From positions 806,001 through 870,000 of the forward strand of contig NZ_WOTN01000003.1 in the NCBI RefSeq assembly GCF_010993745.1: a DNA stretch of 64,000 bases. Direction: 5' to 3'. The translations under genes were made by a program, and so were the position numbers. The notes under the pieces were generated by a model. The model made no database searches and was not told the DNA's origin. It worked only from the letters and a program-made list of their open reading frames with translations. Below, piece after piece: positions 1 through 64,000 of the stretch. The stretch's first letter is position 1. Every line of letters starts with the position of its first letter. The DNA is from Fodinicola acaciae (GTDB taxonomy: Bacteria; Actinomycetota; Actinomycetes; Mycobacteriales; HKI-0501).

Positions 1-1
1 G

Positions 2-736
2 GCCGATCCGTATCTGCTGGGCGCGGCGGCCGGGGCGGGTCTGGGCGCGACCGCGATGATCGTGCTGGCGCGAGGCACTTTCGCGGTGGCGGTGCCGATC
101 GGCGCGTTCGTCGGCGCGATGATCGGGGTCGGCAGCGCGTACGTGCTCGGCCGCGCGGCCAGCCGTACCGGTGGCACGGCCGCCCTGTTGTTGGCCGGTC
201 TGGCGAGTACGGCGTTCTTCACCGCCGTCCAGACGGCGCTTTTGCAGGCCCACAACAGCGATCTGCTGCAGGTCACCGCGTGGATCCTCGGCCAGCTCGG
301 CACCGCCAGCTGGGACTCGCTCGGCCTGATCGCGCCGTACGCGGCGGTCGCGGCGGTGTTGCTGGCCTTCGCCGGCCGCTGGCTGGACGTGCTGTCGGTC
401 GGCGACGACGAGGCCGCCTCGCTCGGCCTGCGGCCGGAGCGCGTACGGTTTGCCATCCTGCTGGCCGCGTCGCTGTCGACCGCGGCGGCCGTGTCGGCGG
501 CCGGCCTGATCGGCTTCGTCGGCCTGGTGGTGCCGCACATCCTGCGGCGATTGGCCGGCACGTCCTATCGCCTGCTGCTGCCGCTGTCCTTGTTTGGTGG
601 CTCGATTTTCCTTGTGTTGTCCGACCTTCTGTCGCGTACGGCGTTGTATCCGGCGGAAATACCGATCGGTGTGGTGACCGCTTTCGTCGGGGCACCGTTC
701 TTCGCTTTCCTGCTGTTGGTGGGAAACCGGCAGTGA
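2..736 (+). CDS. FecCD/BtuC-type ABC importer permease, 5'-truncated
   Basis: This is the membrane subunit of a type II ABC importer for iron-siderophore, haem or cobalamin-type substrates. The reading frame is open from base 2, upstream of the first internal ATG at 56, and the upstream residues ADPYLLGAAAGAGLGA are a typical FecCD family motif, so the real start lies outside the window. The visible 244 residues contain about seven hydrophobic segments, a Gly/Ala-rich helix, and the cytoplasmic coupling region around LGLRPERVR. The stop overlaps the GTG start of the ATPase gene (GTGA), implying translational coupling. Substrate cannot be told from this half; a binding protein probably lies upstream. 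Confidence 0.93.
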   Translation, partial: ADPYLLGAAAGAGLGATAMIVLARGTFAVAVPIGAFVGAMIGVGSAYVLGRAASRTGGTAALLLAGLASTAFFTAVQTALLQAHNSDLLQVTAWILGQLGTASWDSLGLIAPYAAVAAVLLAFAGRWLDVLSVGDDEAASLGLRPERVRFAILLAASLSTAAAVSAAGLIGFVGLVVPHILRRLAGTSYRLLLPLSLFGGSIFLVLSDLLSRTALYPAEIPIGVVTAFVGAPFFAFLLLVGNRQ

Positions 737-1503
737 AGGTCGAGATTTCCGGGCTGTCGGTGGCTTTGAGCAAGGCCACCGTGTTGCGTGACGTGGACGT
801 CAGTGTGCCGGCCGGCTCGTGGCTGGGGCTGATCGGACCCAACGGTGCCGGCAAGTCGACGTTGTTACGAGCACTGCTCGGCCTGGTGCCGTCGACCGGC
901 CGGATTTTGCTGGGTGGCAAGGAAATCGGCTCGCTGCGAGCGCGTGAGCGGGCTCGGCTGGTGGCGTACGCGCCGCAGTCGCCGCTGCTGCCGACCGGCA
1001 TGTCGGTGCTCGACTACACCTTGCTGGGACGCACGCCGTACCAGTCGCTGCTCGGCGCGCCCGGTCGCTCCGACCGCGTGCTGGCGGACGGGATCCTGCG
1101 CCGACTCGACCTCGACGGCCTCGGCGGCCGGCCGCTGCAGACGCTGTCCGGCGGCGAGCGGCAGCGGGTCGTACTCGCGCGGGCGCTGGCTCAGCAGCCG
1201 AGCCTGTTGCTGCTGGACGAGCCGACCGCCTCGCTCGACCTCGGTCACGCGCAGGCGGTGCTCGAGTTGGTCGACCGGCTGCGCGTCGAGGACGGCATCA
1301 CGGTCGTGAGCGCGCTGCACGACCTGTCGCTGGCGGCGCAGTATCCGGTGTCGCTGGTGTTGCTGGCCGGCGGATCGGTGGTCGCGACCGGTCGGCCGTC
1401 GGCGGTGCTCACCGCCGAGAGCCTGGCCACGTACTATTCCGCGCGCGTCGCGGTCGACACGGGACCGACCGGCCTGCCGCGGATCACTCCGCTGCGCCGC
1501 TGA
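733..1503 (+). CDS. ABC importer ATP-binding protein (FecE/BtuD/HmuV type)
   Basis: The 256-residue protein is the cytoplasmic ATPase partner of the upstream permease. It has Walker A GPNGAGKST near residue 36, the signature LSGGERQR near 139, Walker B LLLLDEP near 158 and the H-loop histidine in ALHDLS near 195. The GTG start at 733 was chosen because it overlaps the permease stop as GTGA and gives the normal family length; the frame is open further upstream but that part overlaps the permease. It is the last gene of its operon, followed by a perfect hairpin. Iron-siderophore uptake is the most likely role, but haem or vitamin B12 uptake is equally compatible. Confidence 0.93.
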   Translation: MKVEISGLSVALSKATVLRDVDVSVPAGSWLGLIGPNGAGKSTLLRALLGLVPSTGRILLGGKEIGSLRARERARLVAYAPQSPLLPTGMSVLDYTLLGRTPYQSLLGAPGRSDRVLADGILRRLDLDGLGGRPLQTLSGGERQRVVLARALAQQPSLLLLDEPTASLDLGHAQAVLELVDRLRVEDGITVVSALHDLSLAAQYPVSLVLLAGGSVVATGRPSAVLTAESLATYYSARVAVDTGPTGLPRITPLRR

Positions 1504-1509
1504 CGCGAC

Positions 1510-1550
1510 CCGTTTCCGGGGCAATCGGGGCCCGATTGCCCCGGAAACGG
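1510..1550. terminator. Perfect 20-bp inverted repeat between convergent genes
   Basis: Arms 1510-1529 and 1531-1550 are perfectly complementary around a single central base. The hairpin lies 7 bases past the ABC ATPase stop and just before the stop of the convergent lectin-like gene, so it could end transcription in both directions. There is no clear U-tract, as is common for actinobacterial terminators. Confidence 0.75.
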
Positions 1551-1556
1551 TGGTGA

Positions 1557-2594
1557 TCAGGCGACCGTGCCGCCGAGGCCGGTCCAGGTCTGCGTGCCGG
1601 TGTTCCACATGTAGAGGTGGCCGTCAGTGCCGCGGGCGAAGACGTTGACCCGGTCGGGCTGGTCCGGGATGCCTTCGTCCAGCGCGAACGGCGTGCCGGT
1701 GATCGCGCCGGTCGGGATGCGGATCGGGGCACCCCAGGTGGCGCCGTTCTCGTACCAGAGACCGTTGTCGTTGCCGCGGTAGTAGTAACGGTGGCTGCGC
1801 TCGGCCAGCGAGGCCGACGACCCGACGTTGCTGGCGATCTTGGACGGAGCGGTGAAGTAGTACGGGTCGTTGTTGTAGCCGTTGAGCATCCGGTAGAGGC
1901 TGCCGTCGGTGCCGCGGTACATCAGCGCGGTGCGACCGTATGCCGTCGTGTAGGACAGCGTCGGCGGCGCGGTGATCTGCGCGCCGAAGTTGACGCCGTT
2001 GAGGTAGAGGATGCCGTCGGTGCCGCGGCCGGTGAAGAAGTTCACCGGCTGGTCCGGGGTGGAGTAGTTCTTGTCGTAGCTGGCGCCGATCGAGGTGGTG
2101 TAGACGCCGCCGAGGACGTTCCACGGCTCCCACGCGCTCAGGTCGTCGTTGTCGTTGATGGTGTTGATCGCGTTACGGGCCGCGTTGGTCGACAGCAGAT
2201 AGACGTCTTTGGTCGGCGCCGCGGCGAGCGCGGCCTTGTTGGCCGTACGCTGGCGGATCAGCGGGCTCTTCTTCGTGCTCTGCTTCGCCGTGCCGGAGGT
2301 CGGGATCGGTGGCTGCACGACGACCGCCGGGCCACTGCCCGCGATGGCCTGCGCGGTCGTGTCGATCCACTGGCTGCCCGGTGCGATGTTGCGCATGTAG
2401 ATGTGGTTGTCCGGGCTGCGGATGAAGGCGTAGGTGCCGGCCGGCAGCGACGGGCCGCCGGGCAGCACGGCCGCGGACACCGTCCACGGTGCCACCGGAG
2501 GCGCCGGAGCGGCGCTCGCCTGCGTTGTCGGAGTCAGGAGGGCCGTGGCCATTACGGCGACGGCCCCGATTCTGACGGCGGACTTGGTGCGCAT
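1557..2594 (-). CDS. Secreted lectin-like (PLL/tachylectin-type) beta-propeller protein
   Basis: The 345-residue product begins with a Sec signal peptide (basic MRTKSAVR, hydrophobic stretch, probable cleavage after ASA near residue 28). The mature part carries repeats of the form RGTDGxLY (RGTDGILYLN, RGTDGSLYRM, RGNDNGLWYE, RGTDGHLYMW), typical of secreted sugar-binding beta-propellers of the PLL/tachylectin type. No catalytic domain is visible. A purine-rich AGGAAAG lies about 8 bases before the ATG. It appears monocistronic. Ligand and function are unknown; carbohydrate binding is inferred from the repeats only. Confidence 0.75.
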   Translation of the reverse strand: MRTKSAVRIGAVAVMATALLTPTTQASAAPAPPVAPWTVSAAVLPGGPSLPAGTYAFIRSPDNHIYMRNIAPGSQWIDTTAQAIAGSGPAVVVQPPIPTSGTAKQSTKKSPLIRQRTANKAALAAAPTKDVYLLSTNAARNAINTINDNDDLSAWEPWNVLGGVYTTSIGASYDKNYSTPDQPVNFFTGRGTDGILYLNGVNFGAQITAPPTLSYTTAYGRTALMYRGTDGSLYRMLNGYNNDPYYFTAPSKIASNVGSSASLAERSHRYYYRGNDNGLWYENGATWGAPIRIPTGAITGTPFALDEGIPDQPDRVNVFARGTDGHLYMWNTGTQTWTGLGGTVA

Positions 2595-2930
2595 GTCACT
2601 TCACTTTCCTGGCTGTCGCCAGCACTCGTGGGGAGCCAGGGCCACCACCCCCCGGCCAGTAGCGCCGCTACTTTATCCCCGCCGTACGACAGATCCGGAG
2701 CGAATCCGCGCGGATCACGCCAGCCGCCGCAAGCCGATCCGTACAGGCAGATTTTCCTGCCCTTTCAGGCAATGGCGATCGCCCGGCCACGCGTATGGCG
2801 GTGGCGCGGGGTGTCCGATTGAGACCTTGTTGCGTTCTGGATCGATCCGCCCGGTCAAGAACCTCGTATTCGGACACCAAACCGCGTGTCCGGATGGCGG
2901 CTGTTATGACAAAACCGCAGGTCACCACAC
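2595..2930. other. Non-coding stretch upstream of the lectin-like gene
   Basis: About 340 bases separate the lectin-like start from the hairpin that follows ridA. An 86-codon minus-strand frame at 2668-2928 has no recognisable domain and I do not call it. The stretch should hold the lectin promoter, but I see no convincing -35/-10 pair. Confidence 0.4.
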
Positions 2931-2969
2931 ATCGGAGGACGCAATCGGAATCCGATTGCGTCCTCCGAT
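2931..2969 (-). terminator. Perfect 19-bp inverted repeat ending the sugar/RidA operon
   Basis: Arms 2931-2949 and 2951-2969 are perfect complements around one base. The hairpin lies 10 bases after the ridA stop, at the 3' end of the long minus-strand operon, so it is the natural operon terminator. It resembles the one at 1510-1550 in length and in sharing the GCAATCGG/CCGATTGC core. Confidence 0.7.
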
Positions 2970-2979
2970 GGTGAGGGGG

Positions 2980-3450
2980 TCAGGGGCGGATGGCGACGAT
3001 CAGCTCGATCTCCACCGGCTGGTTCAGCGGCAGGTTGGACGTGCCGATCGCCGACCTGGCGTGCTGGCCGCGGTGCGCGCCGAACACCTCGACCATCAGG
3101 TCGGAGAAGCCGTGCACCACGGTCGGCTGCTCGTGGAAGTCATCGGCGCTGTTGACGAACGCGAGCGCCTTGACGATCCGCTCGACGCGGTCGAGGTCGC
3201 CGAGGTAGTCACGGATGCTGCGCAGCAGCTGTACGCCGGTGGCGCGAGCCGCGTCGTATGCCTCCTCCAGCGACACCTCCGCGCCGACCCGGCCGCGGTA
3301 GAGCAGGTTGCCGTCGTTGTCTGCCGGGCCGTGGCCGGAGACGAACAACAGGTCACCGTGCTGGACACAGGGAATGAGGCCGGTCCCGCGCGCCAGTTTC
3401 GTCGGCAGCTCGATGCCGAGGTCGCGCAGCTTGGTCTCGATGGATCCCAC
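2980..3450 (-). CDS. RidA/YjgF/UK114 family enamine deaminase
   Basis: The 157-residue (156 from this start) protein matches the RidA fold; the C-terminal part ARSAIGTSNLPLNQPVEIEL holds the conserved substrate-binding Arg. RidA proteins hydrolyse reactive enamine/imine intermediates released by PLP enzymes. The ribosome site AAAGGAG at about 3458-3464 favours the GTG at 3450 (6-base spacing) over the TTG at 3453. It follows the SelA-like PLP enzyme directly and is the last gene of the operon. This suggests it clears or processes that enzyme's product, which is an inference from context. Confidence 0.88.
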   Translation of the reverse strand: MGSIETKLRDLGIELPTKLARGTGLIPCVQHGDLLFVSGHGPADNDGNLLYRGRVGAEVSLEEAYDAARATGVQLLRSIRDYLGDLDRVERIVKALAFVNSADDFHEQPTVVHGFSDLMVEVFGAHRGQHARSAIGTSNLPLNQPVEIELIVAIRP

Positions 3451-3453
3451 CAA

Positions 3454-4575
3454 TTACTCCTTTGTTTTCAGCAGCCGGCGGATTTCGCCGAGTACGATGT
3501 CGTCTTCGCCTTCCAGCAAAGTCTGCGGGTTCAACGCGATCGCGTCGGTTTCGTGTGCGCTGACCGCGATCCGCGGGTCGAGGTCCCAGAGTGCGGCGAC
3601 CAGGTCGTCGCGCGTCCAGCCGCTGTCCGGTCCAATGTGGACGATCGCGCGGCCGTGCGGTTGGCCGGCCTCGCTCGGATAACCGCGTTCGACGGTCACG
3701 CCGGCGAAACCGGACAGGCCGTCGATCCATTTCCGGACCGATGCCTCGTACGCACCGATAATGGCCGGCTCGTCCTGCTGCATTGTCCATTCGATCGCCG
3801 CCACCAGGCCGAGCAGTTCCTCCTTGCCGGTCTTCAGGCCGCGGCCGAGCGAGTGGTTCGGTGCGCCGTTGGCTCGTGCCGCCGCGATCAGCCATTCCTT
3901 GCCGACCAGCAGCCCGGTCGACTGCGGACCCCGCAATCCCTTGCCACCGCTGAAAAGTGCCGCGTCGGCGCCGGCCTCGGTGGTGAAATGCCACAGCGAG
4001 GACACCGGCGGGATCTGCGCCGCCGCGTCGACGACGACCGGCACGTCGTGGCGGTGCGCGAGCTCCACCACCTGTTCCAGCGGCGGAGATCCAATCGACA
4101 GCACGCCGGCGAACCACAGCACGCAGGCCGTACGCTCGTCGATCGCGGCTTCCAGCTCGTCCAGCGTCGGGCCGATTTCGACGATCCGTGCGCCGACCTG
4201 CCGCACCGCGTAGTCGTATGCGTTGCGCTGGCTGCCATAAATAATGACCGTCTTCTCACCGGTCTTGTCCAGATACGGCAGATCCTCCAGCGCCACCGGG
4301 TTTTTCCCGCAGATGCACCCGATGACGGCCAGCGTGATCGCCGCGGCGGCGCCGCTGGTGATCAGCGCGTCCTCGTTGCCGGTCAGCTTCGCGAGCTTCT
4401 GGCCGACCGCGCGGTGCAGCTCGAAAACGTCAACGAAGTTACGCGAAGCGGCTTCCATCGCCGGCAAAACCGGCGGCGCGACGATCGATCCACCGAGTTT
4501 TGTCAGCGTGGCGGCGGCATTGATGACCGGACGCAGGCCGAGCTCGGCATAGGCCTCGTTCACGTACGTGGTCAT
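3454..4575 (-). CDS. SelA-like PLP-dependent enzyme (glucosaminate-6-P ammonia-lyase-like)
   Basis: The 373-residue fold type I PLP enzyme has the Schiff-base lysine K212 in ALFSGGKGLRGPQ and the cofactor Asp183 in VVDAAAQIPP, as in the SelA-like family that includes D-glucosaminate-6-phosphate ammonia-lyase (DgaE). No other selenocysteine gene is nearby, and the gene sits in a sugar-transport operon, so tRNA-selenium transfer is unlikely. A beta-elimination giving an enamine that RidA would then hydrolyse is the favoured reading. It overlaps the upstream esterase-like gene as ATGA, and its stop adjoins the ridA ribosome site. The substrate is not known. Confidence 0.82.
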   Translation of the reverse strand: MTTYVNEAYAELGLRPVINAAATLTKLGGSIVAPPVLPAMEAASRNFVDVFELHRAVGQKLAKLTGNEDALITSGAAAAITLAVIGCICGKNPVALEDLPYLDKTGEKTVIIYGSQRNAYDYAVRQVGARIVEIGPTLDELEAAIDERTACVLWFAGVLSIGSPPLEQVVELAHRHDVPVVVDAAAQIPPVSSLWHFTTEAGADAALFSGGKGLRGPQSTGLLVGKEWLIAAARANGAPNHSLGRGLKTGKEELLGLVAAIEWTMQQDEPAIIGAYEASVRKWIDGLSGFAGVTVERGYPSEAGQPHGRAIVHIGPDSGWTRDDLVAALWDLDPRIAVSAHETDAIALNPQTLLEGEDDIVLGEIRRLLKTKE

Positions 4576-5432
4576 GCGTAGACCTTGTCAAACTTGGATA
4601 ATGGCCGCACACCGAGCTTTCCGGCCAACCACGCGTCGACCGCGTCGTTGTCGGTCTGGCCTTCGTGCGTCGGCGCGTATGTCTCCGCCTTCAGCACCTT
4701 GGCCAGGCCCGCCATCGTGCCGGCCTCGTCGGCGACCTCGGCACGGACCGCTGCCCGCACGGCCGCGGCATGGCGCTCGACGTCGAAGAATCCCAGCGTA
4801 CGCGCCACCGCCGCGGCCCTGTCCGGATGAGTACGCAGGTAGTCGTTGAACTCCTCCACTGGATACGCCACCGTGTTCTGGCGCCGTTTGTCCCACTGGT
4901 AAAGCAGAACGTCCGGCACCTGTACGGCCGCGAACACCGGTCGCCGCGCCGCGGTGATGACCGCGAAGTCGTCGCCGACGACCCCGATCCGCGAGCTGTC
5001 GACCTCCGGCCGGTCCAGCAACAGCTCGGCCGCACGCAGGCAGTCGGCCGCGACGCCGCGATAAATGTAGGAGTCGGGGTCCTCGATGCCGTCGGTCAGC
5101 AGTCCCGGATACGCGGCAGCGTAAGGAGAATCCGCCAGTCGCTGGCCGCGGTGCATGATCGTCAGCGTGACGTAACGCAACCGGTCGACCCAATGCGGTG
5201 GATTGTTGACGCTGCCATAGCGCGGTGTCGCAAGCAGCGCCGGAAAAGGTCCATCGCCTGTCGGTACGCTCAGATAACCGAAAATCCGGTACGAGCCGAG
5301 GCTGGTGAACCGCACCTCGTAGCCGGTGAAGTCGTCGGTCGTCCGGCCGGGAATCCGCCGGATCTCCGGTCGCGCCGGCAGCAACGCCAGCTCGGTGTCG
5401 ATCTTTTCCCAATACGCGTCGAAATCCGCCAT
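4572..5432 (-). CDS. CE7 esterase-like protein lacking the catalytic serine
   Basis: The 286-residue protein is clearly a paralogue of the adjacent CE7 (acetyl xylan esterase/cephalosporin-C deacetylase) enzyme: both share the block DPxxYxYRG and RPEVDxxRxG. However, the nucleophile motif GxSQGG is replaced by VVGDDFAV (Asp155 where Ser is expected), and no catalytic Asp/His block is found in the shortened C-terminus. It is therefore probably non-catalytic, perhaps a partner or binding protein, or it uses a different mechanism. It is coupled to both neighbours in the operon and its frame is intact, so this is not simple gene decay. Confidence 0.75.
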   Translation of the reverse strand: MADFDAYWEKIDTELALLPARPEIRRIPGRTTDDFTGYEVRFTSLGSYRIFGYLSVPTGDGPFPALLATPRYGSVNNPPHWVDRLRYVTLTIMHRGQRLADSPYAAAYPGLLTDGIEDPDSYIYRGVAADCLRAAELLLDRPEVDSSRIGVVGDDFAVITAARRPVFAAVQVPDVLLYQWDKRRQNTVAYPVEEFNDYLRTHPDRAAAVARTLGFFDVERHAAAVRAAVRAEVADEAGTMAGLAKVLKAETYAPTHEGQTDNDAVDAWLAGKLGVRPLSKFDKVYA

Positions 5433-5433
5433 G

Positions 5434-6384
5434 TCAGCGACCCACCGCCGCCGGCGTCAGGTGCGATGCCAAGAATTCCTCCACTTTCGGCATGGCCCAG
5501 TGATGTCCGGCGTCATGGCCGCACCGCTCGTAGGTGAGCAGCTCCTTGGGGCAGGCCATCGCCTCGTGTACGGCGAAACCGGTCTCCGGCGGGCAGACGT
5601 CGTCCTGCAGGCCGATGTAGGTGAGCATCGCGGCGCGGATCCGCGGCGCGAAGTTGACGCCGTCGAAATAGCCGACCGTCTCGGTGACCTGCTTCTCGTG
5701 CTCGGGGAAGACCCGCAGGTATTCGTTGATTTCCTCGTACGGATAGGAATGCGTCAGCTTCGCCGAGTCCATGAAACCGCACAGGTAGGGCGCGCCGGCG
5801 GCACCACACTTGATGACGTCCGGCATCAGGCCGGCGGTGGTGATGGTGAGCGCGCCACCCTGGCTCGAGCCGTGCAGCCCAACGCGGTCGGCGTCGACCT
5901 CCGGCCGAGTCAGCGCGGTTTCCACGGCACGCACGGCATCGACGTAGAAACCGCGATACGCGTAGGTGTTCGGGTCGATGATGTTCTCCACCAACAGCCC
6001 CGGATATCCGGGGTTGAAACGCTGGTTGGAGCGCAGTTTTCCGCGTGGCGCCACAGCAAACGCCGCATACCCCTGCCTGGCCCAGCTTTTCGGGATCACC
6101 GGCTCGGAGATGTAGCCGGGCAGCAGCATCAGCACCGGATACGGCGGTGGCAGCACCTCCGCACGCGGCACCGCATACCAGCCGGAGATCCGTACGCCGG
6201 CCCAGCTGTCGTAATGCACGTCGTAGACGGCGATCTCGTCGGTCGACCGCTCCGGCACGTAGTCGAAGACCGGCGCGAGCGGAATGCGCCGCGTCTGCTC
6301 CAGTGTGCCGGCCCAGAACTCGTCGAAATCGTCCGGTCTGTGCACGTCGACGGTGTAACGCTGTGGTTCCCGCACGCGCGTCAC
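5434..6384 (-). CDS. CE7 family deacetylase (acetyl xylan esterase/cephalosporin-C deacetylase)
   Basis: The 316-residue alpha/beta hydrolase has the full CE7 triad: Ser174 in HGSSQGG, Asp261 in GLQDDVCPP and His290 in RCGHDAG. These enzymes remove acetyl groups from short acetylated sugars and related compounds in the cytoplasm. There is no signal peptide, matching a role on an imported substrate. The start is GTG at 6384, overlapping the ATPase stop as GTGA. Its placement in a carbohydrate ABC operon suggests it deacetylates the transported compound. Confidence 0.9.
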   Translation of the reverse strand: MTRVREPQRYTVDVHRPDDFDEFWAGTLEQTRRIPLAPVFDYVPERSTDEIAVYDVHYDSWAGVRISGWYAVPRAEVLPPPYPVLMLLPGYISEPVIPKSWARQGYAAFAVAPRGKLRSNQRFNPGYPGLLVENIIDPNTYAYRGFYVDAVRAVETALTRPEVDADRVGLHGSSQGGALTITTAGLMPDVIKCGAAGAPYLCGFMDSAKLTHSYPYEEINEYLRVFPEHEKQVTETVGYFDGVNFAPRIRAAMLTYIGLQDDVCPPETGFAVHEAMACPKELLTYERCGHDAGHHWAMPKVEEFLASHLTPAAVGR

Positions 6385-7553
6385 GCGGTATCACCCTCCG
6401 AAACTGCTGGCGAATCCTTGGCTGTCAACGAAGTCTCGCGGTTGAGCGGAGTCGCCGAACGCGCCGCCAGCACCGCGCGTCCGTCGGACGGGTCGAACAG
6501 GTGCACCTTGTCGGCCGGCAGGCCGATGCCGATCGAGGTGTTCACGCCGCCGGTGAACGGCGCCGGTACGCGCGCCTTCACCAGGTCATCGCCGAGGCTG
6601 ATCGTCACCAGCACGTCGGCGCCGAGCAGCTCGGCGACGAAGATCTTCGCCGGGTGCGCCTCTTTCGCGGTCGCGTCGGCCAGTTCCACGTCCTCTGGCC
6701 GGATCCCCAGCACCGCCTCGCGACCGGACAGCTCGTCGACCGCCGGCCCGGCGTGGTCAGGCAACCGTACGGTCACCGACCCGTGCTGGAAAAGCAGCTC
6801 GTCGCCCTCGCGTTTCACTTCTCCGGTCAGGAAGTTCATCGGCGGGCTGCCCATGAACGAGGCGACGAAGACGTTCGCCGGTCGCGCGTAGATGTCCTCC
6901 GGCGAGGCGCATTGCTGCACCACACCGTCCTTCATCACCGCGATCCGGTCGGACATCGTCATCGCTTCGATCTGGTCGTGCGTCACGTAGATGAACGTCC
7001 GGCGCAGGTCGGCGTGCAGCCGCTTGAGCTCGGCGCGCATGCTGACCCGCAGCTGAGCGTCCAGATTGGACAGTGGCTCGTCCAGCAGGTACGCGCCGGC
7101 GTCGCGGATCACCGCGCGGCCGAGCGCGACCCGCTGCCGCTGGCCACCGGAGAGCGCTTTCGGCTTGCGCTCCAACAGGTTCTCGATGCCCAGCGAGGCG
7201 GCCACCTTGTCGACCCGCTCGTCGATCTCGGTCTTGGGCACCCGCATCATCTTCAGCGCGAAACCGATGTTCTGCGCGACCGTCTTGTGTGGATAGAGCG
7301 CGTAGCTCTGGAAAACCATCGCCACGTCGCGTTTGTTCGCCGGCAGGTGCGCGACCGGCTGGTCGTCGAAGAAAACCTCGCCGCTGGACGGCCGTTCCAG
7401 GCCGCACACCATCCGCAGCGTGGTGGACTTTCCGCAGCCGGACGGTCCGACCAGGGTGAGAAACTCGCGGTCGGCGATCGTCAGGTTCAGGTCGTCGACG
7501 GCGACCACGCCGCCGAAGTCCTTGCGGATGTTCTCCAGCCTTACCTCAGCCAT
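6381..7553 (-). CDS. Carbohydrate ABC transporter ATPase (UgpC/MsmK type)
   Basis: The 390-residue ATPase has Walker A GPSGCGKST near residue 36, signature LSGGQRQR near 135, Walker B AYLLDEPLSNLDAQLR near 155, and a C-terminal TOBE-type regulatory region of about 130 residues (LGIRPEDVEL) typical of CUT1 sugar importers. It is encoded 7 bases after the second permease, so this operon has its own energiser rather than using a shared MsmK. The ATG at 7553 is the natural start. Confidence 0.94.
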   Translation of the reverse strand: MAEVRLENIRKDFGGVVAVDDLNLTIADREFLTLVGPSGCGKSTTLRMVCGLERPSSGEVFFDDQPVAHLPANKRDVAMVFQSYALYPHKTVAQNIGFALKMMRVPKTEIDERVDKVAASLGIENLLERKPKALSGGQRQRVALGRAVIRDAGAYLLDEPLSNLDAQLRVSMRAELKRLHADLRRTFIYVTHDQIEAMTMSDRIAVMKDGVVQQCASPEDIYARPANVFVASFMGSPPMNFLTGEVKREGDELLFQHGSVTVRLPDHAGPAVDELSGREAVLGIRPEDVELADATAKEAHPAKIFVAELLGADVLVTISLGDDLVKARVPAPFTGGVNTSIGIGLPADKVHLFDPSDGRAVLAARSATPLNRETSLTAKDSPAVSEGDTA

Positions 7554-7560
7554 CTGCGCG

Positions 7561-8457
7561 TTATCCCTTCACCGAACCGGCGGCCATACCCTGCAGGATG
7601 AGGCGCTGGAAGAACAGCACCAGGATCAGCGGCGGCGCCACCGCCACCACGCCGGAGGCGGCCATCAGGGTGATCTGTGTGTTGAGGTCGGTCGCGAAGT
7701 TGGCCGCGATGACCGGAATCGTCTGCGACGAGATCGTGGAGGTCATGAACAGCGCGAACATGAACTCGTTCCACGCGGTCATGAAGGAGAAGATGGCCGC
7801 GGCGACCAGGCCCGGTGCCGAGATCGGCAGGAACACCGACCACATCATCCGGAACCAGCCGCACCGGTCGACCCGCGCCGCGTCCTCCAACTCCCTTGGT
7901 ACGGAACGGAAATAGTCCTTCAGGATCCAGATCGTGATGGGCAGCGCGAACGTCGTGTACGACAGGATCAGCGCGCCGTAGGTGTCCAGCAGGTGCAGCG
8001 TACGCATCACCAGATAGAACGGGATGATGATGGCGATGCCCGGCACCATCCTGGTCATCAGGTAGACGATCAGCAGCACCTGGCTGCCCTTGAACTTGAT
8101 CCGGGAGAACGAGTACGCCGCGAACGTCCCCAGCACCAGGTTGAAGACCGCCGTGCTGAACGCCACGATCAGGCTGTTCATCAGCGCGTACGGCGTGTCC
8201 TGCACGGCACGCGAGCCGACCAGCGCCTGGTCGGCGGTCGGGTTCACGAAACCGAGGAAGTTTTCCAGCGTCGGATGGTAGGGCAGGAAATGCGGCGGCA
8301 CCGAGGCCGCGTCCACTTCGTGCATGAAGCTGAGGTTGACGATCCAGTAGAACGGCAACACCAGATACAGCACGAAGAACAACGCGAGCGTGTACAGCAC
8401 GATTTTCCGCCACGGCAGCCTGGCCAGCAGCGGTCGCGAGGGAACAGCGGTCGTCAT
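7561..8457 (-). CDS. Carbohydrate ABC transporter permease (MalG type)
   Basis: This 298-residue inner-membrane permease has six predicted membrane helices and the EAA-type coupling loop ELEDAARVDRCGWFRMMWSV. It belongs to the MalG half of CUT1 importers. The ATG at 8457 overlaps the upstream permease stop (ATGA); the frame is open beyond it but the protein family starts here. It pairs with the 8454-9416 permease. Confidence 0.92.
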   Translation of the reverse strand: MTTAVPSRPLLARLPWRKIVLYTLALFFVLYLVLPFYWIVNLSFMHEVDAASVPPHFLPYHPTLENFLGFVNPTADQALVGSRAVQDTPYALMNSLIVAFSTAVFNLVLGTFAAYSFSRIKFKGSQVLLIVYLMTRMVPGIAIIIPFYLVMRTLHLLDTYGALILSYTTFALPITIWILKDYFRSVPRELEDAARVDRCGWFRMMWSVFLPISAPGLVAAAIFSFMTAWNEFMFALFMTSTISSQTIPVIAANFATDLNTQITLMAASGVVAVAPPLILVLFFQRLILQGMAAGSVKG

Positions 8458-9416
8458 ACCTCGATGCTCCCTTTCTTGTAGAGCGAAGACACGTATCCGA
8501 TGGAGACCAGCAGCGTGACCAGCGTGATCACCCACGAGTACGCGCTGCCCAGGCCAAAGTCGGTGTAGGTCAGCACGGTCTTGACGTTGAGCACCGCGAT
8601 GACGTTCGTGGCGTCGCCAGGCCCGCCGCCGGTGAGCACGTAAATCGTGTCGAAGGCGCGGAAAGCGTTCATCGTTTCGAGGATCAGAACGATGAGCAAC
8701 GGATGCAGCAGCCACGGCAGCGTCACCTGGCCGAACCGCTGGAAGACTCCGGCGCGGTCGACCTTGGCCGCGTCGTAGAGCTCACCGGGGATGGTGGACA
8801 GGCCGGCGAGCAGGATGATGACGGTGAACGGCAACGTGTTCCAGACCTGCGCGAGCGCGGTGATCAGGAACGCCCCGGTCGGCGAGGTCAGCCACGCCTG
8901 GTAGGAGTCGATGACGCCGAGCTGGTAGAGCAATCCGTTCAGCGGGCCGGTTTTCGCGTCGAAGATGGTCCGCCACATCAGGCCGTTCACCACGCCCGGC
9001 ATGGCCCACGGCAGCAGGACGAGGCTGCGTAACACACCGCGGCCGAGGAAGGTTTCGTTGAGCACCAAGGCAAGCGTGGTGCCGAGCAACACCGTCAACC
9101 CGAGCACCACGACGACGAAGGCGATGGTGACGCGTAACGAGGTGAGAAACTCCGGGTCGGTGACCAGGTTGACGTAGTTGCGAAACCAGACGAACTTCTG
9201 CAGCGCCGGCAGTTTCAGGTTGTACTTGTGCAGGCTCAGCCAGAACGAGTATCCGATCGGATACGCCACCAGGACGCCGATCACCACCATCGCCGGGGTG
9301 TTCAGCAGATAGGCCCGCAGGTTGTCGGTCAGGCCACGCGGTTTGCGCGGGCCGGCGCCGCCGCCGGCCGGTGTGCCGGACCTGGCGGCGGTCTTCACGA
9401 CCGTTGTCGTCGACAC
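8454..9416 (-). CDS. Carbohydrate ABC transporter permease (MalF type)
   Basis: The 320-residue permease begins with a hydrophilic, Gly/Pro-rich cytoplasmic tail of about 35 residues followed by six membrane helices. The coupling loop is GELYDAAKVDRAGVFQRFGQ, as in UgpA/MalF-like subunits. The start is GTG at 9416, four bases from the stop of the binding-protein gene, so all importer subunits are closely packed. Confidence 0.92.
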   Translation of the reverse strand: MSTTTVVKTAARSGTPAGGGAGPRKPRGLTDNLRAYLLNTPAMVVIGVLVAYPIGYSFWLSLHKYNLKLPALQKFVWFRNYVNLVTDPEFLTSLRVTIAFVVVVLGLTVLLGTTLALVLNETFLGRGVLRSLVLLPWAMPGVVNGLMWRTIFDAKTGPLNGLLYQLGVIDSYQAWLTSPTGAFLITALAQVWNTLPFTVIILLAGLSTIPGELYDAAKVDRAGVFQRFGQVTLPWLLHPLLIVLILETMNAFRAFDTIYVLTGGGPGDATNVIAVLNVKTVLTYTDFGLGSAYSWVITLVTLLVSIGYVSSLYKKGSIEV

Positions 9417-9420
9417 GGCG

Positions 9421-10758
9421 TCAGGAGTACTTCTTCTTGAGGCCGCCGACGAAACTGGCCAGTGCCTTGACCGCGGCGTCCGGTGTGGTCTGGTTGTTGA
9501 GCAGCTGCTGTACGGTTTTCTGTTGCTGGTTCTCGTACTCGCTGTACCACGGCTGCTTGATCACCGACCGCGGCTTGGCCACCGAGGCGAGCTTGGCGTA
9601 GATCGCCGGGTCGGCGAACTTGGCCAGCTCGCTCTGCACCTGCGGGTCCTTTTCCAAAGCGCGGAACGGAAAGCCGAGCCCCTTCTGGTCGAACCAGAAC
9701 TTCGCGGTGTACGGCACGCCGGTGGAGTCGAAGCCGCCGAGGTAGGTGAGCAGCTTGAACGCCTTGTCCTTGACCTGGGTGTCCTTGGCCAGACAGTACA
9801 TCCGCGTGTTGCTGACCGTGCCGACCACGTTTCCGTCCAGGCTCGGGAAATAGCCGATCTTGAGTTTGCCGGCCTGCTGCGACTTCTTCGGGTCGTTGTA
9901 GTCGCGCAGGGCGTAACGCGCGCCGAGGGTGAACGCGTAACGGCCGGCCTTCATCGCGTTGTCCAGCGGCACCGGCAAAAGCTGCAGAACGGCGGGGTCG
10001 ATGACCTTGCTGCTGGTCGCCGCCTTCTGCAGCCAGGTGAACACCGCCTTGGTGGCGGCGTCCTTGTCCATCGTCGGATTGCCGGCGTCGTCGAAAAGGT
10101 CGCCGCCGCTGGCGTACACCAGGCCCCAGACCCAGGCCCACCAGGTGTCCTGCAGCTGCGCGGTGATGCCGATCGGATACTGCAGGATGCCGGCGTTCTT
10201 GATTTTCAGCGACTGCTGCTCAAGCTCGTCCAAACTCTTGGGTGGCGCGGAGATCCCGGCCTTGTGCAGGATGTCGGCGTTGTAGATCAGGCACTGCGAG
10301 TCGGTGTAGTACGGCAGGCCGTATTTCTTGCCGTCGACGGTCATCGCCTTGGCGTTGGACGGATAGATGCCGGAATAGACCTGGTCGACGCCGGGCAGTC
10401 CGTCGATCGGCTGCAGGTACTCGGCGGCGACCCAGCCGGCCAGCGAGTCGTCGTAGACGTAAAGCGCGTCCGGGCCGCCGCCGGTGCTGAACTGCGCGAC
10501 GGTTTTCTGCACGTACTGCGCGCTGGTGATCGGCGTGTACGCGACCTTGATGTCCTTGTTGAGGCTCTGGAACCGGTTGACGTTCTGCTGGACGAGCGCG
10601 GACTCGTAGTCCCAGCCGGCGAACTTCACCGCGCCGGTCCCGCTGTTCTCGCCGCCGCCGCAGGCGGCCAGCGTCGAGCCGAGCAGCGGTGCGCCGGCGG
10701 CGAGAGCACCGAGCTGGAGTACGCGCCGGCGGCTGAGCGAGGTTGACCGTGCGTCCAT
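9421..10758 (-). CDS. Extracellular solute-binding lipoprotein, Tat-type signal
   Basis: The 445-residue CUT1-type binding protein has an N-terminal RRRVLQLG twin-arginine motif and a lipobox ending at Cys33 (STLAAC). It would be exported folded and anchored by lipid outside the membrane. The rest fits family 1 sugar-binding proteins (GGGPDALYVYDDSLAGW, KKYGLPYYTDSQCLIYN). The ATG at 10758 has AGAGAGGAT upstream and gives the signal peptide; a longer frame would bury it. It captures the substrate for the two permeases; the ligand is unknown. Confidence 0.92.
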   Translation of the reverse strand: MDARSTSLSRRRVLQLGALAAGAPLLGSTLAACGGGENSGTGAVKFAGWDYESALVQQNVNRFQSLNKDIKVAYTPITSAQYVQKTVAQFSTGGGPDALYVYDDSLAGWVAAEYLQPIDGLPGVDQVYSGIYPSNAKAMTVDGKKYGLPYYTDSQCLIYNADILHKAGISAPPKSLDELEQQSLKIKNAGILQYPIGITAQLQDTWWAWVWGLVYASGGDLFDDAGNPTMDKDAATKAVFTWLQKAATSSKVIDPAVLQLLPVPLDNAMKAGRYAFTLGARYALRDYNDPKKSQQAGKLKIGYFPSLDGNVVGTVSNTRMYCLAKDTQVKDKAFKLLTYLGGFDSTGVPYTAKFWFDQKGLGFPFRALEKDPQVQSELAKFADPAIYAKLASVAKPRSVIKQPWYSEYENQQQKTVQQLLNNQTTPDAAVKALASFVGGLKKKYS

Positions 10759-10817
10759 GGTGATCCTCTCTGTTGTCCCGGGGAGGGGGACGGACCTCGG
10801 GACGGGTGGTTCGGCTT

Positions 10818-12185
10818 TCAGTTGTCGTTGATCGTGGCCGAAATCGTGAGCTGATAGAGGTTGGTGGGCCGGCCCTTGCGGTTGACCTGCGCGCTGCCGC
10901 GCTGGACGGCCAGGCCGCTGGCGATCAGCTTGCGGATCAACCGCCGGCCGCTGGGATCGGTGATGCATAACGCATCGGCGAGGTCTCCCGGCGACAGCGG
11001 TTTGCCAGCGAGTTTGCGGTCCACCGCGGCCAACCGGGAGATGGTGGCGGCACTCAGGCCGGCTTTTCGGGCCAGCCGCTCAAGATCGGCGCCGTGCTCC
11101 CGGTAGGTGAAGCTCAGCGGCGTCGCGCCGGGCCGCAGCGGCCCGACCATCAGGCCGTCCTCGTCCATCAGGCAGCCGCACGGCGCACCGTACTGCTCGG
11201 CCTGCGCGGCCGCCTTTTCCGCCAGCAGTACGCATTTGCGCGCCGACGAGCCGATGCCGAAGCCGGCCGCCACCCGCAGGCCGAGATTGGCGTGTGCGGT
11301 GCCGACGACCGGCAGAGACGACCAGTTTTCGGTCACCTCGTTGAAAAGCGCGCGATGGGCCAACACGACCACACCGCGCCGGCCGCGGTTGTCGACCCAC
11401 GCGTCGGCGAACTCCGGCGTGTTCAACAGCATGTTGAGCAGGCCGACCCTGGCGCGGTCCAGGTTGGAGTCCTTGTCGAAGCCGACGACGGAGAAAATGC
11501 CGGCCGCGAAGGAAAGCTCTCGCGCGCGATGGGACTGGATGCGCAGGATCAGCTCGTGCAGCTCGGCGCGTACGCTGGACTCCAGTGGTGCCACGTTGAG
11601 CAGCTGGTATTTGTGGCCGAGCCGCTTGGTCACCTCGCTTCGAACCGTGATGATGTAGCCACCGGGGTTCTCGGCCTGGAATTTCTGGTGGAAATCGATG
11701 ATCTGGTCGTAGGAGATGTCCGGGTCGTACGGCAGGCAGGCGATCCGGTCCGGGTCCATGCCGAGGGCGCGGGTCACGTCCTGCACGACCGAGCGGTCGA
11801 AGGTGTCGATGCTGACCGGCACCGGGTCCCACCCCTGGCGCAGCGCGCGGCTGAGCGTCAGCGTCAGCTCCAGCGTGGTGTAGCGCGTGACGGTGAGCGG
11901 CAGGTCGGCCGGCAGGAAGTCGCGGCAGGCGTCGTGCGGCACCAGGCCGAGGATCATGCCGTCCAGGTGGACGCGCCGCAGCAGCGCCTTCACCTTGGGC
12001 CGGATCTCTCGCTCGTGGTCGTAGATCACCAGCTCCAGCTGCACACCGGTCAGCGTGCCGGCGGCCTCCACCAGCCGGTCCTGGTGGGAGCTGTGCAGCA
12101 CGAGCCCCAAAACCATCCGCATGCGGCCGCCAATACGATCCATGTCCGTAAATAGCTCGTTGATCGATTGCGGGTACGCTTCCAC
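10818..12185 (-). CDS. Putative sensor-type transcriptional regulator of the sugar operon
   Basis: The 455-residue protein has three visible parts. Residues about 15-100 look like a PrpR-N/periplasmic-binding-like sensor fold (LGLVLHSSHQDRLVEAAG...DGMILGLVP). Residues about 220-350 resemble a degenerate nucleotide-cyclase-like domain (FSVVGFDKDSNLDRARVG...GLRVAAGFGIGSSARKCVLLAE). The C-terminal 90 residues hold a winged-helix-like region ending in RKGRPTNLYQLTIS. It is the first gene of the operon, 59 bases before the binding-protein gene, and probably controls it. GTG at 12185 is the chosen start; internal ATG 12143 lacks a ribosome site. Confidence 0.65.
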   Translation of the reverse strand: MEAYPQSINELFTDMDRIGGRMRMVLGLVLHSSHQDRLVEAAGTLTGVQLELVIYDHEREIRPKVKALLRRVHLDGMILGLVPHDACRDFLPADLPLTVTRYTTLELTLTLSRALRQGWDPVPVSIDTFDRSVVQDVTRALGMDPDRIACLPYDPDISYDQIIDFHQKFQAENPGGYIITVRSEVTKRLGHKYQLLNVAPLESSVRAELHELILRIQSHRARELSFAAGIFSVVGFDKDSNLDRARVGLLNMLLNTPEFADAWVDNRGRRGVVVLAHRALFNEVTENWSSLPVVGTAHANLGLRVAAGFGIGSSARKCVLLAEKAAAQAEQYGAPCGCLMDEDGLMVGPLRPGATPLSFTYREHGADLERLARKAGLSAATISRLAAVDRKLAGKPLSPGDLADALCITDPSGRRLIRKLIASGLAVQRGSAQVNRKGRPTNLYQLTISATINDN

Positions 12186-12220
12186 CTCTCGGCGGCCCGG
12201 TCAAGGCTTCAACGGAACCA

Positions 12221-12233
12221 GACTGATTCAGTC
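12221..12233. promoter_or_regulatory. Palindrome upstream of the sugar-operon regulator
   Basis: GACTGATTCAGTC is a 13-base palindrome 36 bases upstream of the regulator start, in the only intergenic space ahead of the nine-gene operon. It is a candidate operator for autoregulation. No second copy was seen in the short gap before the binding-protein gene. Confidence 0.35.
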
Positions 12234-12237
12234 CACA

Positions 12238-12258
12238 TCCGGCAATCACAAAGCCGGA
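12238..12258 (-). terminator. Hairpin after the MFS gene
   Basis: Arms TCCGGC and GCCGGA (12238-12243, 12253-12258) flank a 9-base loop, directly downstream of the minus-strand MFS stop. It is short, so it is a modest terminator candidate. Confidence 0.4.
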
Positions 12259-12266
12259 CAAAGCCA

Positions 12267-13397
12267 TCAATTGCGGTTACGGACCGTGATCAGGCCGACC
12301 GCGCCAGCCGCCATCGCGAGCGCCAGCGGAACGACGTACGCCGTCGTCGCGCCGAGAAAAAGCGTTCCGCCGACCAAAATGCTGGCCAGTCCGTAGCCGG
12401 CGCCATTGACAGCGTAGAGCGCGCCAAAGCCGGCGTCCCAGTCACTCTCCGGAAGGTCCTGCTGCAGTGCCATCGACCGCGTGGTGATCAGCGGTGCGGC
12501 GAACAGACCGGCCAGCACGGTCGAACCAGCAAGGACCGGAACACTGTTCGCGACAGCCGCCGGCAGCAGAGCGAGCGGGAGGGCGATCAACAGGACCGAA
12601 GCCTGCCGCTTCGGCGTCAGCGGCCACCGGCGCAGTCCATACGCGACACCGCCGAGCACGCTGGCGACCGAATAACCGGCGAAGAGTAAGCCGGTCAGGT
12701 TGGGGTCGGTGTGCAGGTCGACGAGCCGCGGCGGCGTCGCCACGTCCAGCGCGCCACCGATCGAGCCGGCGACCAGGCCGAGCGCCAACGTACCGGCCGC
12801 ACGCGGCAGTTTTCCCATGCTCGCTGCTGTTTTGTCGCGTACGCGACCGGCCGTCGCGGCGGCGACCGCGTTGACCACCGCCATCACGGCGAGCGCCAGC
12901 CGCGGATCGGCGACCGCGGCCAGGCCGGCGACCAGCGCCGGCGCGACCGTCCAGGCGACCTCGAGGATGACCGTGTCGAGGCTGAACGCCTGGTGCCGCA
13001 ACGATTTCTCCGACATCCGCGCCAGCGCGCCGCGCAGCAGGCCCTGGACTCCGGCGCCGGCCACGCCGGCAGCCGCGGCGAGCGCGACCAGGGCAGCGGC
13101 CGGCACGACGGTCGCGGTCGCCGCCGTCACCGCGTACAGGACCGCCCTGACCAGCAAGGCCACAGTCGGCCTGGACCATTTGGTGACGAACGGAGCCGCG
13201 ACCGCCTCGCAGAGCATGTGGGCGCCGGACGCGAGGCCGCCGACGGTGAAGCTGCCGGCCGCCGAGGCGCCGAGGAGGACGAACGCGAGCGGCGCCATCG
13301 CGTCCGGAAAGCGCGAGCTGGCGGCGGTGGCGCACCACCATCCCCAGCCGCGCGTACGCACGACCTCTCGGTAGCCGACCAGACCGTTACCAGTCAT
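12267..13397 (-). CDS. MFS transporter
   Basis: The 376-residue protein is almost wholly hydrophobic with about 11-12 membrane helices and short Arg-rich loops (GLRRWPLTPKRQ), as in small-molecule/drug efflux MFS proteins of actinomycetes. No substrate-specific motif stands out. It is divergent from the sulfonate leader/ssuD unit and preceded by an operator-like palindrome. Start ATG 13397. The function is inferred from topology only. Confidence 0.8.
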   Translation of the reverse strand: MTGNGLVGYREVVRTRGWGWWCATAASSRFPDAMAPLAFVLLGASAAGSFTVGGLASGAHMLCEAVAAPFVTKWSRPTVALLVRAVLYAVTAATATVVPAAALVALAAAAGVAGAGVQGLLRGALARMSEKSLRHQAFSLDTVILEVAWTVAPALVAGLAAVADPRLALAVMAVVNAVAAATAGRVRDKTAASMGKLPRAAGTLALGLVAGSIGGALDVATPPRLVDLHTDPNLTGLLFAGYSVASVLGGVAYGLRRWPLTPKRQASVLLIALPLALLPAAVANSVPVLAGSTVLAGLFAAPLITTRSMALQQDLPESDWDAGFGALYAVNGAGYGLASILVGGTLFLGATTAYVVPLALAMAAGAVGLITVRNRN

Positions 13398-13404
13398 ATC
13401 TTTA

Positions 13405-13417
13405 GACGGTAACCGTC
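13405..13417. promoter_or_regulatory. Operator-like inverted repeat upstream of the MFS gene
   Basis: GACGGT-A-ACCGTC lies 8 bases before the MFS ATG, where a repressor would block initiation. On the minus strand it is followed by an A/T-rich TAAAGAT. No regulator gene is adjacent, so the binding protein is unknown. Confidence 0.4.
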
Positions 13418-13507
13418 AGCGCCGCGCAGTTCAACTCGTACGCGGATAACGACAATCTCTGAATCCGAGGTAATTCCTCGCTGTTTCGTGGTGCGCGACT
13501 CAGCGGA

Positions 13508-13536
13508 TTGACACTCCCGGATCGCTGCGGTTGTCT
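13508..13536 (+). promoter_or_regulatory. Promoter candidate for the cysteine leader peptide and ssuD
   Basis: A consensus TTGACA (13508-13513) is followed after 17 bases by TTGTCT (13531-13536), a weak -10. Transcription would start near 13543, the ATG of the leader peptide, so the peptide may be leaderless. Confidence 0.5.
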
Positions 13537-13542
13537 GGAGAA

Positions 13543-13620
13543 ATGCACCGGTCACCGGCACTGACCAGGCGGCGGCACGTGGACTTCGCCCGTGTCACCG
13601 GCCAGGCCTGTCCGCGCTAA
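13543..13620 (+). CDS. Predicted cysteine-responsive leader peptide (uORF, 25 aa)
   Basis: The 25-codon frame encodes a basic peptide containing LTRRRHVDFARVTGQACPR and ends with TAA at 13618-13620. The RRxHVDxxRV...C pattern with a late Cys codon matches the actinobacterial putative leader peptides found before sulfur-metabolism genes. Such peptides are thought to sense cysteine supply through ribosome pausing at the Cys codon. Here it sits 88 bases before ssuD, a sulfur-scavenging gene. GGAG precedes the ATG by only 2 bases, so leaderless initiation is plausible. Downstream, small hairpins (CGGCC/GGCCG near 13645-13660 followed by T-rich sequence; CACGC/GCGTG near 13675-13690) could mediate attenuation. 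Confidence 0.72.
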   Translation: MHRSPALTRRRHVDFARVTGQACPR

Positions 13621-13708
13621 ACCGGCGTTTTTCTCCCTTTTCTCGGCCGATCGTGGCCGCCTTTTCCCATGTCCGCACGCGTTCCGCGTGACGAAAGGAC
13701 GAGTTCCG

Positions 13709-14854
13709 ATGGCGTCCCCATTGGCGATGCACTGGTTTCTCCCCACCTACGGCGACAGCCGGCAGCTGGTCGGCGGCGGCCACGGCGTGCCGGTCGGCAC
13801 GGCCGGCGGCGCGCGGCCGGCGACTCTCGGCTATCTCACCCAGATCGCGCGAGCGGCCGAACAACTCGGCTTCACCGGCGCGCTCACACCGACCGGCGCG
13901 TGGTGCGAGGACGCCTGGCTGACCACCGCTTTGTTGGTGGCACACACCGAAAAACTCAAGTTCCTGGTGGCTTTTCGGCCAGGTCTGGTGTCTGCGACGC
14001 TGGCCGCGCAGATGGCCGCCACCTACCAACGGCATTCCGCCGGCCGGCTGCTGCTGAACGTGGTGACCGGCGGCGAGCCGGCCGAACAGCGCGCATACGG
14101 CGATTTTCTCGACCATGACCAGCGTTACGCGCGTACCGGCGAATTTCTCCAGGTCATCCGCGCGTTGTGGCGCGGCGAGGAAGTCAGCCTGGACGGCCGG
14201 CACATCCAGGTCAGCGGCGCGAAACTGGACCGGCTGCCTGACCCGGTGCCACCGATCTATTTCGGCGGCTCGTCATCGGCGGCCGGACCCGTGGCGGCCG
14301 ACTTTTCCGACGTATACCTGACCTGGGGCGAGCCGCCGGACAAGGTGGCGGAGAAGATCGGCTGGATCCGCAAGCTGGCCGCCGACCGCGGCCGGACCGT
14401 ACGGTTTGGCATCCGGCTGCACGTCATCACCCGGGACACTTCCGACGAAGCCTGGTCACACGCACGAAAACTGCTGGACGCGCTCGACCCGGACGTTATC
14501 GCGAACGTCCAAAAAGGACTGTCGCGCAGCGAGTCCGAAGGCCAGCGGCGGATGCGTGAGCTGCATTCCGGATCCACCGACAACCTGGAGATCTATCCCA
14601 ATCTGTGGGCCGGTGTCGGACTCGTACGCGGCGGCGCCGGCACCGCACTGGTCGGCAGCCACACCGAGGTCGCCGACCGGATCGCCGAATACCACGCGCT
14701 CGGCATCGACGAGTTCGTCCTGTCCGGCCATCCGCATCTGGAGGAATGCTGGTGGTTCGGCGAAGGCGTCCTTCCGCTGCTGCGCCAACGCGGGCTCTGG
14801 TCGGCGCCGGAGCAGGAGCCGGCGGCGTCGATCCCGTTCGCGAGCGCGCGATGA
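13709..14854 (+). CDS. ssuD: FMNH2-dependent alkanesulfonate monooxygenase-like LLM oxidoreductase
   Basis: The 381-residue protein has the length of SsuD and its motifs: early MHWFLPTYGDSR, active-site GAWCEDAW, FRPGLVSATLAAQMAATYQR, RLLLNVVTGGEPAEQ, and PPIYFGGSS. SsuD uses FMNH2 and O2 to release sulfite from alkanesulfonates. ATG 13709 has GAAAGGAC eight bases upstream; the frame opens earlier but overlaps the leader peptide. It overlaps the next transporter gene as ATGA. No dedicated flavin reductase or SsuABC genes are visible, so the MHS permease may import the substrate. An LLM enzyme for other organosulfur substrates is possible. Confidence 0.88.
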   Translation: MASPLAMHWFLPTYGDSRQLVGGGHGVPVGTAGGARPATLGYLTQIARAAEQLGFTGALTPTGAWCEDAWLTTALLVAHTEKLKFLVAFRPGLVSATLAAQMAATYQRHSAGRLLLNVVTGGEPAEQRAYGDFLDHDQRYARTGEFLQVIRALWRGEEVSLDGRHIQVSGAKLDRLPDPVPPIYFGGSSSAAGPVAADFSDVYLTWGEPPDKVAEKIGWIRKLAADRGRTVRFGIRLHVITRDTSDEAWSHARKLLDALDPDVIANVQKGLSRSESEGQRRMRELHSGSTDNLEIYPNLWAGVGLVRGGAGTALVGSHTEVADRIAEYHALGIDEFVLSGHPHLEECWWFGEGVLPLLRQRGLWSAPEQEPAASIPFASAR

Positions 14855-16149
14855 ACCGCGTACGCACGGTCCTGGTCGCCAGCCTCATAGGCACCACCAT
14901 CGAGTGGTATGACTTCTTCCTCTACAGCACCGCGGCCGCCCTGGTGTTTCCCGACTTGTTCTTTCCTGGCAACAATCCGGTCGCTTCGTCGCTGTTCGCC
15001 TTCGGCACCTTCGCGGTCGGCTTCGTGGCCCGCCCGGTCGGCGGTGTCCTCTTTGGACACATCGGCGACCGGCTCGGCCGGAAACGTACGCTGGTGACGA
15101 CCATGGTCGTGATGGGGGCTTCCACCGCGCTCATCGGACTTTTGCCGCCGTACCAACAGATCGGCGTGGCTGCCCCCATCCTGCTGGTGCTCCTGCGCAT
15201 CCTGCAGGGACTCGCGGTCGGCGGTGAATGGGGTGGCGCGGTGCTGCTCGCGGTGGAGAACGCGCCGGCCGGCCGGCACGGGCTTTTCGGCAGCGTGCCG
15301 CAGATCGGTCTCGGCCTCGGCCTGGCGCTGGGCACCGGCGCCTTCACTTTTCTGGGCCGGTGGCTCGGAAACGACGCCTTCCGCTCGGTGGGATGGCGTG
15401 CCGCTTTCGTGCTGAGCCTGCTGCTGGTGCTCATCGGTCTGGTCGTACGGATGCGCGTACTGGAAACGCCGGCATTCCGTGAGCTGAGCCAGACCGCGGC
15501 CGTACCGGTGCGGGAGCTTTTCCAGCTGCCGCGACACCGCCGCAACGTGTTGCTCGGCCTGCTGGCCAGGTGGGCCGAAGGCGCGTCGTTCAACACCTGG
15601 GGTGTTTTCGTCATCACCTACGCGACGGCGACGATCCATCTGCCGCGCACGGACGTCCTGGTGGCGGTGACGATGTCGGCGCTGGTGATGGCCGCGGTGG
15701 CGCCTTTCGCCGGCCGGCTGGCCGACCGGTATTCGCGCCGGCTGGTGTTCGGCATCGGCGTCGCCGGCTTCGGTCTCACCGTCGTGCCGTCCTTCGCCGT
15801 GCTGCGGCCCGGCCAGTCGTGGCTGTTTTTCGCTGTGGTCGGCCTGCAACTCGGCGTGTGGTATGGCCTGATGACCGGTGCCGAGTCGACGCTTTTCGCG
15901 GAGCTGTTCGACACGCGCGTCCGCTACACCGGAATGTCGTTGGTGTTCCAGGGATCGGGCATCTACGCCTCCGGCCTCACGCCGATGATCCTCACCGCGC
16001 TGCTGGCCGCCGGAGGCGCGACTCCGTGGCTCGCGGCCGGATATCTGGCGCTCACCGCGCTGATCAGCCTGCTGGCCGTCGGCCTCATCCGGCCGGCGGA
16101 CACCACATTGGCGCCACCGAAGGAAAAGGAGCTCGCGCCGACCGGCTGA
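14851..16149 (+). CDS. MFS transporter, metabolite:H+ symporter (MHS) type
   Basis: The 432-residue, 12-helix permease carries the MHS hallmarks: IEWYDFFLYSTAAALVF in helix 1, FGHIGDRLGRKRTL between helices 2 and 3, RILQGLAVGGEWGGA in helix 4 and ADRYSRR between helices 8 and 9. Members (ProP, ShiA, KgtP) import organic acids or osmolytes with protons. Translational coupling to ssuD by ATGA suggests it imports an organosulfonate or exports a product; this is inference. ATG 14851. Confidence 0.88.
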   Translation: MNRVRTVLVASLIGTTIEWYDFFLYSTAAALVFPDLFFPGNNPVASSLFAFGTFAVGFVARPVGGVLFGHIGDRLGRKRTLVTTMVVMGASTALIGLLPPYQQIGVAAPILLVLLRILQGLAVGGEWGGAVLLAVENAPAGRHGLFGSVPQIGLGLGLALGTGAFTFLGRWLGNDAFRSVGWRAAFVLSLLLVLIGLVVRMRVLETPAFRELSQTAAVPVRELFQLPRHRRNVLLGLLARWAEGASFNTWGVFVITYATATIHLPRTDVLVAVTMSALVMAAVAPFAGRLADRYSRRLVFGIGVAGFGLTVVPSFAVLRPGQSWLFFAVVGLQLGVWYGLMTGAESTLFAELFDTRVRYTGMSLVFQGSGIYASGLTPMILTALLAAGGATPWLAAGYLALTALISLLAVGLIRPADTTLAPPKEKELAPTG

Positions 16150-16184
16150 TTGAGAACCGCCGATGGCGGGTACGCGCACGTCAT

Positions 16185-17174
16185 ATGACACGCAGACAGC
16201 TGCCACCGCGACTGTCGATGGCGGCCGGCGCGGTCGGTGTCTCGGCGTCGGCCATTTTCATCGACCTGTCCGGCGTCTCCCCCGGCACCGCCACGTTTTT
16301 CCGTTGTCTGCTGGCGTTGCCGGTGCTGTGGGCGCTCGCGGCATGGGAACGCCGGCACGGCGACAAGCCGTCGTGGCGCCAGCGCGGCATCGCGGCGGTC
16401 GCCGGTGCGTTGTTCGCCGGTGACGCTTTGCTGTGGACACAGGCGATTTTCGAGGTCGGCGCCGGACTTTCCACCGTATTGGTGAACGCGCAGGTCGTCA
16501 TCGTGCCGCTGCTGGCATTGCTGGTCGATCGCGAACGGGTTGGGCGTACCTTCCTGGCGATCATGCCGGTGATGGTGATCGGCATCGTGCTGACCGGCGG
16601 CGTACTGGAGTCCGGTGCGTCCGGCCGCGATCCCTTGTGGGGGACGATCCACGCCGTACTCGCCGCACTGTGTTATTCCGGATTTCTGTTTTTGCTACGC
16701 CATGGCGGCCAGGACGGCATGGTGATCCAGTCCTACCGCGACGTGATCGTGACCGCGGCGGTCGTCGGCCTGCTGGTCGGCGCCGGGTGGCAAGGCGTCA
16801 CGCTCGCTCCCGGTTGGAGCGCGCTCGGTTGGCTGGCCGCGACGGCGATCTGCGGCCAGGTCCTCGGCTGGCTGTTGGTGGCGCTCGCGACGCCTCGGCT
16901 GAGCAGCACGGTCGGTGCCGCGTTGTTGATGCTCACGCCGGTCGGCGCGCTGGTGTTGTCCGCGTTCGCGCTCGGCGAGCGGCCGACCCCGCCGCAAGTG
17001 GCCGGCTGTGTCCTCGTGCTCGGCAGCGCGTACGCCGTCGCCTCGCGGAAGCGGGCCGGCCGACCCCGGATTACGCTCTACAAACGTGACGACGGCGACG
17101 CGGATCTTCCTGGCCAGGCTGGCCGGCATCGCGGTGTTCGATCCGAACGCCGAGCCGGTCGGCAAGATCCGTGA
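16185..17174 (+). CDS. EamA/DMT-family transporter
   Basis: The protein has about ten membrane helices in two EamA halves, with the second half ending GALVLSAFALGERPTPPQVAGCVLVLGSAY, typical of the drug/metabolite transporter superfamily. The hydrophilic C-terminal 40 residues overlap the next gene by 89 bases, more than is usual. The ATG at 16185 is the first in the right place; the gap from the MHS gene is 35 bases, so it may belong to the same transcript. The substrate is unknown. Confidence 0.8.
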   Translation: MTRRQLPPRLSMAAGAVGVSASAIFIDLSGVSPGTATFFRCLLALPVLWALAAWERRHGDKPSWRQRGIAAVAGALFAGDALLWTQAIFEVGAGLSTVLVNAQVVIVPLLALLVDRERVGRTFLAIMPVMVIGIVLTGGVLESGASGRDPLWGTIHAVLAALCYSGFLFLLRHGGQDGMVIQSYRDVIVTAAVVGLLVGAGWQGVTLAPGWSALGWLAATAICGQVLGWLLVALATPRLSSTVGAALLMLTPVGALVLSAFALGERPTPPQVAGCVLVLGSAYAVASRKRAGRPRITLYKRDDGDADLPGQAGRHRGVRSERRAGRQDP

Positions 17175-18327
17175 CGCGGTCGTCCGGCTCGGGTCGCATC
17201 CGCCCCGGGTCACCGGCCTGGTCGTGGACATCACGCAGCGGCGGCGGATCTTCGTGCCGATCGACCGGATTTCTTCTCTCGACGTGGACGCGGTGGTGTT
17301 GCGCAGCGGCACGGTCTCCCTGAAACGCTTCGAAAAACGGCTCGGCGAGACGCTCGTACTCGGCGAGCTGCTGGACCGGCGCGTCACCATGGCCGGCACG
17401 GGCACGGCGGCGACCGTCATCGACGTGGCGATGGAGAAGTCGCGCGGCGGCGACTGGCTGGTCAGCCGGTTGGCCGTACGACAGGCGGCGCCGAGTTTCC
17501 TGCAGCGCCGGCGCGGCCAGCTGCACCAGGTGGAGTGGGACGACGTGACCGGCCTGGCGCCGGCCGACGAGGACCAGGCCGCGGACACGCTGATCGAGAT
17601 GCTGTCGGACATGAAGCCGGCCGACGTGGCCAACCTGCTGCACGATCTGCCGGAGAAACGGCGTAACGAGGTGGCCGCCGCGCTGGAGGACGAGCGGCTG
17701 GCCGACGTGTTGCAGGAGATGCCGGAGGCCGACCAGATCGCGATCCTGAAGTCGCTGGACACCGAGCGCGCCGCCGACGTGCTCGAGGCGATGGACCCGG
17801 ACGACGCCGCCGACCTGCTGGCCGAGCTGCCGGAGCAGGAGAAGGAGAGCTTCCTCGGCCTGATGGAGGCCGACGAGGCGGCCGGCGTACGGCGGCTGCT
17901 GCTCTACACCGAGGGCACCGCCGGCTCGATGATGACGACCGAGCCGGTGATCGTGCCGGCGGACGCGACGGTCGCCGAGGCACTGGCGCGGATCCGGCTG
18001 TCGGAGCTGCCGCCGGCGCTGGCCGCGCAGGTCTACGTGTGCCGGCCGCCGGTGTCGACGCCGTCCGGGCAGTATCTGGGCCTGGTGCATTTCCAGCGGC
18101 TGCTCCGCGAGCAGCCCAGCGAGCTGGTCGGCGGCATCGTCGACACCGACATCGTGCCGCTGACCCCGCACACCTCGCTGCCGGACGTCACCCGGCACAT
18201 GGCCACGTACAACCTGGTCGCGATGCCGGTCGTGGACGGTGAGCAGCTCGTCGGAGCGGTCACCGTCGACGACGTACTCGACCACCTGCTGCCGGACGAC
18301 TGGCGCGAGAGGAGCCTGCATGGCTAG
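17086..18327 (+). CDS. PRC-barrel/MgtE-N/CBS domain protein without transport domain
   Basis: The 413-residue soluble protein has a PRC-barrel-like N-terminus (about 1-150), an MgtE N-terminal superhelical domain (about 160-275, repeats ADVANLLHDLP, ADVLQEMPE, ADVLEAMDPDDAADLLAELP) and tandem CBS domains (about 280-405). The MgtE membrane channel domain is absent. Such proteins are common in actinobacteria beside a DUF1003 gene, as here, and may act as Mg2+ or nucleotide sensors. Start GTG 17086, set by the family start TTATRIFLARLAGIAVFD. It overlaps both neighbours. Confidence 0.85.
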   Translation: MTTATRIFLARLAGIAVFDPNAEPVGKIRDAVVRLGSHPPRVTGLVVDITQRRRIFVPIDRISSLDVDAVVLRSGTVSLKRFEKRLGETLVLGELLDRRVTMAGTGTAATVIDVAMEKSRGGDWLVSRLAVRQAAPSFLQRRRGQLHQVEWDDVTGLAPADEDQAADTLIEMLSDMKPADVANLLHDLPEKRRNEVAAALEDERLADVLQEMPEADQIAILKSLDTERAADVLEAMDPDDAADLLAELPEQEKESFLGLMEADEAAGVRRLLLYTEGTAGSMMTTEPVIVPADATVAEALARIRLSELPPALAAQVYVCRPPVSTPSGQYLGLVHFQRLLREQPSELVGGIVDTDIVPLTPHTSLPDVTRHMATYNLVAMPVVDGEQLVGAVTVDDVLDHLLPDDWRERSLHG

Positions 18328-19033
18328 GAGGCCGCTGACCAGCCCAGGTGCGCGAGAGTCGGGATCCAAACGTCGTCTGCAGGTGCCGGACGAGGGCCCA
18401 AATAGCGGAGCTATGGTGGGCCGTCGGCCGGTGCCGGCAGGCGGCGTTTGGGCTCGGCTATCGCGTGCCTGGGCTGGTCAGCGGCCTCCTCGAGGACGGC
18501 GGCTGGATCAGCCCCGCGGGTCAGACCGCTTGGTGCTGCTCTCCGATCCCGACCTGTTCGGGCGGTTCGCCGAACGGGTCGCGCGGTTCTCCGGTACGGC
18601 GCAGTTCCTCATCTACATGACGGTCTTCATCGTCGCCTGGCTGCTGTGGAACACGCTGGCGCCCAAAGACCTGCAGTTTGACCCGTACACCTTCACGTTC
18701 CTGACGCTGCTGCTGAGCCTGCAGGCCAGCTATGCGGCGCCGTTCATCCTGCTGGCGCAGAACCGGCAGGCCGACCGCGACCGCGTCGGCCTGGAGGAGG
18801 ACCGGCAGCGCGCCGCCGCCGCGAAGGCCGACACCGAGTATCTTGCGCGTGAGATCGCCGCGCTGCGGATCGCGCTCGGCGAGGTCGCCACTCGCGACTT
18901 CGTACGCTCGGAGCTGCAGCGGCTGCTGGAGGAACAACGCAGCGACGACAAACCGCGTCGTAAGCGAGAGCGGGTGGGATCCTCGCCATGGACGAGCCCA
19001 ACGCCCCCAACGACGACTGGATCGGCTGGCTGA
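18320..19033 (+). CDS. DUF1003 membrane protein
   Basis: The 237-residue protein contains the DUF1003 core from about residue 60: LDQPRG, FGRFAERVARFSGTAQFL, two membrane helices, QASYAAPFILLAQNRQADRDR, and a C-terminal coiled-coil-like TEYLAREIAALRIALGEVATRDFVRSELQR region. The N-terminal 55 residues look atypical for the family, being Arg/Pro-rich and low complexity. ATG 18320 overlaps the previous stop by 8 bases and has GAGAGGAG upstream. Function is unknown; it is conserved next to the MgtE-N/CBS protein. Confidence 0.85.
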   Translation: MARRPLTSPGARESGSKRRLQVPDEGPNSGAMVGRRPVPAGGVWARLSRAWAGQRPPRGRRLDQPRGSDRLVLLSDPDLFGRFAERVARFSGTAQFLIYMTVFIVAWLLWNTLAPKDLQFDPYTFTFLTLLLSLQASYAAPFILLAQNRQADRDRVGLEEDRQRAAAAKADTEYLAREIAALRIALGEVATRDFVRSELQRLLEEQRSDDKPRRKRERVGSSPWTSPTPPTTTGSAG

Positions 19034-19125
19034 CGATCGCCGGCGGGGTGGTGTGCTGCCTCGTCGTCCTGACCGCGATCGTGGTAGGAATCGTGTTGTT
19101 GGTGCGGCGAACGCGCAAGAGATAG
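18988..19125 (+). CDS. Small single-span membrane protein, 45 aa
   Basis: The 45-codon frame encodes an acidic N-terminus (MDEPNAPNDDW), one strong membrane helix (about residues 14-38) and a basic RRTRKR tail, which is good positive-inside topology. It overlaps the DUF1003 C-terminus by 46 bases in another frame and ends 10 bases before the SRPBCC gene. A GGGTGGGA stretch precedes the ATG. I do not recognise a family; coding status rests on the topology and spacing. Confidence 0.5.
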   Translation: MDEPNAPNDDWIGWLTIAGGVVCCLVVLTAIVVGIVLLVRRTRKR

Positions 19126-19135
19126 GACTCTGACG

Positions 19136-19576
19136 GTGGCAGAGGTCACGGCATCGGCGGCCCGGGTGCTCGACGCTCCGGCCAACCGGGTTTTCGCCGC
19201 GGTGCGCGACTATTCCGGCGTACGGCAGCGGATCCTGTCGCCGCAGTTCAGCGACTACGAGGTGCAGGACGGCGGCACCGGCGCCGGCACCTCGGTGCAC
19301 TGGAAGCTGCAGGCCACCAAGAGCCGCGTACGCGACTGCCTCCTCGACGTGACCGAGCCGGCCGCGCAACAGCTGGTCGAGACCGATCGCAACTCCAGCA
19401 TGGTGACGACGTGGACGGTGTCCGCGGCCGGTGACCGTACGGAGGTGCGCATCGACACCCGGTGGAACGGCGCCGGCGGCATCGGCGGCTTCTTCGAGAA
19501 AACCTTCGCGCCGCTGGGGCTGCGCCGCATCTACGACGAGCTGCTCGGCAACCTGGCCACCGAAGTCGGCAAGTGA
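19136..19576 (+). CDS. SRPBCC (START-like) family protein
   Basis: The 146-residue protein fits polyketide cyclase/dehydrase-like START folds: N-terminal ASAARVLDAPANRVFAAVRDYSG, a central WKLQATKSRVRDCLLDVTEP and a long C-terminal helix FEKTFAPLGLRRIYDELLGNLA. Such proteins bind hydrophobic ligands in the cytoplasm; no specific ligand can be named. GTG 19136 is the start; it is the last gene of the plus-strand run and is followed by repeat sequence. Confidence 0.8.
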   Translation: MAEVTASAARVLDAPANRVFAAVRDYSGVRQRILSPQFSDYEVQDGGTGAGTSVHWKLQATKSRVRDCLLDVTEPAAQQLVETDRNSSMVTTWTVSAAGDRTEVRIDTRWNGAGGIGGFFEKTFAPLGLRRIYDELLGNLATEVGK

Positions 19577-19614
19577 CTCTCCTTACCTGTGGACAACGCT
19601 TTTCCACGATTTTT

Positions 19615-19697
19615 CGCCGGTAAAGTTGGCCCCCTCCCAACCGGGTGGGGGGCGGGTTCGCGTGGCAACGTAACAAAGTAGAAAAACGATCTTGGTC
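19615..19697. repeat. Solo arm of the intergenic repeat family (copy G)
   Basis: This is a single arm: AAAGTTGGCCCCCTCCC, a C/G hairpin, GGGTTCGCGTGG, and the inner junction GATCTTGGTC at 19688-19697. The outer GTACGACAG end is absent. It lies between convergent genes and is followed by a solo core hairpin. Confidence 0.7.
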
Positions 19698-19711
19698 CGC
19701 CGCGGCCGGAC

Positions 19712-19734
19712 GCGCGCATGGTGGCCATGCGCGC
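19712..19734. repeat. Solo core palindrome GCGCGCATGG/CCATGCGCGC
   Basis: Perfect 10-base arms around TGG sit between the convergent SRPBCC and azlD genes. It is the same kind of palindrome found in the cores of the full repeats and at 45.1 and 63.8 kb, and could also act as a bidirectional terminator. Confidence 0.7.
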
Positions 19735-19742
19735 ATCAGCCG

Positions 19743-20063
19743 TCAGAACAGCAGGCGTACGAGCGCGGCCACCACAGCCGCCACCACCACGATCACGATG
19801 AACGGCGCGCGCAGAGCCAGAGCGATCACCGCCGCCGCGAGACCGGCCGTACGGGCGTCGATCACCAGCCGCTGACCGCTCGCGAACGCCTCCACCGCCA
19901 ACAACGCGGCCAGCAGCGCCACCGGCAGCAACTCGATGGCACGGCGTACGCGCGGCCGCTCCAGCACGGCGTTGACGCGGGGGACGCCGGGCAACAGCAG
20001 GCCGGTCACCTTGATCAGATAGCTGCCGACCGCGGCGACCACGATCGCGATCCACAGGGTCAT
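19743..20063 (-). CDS. azlD: AzlD-like branched-chain amino acid exporter small subunit
   Basis: The 106-residue protein has four membrane helices and the AzlD pattern (GSYLIKVTGLLLPGVP, LPVALLAALLAVEAF, VIDARTAGLAAAVIALALRAPFI). AzlD with AzlC exports branched-chain amino acids or analogues in Bacillus. ATG 20063 overlaps the azlC stop (ATGA). The gene is third in an AraC-azlC-azlD unit. Confidence 0.88.
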   Translation of the reverse strand: MTLWIAIVVAAVGSYLIKVTGLLLPGVPRVNAVLERPRVRRAIELLPVALLAALLAVEAFASGQRLVIDARTAGLAAAVIALALRAPFIVIVVVAAVVAALVRLLF

Positions 20064-20743
20064 CGCCGCATCACCACCGGCAGGATGACCAGGCCGGCCA
20101 GCAGCACCGGTACGCCTGGCGGCAGCAGCGGCGTCGTCACCAACGCGACCGCGGCCCCGGCCACCGCGACCAGCCGTTCGACCCGGCCAGCGCGCAGCCG
20201 CGGCGCCAGCAGGCCGAGGAAGGCGGCCGGCGCTGCCGCGTCCAGGCCGAAGGTCGCCGGGTCGCCGAGTACGCTCGCGCCGGCCGCGCCGACCAGCGTC
20301 ATCGCGTTCCACAACAGGTAGACCGAGCCGCCGGTCAGCCAGAACCCGAGCCGCGACAGCTCCGGCGTCGGCTGGACGACGGCGACCGCGGTGCTCTCGT
20401 CGATCGTCACCTGCGCCGCCGCGAGCCGCCGCCAGCCGCGTACGTCGAGCAGCCCGGCCAGACGTACGCCATACATCGCGTTGCGCGCACCGAGCAGCAG
20501 CGCCGACGCGACTCCGCTGGTCAGTCCGGCCGCCGGACCGGCGGCGGCGATCACGCCGACGAGCGCGAACTGGCTGCCGCCGGTGAACATCAGCAGGCTG
20601 AGCGCGCAGGTCTGCCAGACGTCCAGGCCAGCCGCGGTGCCGGCGGCACCGAAGGCCACGCCGTACGCTCCGGTCGCGGCACCGACGGCCAGCGACGCGC
20701 GGACGACCGACCGCCGGTCGGCGGTCGTGGTTGGAGCGGTCAT
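20060..20743 (-). CDS. azlC: AzlC-like branched-chain amino acid exporter
   Basis: The 227-residue inner-membrane protein carries AzlC hallmarks: CALSLLMFTGGSQFALVGV, LLLGARNAMYGVRLA, VTIDESTAVA. Together with AzlD it forms an amino-acid exporter. It starts 10 bases after the AraC gene stop, so the regulator and transporter form one transcript. Confidence 0.9.
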   Translation of the reverse strand: MTAPTTTADRRSVVRASLAVGAATGAYGVAFGAAGTAAGLDVWQTCALSLLMFTGGSQFALVGVIAAAGPAAGLTSGVASALLLGARNAMYGVRLAGLLDVRGWRRLAAAQVTIDESTAVAVVQPTPELSRLGFWLTGGSVYLLWNAMTLVGAAGASVLGDPATFGLDAAAPAAFLGLLAPRLRAGRVERLVAVAGAAVALVTTPLLPPGVPVLLAGLVILPVVMRR

Positions 20744-20753
20744 GCCGGCGACG

Positions 20754-21602
20754 CTACGTACGCGCCGGCGCCGGCTCTTGAACGTTCTTGCGCAGCCGCT
20801 CGGCCCGGTAGGCCCCCGGTGGTACGCCGACGAACTGCTTGAACTGCCGGCTCAGGTGCGCCTGGTCGGCGAAGCCGGCGAGCGCCGCGGCCAGCGCCGG
20901 TGGCTCACCGGCGTCGAGCAGCGCGCGCGCCTTGTTGACCCGCTGCTGGACCAGCCACCGGTGTGGCGGCAGGCCGGTCTCCGCGCGGAAGGCGCGTACC
21001 AGCGCGTACTGTGTCATGCCGGCCACCTCGGCCAGCTGCTCCAGCGACGGCGGGTCGACGAGCCGGTCGGCCAGCATCTCCTGGACCAGCCGCACCTGCG
21101 CCGGCCGCGGCCGCGGCGGCCGGAATCGTACGCCGGCCGCGTGCCGGCGCACCAACGTGCCGAAGGCCTGCAGGAGAAGGCCGCTGGCGGCCAGCGGCGA
21201 GCGTTCGTCGTGTGCGGCACGGTGTGCGGCGCGCAGCAGCATGCCGGTCACCGGATCGTCCATGACCGCGGCGGGGAAGGCGGGCAGGCCACGCTGCGCG
21301 GTCACCTCGGTGGCGACCGCGGCCAGCACGTCGGCCGCCGGATAGAACATCTGGTAGGACCAGCCGTCCGGGTCGCCGGCCTGACCGGTGTGTACGCGGT
21401 CAGGCTCGATGGCCACGATCGCGCCGTGGCCGGCGACATGGCTGTCGCCGCGATAGTCGAAAGCCTCCAGCCCGCCGGTGATGACGCCGATCGCATAACC
21501 GGAGTGGGTGTGGCGGCCGAACGAGTGCGTGACATACCTCGCACGCAACAGGTCCGTCCCCGGCACGCCGGGGTGGCGCCAGTGCCGTGCGACCTCCTTC
21601 AT
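20754..21602 (-). CDS. AraC-family regulator of the azlCD exporter
   Basis: The 282-residue protein has an AraC-type cupin ligand domain (residues about 20-130: FGRHTHSGYAIGVITGG, IAIEPDRVHTG-like) and two C-terminal HTH motifs (SLEQLAEVAGMTQYALVRAF, PPALAAALAGFADQAHLSRQFKQFVGVPPGAYR). It heads the azlC-azlD unit, and AraC/AzlCD clusters are common, so control of amino-acid export is likely. ATG 21602. Its upstream region holds a solo repeat arm. Confidence 0.88.
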   Translation of the reverse strand: MKEVARHWRHPGVPGTDLLRARYVTHSFGRHTHSGYAIGVITGGLEAFDYRGDSHVAGHGAIVAIEPDRVHTGQAGDPDGWSYQMFYPAADVLAAVATEVTAQRGLPAFPAAVMDDPVTGMLLRAAHRAAHDERSPLAASGLLLQAFGTLVRRHAAGVRFRPPRPRPAQVRLVQEMLADRLVDPPSLEQLAEVAGMTQYALVRAFRAETGLPPHRWLVQQRVNKARALLDAGEPPALAAALAGFADQAHLSRQFKQFVGVPPGAYRAERLRKNVQEPAPART

Positions 21603-21624
21603 GACCTCGATGCTATGTCGCCGC

Positions 21625-21738
21625 GACCAAGATCATTTTCATTACATATGTACATTCCACGCGAACCCACCCCCCACCCGATCTGGGTGGGGGCCAACAT
21701 TGGCAGGTGGGTACGACAGTTTCTGGCCGTAGCGGGTA
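21625..21738. repeat. Solo arm of the intergenic repeat family (copy A)
   Basis: A single type-1 arm in reverse: GACCAAGATCATTTTC, then CGCGAACCCACCCCC, hairpin, GGTGGGTACGACAGTTTC and the outer end GTAGCGGGTA. It occupies most of the 173-base space between divergent araC-type and mrp genes, so any promoter for either gene must lie within or beside it. Confidence 0.8.
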
Positions 21739-21775
21739 GTGGCGGGAGGAGCCGTCCGTACGTGCGCCGCCTAGC

Positions 21776-22930
21776 ATGAGTGGCATGTCCGCACCGACAA
21801 CGAACGCGCCAAGCGAGGACGCGGTCCGGCAGGCGCTGGCCGGGGTCAACGACCCGGAGATCCGCCGGCCGATCACCGACCTCGGCATGGTCAAGGACGT
21901 ACGGGTCAGCCCGGACGGCAGGGTGCAGGTGGCGATCTACCTGACGGTCGCCGGCTGTCCCATGCGCGACACGCTGACCCGCGACATCACCGCGGCCGTC
22001 GGCACGCTCGACGGCGTCGCCGAGGTGACCGTCGACCTGGACGTGATGAGCCAGGAGCAGCGCAGACAGCTGCAGGAGAAGCTGCGCGGCCCGGGCCGCG
22101 CCGAGCCGGTCATCCCGTTCGCGCAGCCGGGGTCGCTGACCCGCGTGTACGCGGTCGCGTCCGGCAAGGGCGGGGTCGGCAAGTCCTCGGTCACCGTCAA
22201 CCTGGCCGCCGCGCTGGCCGCCAAAGGCCTGTCGGTCGGGGTCGTCGACGCCGACATCTACGGCTTCTCGGTGCCGCGCATGCTCGGCGTCGACGGCAAG
22301 CCGACCAAGGTCGAGGAGATGATCATGCCGCCGCAGGCGCACGGCGTGAAGGTCATCTCGATCGGCATGTTCACCCCCGGCAACACCGCGGTCGTCTGGC
22401 GCGGACCGATGCTGCACCGCGCGTTGCAGCAGTTTCTGGCCGACGTCTTCTGGGGTGACCTGGACGTGCTGCTGATGGACCTGCCGCCGGGCACCGGTGA
22501 CATCGCGATCAGCGTCGCGCAGCTCGTACCCTCCGCCGAGATCCTGGTCGTCACCACGCCGCAGCAGGCCGCCGCCGAGGTCGCCGAGCGCGCCGGTTCG
22601 ATCGCTCTGCAGACCCACCAGCAGGTCGTCGGCGTCGTGGAGAACATGTCCTGGCTGGAGCTGCCGGACGGCCAGCGGATGGAGGTGTTCGGCTCCGGCG
22701 GTGGCGAGGCGGTCACCGAGGCGCTGAGCCGGTCGCTGGGGACCAAGGTGCCGCTGCTCGGCCAGATCCCGCTGGACCCGGTCGTACGCGAGGGCGGCGA
22801 CGCCGGCATGCCGGTCGTGCTGTCCGACACCGACAGCGCGGCGGCCACGGCACTGCGCGCGGTGGCCGACAAGCTCGCCGCGCGCAAGCGTGGCCTGTCC
22901 GGGATGTCCCTCAAGCTCTCCCCGGCCTAG
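21776..22930 (+). CDS. mrp: Mrp/ApbC/NBP35-type iron-sulfur carrier P-loop ATPase
   Basis: The 384-residue protein has an N-terminal DUF59/MIP18-like domain (about 10-90: VNDPEIRRPITDLGMVKDV, VAGCPMRDTL) and a deviant Walker A SGKGGVGKSS near residue 128, followed by a ParA-like fold with DLPPGTGD and VVENMSW. Mrp proteins carry and deliver Fe-S clusters. The start may be ATG 21776 or 21785; neither has a good ribosome site, so initiation may be leaderless. Confidence 0.92.
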   Translation: MSGMSAPTTNAPSEDAVRQALAGVNDPEIRRPITDLGMVKDVRVSPDGRVQVAIYLTVAGCPMRDTLTRDITAAVGTLDGVAEVTVDLDVMSQEQRRQLQEKLRGPGRAEPVIPFAQPGSLTRVYAVASGKGGVGKSSVTVNLAAALAAKGLSVGVVDADIYGFSVPRMLGVDGKPTKVEEMIMPPQAHGVKVISIGMFTPGNTAVVWRGPMLHRALQQFLADVFWGDLDVLLMDLPPGTGDIAISVAQLVPSAEILVVTTPQQAAAEVAERAGSIALQTHQQVVGVVENMSWLELPDGQRMEVFGSGGGEAVTEALSRSLGTKVPLLGQIPLDPVVREGGDAGMPVVLSDTDSAAATALRAVADKLAARKRGLSGMSLKLSPA

Positions 22931-22934
22931 CCCA

Positions 22935-22967
22935 TTTTCGGAACGCCCTTTCCGTGCGTTCCGAAAA
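22935..22967. terminator. Bidirectional hairpin between mrp and tatB
   Basis: TTTTCGGAACGC and GCGTTCCGAAAA (22935-22946, 22956-22967) form a perfect 12-base stem with A/T-rich flanks that would give U-tracts on both strands. It lies between convergent genes: a strong bidirectional terminator. Confidence 0.85.
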
Positions 22968-22971
22968 GCGG

Positions 22972-23379
22972 TCAGGTGGCGTCGAGGTCGTACGGGGCCG
23001 CGCTGCCGGCCGGCTGCTCCGCCTTGCTCAGCGACACCGTCGAGGTGCCCTTGCTCAGGCTCAGCGGCTCGTCGTTGATCGAGTCGGTCACCGACTGCAC
23101 CTCGCCGAAGGCCTGCCGCAGCGGCGCGGACAGGTCGCTGACCTCCTCGTCGGAGAGCAGGTGCTTGCGGACGAACGTACGCGGGTTGAGGTCGGTGATG
23201 TCGATGTCGGTGCCGAGCTCGTTCTGCAGCTCGCTGGTGGCGTTGCGGGCCATCTGTCGCGCCGACCGCAGGAACCTCGCCGCATCGCCGATCACTTTCG
23301 GCAGCCGCTCCGGCCCGAAGATGAACAGGCCGATGAGCACCAGGCAGATGATCTCCATCCAGCCGAGATTCTCGAACAC
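22972..23379 (-). CDS. tatB: Sec-independent protein translocase TatB
   Basis: The 135-residue protein begins with MFENLGWMEIICLVLIGLFI and FGPERLPKV, the TatB membrane helix and hinge, followed by an amphipathic helix (DAARFLRSARQMARNATSEL) and a flexible tail. TatB recognises twin-arginine substrates with TatC. GTG 23379 has AGGAG upstream. It follows htrA, as in the mycobacterial sigE-rseA-htrA-tatB locus. Confidence 0.92.
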   Translation of the reverse strand: MFENLGWMEIICLVLIGLFIFGPERLPKVIGDAARFLRSARQMARNATSELQNELGTDIDITDLNPRTFVRKHLLSDEEVSDLSAPLRQAFGEVQSVTDSINDEPLSLSKGTSTVSLSKAEQPAGSAAPYDLDAT

Positions 23380-23478
23380 CTGGCACTCCTTTTTTCGGTC
23401 TGGAGTCCAGCGTACGTGCCTGCCGGCGGCTGTCTACCAAACTCCGGTCAAGTTAGCGGAACAGGTCAGGAAGTCTCG

Positions 23479-25065
<1,587 letters not shown>

Positions 25066-25147
25066 GGAAGGGCACCTCCTGCTCCGAACTCGTTCGCGTC
25101 ATCACAATCCATCTGGAGCACGACGGCGTGCCGTCCCCGTCACACCA

Positions 25148-26350
25148 TCAGTCGAACGGGTTGATCCAGGATGCCACCCGAGAGATGCCACGTCCGATCC
25201 GACCGAGCACGCTGGTGTCCGGCGCGTGGTGCGGCAGCGCGATGACCGCTCCGTCCACGACCGTCTCCGGCGCGTCCGACACCAGCGTATAGACGGTGTC
25301 ACCCCCGGCCCATACAACCGTTCGATACAGCCCGGAGTTGGCGTACACCGTAGCGTCGCCGACCTTGTCCTGGTGGAAGCCTTTCAGGTTCTTGCCATCG
25401 AGTTGGCCGCGCTGGACGAACAGCGAGGTCGAGAACAGCCCGTCCGAGAAGCTGAGCTGGACGACCTGCCGGCCGTCCCAGGTCAGCTGGTACGCGCGAT
25501 AGCGCTGCATGTGGCCGGGCAGCACGTCCGGCAGCGGCCAGCCGTCGGCGCGCAACGCCACGACCTGCGCGTCGGTCAGCTGCTTCGGCTGCGACACGTG
25601 CTGTTGCCTGGTCGAGGCGGTCGGACTCGGCGCGCGGCCGGTCGAGTTGGCCGCGCCGTCCGGCGCCGGCGGGCCCTCCATGCCGGGGTTGTCGGCGTCC
25701 GCGCCCACGGCCAGCTCGACGTACACCGACGTACGGATGACGTGGCCGCCGGCGTACAGCTGCCGGCGCAGCATCAGGCCGGTCGCCTCGTCGAGCCACA
25801 GCTTGGCCGCCACCATGCCGTCGTCGCGGTCGCGGACGGCGACCACGTACGTGGACCGGCCGATGCATTGGTCGCTGCCGAGCACGGCGAGCGTGTAGCC
25901 GTGCGTCAGGGTCGCCAGCACCAGCTCGTCCATGCCGTCGTCGACCGGGTCCTGGGTCGGCTCACCCGGCACCTGGGCGAGGCTGTCCTCGACCCTGGTG
26001 ACCGTGCCGCGGCCGGGATAGTGCCAGACGTCGACTGTCACGTCGGGCCCCGGCCCGGTGAGGACCTTCGCTCCGGAGTAGATGACCTGGCGGCTCGCGG
26101 TGACCGCACGCTGCAGCAGCGCCATCGCCGGCTCTTCGGCCGTGGTGAGCGCGCGCTGCGTACGGTCGATGACGCCGGGGTTGACGAGCTGGTCGTCCGC
26201 GTCGTGTCCCGGTCCGGCGGCGTACACCAGGCCGGCGCACAACGCCGCGCCGAGGACGCCGGCACTGATAGCGATGACGACGCGCCTCGCCCCGCCCCAC
26301 GGTGCTGGTGGTCCGGTGCGGGGCCTGCGTCGGGGCCGGCGCGGGAGCAA
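25148..26350 (-). CDS. RseB/MucB-like sigma-E regulatory protein
   Basis: The 400-residue protein has a basic N-terminus, one membrane helix (about 25-45) and an extracytoplasmic part with an RseB/MucB-like N-terminal fold (QRAVTASRQVIYSGAKVL, DVWHYPGRGT, LGSDQCIGRSTYVV). A Pro/Ser/Thr linker near 225-250 leads to a second domain. RseB-type proteins tune anti-sigma factor cleavage. TTG 26350 is the only start that keeps the helix; it lies 3 bases after the rseA stop and has no ribosome site, suggesting coupling. Confidence 0.72.
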   Translation of the reverse strand: MLPRRPRRRPRTGPPAPWGGARRVVIAISAGVLGAALCAGLVYAAGPGHDADDQLVNPGVIDRTQRALTTAEEPAMALLQRAVTASRQVIYSGAKVLTGPGPDVTVDVWHYPGRGTVTRVEDSLAQVPGEPTQDPVDDGMDELVLATLTHGYTLAVLGSDQCIGRSTYVVAVRDRDDGMVAAKLWLDEATGLMLRRQLYAGGHVIRTSVYVELAVGADADNPGMEGPPAPDGAANSTGRAPSPTASTRQQHVSQPKQLTDAQVVALRADGWPLPDVLPGHMQRYRAYQLTWDGRQVVQLSFSDGLFSTSLFVQRGQLDGKNLKGFHQDKVGDATVYANSGLYRTVVWAGGDTVYTLVSDAPETVVDGAVIALPHHAPDTSVLGRIGRGISRVASWINPFD

Positions 26351-26353
26351 CGA

Positions 26354-26926
26354 CTAGCGACCGCCGCGACTGTCGAAGGCCGCGGGGTCGAGATTGACGG
26401 CGGGGTCGCCACCGGGCAGCAGGTTGGCGCTGCGGCTGTGTTCGACCGTGTATGCCATGACCGGGGGACGGACGATGTCGGCCTGCTCCGGCGCGCCAAC
26501 CGCGGCCACCACCCCCATGCTCACCGCGAACGCGGCGAAACCGCCGGTGGCGCCGACGACCACGGTGCGCCGCACCGGGCCGGGACGGTGCCGGCGGTCG
26601 CGCACCGGGACGGTGCGGAAGGTCGCCTGCATGCGTACGTCTGGCAGCGAGAAGCCGGCGTGCCCGCCGTAGCCGGGATCGTCGTCGTCGCCGGGGTTGG
26701 CGTCCGGGATGGCCCGCAGGCGGTCGGCGAGGCCGCTCGGTGCCTCCGGTCCGCCGAGGCCGCCGAGCATGTTCTTGAGCCGGCGCTGCGCCTCGACCTC
26801 GGCGCGGCAGGCCGGACAGCTGGCCAGGTGGGCGAGCGCGCGGTCACGCGCGTGGTGGCCGAGCGTGCCGTCGGTGACCGCCGCGGCCAGCTCGCCGAGG
26901 TGGCGCTCCGATGCCGGGGAACTCAC
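26354..26926 (-). CDS. rseA: Anti-sigma-E factor with zinc-finger (ZAS) motif
   Basis: The 190-residue protein has an N-terminal zinc anti-sigma motif HLASCPACRAEVE (His, Cys, Cys near residues 33-40), a linker, and one membrane helix (about 120-145) with an external C-terminus. It would hold SigE at the membrane until stress triggers release. GTG 26926. It lies between sigE and the RseB-like gene, the standard actinobacterial order. Confidence 0.88.
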   Translation of the reverse strand: MSSPASERHLGELAAAVTDGTLGHHARDRALAHLASCPACRAEVEAQRRLKNMLGGLGGPEAPSGLADRLRAIPDANPGDDDDPGYGGHAGFSLPDVRMQATFRTVPVRDRRHRPGPVRRTVVVGATGGFAAFAVSMGVVAAVGAPEQADIVRPPVMAYTVEHSRSANLLPGGDPAVNLDPAAFDSRGGR

Positions 26927-26987
26927 AGCTCGCCTCCGAAACCACCGCTGGTGAATGCAACGCTACGCCGGAGGAGGAAGGGACACG

Positions 26988-27620
26988 TCACGTACGTCCC
27001 CCCACCACCCCGTCGTCTCGATCGCCGACCGCGCGCAGCCGGCGCGGGGTGCGGTGTTCGAGCGCCGAACGCAGCGCCGCGCGGCCTCGGTGGATCCGAC
27101 TGCGGACCGTACCGATCTTGATGCCGAGCGTCGCCGCGACCTCTTCGTACGACAGGCCCTCCACGTCGCAGAGCACGACCGCGACACGGAAGTCAGGTGA
27201 GAGGGAGTCCAGCGCGGCCTGGATGTCGTCGTCGAACCGCTCGTCCGCGTACGCCTCCTCCGGCGTACGCGTGCTGCCGGCCAGCCGCTCCGCGTCGTCG
27301 GGCAACGCGGAGAACCGGATCCGGGCCTTGCGGCGGACCTGGTCCAGGAACAGGTTGGTGGTGATGCGGTGCAACCAGCCGGCGAAGGTGCCGGGCGAGA
27401 AGCCGTCCAGCGACCGGAAGACCCGGACGAACACGTCCTGCGTCAGGTCCTCGGCGTCGTGCCGGTTGCCGGTCAGCCGGTAGGCCAGCCGGTAGACCCG
27501 CGCGGAGTGCTCACGGACGATCTCGTCCCAGCTCGGCGGCTGCCAACCGTCGATGACGTTACCCGGGAGCGCGTCGGGCACGGCGTACCCCTTCCAGCCG
27601 AGGCTTGCGGTCGCATCCAT
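26988..27620 (-). CDS. sigE: ECF RNA polymerase sigma factor SigE
   Basis: The 210-residue ECF sigma factor has region 2 ([33 protein letters not shown]) and region 4 ([45 protein letters not shown]). It directs envelope-stress genes. ATG 27620 is preferred because GGAGGAAGG lies about 9 bases upstream; the frame extends to 27650. Neighbours rseA, rseB-like, htrA and an upstream divergent O-methyltransferase fix the identity by synteny with mycobacterial SigE. A self-type promoter is seen upstream. Confidence 0.93.
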
Positions 27621-27707
27621 CGTGCACCGCCTTCCTCCGGCCGACATCATCCCCGAGTCGCGTCATGCGTCCCACCCATGACCGATCTCGTCCCCTCTCA
27701 AGTGCAC

Positions 27708-27735
27708 GAACGGCCGAGACCCCGGCAGCGTTCCC
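27708..27735 (-). promoter_or_regulatory. Candidate SigE-type autoregulatory promoter
   Basis: On the minus strand GGGAAC (27730-27735) is followed after 17 bases by CGTTC (27708-27712). GGGAAC and CGTT are the usual -35 and -10 elements of actinobacterial ECF sigma factors of the SigE/SigH type. It lies about 90 bases upstream of the sigE ATG, as expected for autoregulation. Confidence 0.65.
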
Positions 27736-27811
27736 GATCCGGCCGATTCACCCTCCGATAGCACAGATCTGCCCCTCCGGCGCACCGCCACTCGTCCGTC
27801 CGGCCACCACC

Positions 27812-28180
27812 TACCCGCTACGGCTCGAAATTGTCGTACCCCCCTGCCAATCTGGGCCCCCACCCAGATCGGGCGGGGGTGGGTTCGCGTGGTTACTTAC
27901 CTAAGTTCAAAGTTGATCTTGGTCCAGCACTGATGTAGCGCTAAACGCCCGATGTGTCGGAATAGTGGACGCACGCAAGGACGCCTTGCGTGCGTCTGTT
28001 GCACGTAAGGAGGCCATGCGTGCGTGGGGCGCGTGACGCCTGGGGTCAGAGTGATCCACGATGCTTTTGAGGCGGCGACCAAGATCATTTTCGCGTATTG
28101 GTTGCAACCTCTCAGACCCACCCCCCACCCGACCACTGGGTGGGGGCAATTCTTCGGAGTAGGTACGACAGTTTCGGCCT
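27812..28180. repeat. Full-length intergenic repeat element (copy B)
   Basis: About 369 bp between divergent sigE and O-methyltransferase. Order: outer end TACCCGCTACGGC, GTCGTACC, type-1 arm hairpin, inner junction TTGATCTTGGTC (27913-27924), core with AGCGCTAAACGCC and nested palindromes (27968-28025), inner junction GACCAAGATCA (28077-28087), type-2 arm (CAACCTCTCAGACCC, hairpin, GGGGGCAATTCTTC), GTACGACAGTTTCG. Core orientation relative to arms is the same as copy C. Confidence 0.88.
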
Positions 28181-28320
28181 GGTCGGCCTGAGTTGGACGA
28201 TCGGCACGGCGTGTCGCGGCCGTGGACGCGCCGTGCGGCCGGTGTGCTGGCTCTAATAGGCTTGCGCGCGCTCACCGCGCACGCGGGGACGTAGGCGGGA
28301 GGTGCGCCATCACCGGTTGG

Positions 28321-28968
28321 GTGTCGTCGGTCACCACGATCGCCGACAGCATCGAGTACGTCGAGGGTTACATCGGCGAGGACGAGGTGCTGGCGGCGGC
28401 GCGTGGCCGGGCCGCCGAGGTGGGGTGCCGCGCCGTCGGTCCCGGAGCCGGCGCGGCCCTGCGGCTGCTGGCCAGCCTGGTCTCGGCGCGCGCGGTGGTG
28501 GAGGTCGGCACCGGCACCGGGGTCAGCGGGCTCTGGCTGCTCCGCGGCCTCGGCACCGCCGGCATCCTCACCAGCATCGACACCGAGTCCGAGCACCAAC
28601 GGCTGGCTCGCCAGACGTTCGCCGACGCCGGCGTCGCACCGGGTCGCTTCCGGCTCATCAACGGCCGCGCCGGTGACGTCCTCCCCCGGCTCGCCGACGG
28701 GTCGTACGACGTCGTGTTCATCGACGCCGACCCCGGCAACTACTCGACCTACCTCACCCAGGCGGTTCGCCTGCTGCGCGCCGGCGGGGTGCTGGCGGTC
28801 AACAACGTGCTCGCCGACGGGCGTACGGCCGACGCCGCGGCACGCGACCCGGAGGCCGTCGCGCTGCGCGGGATCGCCTCCGCCGTACGCGACGACGACC
28901 GTTTCGCCGCCGCGATGCTGCCGGTCGGCGACGGCCTGCTCGCCGCCACCCTGCTGCACACCGGCTGA
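28321..28968 (+). CDS. Class I SAM-dependent O-methyltransferase
   Basis: The protein of about 215 residues has the SAM motif VVEVGTGTGVSGLWLLRGL, an acidic ribose-binding SIDTESEHQ, and VVFIDADPGNYSTYL as in catechol-type O-methyltransferases. Mycobacteria carry the homologous gene divergent from sigE. GTG 28321 is the first standard start in frame; a GGGAGG sits 18 bases upstream, which is long, and an ATC codon at 28309 would be better spaced, so the exact start is uncertain. The methyl acceptor is unknown. Confidence 0.85.
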   Translation: MSSVTTIADSIEYVEGYIGEDEVLAAARGRAAEVGCRAVGPGAGAALRLLASLVSARAVVEVGTGTGVSGLWLLRGLGTAGILTSIDTESEHQRLARQTFADAGVAPGRFRLINGRAGDVLPRLADGSYDVVFIDADPGNYSTYLTQAVRLLRAGGVLAVNNVLADGRTADAAARDPEAVALRGIASAVRDDDRFAAAMLPVGDGLLAATLLHTG

Positions 28969-28969
28969 C

Positions 28970-29287
28970 TCACGAGGCCAGCAGGAAGCCGAGCAGGCCG
29001 GTGAGCACCAGCCAACACAGCAGCAGCCCGATGATCGCCGGCCGTCGCGGCGCGCCGCGAAACATCCCGTAGCCGATCAGTCCGGCACCGACCAGCGCGA
29101 GCGTCGCGGCGACACCGCTGAGAAACCCGTCGACGACGGTCATCAGGACGTCGGTGTTCGGCGAGCCGGCGGTCAGCGCCAGCCGGACGAACTCGAAAAG
29201 CACGATGACCGCGGCGGCCGACGCCAGGATCAGGCCCAGCCGGACCCGGCGGGTGCCGGTGGTGAGAGAGTCGTACGGCAGCCTCAC
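28970..29287 (-). CDS. Small membrane protein downstream of glgC
   Basis: The 105-residue product has three predicted membrane helices (about 15-35, 48-72, 82-103) and no motif I recognise. The GTG at 29287 overlaps the glgC stop as GTGA, so it is co-translated with glgC. Its end lies 2 bases from the convergent O-methyltransferase stop. Function unknown. Confidence 0.6.
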
Positions 29288-30504
29288 GGCTCGACTCGTT
29301 CCCCTTTCCCCAGCACGACGATCCCCGACTCGGTGACGCGGTGCCGCAGCCGGTCCCGGTCGGCCTCGACTCCGAGGGTGGCGCCGGGTGGTACGAGCAC
29401 ATTCTTGTCCACAATGGACCGTCGGACCACCGCACCGGGGCCAATGCGTACGCCGGGCATCAACACCGAGTCCTCGACGACGGCGCCGTCGGCGACGTGT
29501 ACGTCCGGCGACAGCACCGAGTTGCGGACCGACCCGCTGATGATGCAGCCGGTCGACACGATCGAGTCGGCGGCCATGCCGCCCAGCACAAACTTCGCCG
29601 GCGGCAGCTGCGGCGGGTTGGTCAGGATCGGCCACTGCCGGTTGTAGAGGTTGAAGATCGGGTGCACCGACACCAGGTCCATGTGCGCCTCGAAATACGA
29701 GTCGAGCGTGCCGACGTCACGCCAGTAGCCGCGGTCGCGCGGCGTCGCTCCCGGCACCTCGTTGCGGTCGAAGTCGTAGACCTCGGCGTCGGACTTGCGC
29801 ACCATCATCGGAATGATGTTCGCACCCATGTCGTGCGCTGAGCCGGGGTCGGCGGCGTCGACGCGTAATGCCTCCAACAACGCCTCGGTGCGAAAGACGT
29901 AGTTGCCCATCGACGCGAAACTGCTGTTCGGGTCGTCCGGCAGACCAGGCGGATCGGCCGGTTTCTCCAGAAACCCGGTGATCGTACGTCCGTCGTCGGC
30001 GGTGTCGATGACGCCGAAACCGGTGGCCTGCTCGCGGGGTACGCGGATGCCGGCGACCGTCACGCCGACGCCGGAGTCGATGTGCGCGTCGACCATCTGC
30101 CGCGGGTCCATCCGGTAGACGTGGTCGGCGCCGAACACCACGATGTGGTCCGGGTCCTCGTCGTACACCAGGTTCAGCGACTGGTAGATGGCGTCCGCCG
30201 AGCCGGTGTACCAGCGCGGGCCGAGCCGCTGCTGCGCCGGCACCGGTGTGACGTAGTCGCCGAGCAACGCCGTCATCCGCCAGGTCTGCGTGACGTGCCG
30301 GTCCAGCGAGTGCGACTTGTACTGGGTGAGTACGCAAATGCGGCGGAAGCCGGCATTGACCAGATTGGACAGCACGAAGTCGACGAGCCGGTACTGGCCG
30401 CCGAACGGCACCGCCGGCTTGGCGCGGTCGGCCGTCAGCGGCATCAGCCGCTTGCCCTCGCCGCCGGCCAGCACGATTCCGAGCACCGAACGTCCTGTTC
30501 CCAC
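29284..30504 (-). CDS. glgC: Glucose-1-phosphate adenylyltransferase
   Basis: The 406-residue enzyme makes ADP-glucose for glycogen or maltose-1-phosphate synthesis. Visible features are the nucleotidyltransferase signature [28 protein letters not shown], the catalytic-domain [15 protein letters not shown], and a C-terminal left-handed beta-helix ([19 protein letters not shown]). GTG 30504 is favoured by an AGGGTG six bases upstream; GTG 30513 is the alternative. It is divergent from the GT4 glycosyltransferase gene. Confidence 0.95.
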
Positions 30505-30522
30505 GCCAAGCACCCTAGTGTG

Positions 30523-31695
30523 ATGACCATGCGGGTGGCATTGCTGACGAACGAATATCCGCCGACCATTTACGGCGGCGCCGGCGTACACGTGGACTTC
30601 CTGGTCCGGTCACTGGCCACCATGCTGGACGTCGACGTGCACTGCTTCGGCCCGGACCGTGACGGCGCCGTCGCGCACCGGCCGCCGACCGAGCTGGCCG
30701 ATGCGAACGCCGCATTGCGCACGGTCGGCACCGACGTGCTGATGGCCGCGGCGGTCGACCCGGCGACCGACCTGGTGCACTCGCACACCTGGTACACCGG
30801 CCTCGCCGGCCACCTCGTGTCGTTGCTGCACGACATCCCGCACGTGGTGACCGCCCATTCCCTGGAGCCGTCGCGGCCGTGGAAAGCCGAACAGCTCGGC
30901 GGCGGCTACGCGTTGTCGACGTGGGCCGAGCGCACCGCCTTCGAGGCGGCCGACGGCGTCATCGCGGTGAGCGCCGGGATGGCGTCCGACATCATCCGCG
31001 CCTATCCCGGCGTACGGCCGGAGCGGATCCACGTGATCCACAACGGCGTCGACACCGACTTCTACGCGCCGGACCCGGCACCGGAGAGCGTACGCGCGCT
31101 GGGGGTCGACCCGGACGTGCCGTACGTGATCTATGTCGGCCGGATCACCCGCCAGAAGGGCCTGCCACATCTGCTGGCCGCCTGCCACGAGCTGCGGCCC
31201 GGCGTACAGATCGTGCTGTGCGCGTCGGCGCCGGACACGCCTGAGATCGAGGCGGAAGTCCGGTCCGAAGTGGACAGTCTGCGCGCGGCGCGCGGCGGTG
31301 GCGTTGTGTGGCACGAAAAAATGCTGCCGCGGCCGGATCTCATCAAGCTCCTGTCGCACGCGCGCGCGTTTGTGTGTCCGTCTGTCTACGAGCCACTGGG
31401 GATCGTCAACCTGGAGGCCGCGGCCTGCGGCACGGCCGTCGTCGCCAGCGACGTCGGTGGCATCCCGGAGGTGGTCGCCGACGGCGAGACGGGCCTGCTG
31501 GTGCACTATGACAGCGCTCTCGTGCCCGCGTACGAGGCCGGACTCGCCGCCGCCATCAACCGACTGATCGACGACCCCACCGAAGCCAAGTCGATGGGCG
31601 CCGCCGGCCGGGAACGCGCCGTCCGCGAATTCCGCTGGTCGATCATCGCCGAACAAACCCGCGCCGTCTACCAGTCCCTCCTCGCGACCCGCTGA
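30523..31695 (+). CDS. glgA: Glycogen synthase/maltose-1-phosphate synthase (GlgA/GlgM type, GT4)
   Basis: The 390-residue GT4 enzyme starts with [21 protein letters not shown], has a glycine-rich donor loop, [12 protein letters not shown], and the acceptor motif ExG(x)-type [18 protein letters not shown]. The actinobacterial short form, called GlgA in many annotations, was shown in mycobacteria to be GlgM, which makes maltose-1-phosphate from ADP-glucose. ATG 30523 or 30529 is the start. Only 18 bases separate it from the glgC GTG, so the mRNA is probably leaderless or nearly so. Confidence 0.92.
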
Positions 31696-32079
31696 TTACC
31701 CGCTACAGCGCGAAACTGTCGTACCCCCCTGCCAATCTGGGCCCCCACCCACATCGGGTGGGGGGTGGGTTCGCGTTGGAAACTCAGATAAGTTCGAAAT
31801 TGATCTTGATCGTACGACGCCGGGCGCCGATGTAGCGCTAAACGCCCCATTTGCCGGGCCGGCAGATGCACGCAAGGCCACCTTGCGTGCATCCAGTGCA
31901 AGCATGGGGGCCATGCTTGCAGCCGTGGCGTGACTCCTGTGACCAGAGTGACCACCGAGGCGTCGACCAAGATCAACTTTGAATTACCTGTGCAACCTCT
32001 CAGACCCACCCCCCACCCGGCCACTGGGTGGGGGCAATTTTTCGGGGTGGGTACGACAGTTTCGCCCTGTAGCGGGTAA
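31696..32079. repeat. Full-length intergenic repeat element (copy C), best-preserved
   Basis: The 384-bp element begins directly after the glgA stop. Outer ends TTACCCGCTACAG and CTGTAGCGGGTAA are perfect complements, followed inward by CGAAACTGTCGTACCC and its complement with one mismatch zone. Each arm has a CCCCCACCC/GGGTGGGGG hairpin. Inner junctions are TTGATCTTGATC and GACCAAGATCAA. The core carries AGCGCTAAACGCC and two palindromes (31868-31922). Both ends abut TA dinucleotides, which would fit TA target duplication. Confidence 0.92.
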
Positions 32080-32128
32080 ATGGTGGGGTCGGCGGGAGAA
32101 TGTCAGACCCGGCGGCCATGCTGGGGTG

Positions 32129-33022
32129 GTGACTGAGAGCATGCAGCTGCCCGCCGCGCAGCCGTTCGATCTCCGGGCTTCGTTGCGCGCGATGGCTTAC
32201 TTCCGGCCGGCCGATATTGACGACCAGACCATCGACGGCGACCGGGTGCGCAAGGCGCTGGCCGTCCGGCGTGGCGCGAAGGACGCGGCGGTGGTCGTCG
32301 ACGTGTCGCCGGAAGGTGACGGCGTACGGGTCGAGGCGCACAACGCCAGGAAGGCCGAGTTGCCGGCGATCGGCCGGATGGTCGCCGACTGGCTGTCGCT
32401 GGACGACGATCCGGGGCCGTTCCTGCGGATCGCCGCGAAGGATCCGCCGATGCGCGACATCCTTGCGGCCACCAGAGGTCTGCATCAGGTGCGCTTCCCC
32501 AGCCTCCCGGAAGGTGTCTGCTATTTCATGCTGACCCACCGCACCTCGCAGGCCGTGGCGGCCGGTCGCAAGCGGCGGATCGCGGCGGCGTACGGTCCGC
32601 GGCTGACCGTCGGCGGCGCCGAGCATGTGGCCTTTCCGACGCTGGAGACGTTGGCCGGGTTGACCGCCGGCGAGCTGCGTCCGTACGCGGCCAACGACCA
32701 GCAGGCCAACCGGCTCGCGGCGGCGATCGCCGGCGTCAACGACCTCGGTGAGGAGTGGCTGCGAGAGGCGCCGACCGGCGAGGTGCTGACGGCGTTGCGG
32801 CGCATTCACGGCATCGGCGAGTTCACCGCGAGCGCGATCGCGCTGCGCGTGCTCGGCCGGCCGGTGTCGCCGCCGCTGACGATGCCGCAGTTCGCCGGGG
32901 TCATCGAGCAGGTCTACCAGGGCCGGCGGACGGCGGACGAGCTGACGAAGGCGTACGGCGAGCAGGTGGCGCACTGGACGTACGTGAGCCGCACCGGGCT
33001 CGGCTGGCTGGAGCGGACATGA
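32129..33022 (+). CDS. AlkA-like HhH-GPD DNA glycosylase family protein, no canonical Asp
   Basis: The roughly 297-residue protein has the AlkA-like layout: a mixed N-terminal domain and a helical domain with the helix-hairpin-helix LRRIHGIGEFTASAIALRVLGRP. In active enzymes a catalytic Asp follows about 18-20 residues after the GIG hairpin; here the matching segment reads VSPPLTMPQFAG, with no Asp. It may be inactive, use another residue, or be a DNA-binding paralogue. Start GTG 32129 or ATG 32141. Confidence 0.75.
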   Translation: MTESMQLPAAQPFDLRASLRAMAYFRPADIDDQTIDGDRVRKALAVRRGAKDAAVVVDVSPEGDGVRVEAHNARKAELPAIGRMVADWLSLDDDPGPFLRIAAKDPPMRDILAATRGLHQVRFPSLPEGVCYFMLTHRTSQAVAAGRKRRIAAAYGPRLTVGGAEHVAFPTLETLAGLTAGELRPYAANDQQANRLAAAIAGVNDLGEEWLREAPTGEVLTALRRIHGIGEFTASAIALRVLGRPVSPPLTMPQFAGVIEQVYQGRRTADELTKAYGEQVAHWTYVSRTGLGWLERT

Positions 33023-33065
33023 GTCGGCCCCGGCACCAGGCCGGGGCCGCGGATCGTATGTGGAC

Positions 33066-33233
33066 TCAGCTCTTGATGTTCTTCAGCGCTTCTCCGAGGT
33101 CGTTGGCCTCGTCGGCCGACATCTCGACCACGAGCCGTCCGCCCCCCTCCAGTGGGACCCGCATGACGATGCCGCGTCCCTCCTTGGTGACCTCGAGCGG
33201 ACCGTCACCCGTCCGCGGCTTCATGGCCGCCAT
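33066..33233 (-). CDS. DUF3117 family small protein
   Basis: The 55-residue protein MAAMKPRTGDGPLEVTKEGR... is the highly conserved actinobacterial DUF3117 (Rv1211-like). ATG 33233 gives the family's exact length and has GGGGAG upstream; the frame extends to 33278 without family support. Function is unknown. Its position near glgA and tag is conserved in mycobacteria. Confidence 0.92.
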   Translation of the reverse strand: MAAMKPRTGDGPLEVTKEGRGIVMRVPLEGGGRLVVEMSADEANDLGEALKNIKS

Positions 33234-33464
33234 GTCGAAACTCCCCTCGACCGGTGGCCGCACCGGTGCGACGGCCACTCCCTTACCACCCGGTATCCCG
33301 ACCTACACCGCCGACAGCGCCAGCGCAAGCTGCGTGAATGCGGACCGGTTCCCGGAGACAACGGCCATTATTCTCCTGCATGACGGCCTTCGCTCCCAAA
33401 CCGGGTCGGCGATGCCGGCGCGTCGGCGATACTGGGGAACACCATCGCGTCAGGAGGGGAAACC

Positions 33465-34259
33465 GTGCCGGACTCGCTCACCGTCGACGTTGCCGAGGCC
33501 GTCGCCACGGTGGTTTTCAACCGTCCCAAGGCAATGAACGCGCTCGACCGTGAGCTGAAGGAAGCGCTGAAGGCGACCCTGCCGGAGCTGTCCGCCGACC
33601 GGAAGGTGCGCGCGATCGTCCTCACCGGCGCCGGCGACCGGGCCTTCTGCGTCGGACAGGACCTGCGTGAGCACCTGGCGCTGATCGAGGCCGGCGACCC
33701 GGCGCCACTGTCCACTGTGGCCGATCACTACAACCCGATCACGCTGGCCATCGCCGAGGCGCCGAAGCCGGTGATCGCGGCCGTACGCGGCACCGCCGCC
33801 GGTGCCGGCGCGTCTTTCGCGTACGCGGCCGACATCCGCTTCGGCGGTCCGTCGACGTCGTTTCTGATGGCTTTCGCCAACATCGGCCTGACCGCCGACT
33901 CCGGCGCGTCGTGGACGCTGCAGCGGCTGGTCGGCTATGCGAAGGCGACCGAGCTGATGATGCTGGCGACCAAGGTCGGGGCGGAGGAGGCCGCCCGGCT
34001 CGGCCTGCTCACCACCCTGGTCGACGACGACGAGAAGGTGCTGCCGGCCGCACAGGAACTGGCGGCCCGCCTCGCCGCCGGCCCCACCGTCGCGTACGCG
34101 CAGATCAAGCGCAGCCTGGCCTTCTCGGCATCGCACTCACTCACCGACAGCCTGGCCGTCGAGGACGCTGCCCAGACCGCCGCCGGCGCGACCGCCGACC
34201 ACGCCGAGGCGGTGGCCGCCTTCGTCGCCAAACGCCAGCCGGTCTTCCGGGGCGAGTAA
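33465..34259 (+). CDS. Enoyl-CoA hydratase/isomerase family protein
   Basis: The 264-residue crotonase-fold protein has NRPKAMNALDRELKEAL, the oxyanion segment FCVGQDLREH and AVRGTAAGAGASFAYAADIR. The Gly-rich oxyanion loop and a PaaG/PaaB-like DxREH suggest fatty-acid or aromatic-CoA catabolism. GTG 33465 is set by AGGAGGGG seven bases upstream. It stands alone between divergent DUF3117 and a repeat element; the substrate is not defined. Confidence 0.9.
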   Translation: MPDSLTVDVAEAVATVVFNRPKAMNALDRELKEALKATLPELSADRKVRAIVLTGAGDRAFCVGQDLREHLALIEAGDPAPLSTVADHYNPITLAIAEAPKPVIAAVRGTAAGAGASFAYAADIRFGGPSTSFLMAFANIGLTADSGASWTLQRLVGYAKATELMMLATKVGAEEAARLGLLTTLVDDDEKVLPAAQELAARLAAGPTVAYAQIKRSLAFSASHSLTDSLAVEDAAQTAAGATADHAEAVAAFVAKRQPVFRGE

Positions 34260-34295
34260 TCCGGCGAGTCCACTTCCGACACGCCGAGCCCACTT

Positions 34296-34479
34296 CGAAA
34301 CTGTCGTACCCCTCGACCAAAGTTGCCCCCACCCAGTGGTCGGGTGGGGGGTGGGTCGAGAGGCTCACCATGACGCAAATTTCGTCAAGGCGAAAGGCCT
34401 CTCACCCACCCCCCACCCCGTCCTGGGTGGGGGCCAAAACTGCCACCTGGGTACGACAGTTTCGCGCTGTAGCGGGTAA
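34296..34479. repeat. Short, coreless repeat element (copy D)
   Basis: About 184 bp: CGAAACTGTCGTACC, type-2-like arm (AAGTTGCCCCCACCCAGTGG, GGGTGGGTCGAGAGG), a minimal middle with GACGCAAATTTCGTC, then the opposite arm and GTACGACAGTTTCGCGCTGTAGCGGGTAA. The AGCGCTAAA core and its palindromes are missing. It lies between convergent genes. Confidence 0.82.
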
Positions 34480-34486
34480 TCCGTGC

Positions 34487-35080
34487 TCAGCGTTCGGCCG
34501 GTACGTGGCAGCCGGCGACGTGGTCGTCGACCATGCCGGTGGCCTGCATGAGGGCGTAGCAGGTGGTCGGGCCGACGAAGGCGAAGCCGGCCTTCTTCAG
34601 CCGCTTGGCCATCGCCACCGACTCGGCGGTGATCGTCGGCTGGTCGTGCACCGACACCGGTCGCGGCGGCCGCGGGTCGGGCGCGTACGACCAGAGCAGG
34701 TCCGAGAGCCCGCCGTCGAGGTCGGCGGCGGCCCTCGCGTTGCGGATGGCGGCGTTGACCTTGGCGCGGTTGCGGACGATCCCGGTGTCGGCCAGCAGTC
34801 GCGCCACGTCGTCGCCGCCGAAGTCCGCGACGGCCTTGATGGAGAAACCGGCGAAAGCGGCGCGGAAGTTCTCGCGCTTACGCAGGATGGTGATCCACGA
34901 CAGGCCGGACTGGAACGCCTCCAGGCTCAGCCGCTCGAACAGCGCGTCGTCGCCGGTCAGCCGGCGGCCCCACTCGGTGTCGTGGTAGGGCCGGTAGTCC
35001 GGCGCGCTGTCACCCCACGAGCAGCGGACCAGGCCGTCGTCGGCGAGGACGAGGCCGTCCGGCAGGTCACGCTTCGTCAC
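34487..35080 (-). CDS. tag: DNA-3-methyladenine glycosylase I
   Basis: The 197-residue protein removes 3-methyladenine from DNA. It has the Tag zinc ligands and motifs: CSWGDSAPDYRPYHDTEWG near the N-terminus, FERLSLEAFQSGLSWITILRKRE, FVGPTTCYALMQATGMVDDHVAGC. GTG 35080 overlaps the upstream gene by 14 bases; an earlier GTG-less extension to 35104 is less likely. Synteny matches mycobacterial tagA. Confidence 0.94.
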   Translation of the reverse strand: MTKRDLPDGLVLADDGLVRCSWGDSAPDYRPYHDTEWGRRLTGDDALFERLSLEAFQSGLSWITILRKRENFRAAFAGFSIKAVADFGGDDVARLLADTGIVRNRAKVNAAIRNARAAADLDGGLSDLLWSYAPDPRPPRPVSVHDQPTITAESVAMAKRLKKAGFAFVGPTTCYALMQATGMVDDHVAGCHVPAER

Positions 35081-35441
35081 GGGCCGCGAACTCCGTCTGG
35101 TCACCGGTCTTCTCGTACACCGAGTCGTGCAGCGTCTTGGACATCCTGCCGAGCTCGTCCTCCAGTGCCTGGATGTGCGTGTCGCGTACGTCGATGTCGT
35201 ACGCGAGCCGCGCCAGGGTCTCGTCGACCTGCGCCATCCGGTAGCCCCGGATGACCACGTCGAAACGCAGTCCGTGCACGTCGGTGCCGGTCGCCGGCCG
35301 GTCGTCCGGCAACGAGGTCGGCGTCGTGTCCGGCCGCGGGTCGGACATCCCCGGCGTGCGGCCGAGCGTATAGGCGGCGCCGGCGAACAGCACCGCGGCC
35401 AGGATGACCGCGACGAGGACGGAGATCAGCACTGCATCCAC
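35067..35441 (-). CDS. DivIVA-domain-like membrane-anchored protein
   Basis: The 124-residue protein has an N-terminal membrane helix (about 3-25), a Pro/Thr-rich linker, and a DivIVA-type start motif LRFDVVIRGYRMAQVDETLARLAYDIDVR followed by a coiled coil. Mycobacteria have a similar protein (Rv1209) next to tagA. It may act in polar growth or division, which is not shown here. Start GTG 35441. Confidence 0.75.
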   Translation of the reverse strand: MDAVLISVLVAVILAAVLFAGAAYTLGRTPGMSDPRPDTTPTSLPDDRPATGTDVHGLRFDVVIRGYRMAQVDETLARLAYDIDVRDTHIQALEDELGRMSKTLHDSVYEKTGDQTEFAARDEA

Positions 35442-35563
35442 CGCTTCATGGTGTCATGCGCCGCGACGCGACGACCGGCCGCAGGGCCACCCGCGCGGGC
35501 TCGCGGCCTTTCGTAGGTAAGTCACGGGTAAAGCGAATACCGTGGTCGCCGGAGGAGATGCCG

Positions 35564-38431
35564 ATGGCCATCCGGACCGGGACGGGTGCGTTCGTCGGCC
35601 GGCGCGAGCAACTGGCCGCCGGCACCGCGCTGCTGGACGACGTCCGCGCCGGCGCCGGCGCGGCGATGCTGCTGGTCGCCGGCGAGGCGGGCATTGGCAA
35701 GACGCGGCTGCTGGCCGAGATCCGCGAGTACGCCAGCGGCACCGGCACGCGCGTGTTGACCGGCGGTTGTCCACCGGCCAGCGACTACCACGTGCCGTAC
35801 GCGCCGCTGGTGGAGGCCTTCCAGCGCCTGCCGTCCAGCGCGGCGATCGACCAGGCGCTGGCGGTGATGATCGGTACGGGCCGGGACAACCCGTCGCTGC
35901 GTGTCGACCCGGCCGCTCGGCAGCAGCTGTTCCACCTGGTCACGCGTACGCTCGGCGGGCTCACCGCGATGACACCGGTGCTGCTGGCCGTCGAGGACCT
36001 GCACTGGGCCGACCGGTCCACCCTCGGCCTGCTCGCGTTCGCCGCGACCCAGCTGCGCGACCGGCCGCTGCTGATCGCCGGCAGCTATCGCGACGACGAG
36101 CTGGAGCCGGCTCATCCGACCCGCCGGCTGCTGGCCGAGCTGTCCTGCCGTGAGCGGTGTACGACGATCACGCTGCCGCCGCTGGACCGCCAGGACACCG
36201 CCGCGCAGCTCGCCGGCCTGCTGCCGGCACCGGTCGACCAGCGGCTGGTGACCGCGGTTTTCGCGCGCTCAGGCGGAAATCCGTTCCTGACCGAGGTGCT
36301 CGCGCCACTTGGTGGCGGCGGACCGCTGCCGGTGGCCGTGCACGACCTGATCCTGCGTACGGCCAACGACCTGCCGTCGGACAGCCGCGCCGTGCTGCGC
36401 ACCGCCGCGGTCGCCGGTGCGCAGGTCAGCCACGATCTCCTGGCTGCGCTGCACAAAGACGACGACCAGTTGACGACCGCGTTGCGAGCGGCCATCGATC
36501 GCCATCTGCTGGTGCCGGACGCCAACGGATACCGGTTCCGGCACGCGCTCATCGCCGAGGCCCTCTACGCCGACCTGCTGCCGGCCGAGCGGCGCCGTAC
36601 GCACGCGCAGGCGGCCACCCTGCTGACCGCGCATCCGTCCTGGGGTGAAGTGTCGACGGCGGTGCGGGTGGCGCACCACTGGCGTGCCGCCGGCCGGCTG
36701 CCGGAGGCGTTGGCGGCCGAGATACGTGCCGGCCAGGCGGCCGCCGCCGTGCACGCTCATCAGGAGGCCCTGGAGAGCCTGGAACGCGCCATCGAGCACT
36801 GGCCGGCGGTCCGTGACGCCGAGCGGGTCGCCGGCATGGATCGCGCGACGCTGCTGAGCGGCGCGGCCGACCTGGCCGATCTGGTCGGTGACGGCGTACG
36901 CGCGATCGAGCTGATGCGCCAGGCGACCGACGCGGTCGACGCGGCGCGAGAGCCGAAGCGTGCGGCCCGGCTTTTCGCGTTGCTGGCCGAGCACGAGCTT
37001 TGCGAGAGCCACGACGACGAGGCGCAGGCCGCGCTCGACCGTGCTGGTGAGCTGCTGGCCGGCACGGAGGCGGACGGCGACTCCGCGTACGTGCTGTCGG
37101 CGACCGCTTGGGCCGCGCTGCGCCGGGAGCTGGCGGAGCCGGCGGTCACGTACGGCGCCCAGGCCGTCGACCTTGGCCGGCTGACCGGCGACCTCACCGC
37201 TGAGGCGGTCGGTCACATGGCGCTCGGATTTGGCCTGGCCGAGCGCGGTCGGCTGGACGACGGCATCGCCGAGCTGCGCGCGTCTGTCGCGCTGCTCGAC
37301 GGCCGGACCGACGTCGAGGCGCGCTGGCCGGCGTACTTGTATCTGGCCGCGGCGTTGCGCACCGCCAACCAGCTCGACGAGGCGATCGCCGTGGCCGCCG
37401 ACGGTCACACGCGGGCGCGGCTTTGTGGACTGGAGCAGGCGTACGGCTCGCGGTTGCTCGACGAAGCTGCGCGCGCCGAGCTGCTGAGCGGCCGATTCGA
37501 CCGCGCCGCTGAACGGGTCGAGGCAGCGTACGCCTGCGGGCCGACGCCGTATGTCGCACGCGCGCTGGACCTGACGTTTGCCGAGCTCGCCTTGCTGCGC
37601 GGCGACCTCGCGGCCGGTCGTGAGGCGCTGGCGCGGGTGGACGTGGACGGCTGTCTGTCGTCGCGGCGGCCGGCGAAGATCCACCGGATGCTCACGGTGC
37701 GCGTCGACTATGCGTTGCGAGAACGGCGGTTTGCCGACGTACGCGCGGATCTGGACGCGGCGCTGGCGTTGCTGCCTGCACAGCGGCTCGGTCAGTTGCT
37801 GGCCTCCGGCGTACGCGCCGAGGCCGAGCTGGCGGCGGCGGCGCGGGCCATGCGTGACGCGCCGGCCGAGGCCGAGGCCGCGCGGCGGATCGAGGACCTG
37901 CTGGCGCACGTGCCGGACCTGCTCGACGAACCTGAGCAGGCGGCGTTCGCGGCCGTGTGCCGCGCCGAGGCCGGCCGGCCCGGTTGGCCGGCGGCGGTGG
38001 CTGGCTGGCGCGCGCTGGCACGGCCTTGGCAGGTCGCGTACGCGACGTGGCGGCTCGCCGAGGCGACGATCTCCGGCGACCGCGACGAGGCCGCGCGGCT
38101 GCTCCGGCAGGCTCACCGGCAGGCGGAGACACTCGGTGCCGGACCGCTGGTCGGCGACATCCGGTCGACGGCACAGCTGCACCGCGTCCCGCTCGGCGAA
38201 CCGTCCGCCGAACCGGCTGTACCGCGCGCGCGTACCGACCTGACCGTCCGCGAACTGGAGGCCCTGCGCCACCTGGCCGTCGGCCGGTCCAACCGCGAGA
38301 TCGCGCACGCGCTGTTCATCAGCCCGAAGACAGCGAGCGTGCACGTCACCAACATCCTGCGCAAACTCAACGTCGACCGCCGCGCCAAGGCCGCCCAGGC
38401 CGCCCGCCTACTCGGCCTCATCGACCCCTAG
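35564..38431 (+). CDS. Large LuxR-type (LAL/MalT-like) ATPase regulator
   Basis: The 955-residue protein has an N-terminal AAA/NACHT-like domain with Walker A GEAGIGKTR near residue 40 and Walker B LLAVEDLHWAD near 145, a long helical TPR-like middle (about 350-870), and a C-terminal LuxR HTH (LTVRELEALRHLAVGRSNREIAHALFISPKTASVHVTNILRKL). Such LAL regulators respond to small ligands. ATG 35564 is chosen over ATG 35558 because GGAGGA then has a 7-base spacing. No obvious target operon is adjacent. Confidence 0.92.
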   Translation: MAIRTGTGAFVGRREQLAAGTALLDDVRAGAGAAMLLVAGEAGIGKTRLLAEIREYASGTGTRVLTGGCPPASDYHVPYAPLVEAFQRLPSSAAIDQALAVMIGTGRDNPSLRVDPAARQQLFHLVTRTLGGLTAMTPVLLAVEDLHWADRSTLGLLAFAATQLRDRPLLIAGSYRDDELEPAHPTRRLLAELSCRERCTTITLPPLDRQDTAAQLAGLLPAPVDQRLVTAVFARSGGNPFLTEVLAPLGGGGPLPVAVHDLILRTANDLPSDSRAVLRTAAVAGAQVSHDLLAALHKDDDQLTTALRAAIDRHLLVPDANGYRFRHALIAEALYADLLPAERRRTHAQAATLLTAHPSWGEVSTAVRVAHHWRAAGRLPEALAAEIRAGQAAAAVHAHQEALESLERAIEHWPAVRDAERVAGMDRATLLSGAADLADLVGDGVRAIELMRQATDAVDAAREPKRAARLFALLAEHELCESHDDEAQAALDRAGELLAGTEADGDSAYVLSATAWAALRRELAEPAVTYGAQAVDLGRLTGDLTAEAVGHMALGFGLAERGRLDDGIAELRASVALLDGRTDVEARWPAYLYLAAALRTANQLDEAIAVAADGHTRARLCGLEQAYGSRLLDEAARAELLSGRFDRAAERVEAAYACGPTPYVARALDLTFAELALLRGDLAAGREALARVDVDGCLSSRRPAKIHRMLTVRVDYALRERRFADVRADLDAALALLPAQRLGQLLASGVRAEAELAAAARAMRDAPAEAEAARRIEDLLAHVPDLLDEPEQAAFAAVCRAEAGRPGWPAAVAGWRALARPWQVAYATWRLAEATISGDRDEAARLLRQAHRQAETLGAGPLVGDIRSTAQLHRVPLGEPSAEPAVPRARTDLTVRELEALRHLAVGRSNREIAHALFISPKTASVHVTNILRKLNVDRRAKAAQAARLLGLIDP

Positions 38432-38440
38432 CCACCCGAC

Positions 38441-38814
38441 TTACCTGCTACGGCGCGAAACTGTCGTACCCCTCTGTCAATCTGGGCCCCCACCCAAAAC
38501 GGGCGGGGGGTGGGTTCGCGTGGTTACTTACCTAAGTTCAAAATTGATCTTGAGATTCCGCCTCATGCGGCTCAGTGGTCACAATGATCACACGGGTCAC
38601 ACTGCGTGATGCACGCATGGGGGCCTTGCCTGCACTGGACGCACGCAAGGGGGCCTTGCGTGCATCCGACAACCAGACAAAGGCCGCATTTAGCGCTCCA
38701 CTCGCAACCGCGACCAAGATCAATTTCGCATTACCCAGGTAACCTCTCAGACCCACCCCCCACCCGACCACTGGGTGGGGGCAATTTTTCGGGGAGGGTA
38801 TGACAGTTTCGGCG
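38441..38814. repeat. Full-length intergenic repeat element (copy E), core flipped
   Basis: About 374 bp between convergent genes. Type-1 arm on the left (TCAATCTGGGCCCCC, GGGTTCGCGTGG, TTCAAAATTGATCTTGA), type-2 arm on the right (GACCAAGATCAATTTCGC, CTCTCAGACCC, GGGGGCAATTTTTCGGGG). The core landmark reads GGCCGCATTTAGCGCTCCA on the right, the reverse of copies B and C, so the core is inverted relative to the arms. Core palindromes lie at about 38611-38670. Confidence 0.88.
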
Positions 38815-38832
38815 ACCCCTTGGCGTGTCGAG

Positions 38833-39645
38833 CTAGCCTTCGACGGGTTCGGCGGTCGGGTCGGCGCCGGACGGTAATTCGGTGTCCAGTGACGCGGCTA
38901 GTTCCAGCTCGGAGTCGACGATCACCTTCACCGCCTCCTCGACCGAGTCGGTCAGCGTGATCAGGTCGAGGTCGGTGCGGTTGATCTTCGCGCCGGACAG
39001 CATCGGGCCGCGCAGCCAGTCGACCAGGCCCTTCCAGTACGCGGTGTCCATGAGAACGACCGGGAAGCGCGTCACCTTGCGGGTCTGCACCAGTGTCAGC
39101 GCCTCGAAAAGCTCGTCCATCGTGCCGAAACCGCCCGGCAACACACAGAAAGCCTGCGAGTACTTGACGAACATCGTCTTGCGCGCGAAGAAATACCGGA
39201 AGTTGATCCCGATGTCGACGTACTCGTTGAGGTGCTGCTCGAACGGCAGCTCGATGCCGAGGCCGACCGACGTGCCGCCGGCCTCGACGGCACCGCGGTT
39301 GGCGGCCTCCATGATCCCTGGGCCGCCGCCGGTGATCACCGCATAGCCGGCCTCGGCCAGCGCTCCGCCGAGCCGCCGCGCCATCGCGTAGTCGGGGTGG
39401 TCGGCCTTGGTACGCGCCGAGCCGAAGACGGCGACCGCACTGCCGAGCTCGGCGAGCGCGCCGAAGCCCTCGACGAACTCCGACTGGATCCGCAGCACGC
39501 GCCACGGGTCGGTGTGCACCCAGTCGCTGGGACCCCGGCTGTCCAGCAGCCGCTGGTCGGTCGTACTGGCCGAGATGTGATGCCGGCGCAGCGTGACCGG
39601 ACCGCGCTGCCGCAAGTCACGCCGTACGCCGTTTTCCTCGTTCAT
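38833..39645 (-). CDS. LOG family (TIGR00730) nucleotide phosphoribohydrolase
   Basis: The 270-residue protein has the LOG motif PGGFGTMDE and GGGPGIMEAANRGA, typical of enzymes that release bases from nucleoside 5'-monophosphates (cytokinin-activating in plants and mycobacteria). The N-terminal 60 residues are a family-variable extension. ATG 39645; longer frames upstream have no homology. Its position next to dapE matches mycobacterial Rv1205/Rv1202. Confidence 0.9.
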   Translation of the reverse strand: MNEENGVRRDLRQRGPVTLRRHHISASTTDQRLLDSRGPSDWVHTDPWRVLRIQSEFVEGFGALAELGSAVAVFGSARTKADHPDYAMARRLGGALAEAGYAVITGGGPGIMEAANRGAVEAGGTSVGLGIELPFEQHLNEYVDIGINFRYFFARKTMFVKYSQAFCVLPGGFGTMDELFEALTLVQTRKVTRFPVVLMDTAYWKGLVDWLRGPMLSGAKINRTDLDLITLTDSVEEAVKVIVDSELELAASLDTELPSGADPTAEPVEG

Positions 39646-39695
39646 GTCCCCACGGTAGACAAGCCCACCCAACGGCCGCCGACCAGCAGGCGACG

Positions 39696-40754
39696 TCAGC
39701 CGGCCAGGAAGCGTACGAGCGCCTCCGCGGAGGCGGTGATGAGCGGCATCCGGCAGTACTCGTCGCGCTTGTGCGCCATGTTCGGGTCGCCGGGTCCGAA
39801 GTTGACCGCCGGGATGCCGAGCGTCGCGAACCGGCCGACGTCCGTCCAGCCGTACTTCGCCACCGGCGTGCCGCCGATCGCCGCGACGAACGCCCGCGCC
39901 GCCGGCTCGGACAGGCCCGGCGGCGCCGACGGCGCGGAGTCGGTGATCCGCACGTCGAAGCCGGCGAAGACCTCGCGTACGTGCGCCGCCGCGGCCGCCT
40001 CGTCGCGGTCGGGCGCGAAGCGGTAGTTGACGGTCACCGTGCACTCGTCCGGGATGACGTTGCCGGCGACGCCGCCGGAGATCCACACGGCGTTCAGGCC
40101 CTCGCGATAGACGCAACCGTCGATCGGCACGACGCGCGGCTCGTACGCGGACAGCCGGGTCAGGATCTCGCCGGCCGCGTGGATCGCGTTGGACCCGAGC
40201 CACGACCTGGCCGAGTGCGCGCGAATGCCGCTTGTCGTGACGACCGCGCGCATGGTGCCCTGGCAGCCGCCTTCGATGGCGCCGTTGGTGGGTTCGAGGA
40301 CGACCGCGAGGTCGCAGTCGAGCCAGTCGCGGCGGGTACGCGCGATCCGGCCGAGGCCGTTTCGCTCGGACTCGATCTCCTCGCAGTCATAGCAGACCAG
40401 CGTGAGGTCGTACGCCGGATCCGGCAGCACCGCCGCCGCGTGCAGCATCACCGCGACACCGGACTTCATGTCCGAGGTGCCGCAGCCGTACAGCCGGTCA
40501 CCATCCACTTTGGACGGCAGGTTGCCGGCGACCGGCACGGTGTCGAGATGGCCGGCCAGCAGGATGCGCCGCGGCTTGCCGGTGTCCGTACGCGCCAGCA
40601 CGGCATCGCCGTCGCGCACTACCTCGAAGCGGCCGATCGCACGCAGCGCGGCCTCCACCTCGTCGGCGAGCGCACGCTCGTTGCCGGACACCGACTCGAT
40701 GTCGACGATCGCGCGGGTCAACGCGATGGGGTCGGAACTCAGGTCGAGGGTCAC
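39696..40754 (-). CDS. dapE: Succinyl-diaminopimelate desuccinylase
   Basis: The 352-residue M20 zinc peptidase-family enzyme converts N-succinyl-LL-DAP to LL-DAP in lysine and cell-wall synthesis. Visible motifs: [11 protein letters not shown] (metal His, catalytic Asp), [16 protein letters not shown] (bridging Asp), [15 protein letters not shown] (general base Glu). GTG 40754 fits the family start. It forms a set with dapD (45.2 kb) and dapC (55.5 kb). Confidence 0.94.
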
Positions 40755-40808
40755 ACCAGTCGACGTTAGTCGCTCACGATCCTGCACATCCCGACACGCC
40801 GAGGGCTC

Positions 40809-41177
40809 GCCAAAACTGTCGTACCCTCCCCGAAAAATTGCCCCCACCCAGTGGTCGGGTGGGGGGTGGGTCTGAGAGGTTGCATAGGTAATGCGAAGTT
40901 GATCTTGGTCGCGGCGCACCTGGAGCGCTAAATGCCGCCTATGCCCGATTGTCGAATGCAAGCAAGGCCACCTTGCGTGCGTCCAGCGCAAGCAGGGACC
41001 CCATGCGTGCGTAGCGCTCAGTGGGCCAGGTTATCCGCGTGACCAATGTGACGAAAGGGACGCATGATTCAAATTTTTGAACTTATGTAAGTAACCACGC
41101 GAACCCACCCCCCGCCCGTTTTGGGTGGGGGCCCAGATTGGCACAGGGGTACGACAGTTTCGCGCTGTAGCGGGTAA
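40809..41177. repeat. Full-length intergenic repeat element (copy F), whole element reversed
   Basis: About 369 bp. Type-2 arm on the left (AAAACTGTCGTACCC, CGAAAAATTGCCCCC, GGTCTGAGAGGTTGC), inner junction TTGATCTTGGTC, core AGCGCTAAATGCCGCC with palindromes (40957-41011), then the type-1 arm in reverse and GTACGACAGTTTCGCGCTGTAGCGGGTAA. Read from its type-1 end, the core orientation equals copy E and is opposite to B and C. The left outermost end is degraded. Confidence 0.88.
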
Positions 41178-41183
41178 CTGGCG

Positions 41184-41768
41184 CTAGGCCGGTGGGAAGG
41201 CGCAGAATTCGTTTCCCTCCGGGTCGGCCAGGATCGTCCACCACTGCTCGCCGGCGGCGGGGCGCAGGATGGTGGCGCCGAGGCAGGACGGGTCGGTGCC
41301 GGCCGGCAGGTCGATGTCCCAGTGCCAGCGGTTCTTCGCCCGTTTCGGCGCGTCGGACGGGGTGAACGCGAGGCCCCACGGCATCGTCGGCGCGCGTACG
41401 GTCGTGCCGTCGACATCGCCGTCGAGGATCCGCGACCACCAGGCCGCCTGAGCGTACGGATCGCGCGCGTCGACCTCCAACCCCGCGAAGCGCAGCGGTC
41501 CGGCCGACGAGCTCAGCAGAAACTCGTTGCCTTCCGGATCCGGCGGGCCGTCGAGGGCGGTGGAGCCGCGCAGCCTGGCGCGGACGCGGTTGGGGCCGAC
41601 CCGCGGCTCGGGCACGTCGTTGAACCACATCCGCCGCGGCGGCAGGCCGTCGAGCGGCAGCTCCAGGAAACCCTCGTCGGACAACGGAAAACCGAGCGCG
41701 GCACTCCAGTACGAGCCGACCAGCGCGGCGTCGGCCGCGTCCACGACCAGCGCGCGAAACGTGCTCAC
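41184..41768 (-). CDS. Two-domain VOC (glyoxalase-like) family protein
   Basis: The 194-residue protein contains two VOC-type half domains, each ending in a WW-T-LADPEGNEF- or DPEGNEFLL-like motif. It overlaps the next VOC gene as GTGA and is about 30 percent or more similar to it by eye, so the pair arose by tandem duplication. Actinobacterial VOC proteins of this type are often of unknown function; metal binding is possible. Confidence 0.82.
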   Translation of the reverse strand: MSTFRALVVDAADAALVGSYWSAALGFPLSDEGFLELPLDGLPPRRMWFNDVPEPRVGPNRVRARLRGSTALDGPPDPEGNEFLLSSSAGPLRFAGLEVDARDPYAQAAWWSRILDGDVDGTTVRAPTMPWGLAFTPSDAPKRAKNRWHWDIDLPAGTDPSCLGATILRPAAGEQWWTILADPEGNEFCAFPPA

Positions 41769-42448
41769 TCGGTCGTCTCGAAAGCACAGAACTCGTTGCC
41801 CTCCGGGTCGGCCATGATCGTCCACTGGATGTCATCGTCTCGCTCGCGCAGCACGGTGGCGCCGGCGGCGACCAGCTTCGACACGTCCTCGCCAGGCGGC
41901 AGCTCGACGTCCCAGTGCCACCGGTTCTTCACCGTCTTGGGCTCCGGTACGTCTCCGAAAACGAAGTAACGCCAAGGAAAACCGGCCGCACCCTCGACCC
42001 AGGCGAACGTCGGTTTCGAGCCGACGGTGCCGCCGAGCACCTCGGCCCACCAGGCCGCCTGCGCGTGGCCGTCGACGCTGTCCACCACCATCTCGAACAC
42101 CTCGTACGTGTCCGGACGGTGGAAATCGACCGGCGCAAAGGCGCAGAACTCGTTGCCTTCCGGATCGCGCATCACCCACCAGCGATCGTCGGCGGTCGGC
42201 TCGCGATCGATGGTCGCGCCGAGCTCGACCAGCGGCTTCGGGTCGTCGTGCGGCATCCGGAGGTCCAGATGTACGCGGTTCTTCACGGTCTTGGGCTCCG
42301 GCACGTCGTTGACCCACAGCGTGGGGCCGCCGACCAGCGCGACCACGTCCTCGCGGATCGGCTGTCCGAGGACCCGCGACCAGAACCGCGCGGACGCCGG
42401 AGCGTCGATCGCGTCGACGATGTGGTCACGGAACGTCGCGATCGCCAC
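41765..42448 (-). CDS. Two-domain VOC (glyoxalase-like) family protein
   Basis: The 227-residue protein repeats the unit WVNDVPEPKTVKNRVHLDL...WWVMRDPEGNEFCAF and FGDVPEPKTVKNRWHWDVEL...WTIMADPEGNEFCAF. The internal symmetry shows two fused VOC domains. GTG 42448 is the start. It is upstream of and coupled to its paralogue. No substrate can be assigned. Confidence 0.85.
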   Translation of the reverse strand: MAIATFRDHIVDAIDAPASARFWSRVLGQPIREDVVALVGGPTLWVNDVPEPKTVKNRVHLDLRMPHDDPKPLVELGATIDREPTADDRWWVMRDPEGNEFCAFAPVDFHRPDTYEVFEMVVDSVDGHAQAAWWAEVLGGTVGSKPTFAWVEGAAGFPWRYFVFGDVPEPKTVKNRWHWDVELPPGEDVSKLVAAGATVLRERDDDIQWTIMADPEGNEFCAFETTE

Positions 42449-42461
42449 CGGCAGGTCCCCT

Positions 42462-43088
42462 TCAGGTCGAAGTCTCCGGAGCCATCATGGCGCACCGGTA
42501 CGACATCCGGCGCCGCAGCAACCAGTAGCCGACCGCCACCGCCGCGACCGCGACACCGGCGACCGTGAGCACCAGGTTGAGCTGCTGCGTGACCTGTACG
42601 CCGACCAGATAGCCGATCCCCACCAGGCCGGTCGACCAGGCCAGCGCCGAGGGCAGGTTGGCCAGGGTGAACCTCCGCCAGCCGATCAGCCGGCCGGCCA
42701 GCCACGGCGTGAGCATCCGCGCGCTGGCCAGCCACTGTCCACAGGCGACGGACAGCAGCGGCCGGCGCAGTAGGCAGTCCTCGACGCGTACGAACAGGCC
42801 GCCAGGCAACCGGTCGAGCCACCGCGGCCGTACGTGCCGGCGCATCCGGCCGCGCAGATAGCCGACCTGCGGCCCGAGCACGGCACCGACCGCGGCCGCC
42901 GGCATCGCGGCCCACAGCGGCACCAGACCGGCGTGCGCGGCGAATCCGAGCGCGAACAGGACCGTCGTACCAGGCAGGAAGAAGCCGATGGCCAGCCCCG
43001 ACTCGGGGATCAGCAGCAGCGCGGCGACCAGCAGCACCAGCGGTCCCGGCAGTCCGGCCAGGAAGGCGGTCACCGCGGCCTGCGGCAC
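42462..43088 (-). CDS. DedA/SNARE-associated family membrane protein
   Basis: The 208-residue protein has about five hydrophobic segments and DedA-like motifs: IPESGLAIGFFLPGTTVLFALG and GQWLASARMLTPWLAGRLIGWRRFTLANLPSALAWS. DedA proteins act in undecaprenyl-phosphate or phospholipid flipping. GTG 43088 overlaps the methyltransferase gene by 19 bases, so the two are co-expressed. Confidence 0.85.
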   Translation of the reverse strand: MPQAAVTAFLAGLPGPLVLLVAALLLIPESGLAIGFFLPGTTVLFALGFAAHAGLVPLWAAMPAAAVGAVLGPQVGYLRGRMRRHVRPRWLDRLPGGLFVRVEDCLLRRPLLSVACGQWLASARMLTPWLAGRLIGWRRFTLANLPSALAWSTGLVGIGYLVGVQVTQQLNLVLTVAGVAVAAVAVGYWLLRRRMSYRCAMMAPETST

Positions 43089-43663
43089 ACGTAGTTGAGC
43101 GCCGGCGGGATGTTACGCCACACCGTGCTGGTCACCATGACCTCGTCGAACGTACGGTGCAGCCGGCGCCGGAAGCGACGGCCACGCGGCGCGACGACGC
43201 CGGTCAGGTACGCGATCGTGCTGAACGCTCCACCAGGTGCCAGCGCGCCGGCGATCTCCTGGAGGATCTTGTCCTGCAAAGCCGGCGCGAACAGTGTCCA
43301 CGGCAGCGCCGAGACCACCGCGTCGACCGGCCCGGCACCCGCGTCGGCCAGCAGTTTACGCAGGTCGGCGGCGTCCCCTTCGATGACTTCCAGATCCGGC
43401 TTGGCGGCCCGCAGATGGTCGACCAGCTCGGTGTCGATCTCCACGGCCAGGTGCCGGCCGCGGCCGGCCATCCGGTCGGCGATCGCCTCGCTGACCGCAC
43501 CGGTGCCCGGTCCGAGCTCGACCACGACGGGGTCCGCGGAGCGCGGTACGACCTGGGCGAGCACCTCGGAAGCGGCCGGCGAGGTGGCCAGGAACGTCCC
43601 CATCGTGGCCGGCGAACGGAGTGCGGCGGCGGCGAAAACCCGAAAATCGGACGTCGTCGGCAC
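43070..43663 (-). CDS. Class I SAM-dependent methyltransferase (phospholipid/rRNA dimethylase-like)
   Basis: The 197-residue protein has the SAM-binding motif VVELGPGTGAVSEAI, an acidic loop VEIDTELV, VIEGDAADL and a catalytic-like VDAVVSALPWTLF. It resembles phosphatidylethanolamine N-methyltransferase or KsgA-like enzymes. GTG 43663 has AAGGAGA upstream. Coupling to a DedA protein hints at a membrane-lipid role; that is inference. Confidence 0.85.
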   Translation of the reverse strand: MPTTSDFRVFAAAALRSPATMGTFLATSPAASEVLAQVVPRSADPVVVELGPGTGAVSEAIADRMAGRGRHLAVEIDTELVDHLRAAKPDLEVIEGDAADLRKLLADAGAGPVDAVVSALPWTLFAPALQDKILQEIAGALAPGGAFSTIAYLTGVVAPRGRRFRRRLHRTFDEVMVTSTVWRNIPPALNYVCRRPR

Positions 43664-43853
43664 TATGTCTCTCCTTAGAGTAAATCGGCTGTGGTCTCTA
43701 CGCTGCCAAGTCAACGGAGTACCCGCCACCATGACGGCCCACCGGAATCCGGGGGGATATCACCACGGACAGAGGTAGGGATATCCCGACGTAACGCGAT
43801 CCGGGCCGCGGTCCAAGAGCGTGCGTAAGGAGGCAGGAGGAAGGGGAACGACC

Positions 43854-44438
43854 TTGAGTCAGCCATCCGAGGGGGACGTGGCCGGAATCGGCACCGACCC
43901 GGGCGCGTTCGAGATCTTCTACCGCGCGCACGTCGAGACGATCCAGCGGTTCGTCGCGCGCCGCGTCGAGGATCCCTACCTCGCCGCGGACCTCACCGCG
44001 GAGGTGTTCCTGGCCGCGATCGACTCGGCGCACACCTATCGCGCGAGCCGCGGCCGGCCGGTCGGATGGCTCTACGGCGTGGCCCGCAACGTCATGGCCG
44101 CCGAACGACGCCGGTCGGCCCGCGAGCTGCGGGCCGGCAACCGGGTCGCCGGCCGGGCCTTGGTCGACGCCGACGACCTCGTACGGCTGGAGGAGCGCAT
44201 CGACGCCGAAGCGCGCTCCCGGTCGCTCTATCGCGCGATGGACGAGCTGTCCGACAGCGAACGCGCGGTGCTCGAGCTCGTCGCACTGGACGGCCTGTCC
44301 GTACGCGAAGGCGCCAAAGCACTCGGCATCAGACCGGTGACCGCGCGCGTACGACTACATCGCGCCCGCCAGAAGCTCAAGGACCAGCTGTCCCCCTCGA
44401 CCGGCCAACTCACCCCGATGCCGGAGGCAACGTCATGA
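43854..44438 (+). CDS. ECF sigma factor
   Basis: The 194-residue sigma-70 family protein has region 2 ([55 protein letters not shown]) and region 4 ([45 protein letters not shown]). TTG 43854 is favoured by AGGAGGAAGGG nine bases upstream; GTG 43821 precedes that site. It is coupled by ATGA to a membrane protein that could be its partner. GGGATATCCC at 43778-43787 upstream is an operator candidate. Confidence 0.9.
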
Positions 44439-45070
44439 CGTACGAGGACCGACTCCTCACCCAACTCAAGCAGGTCGTCACCGAGAACGCCGCACAACCA
44501 CCCACGCGCGCGCGGCGCCTCGGCTGGAAGCCGCGGCTGGTCGTCGGCGGCGTGGCCGCCGCGCTGGTCGCCGGCGGCGCGGTGATCGCCGTCGAAACCA
44601 CCACCCCGCCGGCTTTCGCCGTCACCAAGCAGCCCAACGGGATCATCTCGGTCACCATAAACCGGCTGGAGGACGCCGACGGCCTGGCCCGGCAGCTCAC
44701 CGGCGCTGGCATACCGACCGTCGCGAAATTCCTGCCAGAAGGCAAGAAATGCGCCGACGGCTGGTACCAGCGCGCGACCGACGTACGGGTGAGTGGCGAC
44801 CGTATGTCGCTCTCCGGCGAGAGCATGACGTTCACGATGCGGAAAGGTCAGCTCAAGCCGGGTCAGACGCTGATCATCTCGACCCAGTACGCGACGGTCG
44901 ACGGTCCGGACGGCAAGCCGACCAAAGTCCACAGCCTCGGCCTGGATTACGCCCAAGGCCCGATCGGCAGCTGCCGGATCGTCGCCGCAGCGCCCTTCAA
45001 GCCGGCCGGCGGCACCGGTGGCGCCGGTGGCGGCCCGTACGCCTCCGCCGAGCCCCTCCCCACCAAGTAA
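44435..45070 (+). CDS. Membrane-anchored partner protein of the ECF sigma factor
   Basis: The 211-residue protein has a short cytoplasmic N-terminus, one membrane helix (about 35-55) and an external domain with two Cys residues and a Gly-rich C-terminus. It overlaps the sigma gene by ATGA. This layout is common for proteins encoded with ECF sigma factors in actinomycetes, some of which act as anti-sigma factors, but no ZAS motif is visible, so the regulatory role is inferred from position. Confidence 0.7.
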
Positions 45071-45077
45071 CGCCAAC

Positions 45078-45130
45078 GGTCGCATGGCCCCCATGCGTGC
45101 ACTGGACGCACGCATGGGGGCCATGCGACC
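45078..45130. repeat. Solo nested palindrome (23-bp perfect arms)
   Basis: Arms 45078-45100 and 45108-45130 are perfect complements around ACTGGAC. Each arm is itself a palindrome (GCATGG-CCC-CCATGC and complement), giving a cruciform within a cruciform. The same unit forms the core of the full repeat elements. It lies 8 bases after a stop and 20 bases before dapD, so it may act as a terminator or as a repeat unit. Confidence 0.85.
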
Positions 45131-45150
45131 CATCCAATACGCTCACAGGC

Positions 45151-46140
45151 ATGACTGCGACCAGCGCGTGGGGAATCGGCATCGCCACCGTGACCAACGG
45201 CGGCACGGTGCTGGACACCTGGTATCCGAGCCCGGCACTGACCGTCGACGAGCGCGCGGTCCAACAACTCGGCATCGGCGACGGCGGTACGGTCGCGCTG
45301 GACGACGAGCAGGGCGAGGCGATGCTCGGGGTGTCCGGCGACCTGCTCGGCGCCGACCCGCGCCGCGGTGTGCACCGCGACCTGGTCGTCACGCACGTCA
45401 AGGATCTGAGCATCCCGCCGGTCGACACCTACGACGCGTACCTGCGCCTGCACCTGCTCTCACACCGGCTGGTGCGACCGCACGGCCTGTCGATGGACAA
45501 GATCTTCACCGTCCTGTCGACCGTGGTGTGGACCAACATCGGTCCGTGCGCGGTGGAGAAGTTCGAAACCACCCGGCTGCGGCTGCGCGCCGCCGGCACG
45601 CCGGTGCAGGTGTACGGCGTCGACAAGTTTCCGCGGATGACCGACTACGTGGTGCCGTCCGGCGTACGGATCGCCGACGCCGACCGCGTACGCCTCGGCG
45701 CGCACCTGGCCGAAGGCACGGTCGTCATGCACGAGGGTTTCGTGAACTACAACGCCGGCACGCTCGGCGCGTCGATGGTGGAAGGCCGGATTTCCGCCGG
45801 TGTGGTGGTCGGCGACGGGTCCGACATCGGTGGCGGGTCGTCGATCATGGGGACGCTTTCCGGCGGTGGCACGGAAACCATCACGATCGGCCAGCGCTGC
45901 CTGCTCGGCGCCAACGCCGGCATCGGCATCTCGCTCGGCGACGACTGTGTGGTCGAGGCCGGCTGTTATGTGACCGCCGGCACCAAAGTCCTGTTGTCCG
46001 ACGGCCGTGTCGTCAAGGCACGCGAGCTGTCCGGTGCCGCCGGCATGCTTTTCTGGCGCAACTCACAGACCGGCGCGATCGAGGCCCGCGACCGCACCGG
46101 CGCCGGCATCGCTCTCAACGAGGACCTGCACGCGAACTGA
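45151..46140 (+). CDS. dapD: Tetrahydrodipicolinate N-succinyltransferase
   Basis: The 329-residue enzyme succinylates tetrahydrodipicolinate in the DAP/lysine route. The C-terminal left-handed beta-helix ([42 protein letters not shown]) and [29 protein letters not shown] are diagnostic of the actinobacterial DapD type. ATG 45151. The next gene starts within the stop codon (TGATG). Confidence 0.95.
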
Positions 46141-47246
46141 TGGTCAGCGAACAGCGGCGTACGGCGGCGCGACGCGGCAGCGAGCGGTTCCTCCAACTGC
46201 ACGGACAACCGTCGATGTCCGACGACCTCACCGCATTGGCCGCGCTCGCCGGTGACCGGCAGCGCGACACCTACGGCGGCGGCGAGCTGATCGACGAGCT
46301 GGAAGGCCGGCTGGTCGAGCTTTTCGGCACGGAGGCGGCGGTTTTCCTGCCGAGCGGCACGATGGCACAGCAGATCGCGTTGCGTATTTGGGCCGAGGAC
46401 GGCAAAAACGACACCGTGGCCTTGCACGGCCTCAGCCACCTGGAGATCCACGAGCTCGGCGCGGTCTGGGAGATGCATCGCCTGCGGCCGCGGTTTCTCA
46501 CCCGCGAGCCACGCCAGCCGACCGTCGACGACCTGGCCGCGGTCACCGAGCCGCTCGGCAGCGTGACCCTCGAACTTCCGTTGCGGGACGCCGATTTCCT
46601 GCTGCCGACCTGGGACGAGCTGGCCGCTTTCGCCGCGGCCGCCAAGGAACGCGGCACCCGGCTGCACATCGACGGCGCGCGGATCTGGGAAAGCGTGGCA
46701 TATCTCGGCCATCCACTGGCCGAGGTCGCCGCGCTGGCCGACAGCACCTACGTCTCGTTTTACAAGATCCTGCGCGGCATCTCCGGCTCCGCGCTGGTCG
46801 GCCCCGCCGATTTTGTCGCACAGGCACGCCGCTGGCAACGCCGCCACGGCGGCACGCTCGTGACGCAATATCCGGCGTTGCTCGGTGCCTTGCGCGGCCT
46901 CGAAGTCCATCTTCCGCGCGTGCCGGCCTACGTCGAGCACGCTCGCGCTCTCGCCGCACGGCTCGCCGAGGTTCCGGGCGTACGCGTCAACCCGTCGCCC
47001 CCGCACACCAACGGTTTCGTCGTCTACGTCGACCGCGCCGCCGACGACCTCGACGAGGCGACCGTTTCGTACGCGGAGGAACGAAAAACCAGCACCTTCT
47101 CGTGGTCGGCGGCGGCCGTGCCCGGCTGGTCGCGGGCCGAGCTGCACGTCGGCGAGGCCACCATGGCCTGGAAACCCGACGACGTCGCCGGCGTGCTGAC
47201 CGAGATCATCGACCGCGCAGCCACGCACGCATCGCGTCCCCGATGA
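46140..47246 (+). CDS. Threonine aldolase-like PLP enzyme (beta-eliminating lyase family)
   Basis: The 368-residue fold type I PLP enzyme has LPSGTMAQQIALRIW, LHIDGARIWES with the PLP-binding Asp, and the Schiff-base lysine in YVSFYKILRGISGSALVG. Threonine aldolases cleave threonine to glycine and acetaldehyde. ATG 46140 shares its A with the dapD stop, a tight coupling to dapD that I have no pathway explanation for. It overlaps the convergent regulator gene by 41 bases. Confidence 0.87.
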   Translation: MVSEQRRTAARRGSERFLQLHGQPSMSDDLTALAALAGDRQRDTYGGGELIDELEGRLVELFGTEAAVFLPSGTMAQQIALRIWAEDGKNDTVALHGLSHLEIHELGAVWEMHRLRPRFLTREPRQPTVDDLAAVTEPLGSVTLELPLRDADFLLPTWDELAAFAAAAKERGTRLHIDGARIWESVAYLGHPLAEVAALADSTYVSFYKILRGISGSALVGPADFVAQARRWQRRHGGTLVTQYPALLGALRGLEVHLPRVPAYVEHARALAARLAEVPGVRVNPSPPHTNGFVVYVDRAADDLDEATVSYAEERKTSTFSWSAAAVPGWSRAELHVGEATMAWKPDDVAGVLTEIIDRAATHASRPR

Positions 47247-48081
47247 ACGACCGCGACTCCTCCTCGTCCAGCGATCGGCGCCAAAGCTGGACGAAATGGC
47301 TGCCGTACTCGCAAACCTGGTCGCGGTCCTGGATGAACCGGAATCCGGCGTGCGTCTCCACGTGCACGACGGTGTCCAGCTCCTCGTCGAACACCAGCAA
47401 AGCCCACATGCACGTACTCGCGAAAACCGGAGCGGCCGAGAACGGCAGGACCCGCAACGCCACGTGCTCCGGCAACGTCAACAACGCCGCCAGCTGCTCG
47501 TGCACGATCCGGCCCGACCCGACGAACTGGTGGACGGCACACTCGTGCATCACCGCCTCCAGCCGCAACGGCTCGCGGTCCCGGCGCGCCAGCACTTCCT
47601 GTCGCCGTAACCGAAGTTTCACCAGCTGGTCGATGTCCTCCGCGCTGCGCCACGGCTCGATGGAGCGGTAAAGCGCGCGAGCGTACGCCTCGGTCTGCAA
47701 CAGCGCCGGGACGAACGGGATCGTGTAGATCCTGGCGACCACGGCCTCCGACTCGTATTCGACGTGCGTCTTGAGATCTGACGCGAAACCGCTGTCGTCG
47801 TACCGATAACCGCTCCACCACGCGGTCTGTGTGGTGGAGCGGGCCCACCGCATGAGGTTGCCGGCCTCCGGAGTGCCATCGACGCGATACAGCCGGATGA
47901 GATCGCGTACGTCCCTGGCCTGCGGATTGCCCTGCGCGTTCTCCAAACGCGACAGTTTCGACTTGCTGATCATCAGCTCGTCGGCGACCTCGGTCAGGCT
48001 GAGCCCAGCCGACTCGCGCAGCCGGCGAAGCGCCGCGGCCAGCCGGCGGCGCGGAATGATCGGGCCAGTGACCGATGGCAC
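47206..48081 (-). CDS. XRE-family regulator with DUF5753 domain
   Basis: The 291-residue protein has an N-terminal HTH (LRESAGLSLTEVADELMISKSKLSRLENAQG, ARDVRDLIRLYRV) and the actinobacterial DUF5753 domain (FVPALLQTEAYARALYRS, VMHECAVHQFVG, FSAAPVFASTCMWALLVFDE). GTG 48081 was chosen to fit the HTH start VTGPIIPRRRLAAALRRL. Members often pair with a DUF397 protein, but the neighbour here is a small membrane peptide and a paralogue at 48.4-49.3 kb. Confidence 0.9.
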   Translation of the reverse strand: MPSVTGPIIPRRRLAAALRRLRESAGLSLTEVADELMISKSKLSRLENAQGNPQARDVRDLIRLYRVDGTPEAGNLMRWARSTTQTAWWSGYRYDDSGFASDLKTHVEYESEAVVARIYTIPFVPALLQTEAYARALYRSIEPWRSAEDIDQLVKLRLRRQEVLARRDREPLRLEAVMHECAVHQFVGSGRIVHEQLAALLTLPEHVALRVLPFSAAPVFASTCMWALLVFDEELDTVVHVETHAGFRFIQDRDQVCEYGSHFVQLWRRSLDEEESRSFIGDAMRAWLRGR

Positions 48082-48289
48082 GGGTCGCCTCCGCGGGGAA
48101 TGGCCCCGGTCACGACGCTGTCCACTGGGAACCGTTGACGCCTTCGTTGCCATTGTCGCAAACACGCGGATGGGAATCCCAACTTCGGCTCACCGCGGGC
48201 CATCGCCGTCGTCGGTGTGCCATCATCGGCAGCATGCCGCCCATGTCGGCCGGCCCCTCATCCGCTCGGACAGTTTTGGGGAAACCGCC

Positions 48290-48388
48290 ATGAAAATCTT
48301 CGCAGACCTGACGTCCCTGCTCAAGCTCGCCGGCATGTTCCTGTTGGCCGGCCTGATCCTCGGCGCCGCCCTCGGCATCTACGCGTGA
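48290..48388 (+). CDS. Small single-helix membrane peptide, 32 aa
   Basis: The 32-codon frame encodes a positively charged start (MKIFADLTSLLKLAG) and one membrane helix (LAGMFLLAGLILGAALGIYA) ending TGA at 48388. GGGGAAA lies 8 bases upstream of the ATG, a reasonable ribosome site. It sits on the plus strand between two DUF5753 regulators transcribed from the other strand. I do not recognise a family; small toxic or signalling peptides look similar, but this is not evidence of that. Confidence 0.55.
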   Translation: MKIFADLTSLLKLAGMFLLAGLILGAALGIYA

Positions 48389-48403
48389 GTTTGATGCGAG
48401 CCC

Positions 48404-49297
48404 TCACCACCGTCCAGCCGCGGAGTCCAGCATCCCCCGCGTGTCCTGTTGGCCGAGGGCTCGCCGCCACAGCTCGGAGAAATGCCGTTGGTATTGCCTG
48501 ACCTGCCCTGACGACTCGATGTGACGAACACCGGCGTGCGTTTCGATCAGCACGACATCGCGGTCGAGAGAGTCGCCGAACTCGAAATGTGTCCACGCGC
48601 AGGTGATGGTGAACACCGGCAAGGCGTTGAACGGCAATATCCGTAGCTCCACGTTCGCGTTTTCGTTCTGGCGGATCAGATGCTCGAACTGTTCACGCAT
48701 GATCTCCGGTGATCCAACCAACTGATGGACCGCGGTCTCGTGCATGACCGCGGTCAGATGCAGCGGCTCGGGATCGCGCTCCTTCAAGACTTCCTGGCGT
48801 CGGAGAAGAGAGCGTACGACTCGTTCGACACCTTCACTGCCACGCCAAGGCTCCACGGATCGATGGAGCGCACGTGCGTACGCCTCGGTTTGTAGCAAAC
48901 CAGGCACGAACGAGGCCGCGTAGACCCGCGCCACGTCGGCGTTGGACTCGTGCGCGACGCGTAGCTCGGACTCGTACGCGATGTGTGCGTCGAGCCCGGA
49001 TGTGAAGCCTGTGCTGTCGTAGTCATAGTCGGTCCACCAGTCTTGCTGACGAGCGGCATAGGTCCATCGCATGAGCCTGCCGGCATCCGGCTTCGTCACC
49101 TCGTAAAACCGAAGAAGGTCGCGCACGTCGCGGGCCTGTGGACTGCCTTGCGCGTTTTCCAGGCGAGACAGCTTCGAGGTGCTGATCATCAGCTCCTCCG
49201 CTACTCGCTCCAAGCTGAAACCGCGCCGCTCTCGGAACTCACGGAGTGCGTTACCCAGCTTCTGCCGTCTGACGATCGGCCCCGGCGCGGTCACCAT
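48404..49297 (-). CDS. XRE-family regulator with DUF5753 domain (paralogue)
   Basis: The 297-residue protein is a close paralogue of the 47.2-48.1 kb regulator: HTH FRERRGFSLERVAEELMISTSKLSRLENAQG and DUF5753 FVPGLLQTEAYARALHRS, VMHETAVHQLVG, HFEFGDSLDRDVVLIETHAG. ATG 49297. The only DUF397 gene in the window is 5 kb away at 54.7-54.9 kb. Gene duplication with a membrane peptide between the copies is notable. Confidence 0.9.
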   Translation of the reverse strand: MVTAPGPIVRRQKLGNALREFRERRGFSLERVAEELMISTSKLSRLENAQGSPQARDVRDLLRFYEVTKPDAGRLMRWTYAARQQDWWTDYDYDSTGFTSGLDAHIAYESELRVAHESNADVARVYAASFVPGLLQTEAYARALHRSVEPWRGSEGVERVVRSLLRRQEVLKERDPEPLHLTAVMHETAVHQLVGSPEIMREQFEHLIRQNENANVELRILPFNALPVFTITCAWTHFEFGDSLDRDVVLIETHAGVRHIESSGQVRQYQRHFSELWRRALGQQDTRGMLDSAAGRW

Positions 49298-49383
49298 CGG
49301 CGTGCCTCCATGTGGGTGCGCACACGCGAGAATGTCTTACCCGGAGCCTACGGGGCCGATCGTGCCGGTGTGCTCGATTCCGG

Positions 49384-50430
49384 TCAGGCCACCGCGCGGT
49401 CGCCGAGGGGGCGGCGCCGCAGGGCGGCGTTGGACAGTGAGTCCGGAGTCCAGGTGACCGGATACAGGTCGGTGCCGGGTGGGACGATTTCGTCGATACG
49501 GTCCAAAGTCGCGTCGTCCAGCGTCACCGCGGCGCCTTTGAGCACGCTGTCCAGATGCTCCATCGTGCGCGGGCCGGTGATCACCGAGGTGACCGCCGGA
49601 TGCGTGGCGGCGAATGCGACGGCGAGCTGCGGCAGCGTACAACCGATGCCGTCGGCGAGCTCGATCAGCTGCTCGACCGCGTCGAGTTTCACCACGTTCT
49701 CCGGGACGGACGGGTCAAACCAGTGGGGCCGCAACGCGGCGCGACCGGAGGTCAGGTCGATGTCCTGGCCTTTGCGGATCCTGCCGGTGAGGAAACCGCC
49801 GGCCAGCGGGCTCCAGGTGATCACCCCCATGCCGTACTGCTGGCAGGTCGGCAGCACCGAGCGCTCGATCCCCCGCGCCAGCACCGAATACGGCGGCTGC
49901 TCGGTGCGAAAGCGCATCAGGCCGCGGCGCTCGGACACGTTGTGCGCCTCGACGATCCGCTCGGCCGGGAAGGTCGAGCAGCCGAATGCCCGGATTTTTC
50001 CTTGCTGGACAAGGTCGGTCAGCGTCCAGAGGGTTTCCTCGATGTCGGTTTTCGCATCCGGACGGTGGATCTGGTAGAGATCGATGTAGTCCGTCCCGAG
50101 CCGGCGCAGGCTTTCCTCGACCTCGCGTACGATCCAGCGCCGCGAGTTGCCGCTGAGGTTGCGCCATTCGTCGCCGAGCGGAAAATGCACCTTGGTCGCC
50201 AACACGACGTCGTCGCGGCGGTCTTTCAGTGCCTTGCCGACGATTTCCTCGGACTCGCCGGTGGAATACATGTCGGCGGTGTCGACGAAGTTGATGCCCT
50301 GGTCGAGTGCGGCGTGGATGATGCGGATGCTGTCGTCATGGTCGGGGTTGCCGACGAAGCCGAACATCATGGCGCCGAGGCAGTAGGCACTCACCTCGAT
50401 GCCGGTGCCGCCGAGTACGCGGTATCGCAC
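49384..50430 (-). CDS. Aldo/keto reductase
   Basis: The 348-residue (beta/alpha)8 protein has the catalytic tetrad layout NFVDTADMYSTGESEEIVGKAL, VVLATKVHF and LYQIHRPD, and NADPH-binding sequence near the end (AVTSVITGPRTMEHLDSVLK). It reduces aldehydes or ketones. GTG 50430 has AAGGAG eight bases upstream. It is divergent from a MerR regulator with a shared 62-base spacer, so it is the probable target. Confidence 0.9.
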   Translation of the reverse strand: MRYRVLGGTGIEVSAYCLGAMMFGFVGNPDHDDSIRIIHAALDQGINFVDTADMYSTGESEEIVGKALKDRRDDVVLATKVHFPLGDEWRNLSGNSRRWIVREVEESLRRLGTDYIDLYQIHRPDAKTDIEETLWTLTDLVQQGKIRAFGCSTFPAERIVEAHNVSERRGLMRFRTEQPPYSVLARGIERSVLPTCQQYGMGVITWSPLAGGFLTGRIRKGQDIDLTSGRAALRPHWFDPSVPENVVKLDAVEQLIELADGIGCTLPQLAVAFAATHPAVTSVITGPRTMEHLDSVLKGAAVTLDDATLDRIDEIVPPGTDLYPVTWTPDSLSNAALRRRPLGDRAVA

Positions 50431-50479
50431 GGATTTGCTCCTTGAGATCGGGTTGATCGCGCGCACCGACGGTAGAAGC

Positions 50480-50493
50480 TAGAGTCGGCTCTA
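50480..50493. promoter_or_regulatory. MerR-type operator between aldo/keto reductase and merR
   Basis: TAGAG-TCGG-CTCTA is an inverted repeat at 50480-50493 that touches the MerR start codon (its last base is the A of the ATG). Dyads of this kind lie in stretched promoters controlled by MerR proteins; here it would serve both divergent genes. Confidence 0.6.
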
Positions 50494-50936
50494 TGTCAAG
50501 CGAAACCTGGCTGAGCATCGGTGAGGTCGCCGAGCGCACCGGCCTGAGCGTGCACGCGCTGCGGTTCTACGAGCGCGAGGGGATCTTCGCCGACGCCGTA
50601 CGGCGCGGGTCCAACGGACGGCGGCTCTACAGCGAGGACGACGTGGAGTGGCTGCACATCTGCACCAAGTTTCGCGCCTCCGGCATGCCGCTGGACACCA
50701 TCCGGCAATACGTCGACCTGGTCCGGCAAGGCGGCGGCAACGAGCATGAACGGCTGGCTTTGCTCAAGCAACACCAGCAAAACGTCGTCGCGCAGATCGA
50801 GGAACTGAAGACCTGCCTGGACGTGATCACCTACAAAGTCAACGTATACGAGGAATATCTGGCGCGCGGCACGGCCGACCGGCTCTGGACGACGACTCCG
50901 CTGACCGACGATCCGGACGTCTGCGACACCGCCTGA
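50493..50936 (+). CDS. MerR-family transcriptional regulator
   Basis: The 147-residue protein has the MerR winged-helix start (LSIGEVAERTGLSVHALRFYEREGIF), RLYSEDDVEWLHICTKFRASGMPLDTIRQYV and a coiled-coil dimerisation helix. There are Cys residues at about 107 and 144, but not the SoxR cluster spacing. It probably regulates the divergent aldo/keto reductase. ATG 50493; no ribosome site is visible, suggesting a leaderless transcript. Confidence 0.88.
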   Translation: MSSETWLSIGEVAERTGLSVHALRFYEREGIFADAVRRGSNGRRLYSEDDVEWLHICTKFRASGMPLDTIRQYVDLVRQGGGNEHERLALLKQHQQNVVAQIEELKTCLDVITYKVNVYEEYLARGTADRLWTTTPLTDDPDVCDTA

Positions 50937-50964
50937 TCCTAGAGGTCGCGCAGATAGGGGCCTC

Positions 50965-51774
50965 TTATGGCGGGCTGAGCACGGTCAGCATTTGCTGGAG
51001 CTTCCAGGGCCGGCGGCCCCAGGCGGCGAGTTTTCCTTCCACCAGCGGCTTCCAGATGCCCTGCCGGCTCATGAAAAGCAACATGAGGGCCACCGGGTCG
51101 ACGCTGATGTGAGCGTCGACGTCGCTCGCGCCTCCTGCGTGCAACGTCAGCGAACCCTGGTCGAAGGCCATCAGCGTACGTCCGCCGCCACGCAGACGCA
51201 GGTCCACGCGAGCGCGGAAGGACGCGGCTTTTCCCTGATCCACGAAGGCGGTCGGCGAAAGGGCCGAGATCAGCACCAAAGCGCCGTTTTCGACGGTGAG
51301 CAGAGCGTGCTCACGCCGTATCGACCAACCGCGTCCGGTGCTTTTGGCGATGTCGTGGCCATGGATCAGGCACTCGTTGAGCAGGTGGCACGCCACCGCC
51401 GACGGTGGCAGGCGAGTGCCCTGCAGCCAGTCGACAGTGGCTGACCGCGAACGGGACGCCACGTCGTCGAACTCGTCGGCCAGCGTGACGATGCGATCGG
51501 CGAGCCTGGCCGGGTCTCGTTCGCCGTCCTCGGCCAGGAGTTTCCCGGTGGCCTCGGCGATTCCGGCCTTCGTCACGACGGCCCGCGGGACCGGCCGTCC
51601 GGCGATGGCGTCGGTGTCGACGCGCAGGACATGCGTCAGGTGAGCCGCGACCTCACCGACCGTCCAGGTGCCCACCGACGCGGCGTTGGCGTCCGGGATG
51701 TCGCGTACGAGCGCGGCCAGCCGCGGCACGACTTCGCGCACCGCCGTACGCACGCCGGCCATGGTGTCGGTCAT
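50965..51774 (-). CDS. Maleylpyruvate isomerase/mycothiol-dependent family protein with SCP2-like domain
   Basis: The 269-residue protein has an N-terminal DinB/MDMPI-type four-helix domain (VGTWTVGEVAAHLTHVLRVD, HLLNECLIHGHDIAKSTGRGW with metal-ligand His residues) and a C-terminal SCP2-like domain (FRARVDLRLRGGGRTLMAF). Related proteins act as mycothiol-dependent transferases. ATG 51774 overlaps the TfoX gene by ATGA. The substrate is unknown. Confidence 0.8.
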   Translation of the reverse strand: MTDTMAGVRTAVREVVPRLAALVRDIPDANAASVGTWTVGEVAAHLTHVLRVDTDAIAGRPVPRAVVTKAGIAEATGKLLAEDGERDPARLADRIVTLADEFDDVASRSRSATVDWLQGTRLPPSAVACHLLNECLIHGHDIAKSTGRGWSIRREHALLTVENGALVLISALSPTAFVDQGKAASFRARVDLRLRGGGRTLMAFDQGSLTLHAGGASDVDAHISVDPVALMLLFMSRQGIWKPLVEGKLAAWGRRPWKLQQMLTVLSPP

Positions 51775-52115
51775 CGCTTCCTTCCGCTGGCGCGCGCGTC
51801 TTTGGCCGCGGCCGTGCCGACGGCGACCCAATGCGAAAGCTGGCGCTTGGTGCGCAGGCTGTCGCCGTCGACGTACAACCAGCCGCAGACCACCCGGCCT
51901 TTCATCTCCATCGGCCGCGCGGTGGTGGTCGCGACGAGCTCGTCGGCGCGCACCGGATCGGCCCGCACCAACAGGCCACCTTTGCCGCTCGCCGCCACCG
52001 CCAGCTTGCCGCCGACGAGGAAGGCGAGTCCGCCAAACATCGGCTGCTCGGTCACCGGCGAGCCATCGGCCAGCAGCTCTCGGATCCGGTCGGCCAGCTG
52101 CACGTCGTACGCCAT
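51771..52115 (-). CDS. TfoX N-terminal domain protein
   Basis: The 114-residue protein matches the TfoX-N fold (RIRELLADGSPVTEQPMFGGLAFLVGGKLAVAA, KGRVVCGWLYV). In actinobacteria such proteins are of unknown role. AAGGAG spaces better to ATG 52115 (5 bases) than to ATG 52118. It shares four bases with both neighbours, forming a three-gene unit with the dehalogenase-like hydrolase. Confidence 0.82.
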   Translation of the reverse strand: MAYDVQLADRIRELLADGSPVTEQPMFGGLAFLVGGKLAVAASGKGGLLVRADPVRADELVATTTARPMEMKGRVVCGWLYVDGDSLRTKRQLSHWVAVGTAAAKDARASGRKR

Positions 52116-52993
52116 CATGACTCCTTCGCGAACACCGAACGCCACTCGCGGACCGCCGCCGCGAACTCCTCCGGCGCGTCGGACTGCACGAAGTGTCCGG
52201 CGCCTTCGACAATCACGGTGCGGTGGTCGGCGAAGGTGCGTTCCCAACGCTCGCGCTCCTTGGCGCGGAAGGCGAAGTCGGCGTCACCCCACACGATGAG
52301 CGCCGGAAGCGAGGCGAGATCCGCCAGTCCGGCCTCGACCTCGGCGAGAAACGCATGGCTGGCGGTGATACGCCGCGGCAGCACGGCCGACGCATGACGC
52401 CGGTCGTACGTGCCAAGCGCGCCTCGGTAGTGCGCCATTTCGCCGGCGGTCGGCTTTCGCCGCCGGTGGCCGGCCGGGACCATCGCGTTGACGAGGACGT
52501 TGAACCGCCGGGTCAGCTCGCGCCCGACCGGCCCGCCCAGCAGGCGGGACGCCAGCTCGATGGGAAGGTCGCCGCTGACCGGCCAGGCCCAGGTGTTGGC
52601 CAGGACCAGGCGTACGAACCGGTCCAGCCGCCGCTGGGCCGCGGACAGGCCGATCGGACCTCCCCAGTCGTGCGCGACGAGGGTGACGTCCGACAGGTCC
52701 AGGTGATCGATGAAGTCCACGACGACCGCGGCGTGCTCCTCCGGCAGATAGCGGTAGTCCGGCGCCGCCGACGACAGGCCGAAACCGGGATAGTCGAGCG
52801 CGACGCAGCGGAACTCGTCGCGCAGTGCGCCTATCACCTCGCGATAGTCGAACGACCAGGTCGGGTTGCCGTGCAGCAGCAACAACGCCGGGCCCGATCC
52901 TTCGTCGACGTAGTGAACCGTGTGCCCGCCGAGGTCGACGAAGCGGCTCTCGTACGGGAAAAGCTCGTCGTCCACCCACTCCGGTCTGATCAT
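52115..52993 (-). CDS. Haloalkane dehalogenase-like alpha/beta hydrolase
   Basis: The 292-residue protein has HGNPTWSF (oxyanion region with the halide-type Asn/Trp), an Asp nucleophile in LVAHDWGGPIG with Trp directly after it, an acid in VWGDADFAF and the base His in GAGHFVQSDAPEEF. These are the haloalkane dehalogenase features, so it may hydrolyse halogenated alkanes, though epoxide hydrolase relatives share part of this. ATG 52993; divergent from the HxlR gene. Confidence 0.82.
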   Translation of the reverse strand: MIRPEWVDDELFPYESRFVDLGGHTVHYVDEGSGPALLLLHGNPTWSFDYREVIGALRDEFRCVALDYPGFGLSSAAPDYRYLPEEHAAVVVDFIDHLDLSDVTLVAHDWGGPIGLSAAQRRLDRFVRLVLANTWAWPVSGDLPIELASRLLGGPVGRELTRRFNVLVNAMVPAGHRRRKPTAGEMAHYRGALGTYDRRHASAVLPRRITASHAFLAEVEAGLADLASLPALIVWGDADFAFRAKERERWERTFADHRTVIVEGAGHFVQSDAPEEFAAAVREWRSVFAKES

Positions 52994-53001
52994 CTCTTAC
53001 A

Positions 53002-53023
53002 AATATCAAGCGCGGTTGATATT
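53002..53023. promoter_or_regulatory. HxlR operator candidate
   Basis: AATATCAA-N6-TTGATATT (53002-53009, 53016-53023) is a perfect dyad in the 38-base space between the dehalogenase-like gene and the HxlR gene. Its A/T-rich makeup stands out from the surrounding GC-rich DNA. Binding would shut off both divergent genes. Confidence 0.7.
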
Positions 53024-53031
53024 GTAAAGCT

Positions 53032-53664
53032 GTGAGTCGAAGCTATCGCCAGTACTGCGGCCTCGCGCGGGCCCTCGATGTCGTCGGCGACCGGTGGAAC
53101 CTGCTGATCGTTCGTCAACTGTTGATCGCACCGGCTCGCTATCGCGAGCTGCTGGACGGCCTGCCCGGAGTGGCCACGAACCTGCTCGCCGACCGCCTCC
53201 GCGACCTCGAGGCCGCCGGAGTGGTCGAGCGGCGGCTGGCCGAGGACGCCAATGCCGCCGTGTACGCGCTGACGCCTTGGGGTGCCGAGTTGCGCGGGCC
53301 GATCGAGGGCCTGGTCCGCTGGTCCACACCGCTGATGGTGACCGGGCCGGCCGACGACGACTACTTCCGCGCCGACTGGCTCGTCGTACCTCTCCGGGCC
53401 CTGCTCAAGGGATCGTCGCGCCGGTCGTCGACGGTGGGGATCGCGGTCGACGACGAGCTCGTGCAGGTGCGGACGACACGCTCAGGCGTCGAGGTGCGTC
53501 CGCACGACGGTGGCGAGCTCGACGCGGTCGTACGCGCTGACGGCGCGATCGTCCTCGGCCTCGCGGCCGGTGTGCTCAGCCTCGACACACCAGGACTCGT
53601 GGAGATCGAAGGCGACGAAGCCGCCGTACGATCCCTTTTCGGCCAACAAAAAGGCGACCGCTGA
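53032..53664 (+). CDS. HxlR-family transcriptional regulator
   Basis: The 210-residue protein has the HxlR winged-helix core: CGLARALDVVGDRWNLLIVRQLLI, RYRELLDGLPGVATNLLADRLRDLEAAGVV and ALTPWGAELRG. The C-terminal 100 residues form an extra SCP2-like domain. GTG 53032. It is divergent from and probably represses the dehalogenase-TfoX-MDMPI unit through the adjacent dyad. Confidence 0.88.
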   Translation: MSRSYRQYCGLARALDVVGDRWNLLIVRQLLIAPARYRELLDGLPGVATNLLADRLRDLEAAGVVERRLAEDANAAVYALTPWGAELRGPIEGLVRWSTPLMVTGPADDDYFRADWLVVPLRALLKGSSRRSSTVGIAVDDELVQVRTTRSGVEVRPHDGGELDAVVRADGAIVLGLAAGVLSLDTPGLVEIEGDEAAVRSLFGQQKGDR

Positions 53665-53682
53665 CCATCGGCATGACGGTCG

Positions 53683-54469
53683 CTACTGCTTGGGTCGACG
53701 CGGCTTGCGAGAGGTGCGCTGGGTGTCATATCGGGCGCCAAAGCCGGGGTCGAGCGACCGACTTCCGGTCTCAGGCGACGGCGTGGACCTCGCGGACGTG
53801 GATCGCCGCAGGGCCGCGTCGGCTCGCTCCCGCAGGCTGGTCGTGCGTCGCGCGGTCTCGGCATCGAGTGGCGGGTTGAGCGGCTCGACGAGCGGCGACA
53901 GGAACTCGCGCATGCGCGGCGTTTTCGGGTCCACGTTGGAAAGGATCGATGCCTGAACGTTGGCCTTGGGATCCATCCGTTCCCAGGCGACATGCCAGCC
54001 GGCGTCGTGCGCGAGTTGTCGGAGAAAACGCGCGCTGCGTACGTCCGTTGCCTTCTCGGAACGGGTGCAGGTTGTTGAGGTTGGCCAGATGTTCGGCCGC
54101 CGCGGCGACGAACTGTTCGTGGCCGAGACCGCGCAGGTGGTTCTGCGCGCGGATCTGGCCGAACAGGTAGTCGGCGGCCTGCGGGATCAGCGTGTGCGGC
54201 AGGAACTGCGTGCTGCCTTAGGCGATCTCGACCGTCCGCACCTGTCCGGCCCAGGGATACACCTTGCCGAAGATCCGCTTGTGGATCGCACACAGGTGCG
54301 CGAGGTCGAAGTTGCCAGCCAACGGCTGGCGATCCAACCGGATCATGGCTACGCGCGTCAGCTCGGTCTCGATCTGCGTCAGAACGGCCGGATCGCGCTC
54401 GTCCAGCAGGTTTCGGAGTGTTCGCGTGCCGGGGTAGCAGAACGGATCCTGCAACCCCGGCGCGGTCAT
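53683..54469 (-). pseudogene. Fic-domain toxin gene broken by a stop codon and a frameshift
   Basis: The start encodes the Fic N-terminal part (AGNFDLAHLCAIHKRIFGKVYPWAGQVRTVEIA). An in-frame TAA at 54218-54220 then interrupts it. The same frame continues with FLPHTLIPQAADYLFG and the active-site HPFREGNGRTQR, the AMP-transfer motif HPFx(D/E)GNGR. A run of four A at 54025-54028 (one base too many) then shifts the frame, and LRQLAHDAGWHVAWERMDPK resumes in the next frame to 53683. Two separate lesions show decay rather than one sequencing error. ATG 54469 overlaps the antitoxin stop (ATGA). Confidence 0.82.
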
Positions 54470-54663
54470 CGCGATCGCCGGGCCAGGATCGCTCGCACGC
54501 GTTCGTCCGCACGCGACTCAAGCTCGTCGAGCGTGATCTCGCCGCGCACGTACGCCTCCCCGTCAGCGACCGCATCGGCGCTGGGCTCGAGTCCTTCAGC
54601 CCGCAGCGACGCATCAACATAGGCGATGGTCGAGGCTCTGTCCGCGTCCGCGCGATCGGGCAT
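54466..54663 (-). CDS. VbhA-like Fic antitoxin
   Basis: The 65-residue protein has the VbhA antitoxin layout: a helix with SLRAEGLEPS, which contains the Fic-inhibitory motif (S/T)xxxE(G/N), then GEAYVRGEITLDEL. In class I Fic systems this helix blocks the ATP site of the separate toxin. The ATG at 54663 is family-consistent. The frame is intact although its toxin is broken. Confidence 0.8.
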   Translation of the reverse strand: MPDRADADRASTIAYVDASLRAEGLEPSADAVADGEAYVRGEITLDELESRADERVRAILARRSR

Positions 54664-54665
54664 GG

Positions 54666-54950
54666 TCAGCTGGCGGGTTGGGGTGGCAGCGGCGGCAGGT
54701 TGCCGTCCTCGTCGAGGTCGAACTCGCCGTCCTTGGCGCCGAGTACGAACGCGTCCCACTCGGCCTGGGTGAAGGTGAGCACCGGGCCGTCCGGGTCGGC
54801 TCCGTTGCGCATGCAGATCATGTCCTCGACGAACGCGATCTCCACGCGGCTCTGGTCGGGGTCGACGTCCGGGCCTTCGGCGCTCTGCCAGACCGCGTTG
54901 GTCAGGTCCGGCTGGATCTTTTTCTCACTCTGCGGTGCTGGTTCGGTCAC
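54666..54950 (-). CDS. DUF397 domain protein
   Basis: The 94-residue protein has the DUF397 pattern (WQSAEG, VEIAFVEDMICMRNGADPDGPVLTFTQAEWDAFVLGAKDGEFD). DUF397 proteins usually sit next to DUF5753 XRE regulators as a pair, but here the nearest such regulators are more than 5 kb away. GTG 54950. It is close to, and may be co-transcribed with, the VbhA/Fic genes. Confidence 0.85.
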   Translation of the reverse strand: MTEPAPQSEKKIQPDLTNAVWQSAEGPDVDPDQSRVEIAFVEDMICMRNGADPDGPVLTFTQAEWDAFVLGAKDGEFDLDEDGNLPPLPPQPAS

Positions 54951-55015
54951 GTCTCAAACCTACCGTCGAGGGACTCCGCGGCCGAAAGCAGACCATGGCA
55001 CCGGATGGCACCGAA

Positions 55016-55047
55016 CGGCCCCGGACGGCGAGCGCCGTCCGGGGCCG
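55016..55047 (-). terminator. Perfect 15-bp hairpin after the GlsB gene
   Basis: Arms 55016-55030 and 55033-55047 are perfect complements around AG. It lies 14 bases after the minus-strand GlsB stop and is a strong terminator candidate. Confidence 0.75.
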
Positions 55048-55060
55048 TGGGATGAGAGGG

Positions 55061-55345
55061 TCAGGTTGTGCTTGTGCTGCCGCCGCGCATCTTCGGGTAG
55101 ATGGCCGCGACGATGGCGACGAGTACGACGCCGATCACGATCGTGATGGCCCACCGGATCCAGTCGACGCCCGGCGTTGTAGCGACGCCGAAGAAGCCGG
55201 CGACGACGCGTCCGATGATCATCGCGACGACACCGACCACGATGGTCAGCCACCACGGCATGGCCTGCCTACCGGGCAGAATCAGCCGCGCCAAAGCACC
55301 GATGATGATGCCGCCGATCAGCGTTCCGATGATGGTCCAGAACAT
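55061..55345 (-). CDS. GlsB/YeaQ/YmgE family stress-associated membrane protein
   Basis: The 94-residue protein has three membrane helices and the family pattern (IGTLIGGIIIGALARLILPGRQAMPWWLTIVVGVVAMIIGRVVA). These proteins are induced in stress or acid response in other bacteria. ATG 55345 has GGAGGGGG upstream. It appears monocistronic. Confidence 0.85.
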   Translation of the reverse strand: MFWTIIGTLIGGIIIGALARLILPGRQAMPWWLTIVVGVVAMIIGRVVAGFFGVATTPGVDWIRWAITIVIGVVLVAIVAAIYPKMRGGSTSTT

Positions 55346-55531
55346 GTTTGGATACCCCCTCCTCGAGCAGCGACGTGCCTTGGCGATAGTTGTACCGCTT
55401 CCGGCCAGGTTCCGCCGCCTGAAGATAAGTCGGCCATGTCGGAAACATCCTGGTTCTGCTGACCGGCCGGCCAATCGATTTCCGAGTCCTCGCAGCTCAG
55501 CGGCGTGGCCACAGCCTGAAGAAAAAGTTGC

Positions 55532-56617
55532 CTAACTTTTGGACGCGAGCCGGATGGCGGCCGCTTCGACGCGTTCGTCGGTCGCGGTGAGCGCGATCCG
55601 TACGTGCTGAGCGCCGGTCGGGCCGTAGAACTCGCCAGGCGCGACCAGGATGCCGCGCTCGGCCAGGAAGTCGACCGCGGACCAGCAGTCGTCGCCGCGG
55701 GTGGCCCACAGATAGAGGCCGGCTTCGGAGTGGTCGACCCGGAATCCGGCGGCGGTCACCGCCGCACGCAGCACCTCGCGCCGCCGGCGATAGCGGTCGC
55801 GCTGCTCGGCGACGTGCTGGCGGTCGCCGAGCGCGACGGTCATCGCCGCCTGGACCGGCGCCGGCACCATCATGCCGGCGTGCCGGCGGACCTCCAGCAG
55901 GCGCTGGATCAGCGCCGGGTCGCCGGCCACGAAACCGGCGCGATAGCCGGCGAGGTTGCTGCGCTTGGACAGCGAGTGGATCGCCAGGATGCCGGTGTGG
56001 TCGCCGTGGCACACGTCCGGATGCAGCACGCTGACCGGCTCGGTGTCCCAGCCCAGCTCCACATAGCACTCGTCGGAGACGACGGTCGTGCCGCGTTCGC
56101 GGGCCCAGCTGACGACCTTGGCCAGGTGCTCGCGCGGCAGGACGCGGCCGGTCGGGTTGGACGGCGAGTTGACCCACATCAACGCCGGAGCCTGCGGTCC
56201 GAGCGCGGTGGTGCTGTCGGAGCGTACGGCCGTCGCACCGGCCAGTCGCGCGCCGACCTCGTAAGTTGGATAGGCCAGCGCCGGCACGACGATCGTGTCG
56301 CCGGAGCCGACGCCGAGCAGCGTCGGCAGCCAGGCGATGAGCTCCTTGGAGCCGATGCTCGGCAACACGCCGTCGACGCCGGTCGGCGCACCGAGGCGGT
56401 CGGTGCACCACTCCGCCATCGCCTCGCGCAACGCCGGCGTCCCGACCGTCGCCGGATAGCCGGGCGCGTCGGCGAACTCGGTCAGCGCACGTCGTACGAC
56501 CGCGGGCGTCGGGTCGACCGGCGTACCGATCGACAGGTCGACGATGCCGTCCGGATGCGCGGCGGCCTTCTGCTTGGCCGGTGCCAACCGGTCCCAGGGA
56601 AAGTCGGGGAGGTTCAC
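55532..56617 (-). CDS. dapC: Succinyldiaminopimelate transaminase (DapC)
   Basis: The 361-residue class I/II aminotransferase has LSIGTPVDPTP, SIGSKELIAWLP, NSPSNPTGRVLP, DECYVELGW and the PLP lysine in HSLSKRSNLAGYRAGF. It makes N-succinyl-LL-2,6-diaminopimelate from the DapD product. GTG 56617 overlaps the ferredoxin stop (GTGA). fdxA-dapC pairing is conserved in actinobacteria. Confidence 0.92.
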   Translation of the reverse strand: MNLPDFPWDRLAPAKQKAAAHPDGIVDLSIGTPVDPTPAVVRRALTEFADAPGYPATVGTPALREAMAEWCTDRLGAPTGVDGVLPSIGSKELIAWLPTLLGVGSGDTIVVPALAYPTYEVGARLAGATAVRSDSTTALGPQAPALMWVNSPSNPTGRVLPREHLAKVVSWARERGTTVVSDECYVELGWDTEPVSVLHPDVCHGDHTGILAIHSLSKRSNLAGYRAGFVAGDPALIQRLLEVRRHAGMMVPAPVQAAMTVALGDRQHVAEQRDRYRRRREVLRAAVTAAGFRVDHSEAGLYLWATRGDDCWSAVDFLAERGILVAPGEFYGPTGAQHVRIALTATDERVEAAAIRLASKS

Positions 56618-56934
56618 TCGCCCTGTGGCGGCAGCGCGGCCACCGTGGGGTGATCCTTGTTGATCTTGCCGAGCTTGGACGCACCGCCGGGCGAGCCGAG
56701 GTCGCTGAAGAACTCGACGTTGGCGGTGTAGTAGTCCTTCCACTGGTCCGGCACGTCGTCCTCGTAGAAGATGGCCTCGACCGGACACACCGGCTCGCAG
56801 GCGCCGCAGTCGACGCACTCGTCCGGGTGGATGTAGAGCATCCGTTCGCCCTCGTAAATGCAGTCGACAGGGCATTCCTCGATGCATGCCTTGTCCAGCA
56901 CGTCGACGCAGGGCTCGGCGATGACGTAGGTCAC
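56614..56934 (-). CDS. fdxA: 7Fe-type ferredoxin
   Basis: The 106-residue protein has the [3Fe-4S][4Fe-4S] pattern: YVIAEPCVDVLDKACIEECPVDCIYEG and CVDCGACEPVCPVEAIF. The GTG at 56934 (VTYVIAEPC) is favoured by AGAGGA upstream and by family length. It is coupled to dapC by GTGA, although dapC needs no electrons; the link is likely historical operon order. Confidence 0.93.
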   Translation of the reverse strand: MTYVIAEPCVDVLDKACIEECPVDCIYEGERMLYIHPDECVDCGACEPVCPVEAIFYEDDVPDQWKDYYTANVEFFSDLGSPGGASKLGKINKDHPTVAALPPQGE

Positions 56935-57037
56935 GGATGCGGTCCTCTCGCAGCGGTTACAGCACAAACCGTACGCGATAACGCGTTCTTACTGCTTAGT
57001 ATCCTGCTCGGCCGTGTGTGTTTGAGGGTGGGGGTTG

Positions 57038-57784
57038 GTGGTGGCGTTGGACACATCCGTCATCGAGCTCGAGCGGATCGCCATGGCCGGTTGGCCGGGG
57101 CTCGAGCTTGCGACGCTCGGCGAGTGGCGGCTGCGCGCCGCGTCCGGCTTCACCGGGCGAGGCAACTCGGCACTGCCGCTGGGCTCACCGGGCCTGCCAT
57201 CGGCCGAAGCGGTGTCGTACGTCCGCGACTGGTATTTCTCCCGTGGCCTGCCGGCGATGGTGCAGGTGCCGCTGCCGGCTCGAGCCGACCTCGTCCCGGT
57301 CCTGGAGGACGCCGGTTTCACGCGTGCGTGGGGTGCGCTGGTGCTGACCGCGCCGGTGTCGGCGGTGTTGGCGTTGCCAGAGCGTACGGACCTGCCGGCG
57401 GTGTCGTGGTCGGCCGAGCCGGGCGCCGACTGGCTGTCGCTCTACCACTATCGCGGCGGCGAGCTGCCGTCGTACGGCGTCGACGTGCTGAAGGCCGGCG
57501 CCTCGCCGGCTTTCGGGACGCTGGTGAGCGACGGTGAGGTGGCTGGGATCTGCCGTACCAGCGTGTCGGAGGGGTGGGTCGGGTTGACCGCGGTCGAGGT
57601 GTCGGCGGCCTACCGCCGGCGCGGCCTGGCGACGCACCTGCTCCGCTCGGCGGCCGCGGTGACGCCGGCCACGTCGGTGTATCTGCAGGTGGAGCACTCG
57701 AACGAGGCCGCGCTGGCGCTCTACAAACGTACCGGCTTCACCCAGCACCACGAGTACTTCTACTGGCGCCTCCCCCGCGCCTGA
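57038..57784 (+). CDS. GNAT family N-acetyltransferase
   Basis: The protein of about 248 residues has two GNAT-like halves; the C-terminal half carries the acetyl-CoA motif VEVSAAYRRRGLATHLLRSA and QVEHSNEAALALYKRTGF. This matches the mycobacterial gene next to fdxC. TTG 57035 and GTG 57038 and 57041 are candidate starts close to a G-rich stretch. The substrate is unknown. Confidence 0.85.
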   Translation: MVALDTSVIELERIAMAGWPGLELATLGEWRLRAASGFTGRGNSALPLGSPGLPSAEAVSYVRDWYFSRGLPAMVQVPLPARADLVPVLEDAGFTRAWGALVLTAPVSAVLALPERTDLPAVSWSAEPGADWLSLYHYRGGELPSYGVDVLKAGASPAFGTLVSDGEVAGICRTSVSEGWVGLTAVEVSAAYRRRGLATHLLRSAAAVTPATSVYLQVEHSNEAALALYKRTGFTQHHEYFYWRLPRA

Positions 57785-57803
57785 CGTTGCGGCAGAACCC
57801 CCA

Positions 57804-58337
57804 CTAGGAGCGCTTGCCGGACTTGGCCGGCTTTGCGGTGGACTTCGTGGCGGTGGACTTCGTGGTGTGGTGCGTCTGCGTGTGCCGGCGCGCGACGGTC
57901 GGCTTGACCTCCGACTGCGCCTTCCAGGCGCGGCTGACCGGGTCGCGGCCGAGCGCGATGGCACCGAGTACGCCGGCGGCGAAGCCGACCGCCAGCAGGC
58001 CGGCGTGCAGGCCGAGCTGCAACAGGCTGGTGGTGGGGTCGAAATCCGGCTTGCCGCTGACGAACGCGGCCGCGAAGACGACCAGCAGCGTGGACAGCAC
58101 GGTCACCGCGAGCGCGTCGACCACGACCGGCAGCAGCCGCTGCAGGCCGGCGAACCAGAAGCCGATCGCGGCCGCCGCGACCACCGCGACCAGCAGGGAG
58201 ATCAGCGCCGGTGTCAGCGTGTCGACGGTCTTCGGCAGCGCGAACCGGGTGACCAGCCGAGCGAGCACGTTGACGACGACGATGACGGCCGTCGCGATGC
58301 CGATCCGGATCAGCCGCGATGACAGCGCGGGGGACAT
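57804..58337 (-). CDS. Membrane protein with lysine/threonine-rich tail
   Basis: The 177-residue protein has four predicted membrane helices (about 8-30, 42-65, 72-95, 108-130) and a cytoplasmic C-terminus rich in HTTKSTATKSTAKPAKSGK, which resembles lysine-rich nucleic-acid or polyphosphate-binding tails. GGAGG precedes the ATG. I do not recognise the family. Confidence 0.65.
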   Translation of the reverse strand: MSPALSSRLIRIGIATAVIVVVNVLARLVTRFALPKTVDTLTPALISLLVAVVAAAAIGFWFAGLQRLLPVVVDALAVTVLSTLLVVFAAAFVSGKPDFDPTTSLLQLGLHAGLLAVGFAAGVLGAIALGRDPVSRAWKAQSEVKPTVARRHTQTHHTTKSTATKSTAKPAKSGKRS

Positions 58338-58407
58338 GCGCACCTCCTCGGCCGCCGCACGGCCGTGGCTCGAACGTGGGAAAGTACGCAGATCGTAGGC
58401 GCTCGAG

Positions 58408-58806
58408 TCAGCCCCGGTCAGGCGGACCGGCAGACTCGGCCGGCGCCGGACCGGGCCGCGCGGCCAGGAACAGGCCGATGGCATAGCCGATCGCGCCGAC
58501 GAAGACGGTCGTCAGCGCGACCCAGTCGGAGCCGACGATGACGATGTCGCCGGCCGGCGTACGCGTGCCGAGCACCGCCACCGCGGCGAACCAGGAGATC
58601 GCCGGCACGATCGGCGCCAGCCGGCTGCCGGTTACGTACCGGGTCCACAGCGCGATGCCGACGTGCACCACCAGCGCGACCAGCACGGCGACTGGTAGGC
58701 GCACCACGCCGGCCCGCAGCGGGATCAGGAAGGCCTCAAGGACACCGGCACCGAACCCGGCCAGCACGGCGACCACTCCACCGCAGATGGCGATCAGCCG
58801 ACTCAC
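58408..58806 (-). CDS. Membrane protein near mshB
   Basis: The 132-residue protein has four hydrophobic segments and a Pro/Ala-rich tail. A similarly sized membrane gene next to mshB occurs in other actinomycetes (the DUF6113-type neighbour), but I cannot assign a family with certainty. GTG 58806. Its gene ends 70 bases from the previous gene. Confidence 0.6.
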   Translation of the reverse strand: MSRLIAICGGVVAVLAGFGAGVLEAFLIPLRAGVVRLPVAVLVALVVHVGIALWTRYVTGSRLAPIVPAISWFAAVAVLGTRTPAGDIVIVGSDWVALTTVFVGAIGYAIGLFLAARPGPAPAESAGPPDRG

Positions 58807-58849
58807 CCGCGGAGCGTACCTGTTGCCGGTTGTGCCTTCAGACGCCCTC

Positions 58850-59722
58850 TCAGACGCCGAGGCCGGCGAACAGGTCGGTCTCGCGGCCGTCCGAGCCGCG
58901 CTCGCCGACCGCGAGCGTGTAGAACTCGGTGGCAGCGCCACCCATCTCGGAGATCTTGAACAGCCAGTCGTCCGGCGAGATCTGGCTGGCGTGCGCGCGC
59001 ATGCCGGCGAGCTTGGCCGGCACGTACGCGGTGCCGTCGATCGCCGCGGCGATCTGCTCGTCCGGCGTGCCGAACGGCAGGTCCTCCGGCTTCTGGACGT
59101 CCTTGAACGGGTTGTCCGCCGAGTCGCGGAACTGCCGGAAGCTCTCGAACATCTGCCGCTTGGGCACCGCCGTCCAGTAGACCTTGGAGACCTGCCACGG
59201 CTCGCCCTCGCCGCCGTCCTTGGCGGCCAGCTCCACGCCACGCATGGCGACCCGGTGCGCCTGGATGTGGTCGGGGTGGCCGTAGAAGCCGTTCTCGTCG
59301 TAGGTGATGACGACCTGCGGGCGGATCTCGCGGATCACCGGCACCAGGTGGTCGGCGGCCGCCTGGTCGACGTCGGCCTGCCAGAACGCGCGCGGGTTCT
59401 TGTTTGGCGGCGTGTCCATCATGCCGGAGTCGCGGAACCGGCCGGCGCCACCGAGAAACCGGTGGTCGGTCACGCCGAGCGCGGCGCAGGAGGCGGCCAG
59501 CTCGCCGATCCGGTAGCCGCCGAGCTGGTCGGCCTGGTCGGCGGCCAGCTGCGCGAGCGCCGGCACGCGCACCTCGCCCTCCTCGCCGAGCGTGCAGGTG
59601 ACGAGCGTGACGTGGGCGCCTTCGGCGGCGTATTTGGCCATCGCCAGGCCACTGCCGCTCACCTCGTCGTCCGGATGCGCGTGGACCAGCAGGAGGCGGC
59701 GTGCGGGGAGCTGCTCACTCAT
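58850..59722 (-). CDS. mshB: N-acetyl-GlcN-inositol deacetylase of mycothiol synthesis
   Basis: The 290-residue enzyme removes acetate from GlcNAc-Ins in mycothiol synthesis. The zinc/catalytic motif [10 protein letters not shown] is near residue 13, with metal/catalytic region [18 protein letters not shown] near 140-160. ATG 59722. It marks the organism as a mycothiol-making actinomycete, which fits the MDMPI-type gene at 51 kb. Confidence 0.94.
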
Positions 59723-59758
59723 GCCGCCGAGACTACGTCGTCAGTACGACAGTCTGGC

Positions 59759-61156
59759 TCAGCAGCGGGTGCGCGGCGCGAGGCCTTCGACGGTGGCCTG
59801 GCGGTCGCGGTACGTACGGTCGACGAAGCCCACCAGCCGCTCCACGTCCTCGACCGTGGAGACCAGCCCCAGCGACACGCGTACGGCGCCGCCAGTAGGG
59901 AGGCCGAGCAGCGTCAGGTATTCGTCGATGCCACGCGGCCGCCGGCCGACGCGGCCGCGCAGCGTACGGCGGCTGATCGAAAACGCGCCTTCGCCGGCAC
60001 CGGGGTTACAGAAACAGCCGGTACGCAACGAAAATCCGGCTTCCGCCGATTCGGCCGACACCAGCCGTTCGTCGACGAGTACGCCGTCCGGATCGACGAC
60101 GTTGAAGGTGACCGTGCCGCCGCGCATCTCCAGGTCGGCAGGACCATAGATCCGCACCATCGGCCGGCCGTTGCCGTGCCGGAGGCCGCCGAGTTTTCCC
60201 AGCAGCCAACCGGTGAGGCAACGCACCCGCAGCCGCACGGTCTCCAGGCCGATGCCGGCGATCCACCGCAGACCGACCTCGATGTCAGGAACGGCAAGGA
60301 AATTCAGCGTGCCGTCCTCGAAGGCCGACTCGTCGTCGGCCAGCAGGTGCCAGCCGCCCTGCACGCTCACCGCCTGGATCGTGCCGCCGGCGAACCACGG
60401 TCTTTCCAGCCGCGCCAACGCTTCCCGGCGCGCCACCAGGCAACCGACGCCGGTCGGATAGCCGAAGACCTTGTACCAGCTCACCGGCACGAAGTCCGCC
60501 CTGACCGCGGTCAGGTCCAGCGGGTTGGTCGGCGCGTACGCGGCCGCGTCGAGCAGGACGTCGAAGCCGCGCCGGTGCGCCAGGTCGACCCAGTCCAGCG
60601 GATGTTGGACGCCGGTGAAGTTGCTTTGCGCCGGATAGCACAGAAGTCCACGGCCACGCAGCGCCGCGACCAGGTCGCGCTCGGCGACCCGCAGGTCGGC
60701 GGTCAGCGGCACGTACCGTACGCGGCCGCCGCGGTCGCGCGCGAACTGCCGGATGCCGTTGACCGAATTGTGGTTGTCGAAGGTGAGGACGCACCGGCGG
60801 CCGCGAAACCGATAGGCCTCCCCCACCAACCGGCAGGCGGCCGAGGCGTTGGCGGTGAAAATCGCCGCGTACTCGGCAGGATCGGCGCGGAAGAAGGAAA
60901 GTACGGCGCGGCGAGCGCTCTCCACCAACTCGGTCGACGCCTGCGAGGTCGGGTTTTCCGAGTGTGGATTGCCAAAAGACGTGCGCCGCAGCCGCTCGTA
61001 ATGGGCGCGAAACTGCGACTCGGCGGCGACTCCCGCGCCGGTGTAGTCGAGATAGACGCCGCCGTCCGCGTCCAGGTGGCGATATTCGGTCGCCCGCAAC
61101 CGATCGAGCGCGTCGGTCGCCGCGTATTCCGGATAGGCGACCGAAAACTCCGTCAT
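59759..61156 (-). CDS. MOCOS-like cysteine desulfurase/aminotransferase class V
   Basis: The 465-residue PLP enzyme has the Schiff-base lysine K229 in SWYKVFGYPTGVG and the cysteine motif SLRTGCFCNPG (Cys381, Cys383), both diagnostic of the NifS-like half of molybdenum cofactor sulfurases. Such enzymes move sulfur onto the cofactor. The C-terminal MOSC domain of eukaryotic MOCOS is absent. It shares four bases with the ABC transporter gene. No molybdoenzyme is nearby, so the acceptor is unknown. Confidence 0.85.
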   Translation of the reverse strand: MTEFSVAYPEYAATDALDRLRATEYRHLDADGGVYLDYTGAGVAAESQFRAHYERLRRTSFGNPHSENPTSQASTELVESARRAVLSFFRADPAEYAAIFTANASAACRLVGEAYRFRGRRCVLTFDNHNSVNGIRQFARDRGGRVRYVPLTADLRVAERDLVAALRGRGLLCYPAQSNFTGVQHPLDWVDLAHRRGFDVLLDAAAYAPTNPLDLTAVRADFVPVSWYKVFGYPTGVGCLVARREALARLERPWFAGGTIQAVSVQGGWHLLADDESAFEDGTLNFLAVPDIEVGLRWIAGIGLETVRLRVRCLTGWLLGKLGGLRHGNGRPMVRIYGPADLEMRGGTVTFNVVDPDGVLVDERLVSAESAEAGFSLRTGCFCNPGAGEGAFSISRRTLRGRVGRRPRGIDEYLTLLGLPTGGAVRVSLGLVSTVEDVERLVGFVDRTYRDRQATVEGLAPRTRC

Positions 61157-63081
61157 CGCGCCGGTCTGGACCCGCGCCGCGCCGCCTTCGTGCGCAGCAC
61201 CAGCCAGCAGGCACCGAGAAACACCAGCGTCATCCCGGATACGATCAGCCAGTCGACCCACGCCGGCGAGGAGAAGGTGTCCTCGTACGAGGCCAACAGC
61301 GGCGGTCCGAGCGGCGACTTTCCGTTACGCCACAGCTCTTCCACGCCGGCGGTGTGGCCGAGCGCCTCGAAGGCCCACCGGTTGGACATCAGATAGCTGA
61401 GCCACCGGCCGACGTCGGCCATCACCGGCACCGGCAGGAAGGCGCCGCCGAAAAGCACCTGCGGGAAACACAGCATCGGCAGCATCAACGTGGCCTGGCC
61501 GGGCTCGGTGACCGCCGCGGACGCCAGCAGCCCGAGCGCCATCGCGCACACCGATGCCAGCAGCAACGTCAGGAAAAGCTCAGCCAGCTGGCCGAAACCG
61601 CCTTTCGGCAACCGGTCGGTCAGTCGCAGCACGACCAGCAGCAATGCGTCGACCAGGACCAGCAACGGCAGTAGCGCGGCGAGTTTGGAGAGCACATAAG
61701 GCCAGATGCCGACACCGGCGAACTTTTCCCTGAAGAAAATCGGAAACTCCGAGCAGATTTGCAGCAGGCCGTACGTCAGGCCGAAGAAGAAACCGCCGAA
61801 GGCGATCCAGAACAGGATCATCGCCGAGGTGTTCGGGCTCGGCGTCGCCGGATCGAACGCTCCGGACTTGAAGAGCATCAGAAACATCAGCAGGATCGCC
61901 ACCGGCGACCCGAGCACGATCGACAACGTCAGCCGGTTGTGCGCCAGGATGTCCAGCGATCGCGTCGTCAGCAGCGTCCACTGCCGCAGTGGCGCGACCG
62001 GCGGCTGAACCGTCGGCGATGCTGACGGAATTGCCGGTACGGCCCGTTTTTCGCCTGGTGGCGCGGAAACCGGCAGCGCCGGAATGGCGAACAGGTCGGT
62101 CTTGCTGGCCCGCTCGTCGGCGAAGCGGCGCAGCCAGTAGTCGCGGTTGTGCTCGTCGAGCCTGGTGTAGATGCCGGCGACCGTTGGCGTGTCGAAAAAC
62201 TCGCGCGCCTTCATCGGATCGCCGGTGAAGGCGAGGCCACCGCCGGCGGCGACCACGACGACCTCGTCGCACACGTCGACGTCCGGCGGATGATGGCTGG
62301 TCAACACGACCGTACAGCCGCTGTCGGCGATCCGCCGCAACGCGCGCATCACCTCGGCCGAGGTGGCCGGATCCAGGCCGGAGGTCGGCTCGTCGAGGAA
62401 GAAGAAGCGTGGTTTGGCAAGCAACTCCACCGCGATGCTGGCGCGTTTGCGCTCACCACCGCTGAGCCGGCCGACGCGTACCTTCTCGCGTTCGGTCAAC
62501 CGCAACACGGTCAGCACGTCGGCCACCGCGGCGTCGACGTCGGCGTCGGCCGGCAGCCGCAGCCGCGCCGCGTATCGCAGCACCCGGCCGAGCGGCAGCT
62601 CGCGGTGGATGATGTCGTCCTGCGGCACGAAGCCGAGCGACCCCACGCCGCCGGCGCGGTGCACCGAGCCGGTGCTCGGCGTACGCAGGCCGGCCAGCGT
62701 CTCCAGCAACACGGTCTTGCCGGCGCCGCTGGGACCGATGATGGCGACCAGGTGACCGGGCTCGACGGTCAGCGAGAGTGTCCGCAGGATCGTCTGGCGC
62801 CCGCGTACGACCTGGCTGATCCGGTCGGCGGTGAGCCGGCCGGCGTCCGGGTCGACCGGCGGCTCGGCCGGCTCCACCGGCGACGGCGGCGGCAACTCGA
62901 CGTCTGGCACGACCGGGATGACGACCGGCTGCGTCTGCTGGTCGGCGGCGTCGTCCACCGGTTGCGGAGGCGCCGGCCAGTGCGGCAGTCCGGCCGGATC
63001 CGCCGGCACCACCGGACGCACCACCGGCCCGGTTTCCGGCCGTTCCGGAGAGTCCGCCGGACCCGGCGGCGAAGAGCTCAT
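61153..63081 (-). CDS. ABCG-type fused ABC-2 exporter
   Basis: The 642-residue half transporter has a Pro-rich N-terminus (about 1-80), an ATPase domain with GPSGAGKT near residue 117, LSGGERKRASIAVELL near 208, FFLDEPTSGLDP near 229, then an ABC-2 type membrane domain (about 390-630) with six helices. This order, ATPase then permease, is the ABCG pattern. ATG 63081. Coupling to a MOCOS-like sulfurase is unexplained; the substrate is unknown. Confidence 0.88.
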   Translation of the reverse strand: MSSSPPGPADSPERPETGPVVRPVVPADPAGLPHWPAPPQPVDDAADQQTQPVVIPVVPDVELPPPSPVEPAEPPVDPDAGRLTADRISQVVRGRQTILRTLSLTVEPGHLVAIIGPSGAGKTVLLETLAGLRTPSTGSVHRAGGVGSLGFVPQDDIIHRELPLGRVLRYAARLRLPADADVDAAVADVLTVLRLTEREKVRVGRLSGGERKRASIAVELLAKPRFFFLDEPTSGLDPATSAEVMRALRRIADSGCTVVLTSHHPPDVDVCDEVVVVAAGGGLAFTGDPMKAREFFDTPTVAGIYTRLDEHNRDYWLRRFADERASKTDLFAIPALPVSAPPGEKRAVPAIPSASPTVQPPVAPLRQWTLLTTRSLDILAHNRLTLSIVLGSPVAILLMFLMLFKSGAFDPATPSPNTSAMILFWIAFGGFFFGLTYGLLQICSEFPIFFREKFAGVGIWPYVLSKLAALLPLLVLVDALLLVVLRLTDRLPKGGFGQLAELFLTLLLASVCAMALGLLASAAVTEPGQATLMLPMLCFPQVLFGGAFLPVPVMADVGRWLSYLMSNRWAFEALGHTAGVEELWRNGKSPLGPPLLASYEDTFSSPAWVDWLIVSGMTLVFLGACWLVLRTKAARRGSRPAR

Positions 63082-63163
63082 GGCGGCGAGACTACGGACA
63101 GAACGGTCACGTGTGGATCGGTTGTCCGGCCGGATGCGGACAGAATCTACGATCTTGAGCACC

Positions 63164-63775
63164 ATGCTGCTGTGGTACGTGAGCTACGGCTCGAATCTGA
63201 ATTCCGCGCGTTTCGGCTGCTATCTGTACGGCGGACGGCCGGACGGTGCGCGACGCGTCTATCCGGGCTGCCGCGACCGTACGCCGCCGGCGCGTACCGA
63301 GCCGGCGTGGCTGGCCGGTGCGGTGTACTTCGCCTGTGAGTCGCCGACCTGGACCGGCGGCATCGCCTTCCTGGACACGTCGGTGACGACCACCGCCGCG
63401 GCTCGCGCGTATCTGATCAGCGCCGGACAGTTCGCCGATGTGGTCGCGCAGGAGATGCGCCGCGAGCCGGACGGCGACCTCGACCTGACCGAGGTGCTGG
63501 ACACCGGGCGGCAGCGGTTGGGCGACGGCCGCTACGAGACCCTGGTGCAGGTCGGCGCGATGGCCGGTCATCCGATGCTGACGTTCACCGCGCCGTGGTC
63601 GATGTCCGATGTGGACGGTCGCAGGCCGGCGCCGGCGTACCTGCGGATGATCGGCCGCGGCCTGGTCGAGGCGCACGGCTGGGACGCCGGGAGGGCCGCC
63701 AGCTATCTGGTGGCGCTCAGCGGCGTACGCGGCGCGTGGACCGCCGAGGACATCGTTACCCTGCTGTCGCGCTGA
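63164..63775 (+). CDS. Gamma-glutamylcyclotransferase-like fold protein
   Basis: The 203-residue protein begins YVSYGSNLNSARFGCYLYGGRP, the YGSN signature of gamma-glutamylcyclotransferase-like proteins, and has no separate membrane or signal sequence. Actinobacterial relatives are often labelled histone deacetylase without support. ATG 63164 is used. It is divergent from the ABC exporter and convergent with typA. The substrate is unknown. Confidence 0.7.
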   Translation: MLLWYVSYGSNLNSARFGCYLYGGRPDGARRVYPGCRDRTPPARTEPAWLAGAVYFACESPTWTGGIAFLDTSVTTTAAARAYLISAGQFADVVAQEMRREPDGDLDLTEVLDTGRQRLGDGRYETLVQVGAMAGHPMLTFTAPWSMSDVDGRRPAPAYLRMIGRGLVEAHGWDAGRAASYLVALSGVRGAWTAEDIVTLLSR

Positions 63776-63777
63776 AA

Positions 63778-63830
63778 GTCCGCATGGCCACCATGCGTGC
63801 GTCGAACGCACGCATGGTGGCCATGCGGAC
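63778..63830. repeat. Solo nested palindrome (24-bp perfect arms)
   Basis: Arms 63778-63801 and 63807-63830 are perfect complements around TCGAA; each arm is itself palindromic (GCATGG-CCA-CCATGC type). It lies between the convergent genes and touches the typA stop. It is the third solo copy of the repeat core unit and may terminate both transcripts. Confidence 0.85.
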
Positions 63831-64000
63831 TATCGCGGCGGGCGGTTGCGGCGACTGCGCAGCTTTTCCCGGTCCTGCTGGGAAAGCACGACCTTGCGGA
63901 TGCGTACGGCGGCGGGCGTGACCTCGACGCACTCGTCCTCGCGGCAGAACTCCAGCGCCTGTTCCAGCGAAAGCACGCGGTGCGGGATCAGCGGCACCAG
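63830..64000 (-). CDS. typA: GTP-binding translation factor TypA/BipA, C-terminal end only
   Basis: The 56 visible residues ([38 protein letters not shown], basic RSRRNR end) are the conserved C-terminal domain of BipA/TypA, a ribosome-associated GTPase. The stop TAG is at 63830-63832. The start lies outside the window. Confidence 0.93.

Follow-up and report, generated by a model that had tools for sequence, protein, structure and literature searches.

Core orientation in a mosaic palindromic repeat family of Fodinicola

Relation to described composite repeats

MITEs are short, strongly base-paired elements with terminal inverted repeats that are present in many copies. The Fodinicola repeat analyzed here is likewise short, multi-copy, strongly base-paired and bounded by terminal inverted repeats, but it is GC-rich rather than AT-rich, shows no clear target site duplication and has no identified parent transposon. 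A definition of MITEs is also given in excerpts of PMC3049150, where the BOX elements of Streptococcus pneumoniae and S. suis are described as composite intergenic repeats with outer modules around central ones, predicted folding and lone modules. According to the same excerpts, two different outer-module pairs enclose the same central module in S. suis, the effect of boxB depends on its orientation, and the BOX ends resemble insertion-sequence ends (PMC3049150). Compared with these excerpts by architecture only, the Fodinicola repeat resembles BOX in its outer modules around a core, its predicted fold and its lone modules, but no insertion sequence with similar ends was identified for the Fodinicola repeat.

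BIMEs and REP sequences, as described in PMC2817692 and PMC3733652, are mosaics of palindromic modules located outside genes, mostly downstream of them, and the termini of GTAG REPs often supply neighboring open reading frames with a stop codon, TAG. The Fodinicola repeat similarly combines several short modules in varied ways outside genes (134 arms, together with solo arms and cores), but its units are much longer, and its genome yielded no Y1 transposase match. The outer ends carry GTAG on the outward strand by pattern; a classical REP is a unit of 20–40 nt with a GTAG/CGTC tag at its foot, and no such unit was shown here. REPINs, which are associated with RAYT, consist of an inverted pair of short palindromic repeats that form a hairpin, in many copies outside genes (excerpts of PMC3116915). 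The inverted, hairpin-forming arms of the Fodinicola repeat, also in many copies outside genes, are comparable with what these excerpts describe, but the repeat has a large core and arms that are often unlike, and no RAYT-type gene was found. As in BOX elements and BIMEs, the modules of the Fodinicola repeat are separable and mixed. Literature searches returned no paper on it among the matches listed, and the word "repeat" occurs 0 times in the main text of the species paper (PMC7232338).

Architecture, modules and distribution

The window, that is, the whole 64,000-nucleotide stretch of Fodinicola acaciae DNA that was analyzed, contains members of an intergenic repeat family that is mosaic, strongly palindromic and so far known from Fodinicola only (Table 1). 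A full copy, about 330–460 bp long, comprises two arms of about 115 bp each, with one GC-rich hairpin per arm, flanking a core of about 130 bp that contains two palindromes. The predicted single-strand fold of such a copy is one long hairpin whose tip is formed by the core (folding z = -7.3 for copy E as DNA and -14.2 for copy C as RNA). The palindrome pairs of the core are kept in 84–88% of cells, against 24–55% with slid partners (32 of 42 cores). Covariation is modest: pairs changed on both sides are no more numerous than in shuffles, of which 378 and 415 out of 500 reached the observed number. A CGAAACTGTCGTACCC-like sequence at both termini of full and compact copies provides the terminal inverted repeats; at two mismatches or fewer, it occurs at 174 sites, compared with 3 matches in the control. 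An Rfam scan of window positions 20000–46000 gave nothing near the gathering score, and the matches to mir-729 and SNORD94, with scores far under the gathering values, were dismissed as chance.

Table 1. Copies, cores and junctions of the repeat in the window
Feature	Positions	Strand	Basis
Copy A, solo type-1 arm	21625..21738	-	
Copy B, full composite: type-1 arm on the left, B-oriented core, type-2 arm on the right	27811..28178	+	
Junction TTGATCTTGGTC of copy B, CL side	27913..27924	+	
Core of copy B (CL to CR)	27934..28062	+	profile match
Copy C, full composite, core in B orientation	31695..32081	+	
Core of copy C	31831..31959	+	profile match
Junction of copy C, CR side (GACCAAGATCAA on +)	31965..31976	-	
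Copy D, compact element: two arms, without core	34277..34480	-	
Copy E, full composite: type-1 arm left, core flipped	38440..38830	+	
Core of copy E, reversed relative to arms	38571..38700	-	profile match and orientation probes
Junction of copy E, CL side (GACCAAGATCAA on +)	38712..38723	-	
Copy F, full composite, core flipped relative to arms	40792..41177	-	
Junction TTGATCTTGGTC of copy F, CL side	40899..40910	+	
Core of copy F	40921..41050	+	profile match
Central palindrome pair of core, alone, without arms	45081..45127	n/a	
Central palindrome pair of core, alone, without arms	63781..63827	n/a	

Arms and core are separable, mixed modules. Cores without arms exist (L080, L091, L096 and L097), as do solo type-1 arms. 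In a set of 134 arms, middle type 1 is combined with inner type 1 (60 arms) more often than with inner type 2 (15), and middle type 2 with inner type 2 (20) more often than with inner type 1 (5); middle types 3 and 5 are found with inner type 2 only. Arms that share an element resemble each other no more than randomly paired arms do (0.756 vs 0.771, one-sided p 0.99), which argues against exchange between an element's own arms.

A strict type-1 arm pattern had 0 matches in a collection of genome contigs, and a looser one matched 63 stretches, all from Fodinicola feengrottensis HKI 0501, in a search from which the source genome's own records were possibly excluded. In this sister species, the orthologous positions of the sites of copies D and F are empty of the element; the empty-site comparison rests on these two sites, the left neighbor of site E being unaligned in F. 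feengrottensis. Among the loci examined, there is no site at which both Fodinicola species carry a core.

Orientation of the core and its link to core lineage

Copies B, C, E and F are each bounded by one type-1 and one type-2 arm, at opposite ends. The claim of the original prediction that the core is flipped in half of the full copies was borne out, as were its coordinates. Orientation was read from the type-1 arm with probes taken from copy C only, namely its asymmetric core parts CL and CR, the central palindromes being excluded; in E and F the core faces opposite to its direction in B and C. The CL/CR probe scores were 44/36 forward and 16/17 reverse for copy B, 18/16 forward and 28/38 reverse for copy E, and 16/12 forward and 30/26 reverse for copy F, with a shuffle mean of about 16 and p <= 0.004 for the winning direction in each case. 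Copy C matches its own probes, and CL alone is not fully one-sided because it also scores 26 in reverse in this copy (p 0.009). The landmark by which the flip had been predicted, AGCGCTAAACGCC, held in exact form for B and C only; E and F carry the variant GGAGCGCTAAATGC instead.

The even split extends beyond the window. In sampled regions of the F. acaciae genome, 31 elements of 300–480 bp were scored, of which 24 combined unlike inner arms with a readable core (B orientation in 14, E orientation in 10). Five had like arms (two type-1 inner arms: L054, L055, L079:998, L081 and L082) and two gave no clear orientation call (L074 and L077); L094:11371 and L078:10614, scored earlier and outside the size range, are also not among the 24. 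Earlier scoring with probes that included the sequence of copy E itself gave identical labels for all 24.

Orientation is linked to core lineage. A core shares its direction with its nearest relative in 22 of the 24 elements when a MAFFT alignment is used (shuffle mean 11.8, p 1e-4) and in 20 with pairwise alignments (p 0.0026), the exceptions varying with the alignment (L070 and L089 in the former; L061, L075, L079:4282 and L068:991 in the latter). Of the 42 cores found, four short ones were excluded from the core tree, whose nine "solo" rows include the one-armed L047, L085 and L068:9628 as well as L041:1318, about 130 bp from a compact copy. On this weak tree, with stars on 11 of its 35 inner branches and a bootstrap that had not settled, there are 3 orientation changes compared with a shuffled mean of 7.9, and 0 of 1000 shuffles were as low. 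When the E cores are set against all other rows, the clustering is weak, with 7 changes, a shuffled mean of 9.0 and 33 of 500 shuffles as low. Core identity is 73.0% for BB, 76.9% for EE and 72.1% for BE pairs. The arms hold little orientation signal, type-1 arm identity being 87.6%, 87.5% and 87.5%, respectively. Right arms follow the cores (Mantel r 0.28, p 0.0003), and therefore part of each copy travels together; for left arms, the corresponding values are r 0.10 and p 0.12.

The block that occurs both ways sits between TTGATCTTG-type junctions, and therefore inversion or re-joining at these points in the past is possible. The junction 12-mer TTGATCTTGGTC/GACCAAGATCAA has exactly one exact match in each of the window copies, never two; the second junction agrees with it at 11 of 12 positions in B, 11 of 12 in C and 9 of 12 in E, and is unrecognizable in F. 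Thus, the core is not flanked by the matched pair of inverted recombination sites that an invertible switch needs. Of the original prediction of inverted junctions that would let the core invert, the junctions at the core boundaries stand, but a working switch is not supported.

Origin of the two orientations and the link to gene ends

We consider it probable that these are mosaic palindromic repeats in which the core was joined to the arms, or turned relative to them, a few times in the past, each state then being inherited. The core would have been joined or turned at TTGATCTTG-type junctions, three or more times according to the core tree, and each orientation would have been passed on while the copies diverged. 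The changes would represent rare joining or inversion events, and arms may have been replaced through recombination or gene conversion between copies. Joining and precise inversion would produce identical arrangements and are not distinguishable here. An old rearrangement or gene conversion among copies, which the original prediction had named as the alternative to a switch, is the better fit, though the tree needs three changes or more.

An independently mobile core, a small unit that entered between arms on several occasions and in both directions, appears unlikely. Armless cores do exist, four with a similar other flank, and the E-facing L070, beside which lies a CR-like stretch in the B direction, groups with them in the best tree; but the other 9 of the 10 E cores fall outside that group, and an unsystematic look at 45 facing arm pairs noticed no coreless pair with intact junctions. 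We find it quite improbable that one ancient inversion produced two element lineages that later spread as whole units: E as a single clade is compatible with the data (AU p 0.35) and the right arms follow the cores, but the left arms are without a clear orientation signal, the arms are mixed, and the best tree requires its three changes, with L070 placed among the armless cores. Ongoing site-specific inversion, in which recombination between the inverted junctions would turn the core around in living cells, is very improbable and not supported even though the core boundaries match an imperfect inverted repeat and both orientations are common, because orientation is inherited with core lineage, opposite-facing cores are never close relatives (77.5% identity for the closest pair), the junction pair has decayed in E and F, and no recombinase Pfam domain was found among 19 proteins neighboring the elements.

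One end type often adjoins stop codons (30 of 65 at 1–2 nt), and in copy C, TACCCGCTAC starts 1 nt past the TGA of the open reading frame that ends at 31695. We only tentatively suggest, and rather doubt, that native stop codons are the exact positions at which the outer end TACC[CT]GCTAC is placed or maintained, with spread or function tied to the 3' ends of F. acaciae genes and core direction irrelevant. Under the preferred reading of rare past joining or turning, the element, if functional, would act as a hairpin at gene 3' ends, and core direction would matter little. With respect to mobility, the Y1 (IS200-like) transposase domain PF01797 had 0 matches in genome G000, the same search being positive in 5 of 14 control genomes, and a RAYT-type gene was rejected as a partner, with no match in the genome. 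No clear target site duplication was detected among compact elements at the many offsets tried; the best excess over random pairing was 7 vs 2.8 for a 2-nt word in G001 (50 compact elements) and 4 vs 1.5 in G000 (17 compact elements).

In a composite bacterial repeat, the central module can point either way for long periods, and the family cautions that a flipped segment is not always a phase switch. It also invites the question of how mosaic repeats spread in a genome that yielded no Y1 transposase. If the stop-codon placement of one end type holds true in transcripts, it could be tested directly whether genes use these repeats as 3'-end elements.

Core direction and its probable inheritance

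The four full copies in the window, B, C, E and F, lie where the original prediction placed them (see table), and the flip of the core relative to the arms that it described is real. Read from the type-1 arm, the asymmetric core flanks CL and CR both match forward in B and C (hereafter, B orientation) and in reverse in E and F (E orientation), with p ≤0.004 against shuffles for the winning direction of each probe. Both probes were taken from copy C alone to avoid circularity, and the central palindromes were left out because these are alike in both directions. The core landmark is present in its exact form in B and C but not in E or F; likewise, the exact 12-base junction is found in all four copies, but once per copy, not twice as in the predicted inverted arrangement.

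Among 31 elements of 300–480 bp in the F. acaciae regions analysed, 24 combine unlike inner arms with a readable core, 14 in B and 10 in E orientation. The type of an arm was decided by its inner part, and five elements with two type-1 inner arms and two ambiguous ones (L074 and L077) were dropped. Scores were also obtained for L094:11371 (256 bp) and L078:10614 (662 bp), whose lengths fall outside this size range; L079:4282, L059:978 and L074 were reversed, their type-1 inner arm lying on the opposite side.

If the core were a working recombination switch, as originally proposed, frequent flipping would be expected to leave close relatives facing both ways. The nearest core faces in the same direction in 22 of the 24 cases in the MAFFT alignment (p 1e-4; exceptions L070 and L089); pairwise alignments give 20 of 24 (p 0.0026; exceptions L061, L075, L079:4282 and L068:991). 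The best identity between oppositely oriented cores is 77.5%, compared with 89% for a B pair and 86% for an E pair. Thus, recent flipping is not seen, and we regard a working switch as very improbable. A tree of 38 cores, built without 4 short ones, implies 3 B/E changes; 1000 shuffles gave 7.9 on average and never fewer than 4. This tree is weakly supported, the E group clusters only weakly once every other row is included (33 of 500 shuffles gave as low a value), and a single E clade is not rejected (p 0.35); the number of orientation-change events is therefore uncertain. The best explanation, which we consider probable, is old, inherited reshuffling of a mosaic repeat; both assessments take into account that the nearest-core exceptions are alignment-dependent and that the E group clusters weakly against all rows.

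Forms and spread of the repeat

In the F. acaciae genome (8.86 Mb, 4 contigs), the terminal motif CGAAACTGTCGTACCC occurs at 174 places with ≤2 mismatches versus 3 for the reversed control. With ≤1 mismatch, across 61 genomes, there are 133 and 123 occurrences in the two Fodinicola species and 0–3 in every other genome, Fodinicola feengrottensis HKI 0501 being the one other Fodinicola in the set of 60 relatives. A BLAST search with arm and core parts as queries against 60 F. acaciae regions, an incomplete set picked from several listings of places (that of the terminal motif covering the first 100 of the 174), yielded 144 arm pieces and 45 facing arm pairs.

Full elements contain a core flanked by a type-1 and a type-2 arm, or by two type-1 arms, and compact elements (~170–205 bp) consist of two arms without a core. 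Type-1 arms are also common singly, many ending at TTGATCTTGG, and armless cores exist as well, four of which (L080, L091, L096 and L097) share a similar other flank, possibly a third arm type; this flank contains AATACYT and, where shown, a CTAAC-like motif after it. In F. feengrottensis, the repeat is present in compact form, and a core profile search of 83 loci of this species (L148–L230, L109–L147 not included) gave weak palindrome matches only.

Several additional sequence features were observed. The central palindrome pair of the core is also dispersed alone, and four copies contain an extra insert between arm and core that starts with GCGAACTCGACGT and finishes in a near reverse complement of it. 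In both species, a different palindromic repeat occurs within or next to elements of the family; its ends are of the TTGATCTT..AAGATCAA type, and it has an internal hairpin of the CTACCCAAACC type. Two near-identical blocks on different contigs, each comprising a one-armed core copy and a compact copy, with the same core direction, are perhaps a recent duplication.

Coordinates of elements and associated features (window positions, or region:position)
Feature	Position	Strand	Remark
Copy B	27811-28178		full element
Copy C	31695-32081		full element
Copy E	38440-38830	+	full element
Copy F	40792-41177	-	full element
Outer end	31695		1 nt past stop codon
Outer end	34480		8 nt past stop codon
Outer end	38440		10 nt past stop codon
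Outer end	41177		7 nt past stop codon
Palindrome pair alone	45081-45127, 63781-63827; L041, L065, L091, L098
Extra insert	L059:6812, L057:1012, L060:1040, L059:978
Other palindromic repeat	L078:10614-11275, L148:7340-7600
Short tandem runs	L064:12361-12471, L083:3161-3240		CGCATGG..CCATGCG palindrome unit, period ~30 bp
Near-identical blocks	L047:1023-1496, L085:1005-1489

By comparison of architecture alone, BOX elements come closest; in S. suis, one central BOX module is found between two different outer-module pairs (PMC3049150). No match to the Y1 transposase was detected in the F. acaciae genome, nor a clear target duplication at the elements. A Pfam search of 19 neighbouring proteins identified enzymes, regulators and a sigma factor, with two proteins lacking any family.

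Sister-species sites and gene context

Nineteen intergenic sites were aligned to F. feengrottensis and judged by eye. At 7 sites, including B, F and the compact copy D, no member of the family stands opposite the F. acaciae element; each species has arms of its own type at 10 (one visible in part); and neither has arms at 2, with the counts biased towards shared sites because most F. feengrottensis loci were chosen for holding the repeat. Site C carries other compact arms in F. feengrottensis, site E allowed no comparison, and none of the sites compared has a core in both species.

According to home-made gene calls from codon usage, 91 of 92 element clusters are flanked by called genes on either side, which are convergent in 33 cases, tandem in 48 and divergent in 10; the baseline of 305 neighbouring gene pairs from the same regions, element-bearing ones included, comprises 63, 186 and 56, respectively. 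Outer ends of the TACC[CT]GCTAC type account for 102 of 139 ends, and 65 of these follow a gene ending toward them, 50 at -3 to 12 nt from the stop codon and 30 exactly 1–2 nt after it. Among 3760 random intergenic points, 2.5% are within 12 nt of a stop, and the other end kinds are near a stop in 0/8 and 2/15 cases. The ends in F. feengrottensis are less stop-adjacent than those in F. acaciae (12 of 99 at -5 to 12 nt). For 21 of the 50 stop-adjacent genes, a match was found in the F. feengrottensis loci analysed; the stop falls at the same codon in 9 of these, and several of the remaining matches are weak. Such closeness has precedent because, as reported in PMC3733652, GTAG REP termini often provide a stop codon.

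Arm modules and folding

Type-1 arms are ~87.5% identical regardless of core direction, and cores 72–77%. Arm parts are mixed, within limits: among 134 arms, middle type 1 is joined to inner type 1 in 60 and to inner type 2 in 15, middle type 2 to inner type 2 in 20 and to inner type 1 in 5, and middle types 3 and 5 to inner type 2 exclusively. Within an element, the two arms resemble each other no more than randomly paired arms do, so exchange, if it takes place, would be between different elements. Right arms partly track the cores (Mantel p 0.0003), and left arms do not clearly do so (p 0.12). The pattern fits, without proving, exchange of modules around longer-lived cores.

In the predicted folds of copy E as DNA (z -7.3) and copy C as RNA (z -14.2), the arms form a long stem with the core at its tip. 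Across 32 of 42 cores, pairing is kept in 87.8% of cells for the two local palindromes and 84.5% for an alternative long hairpin, compared with 24–55% for slid partners. The covariation score exceeds most shuffles (10/500 and 1/500 as high), and pairs changed on both sides are not above shuffles (378/500 and 415/500 as high). The structure may be independent of core direction, which would let both directions persist.
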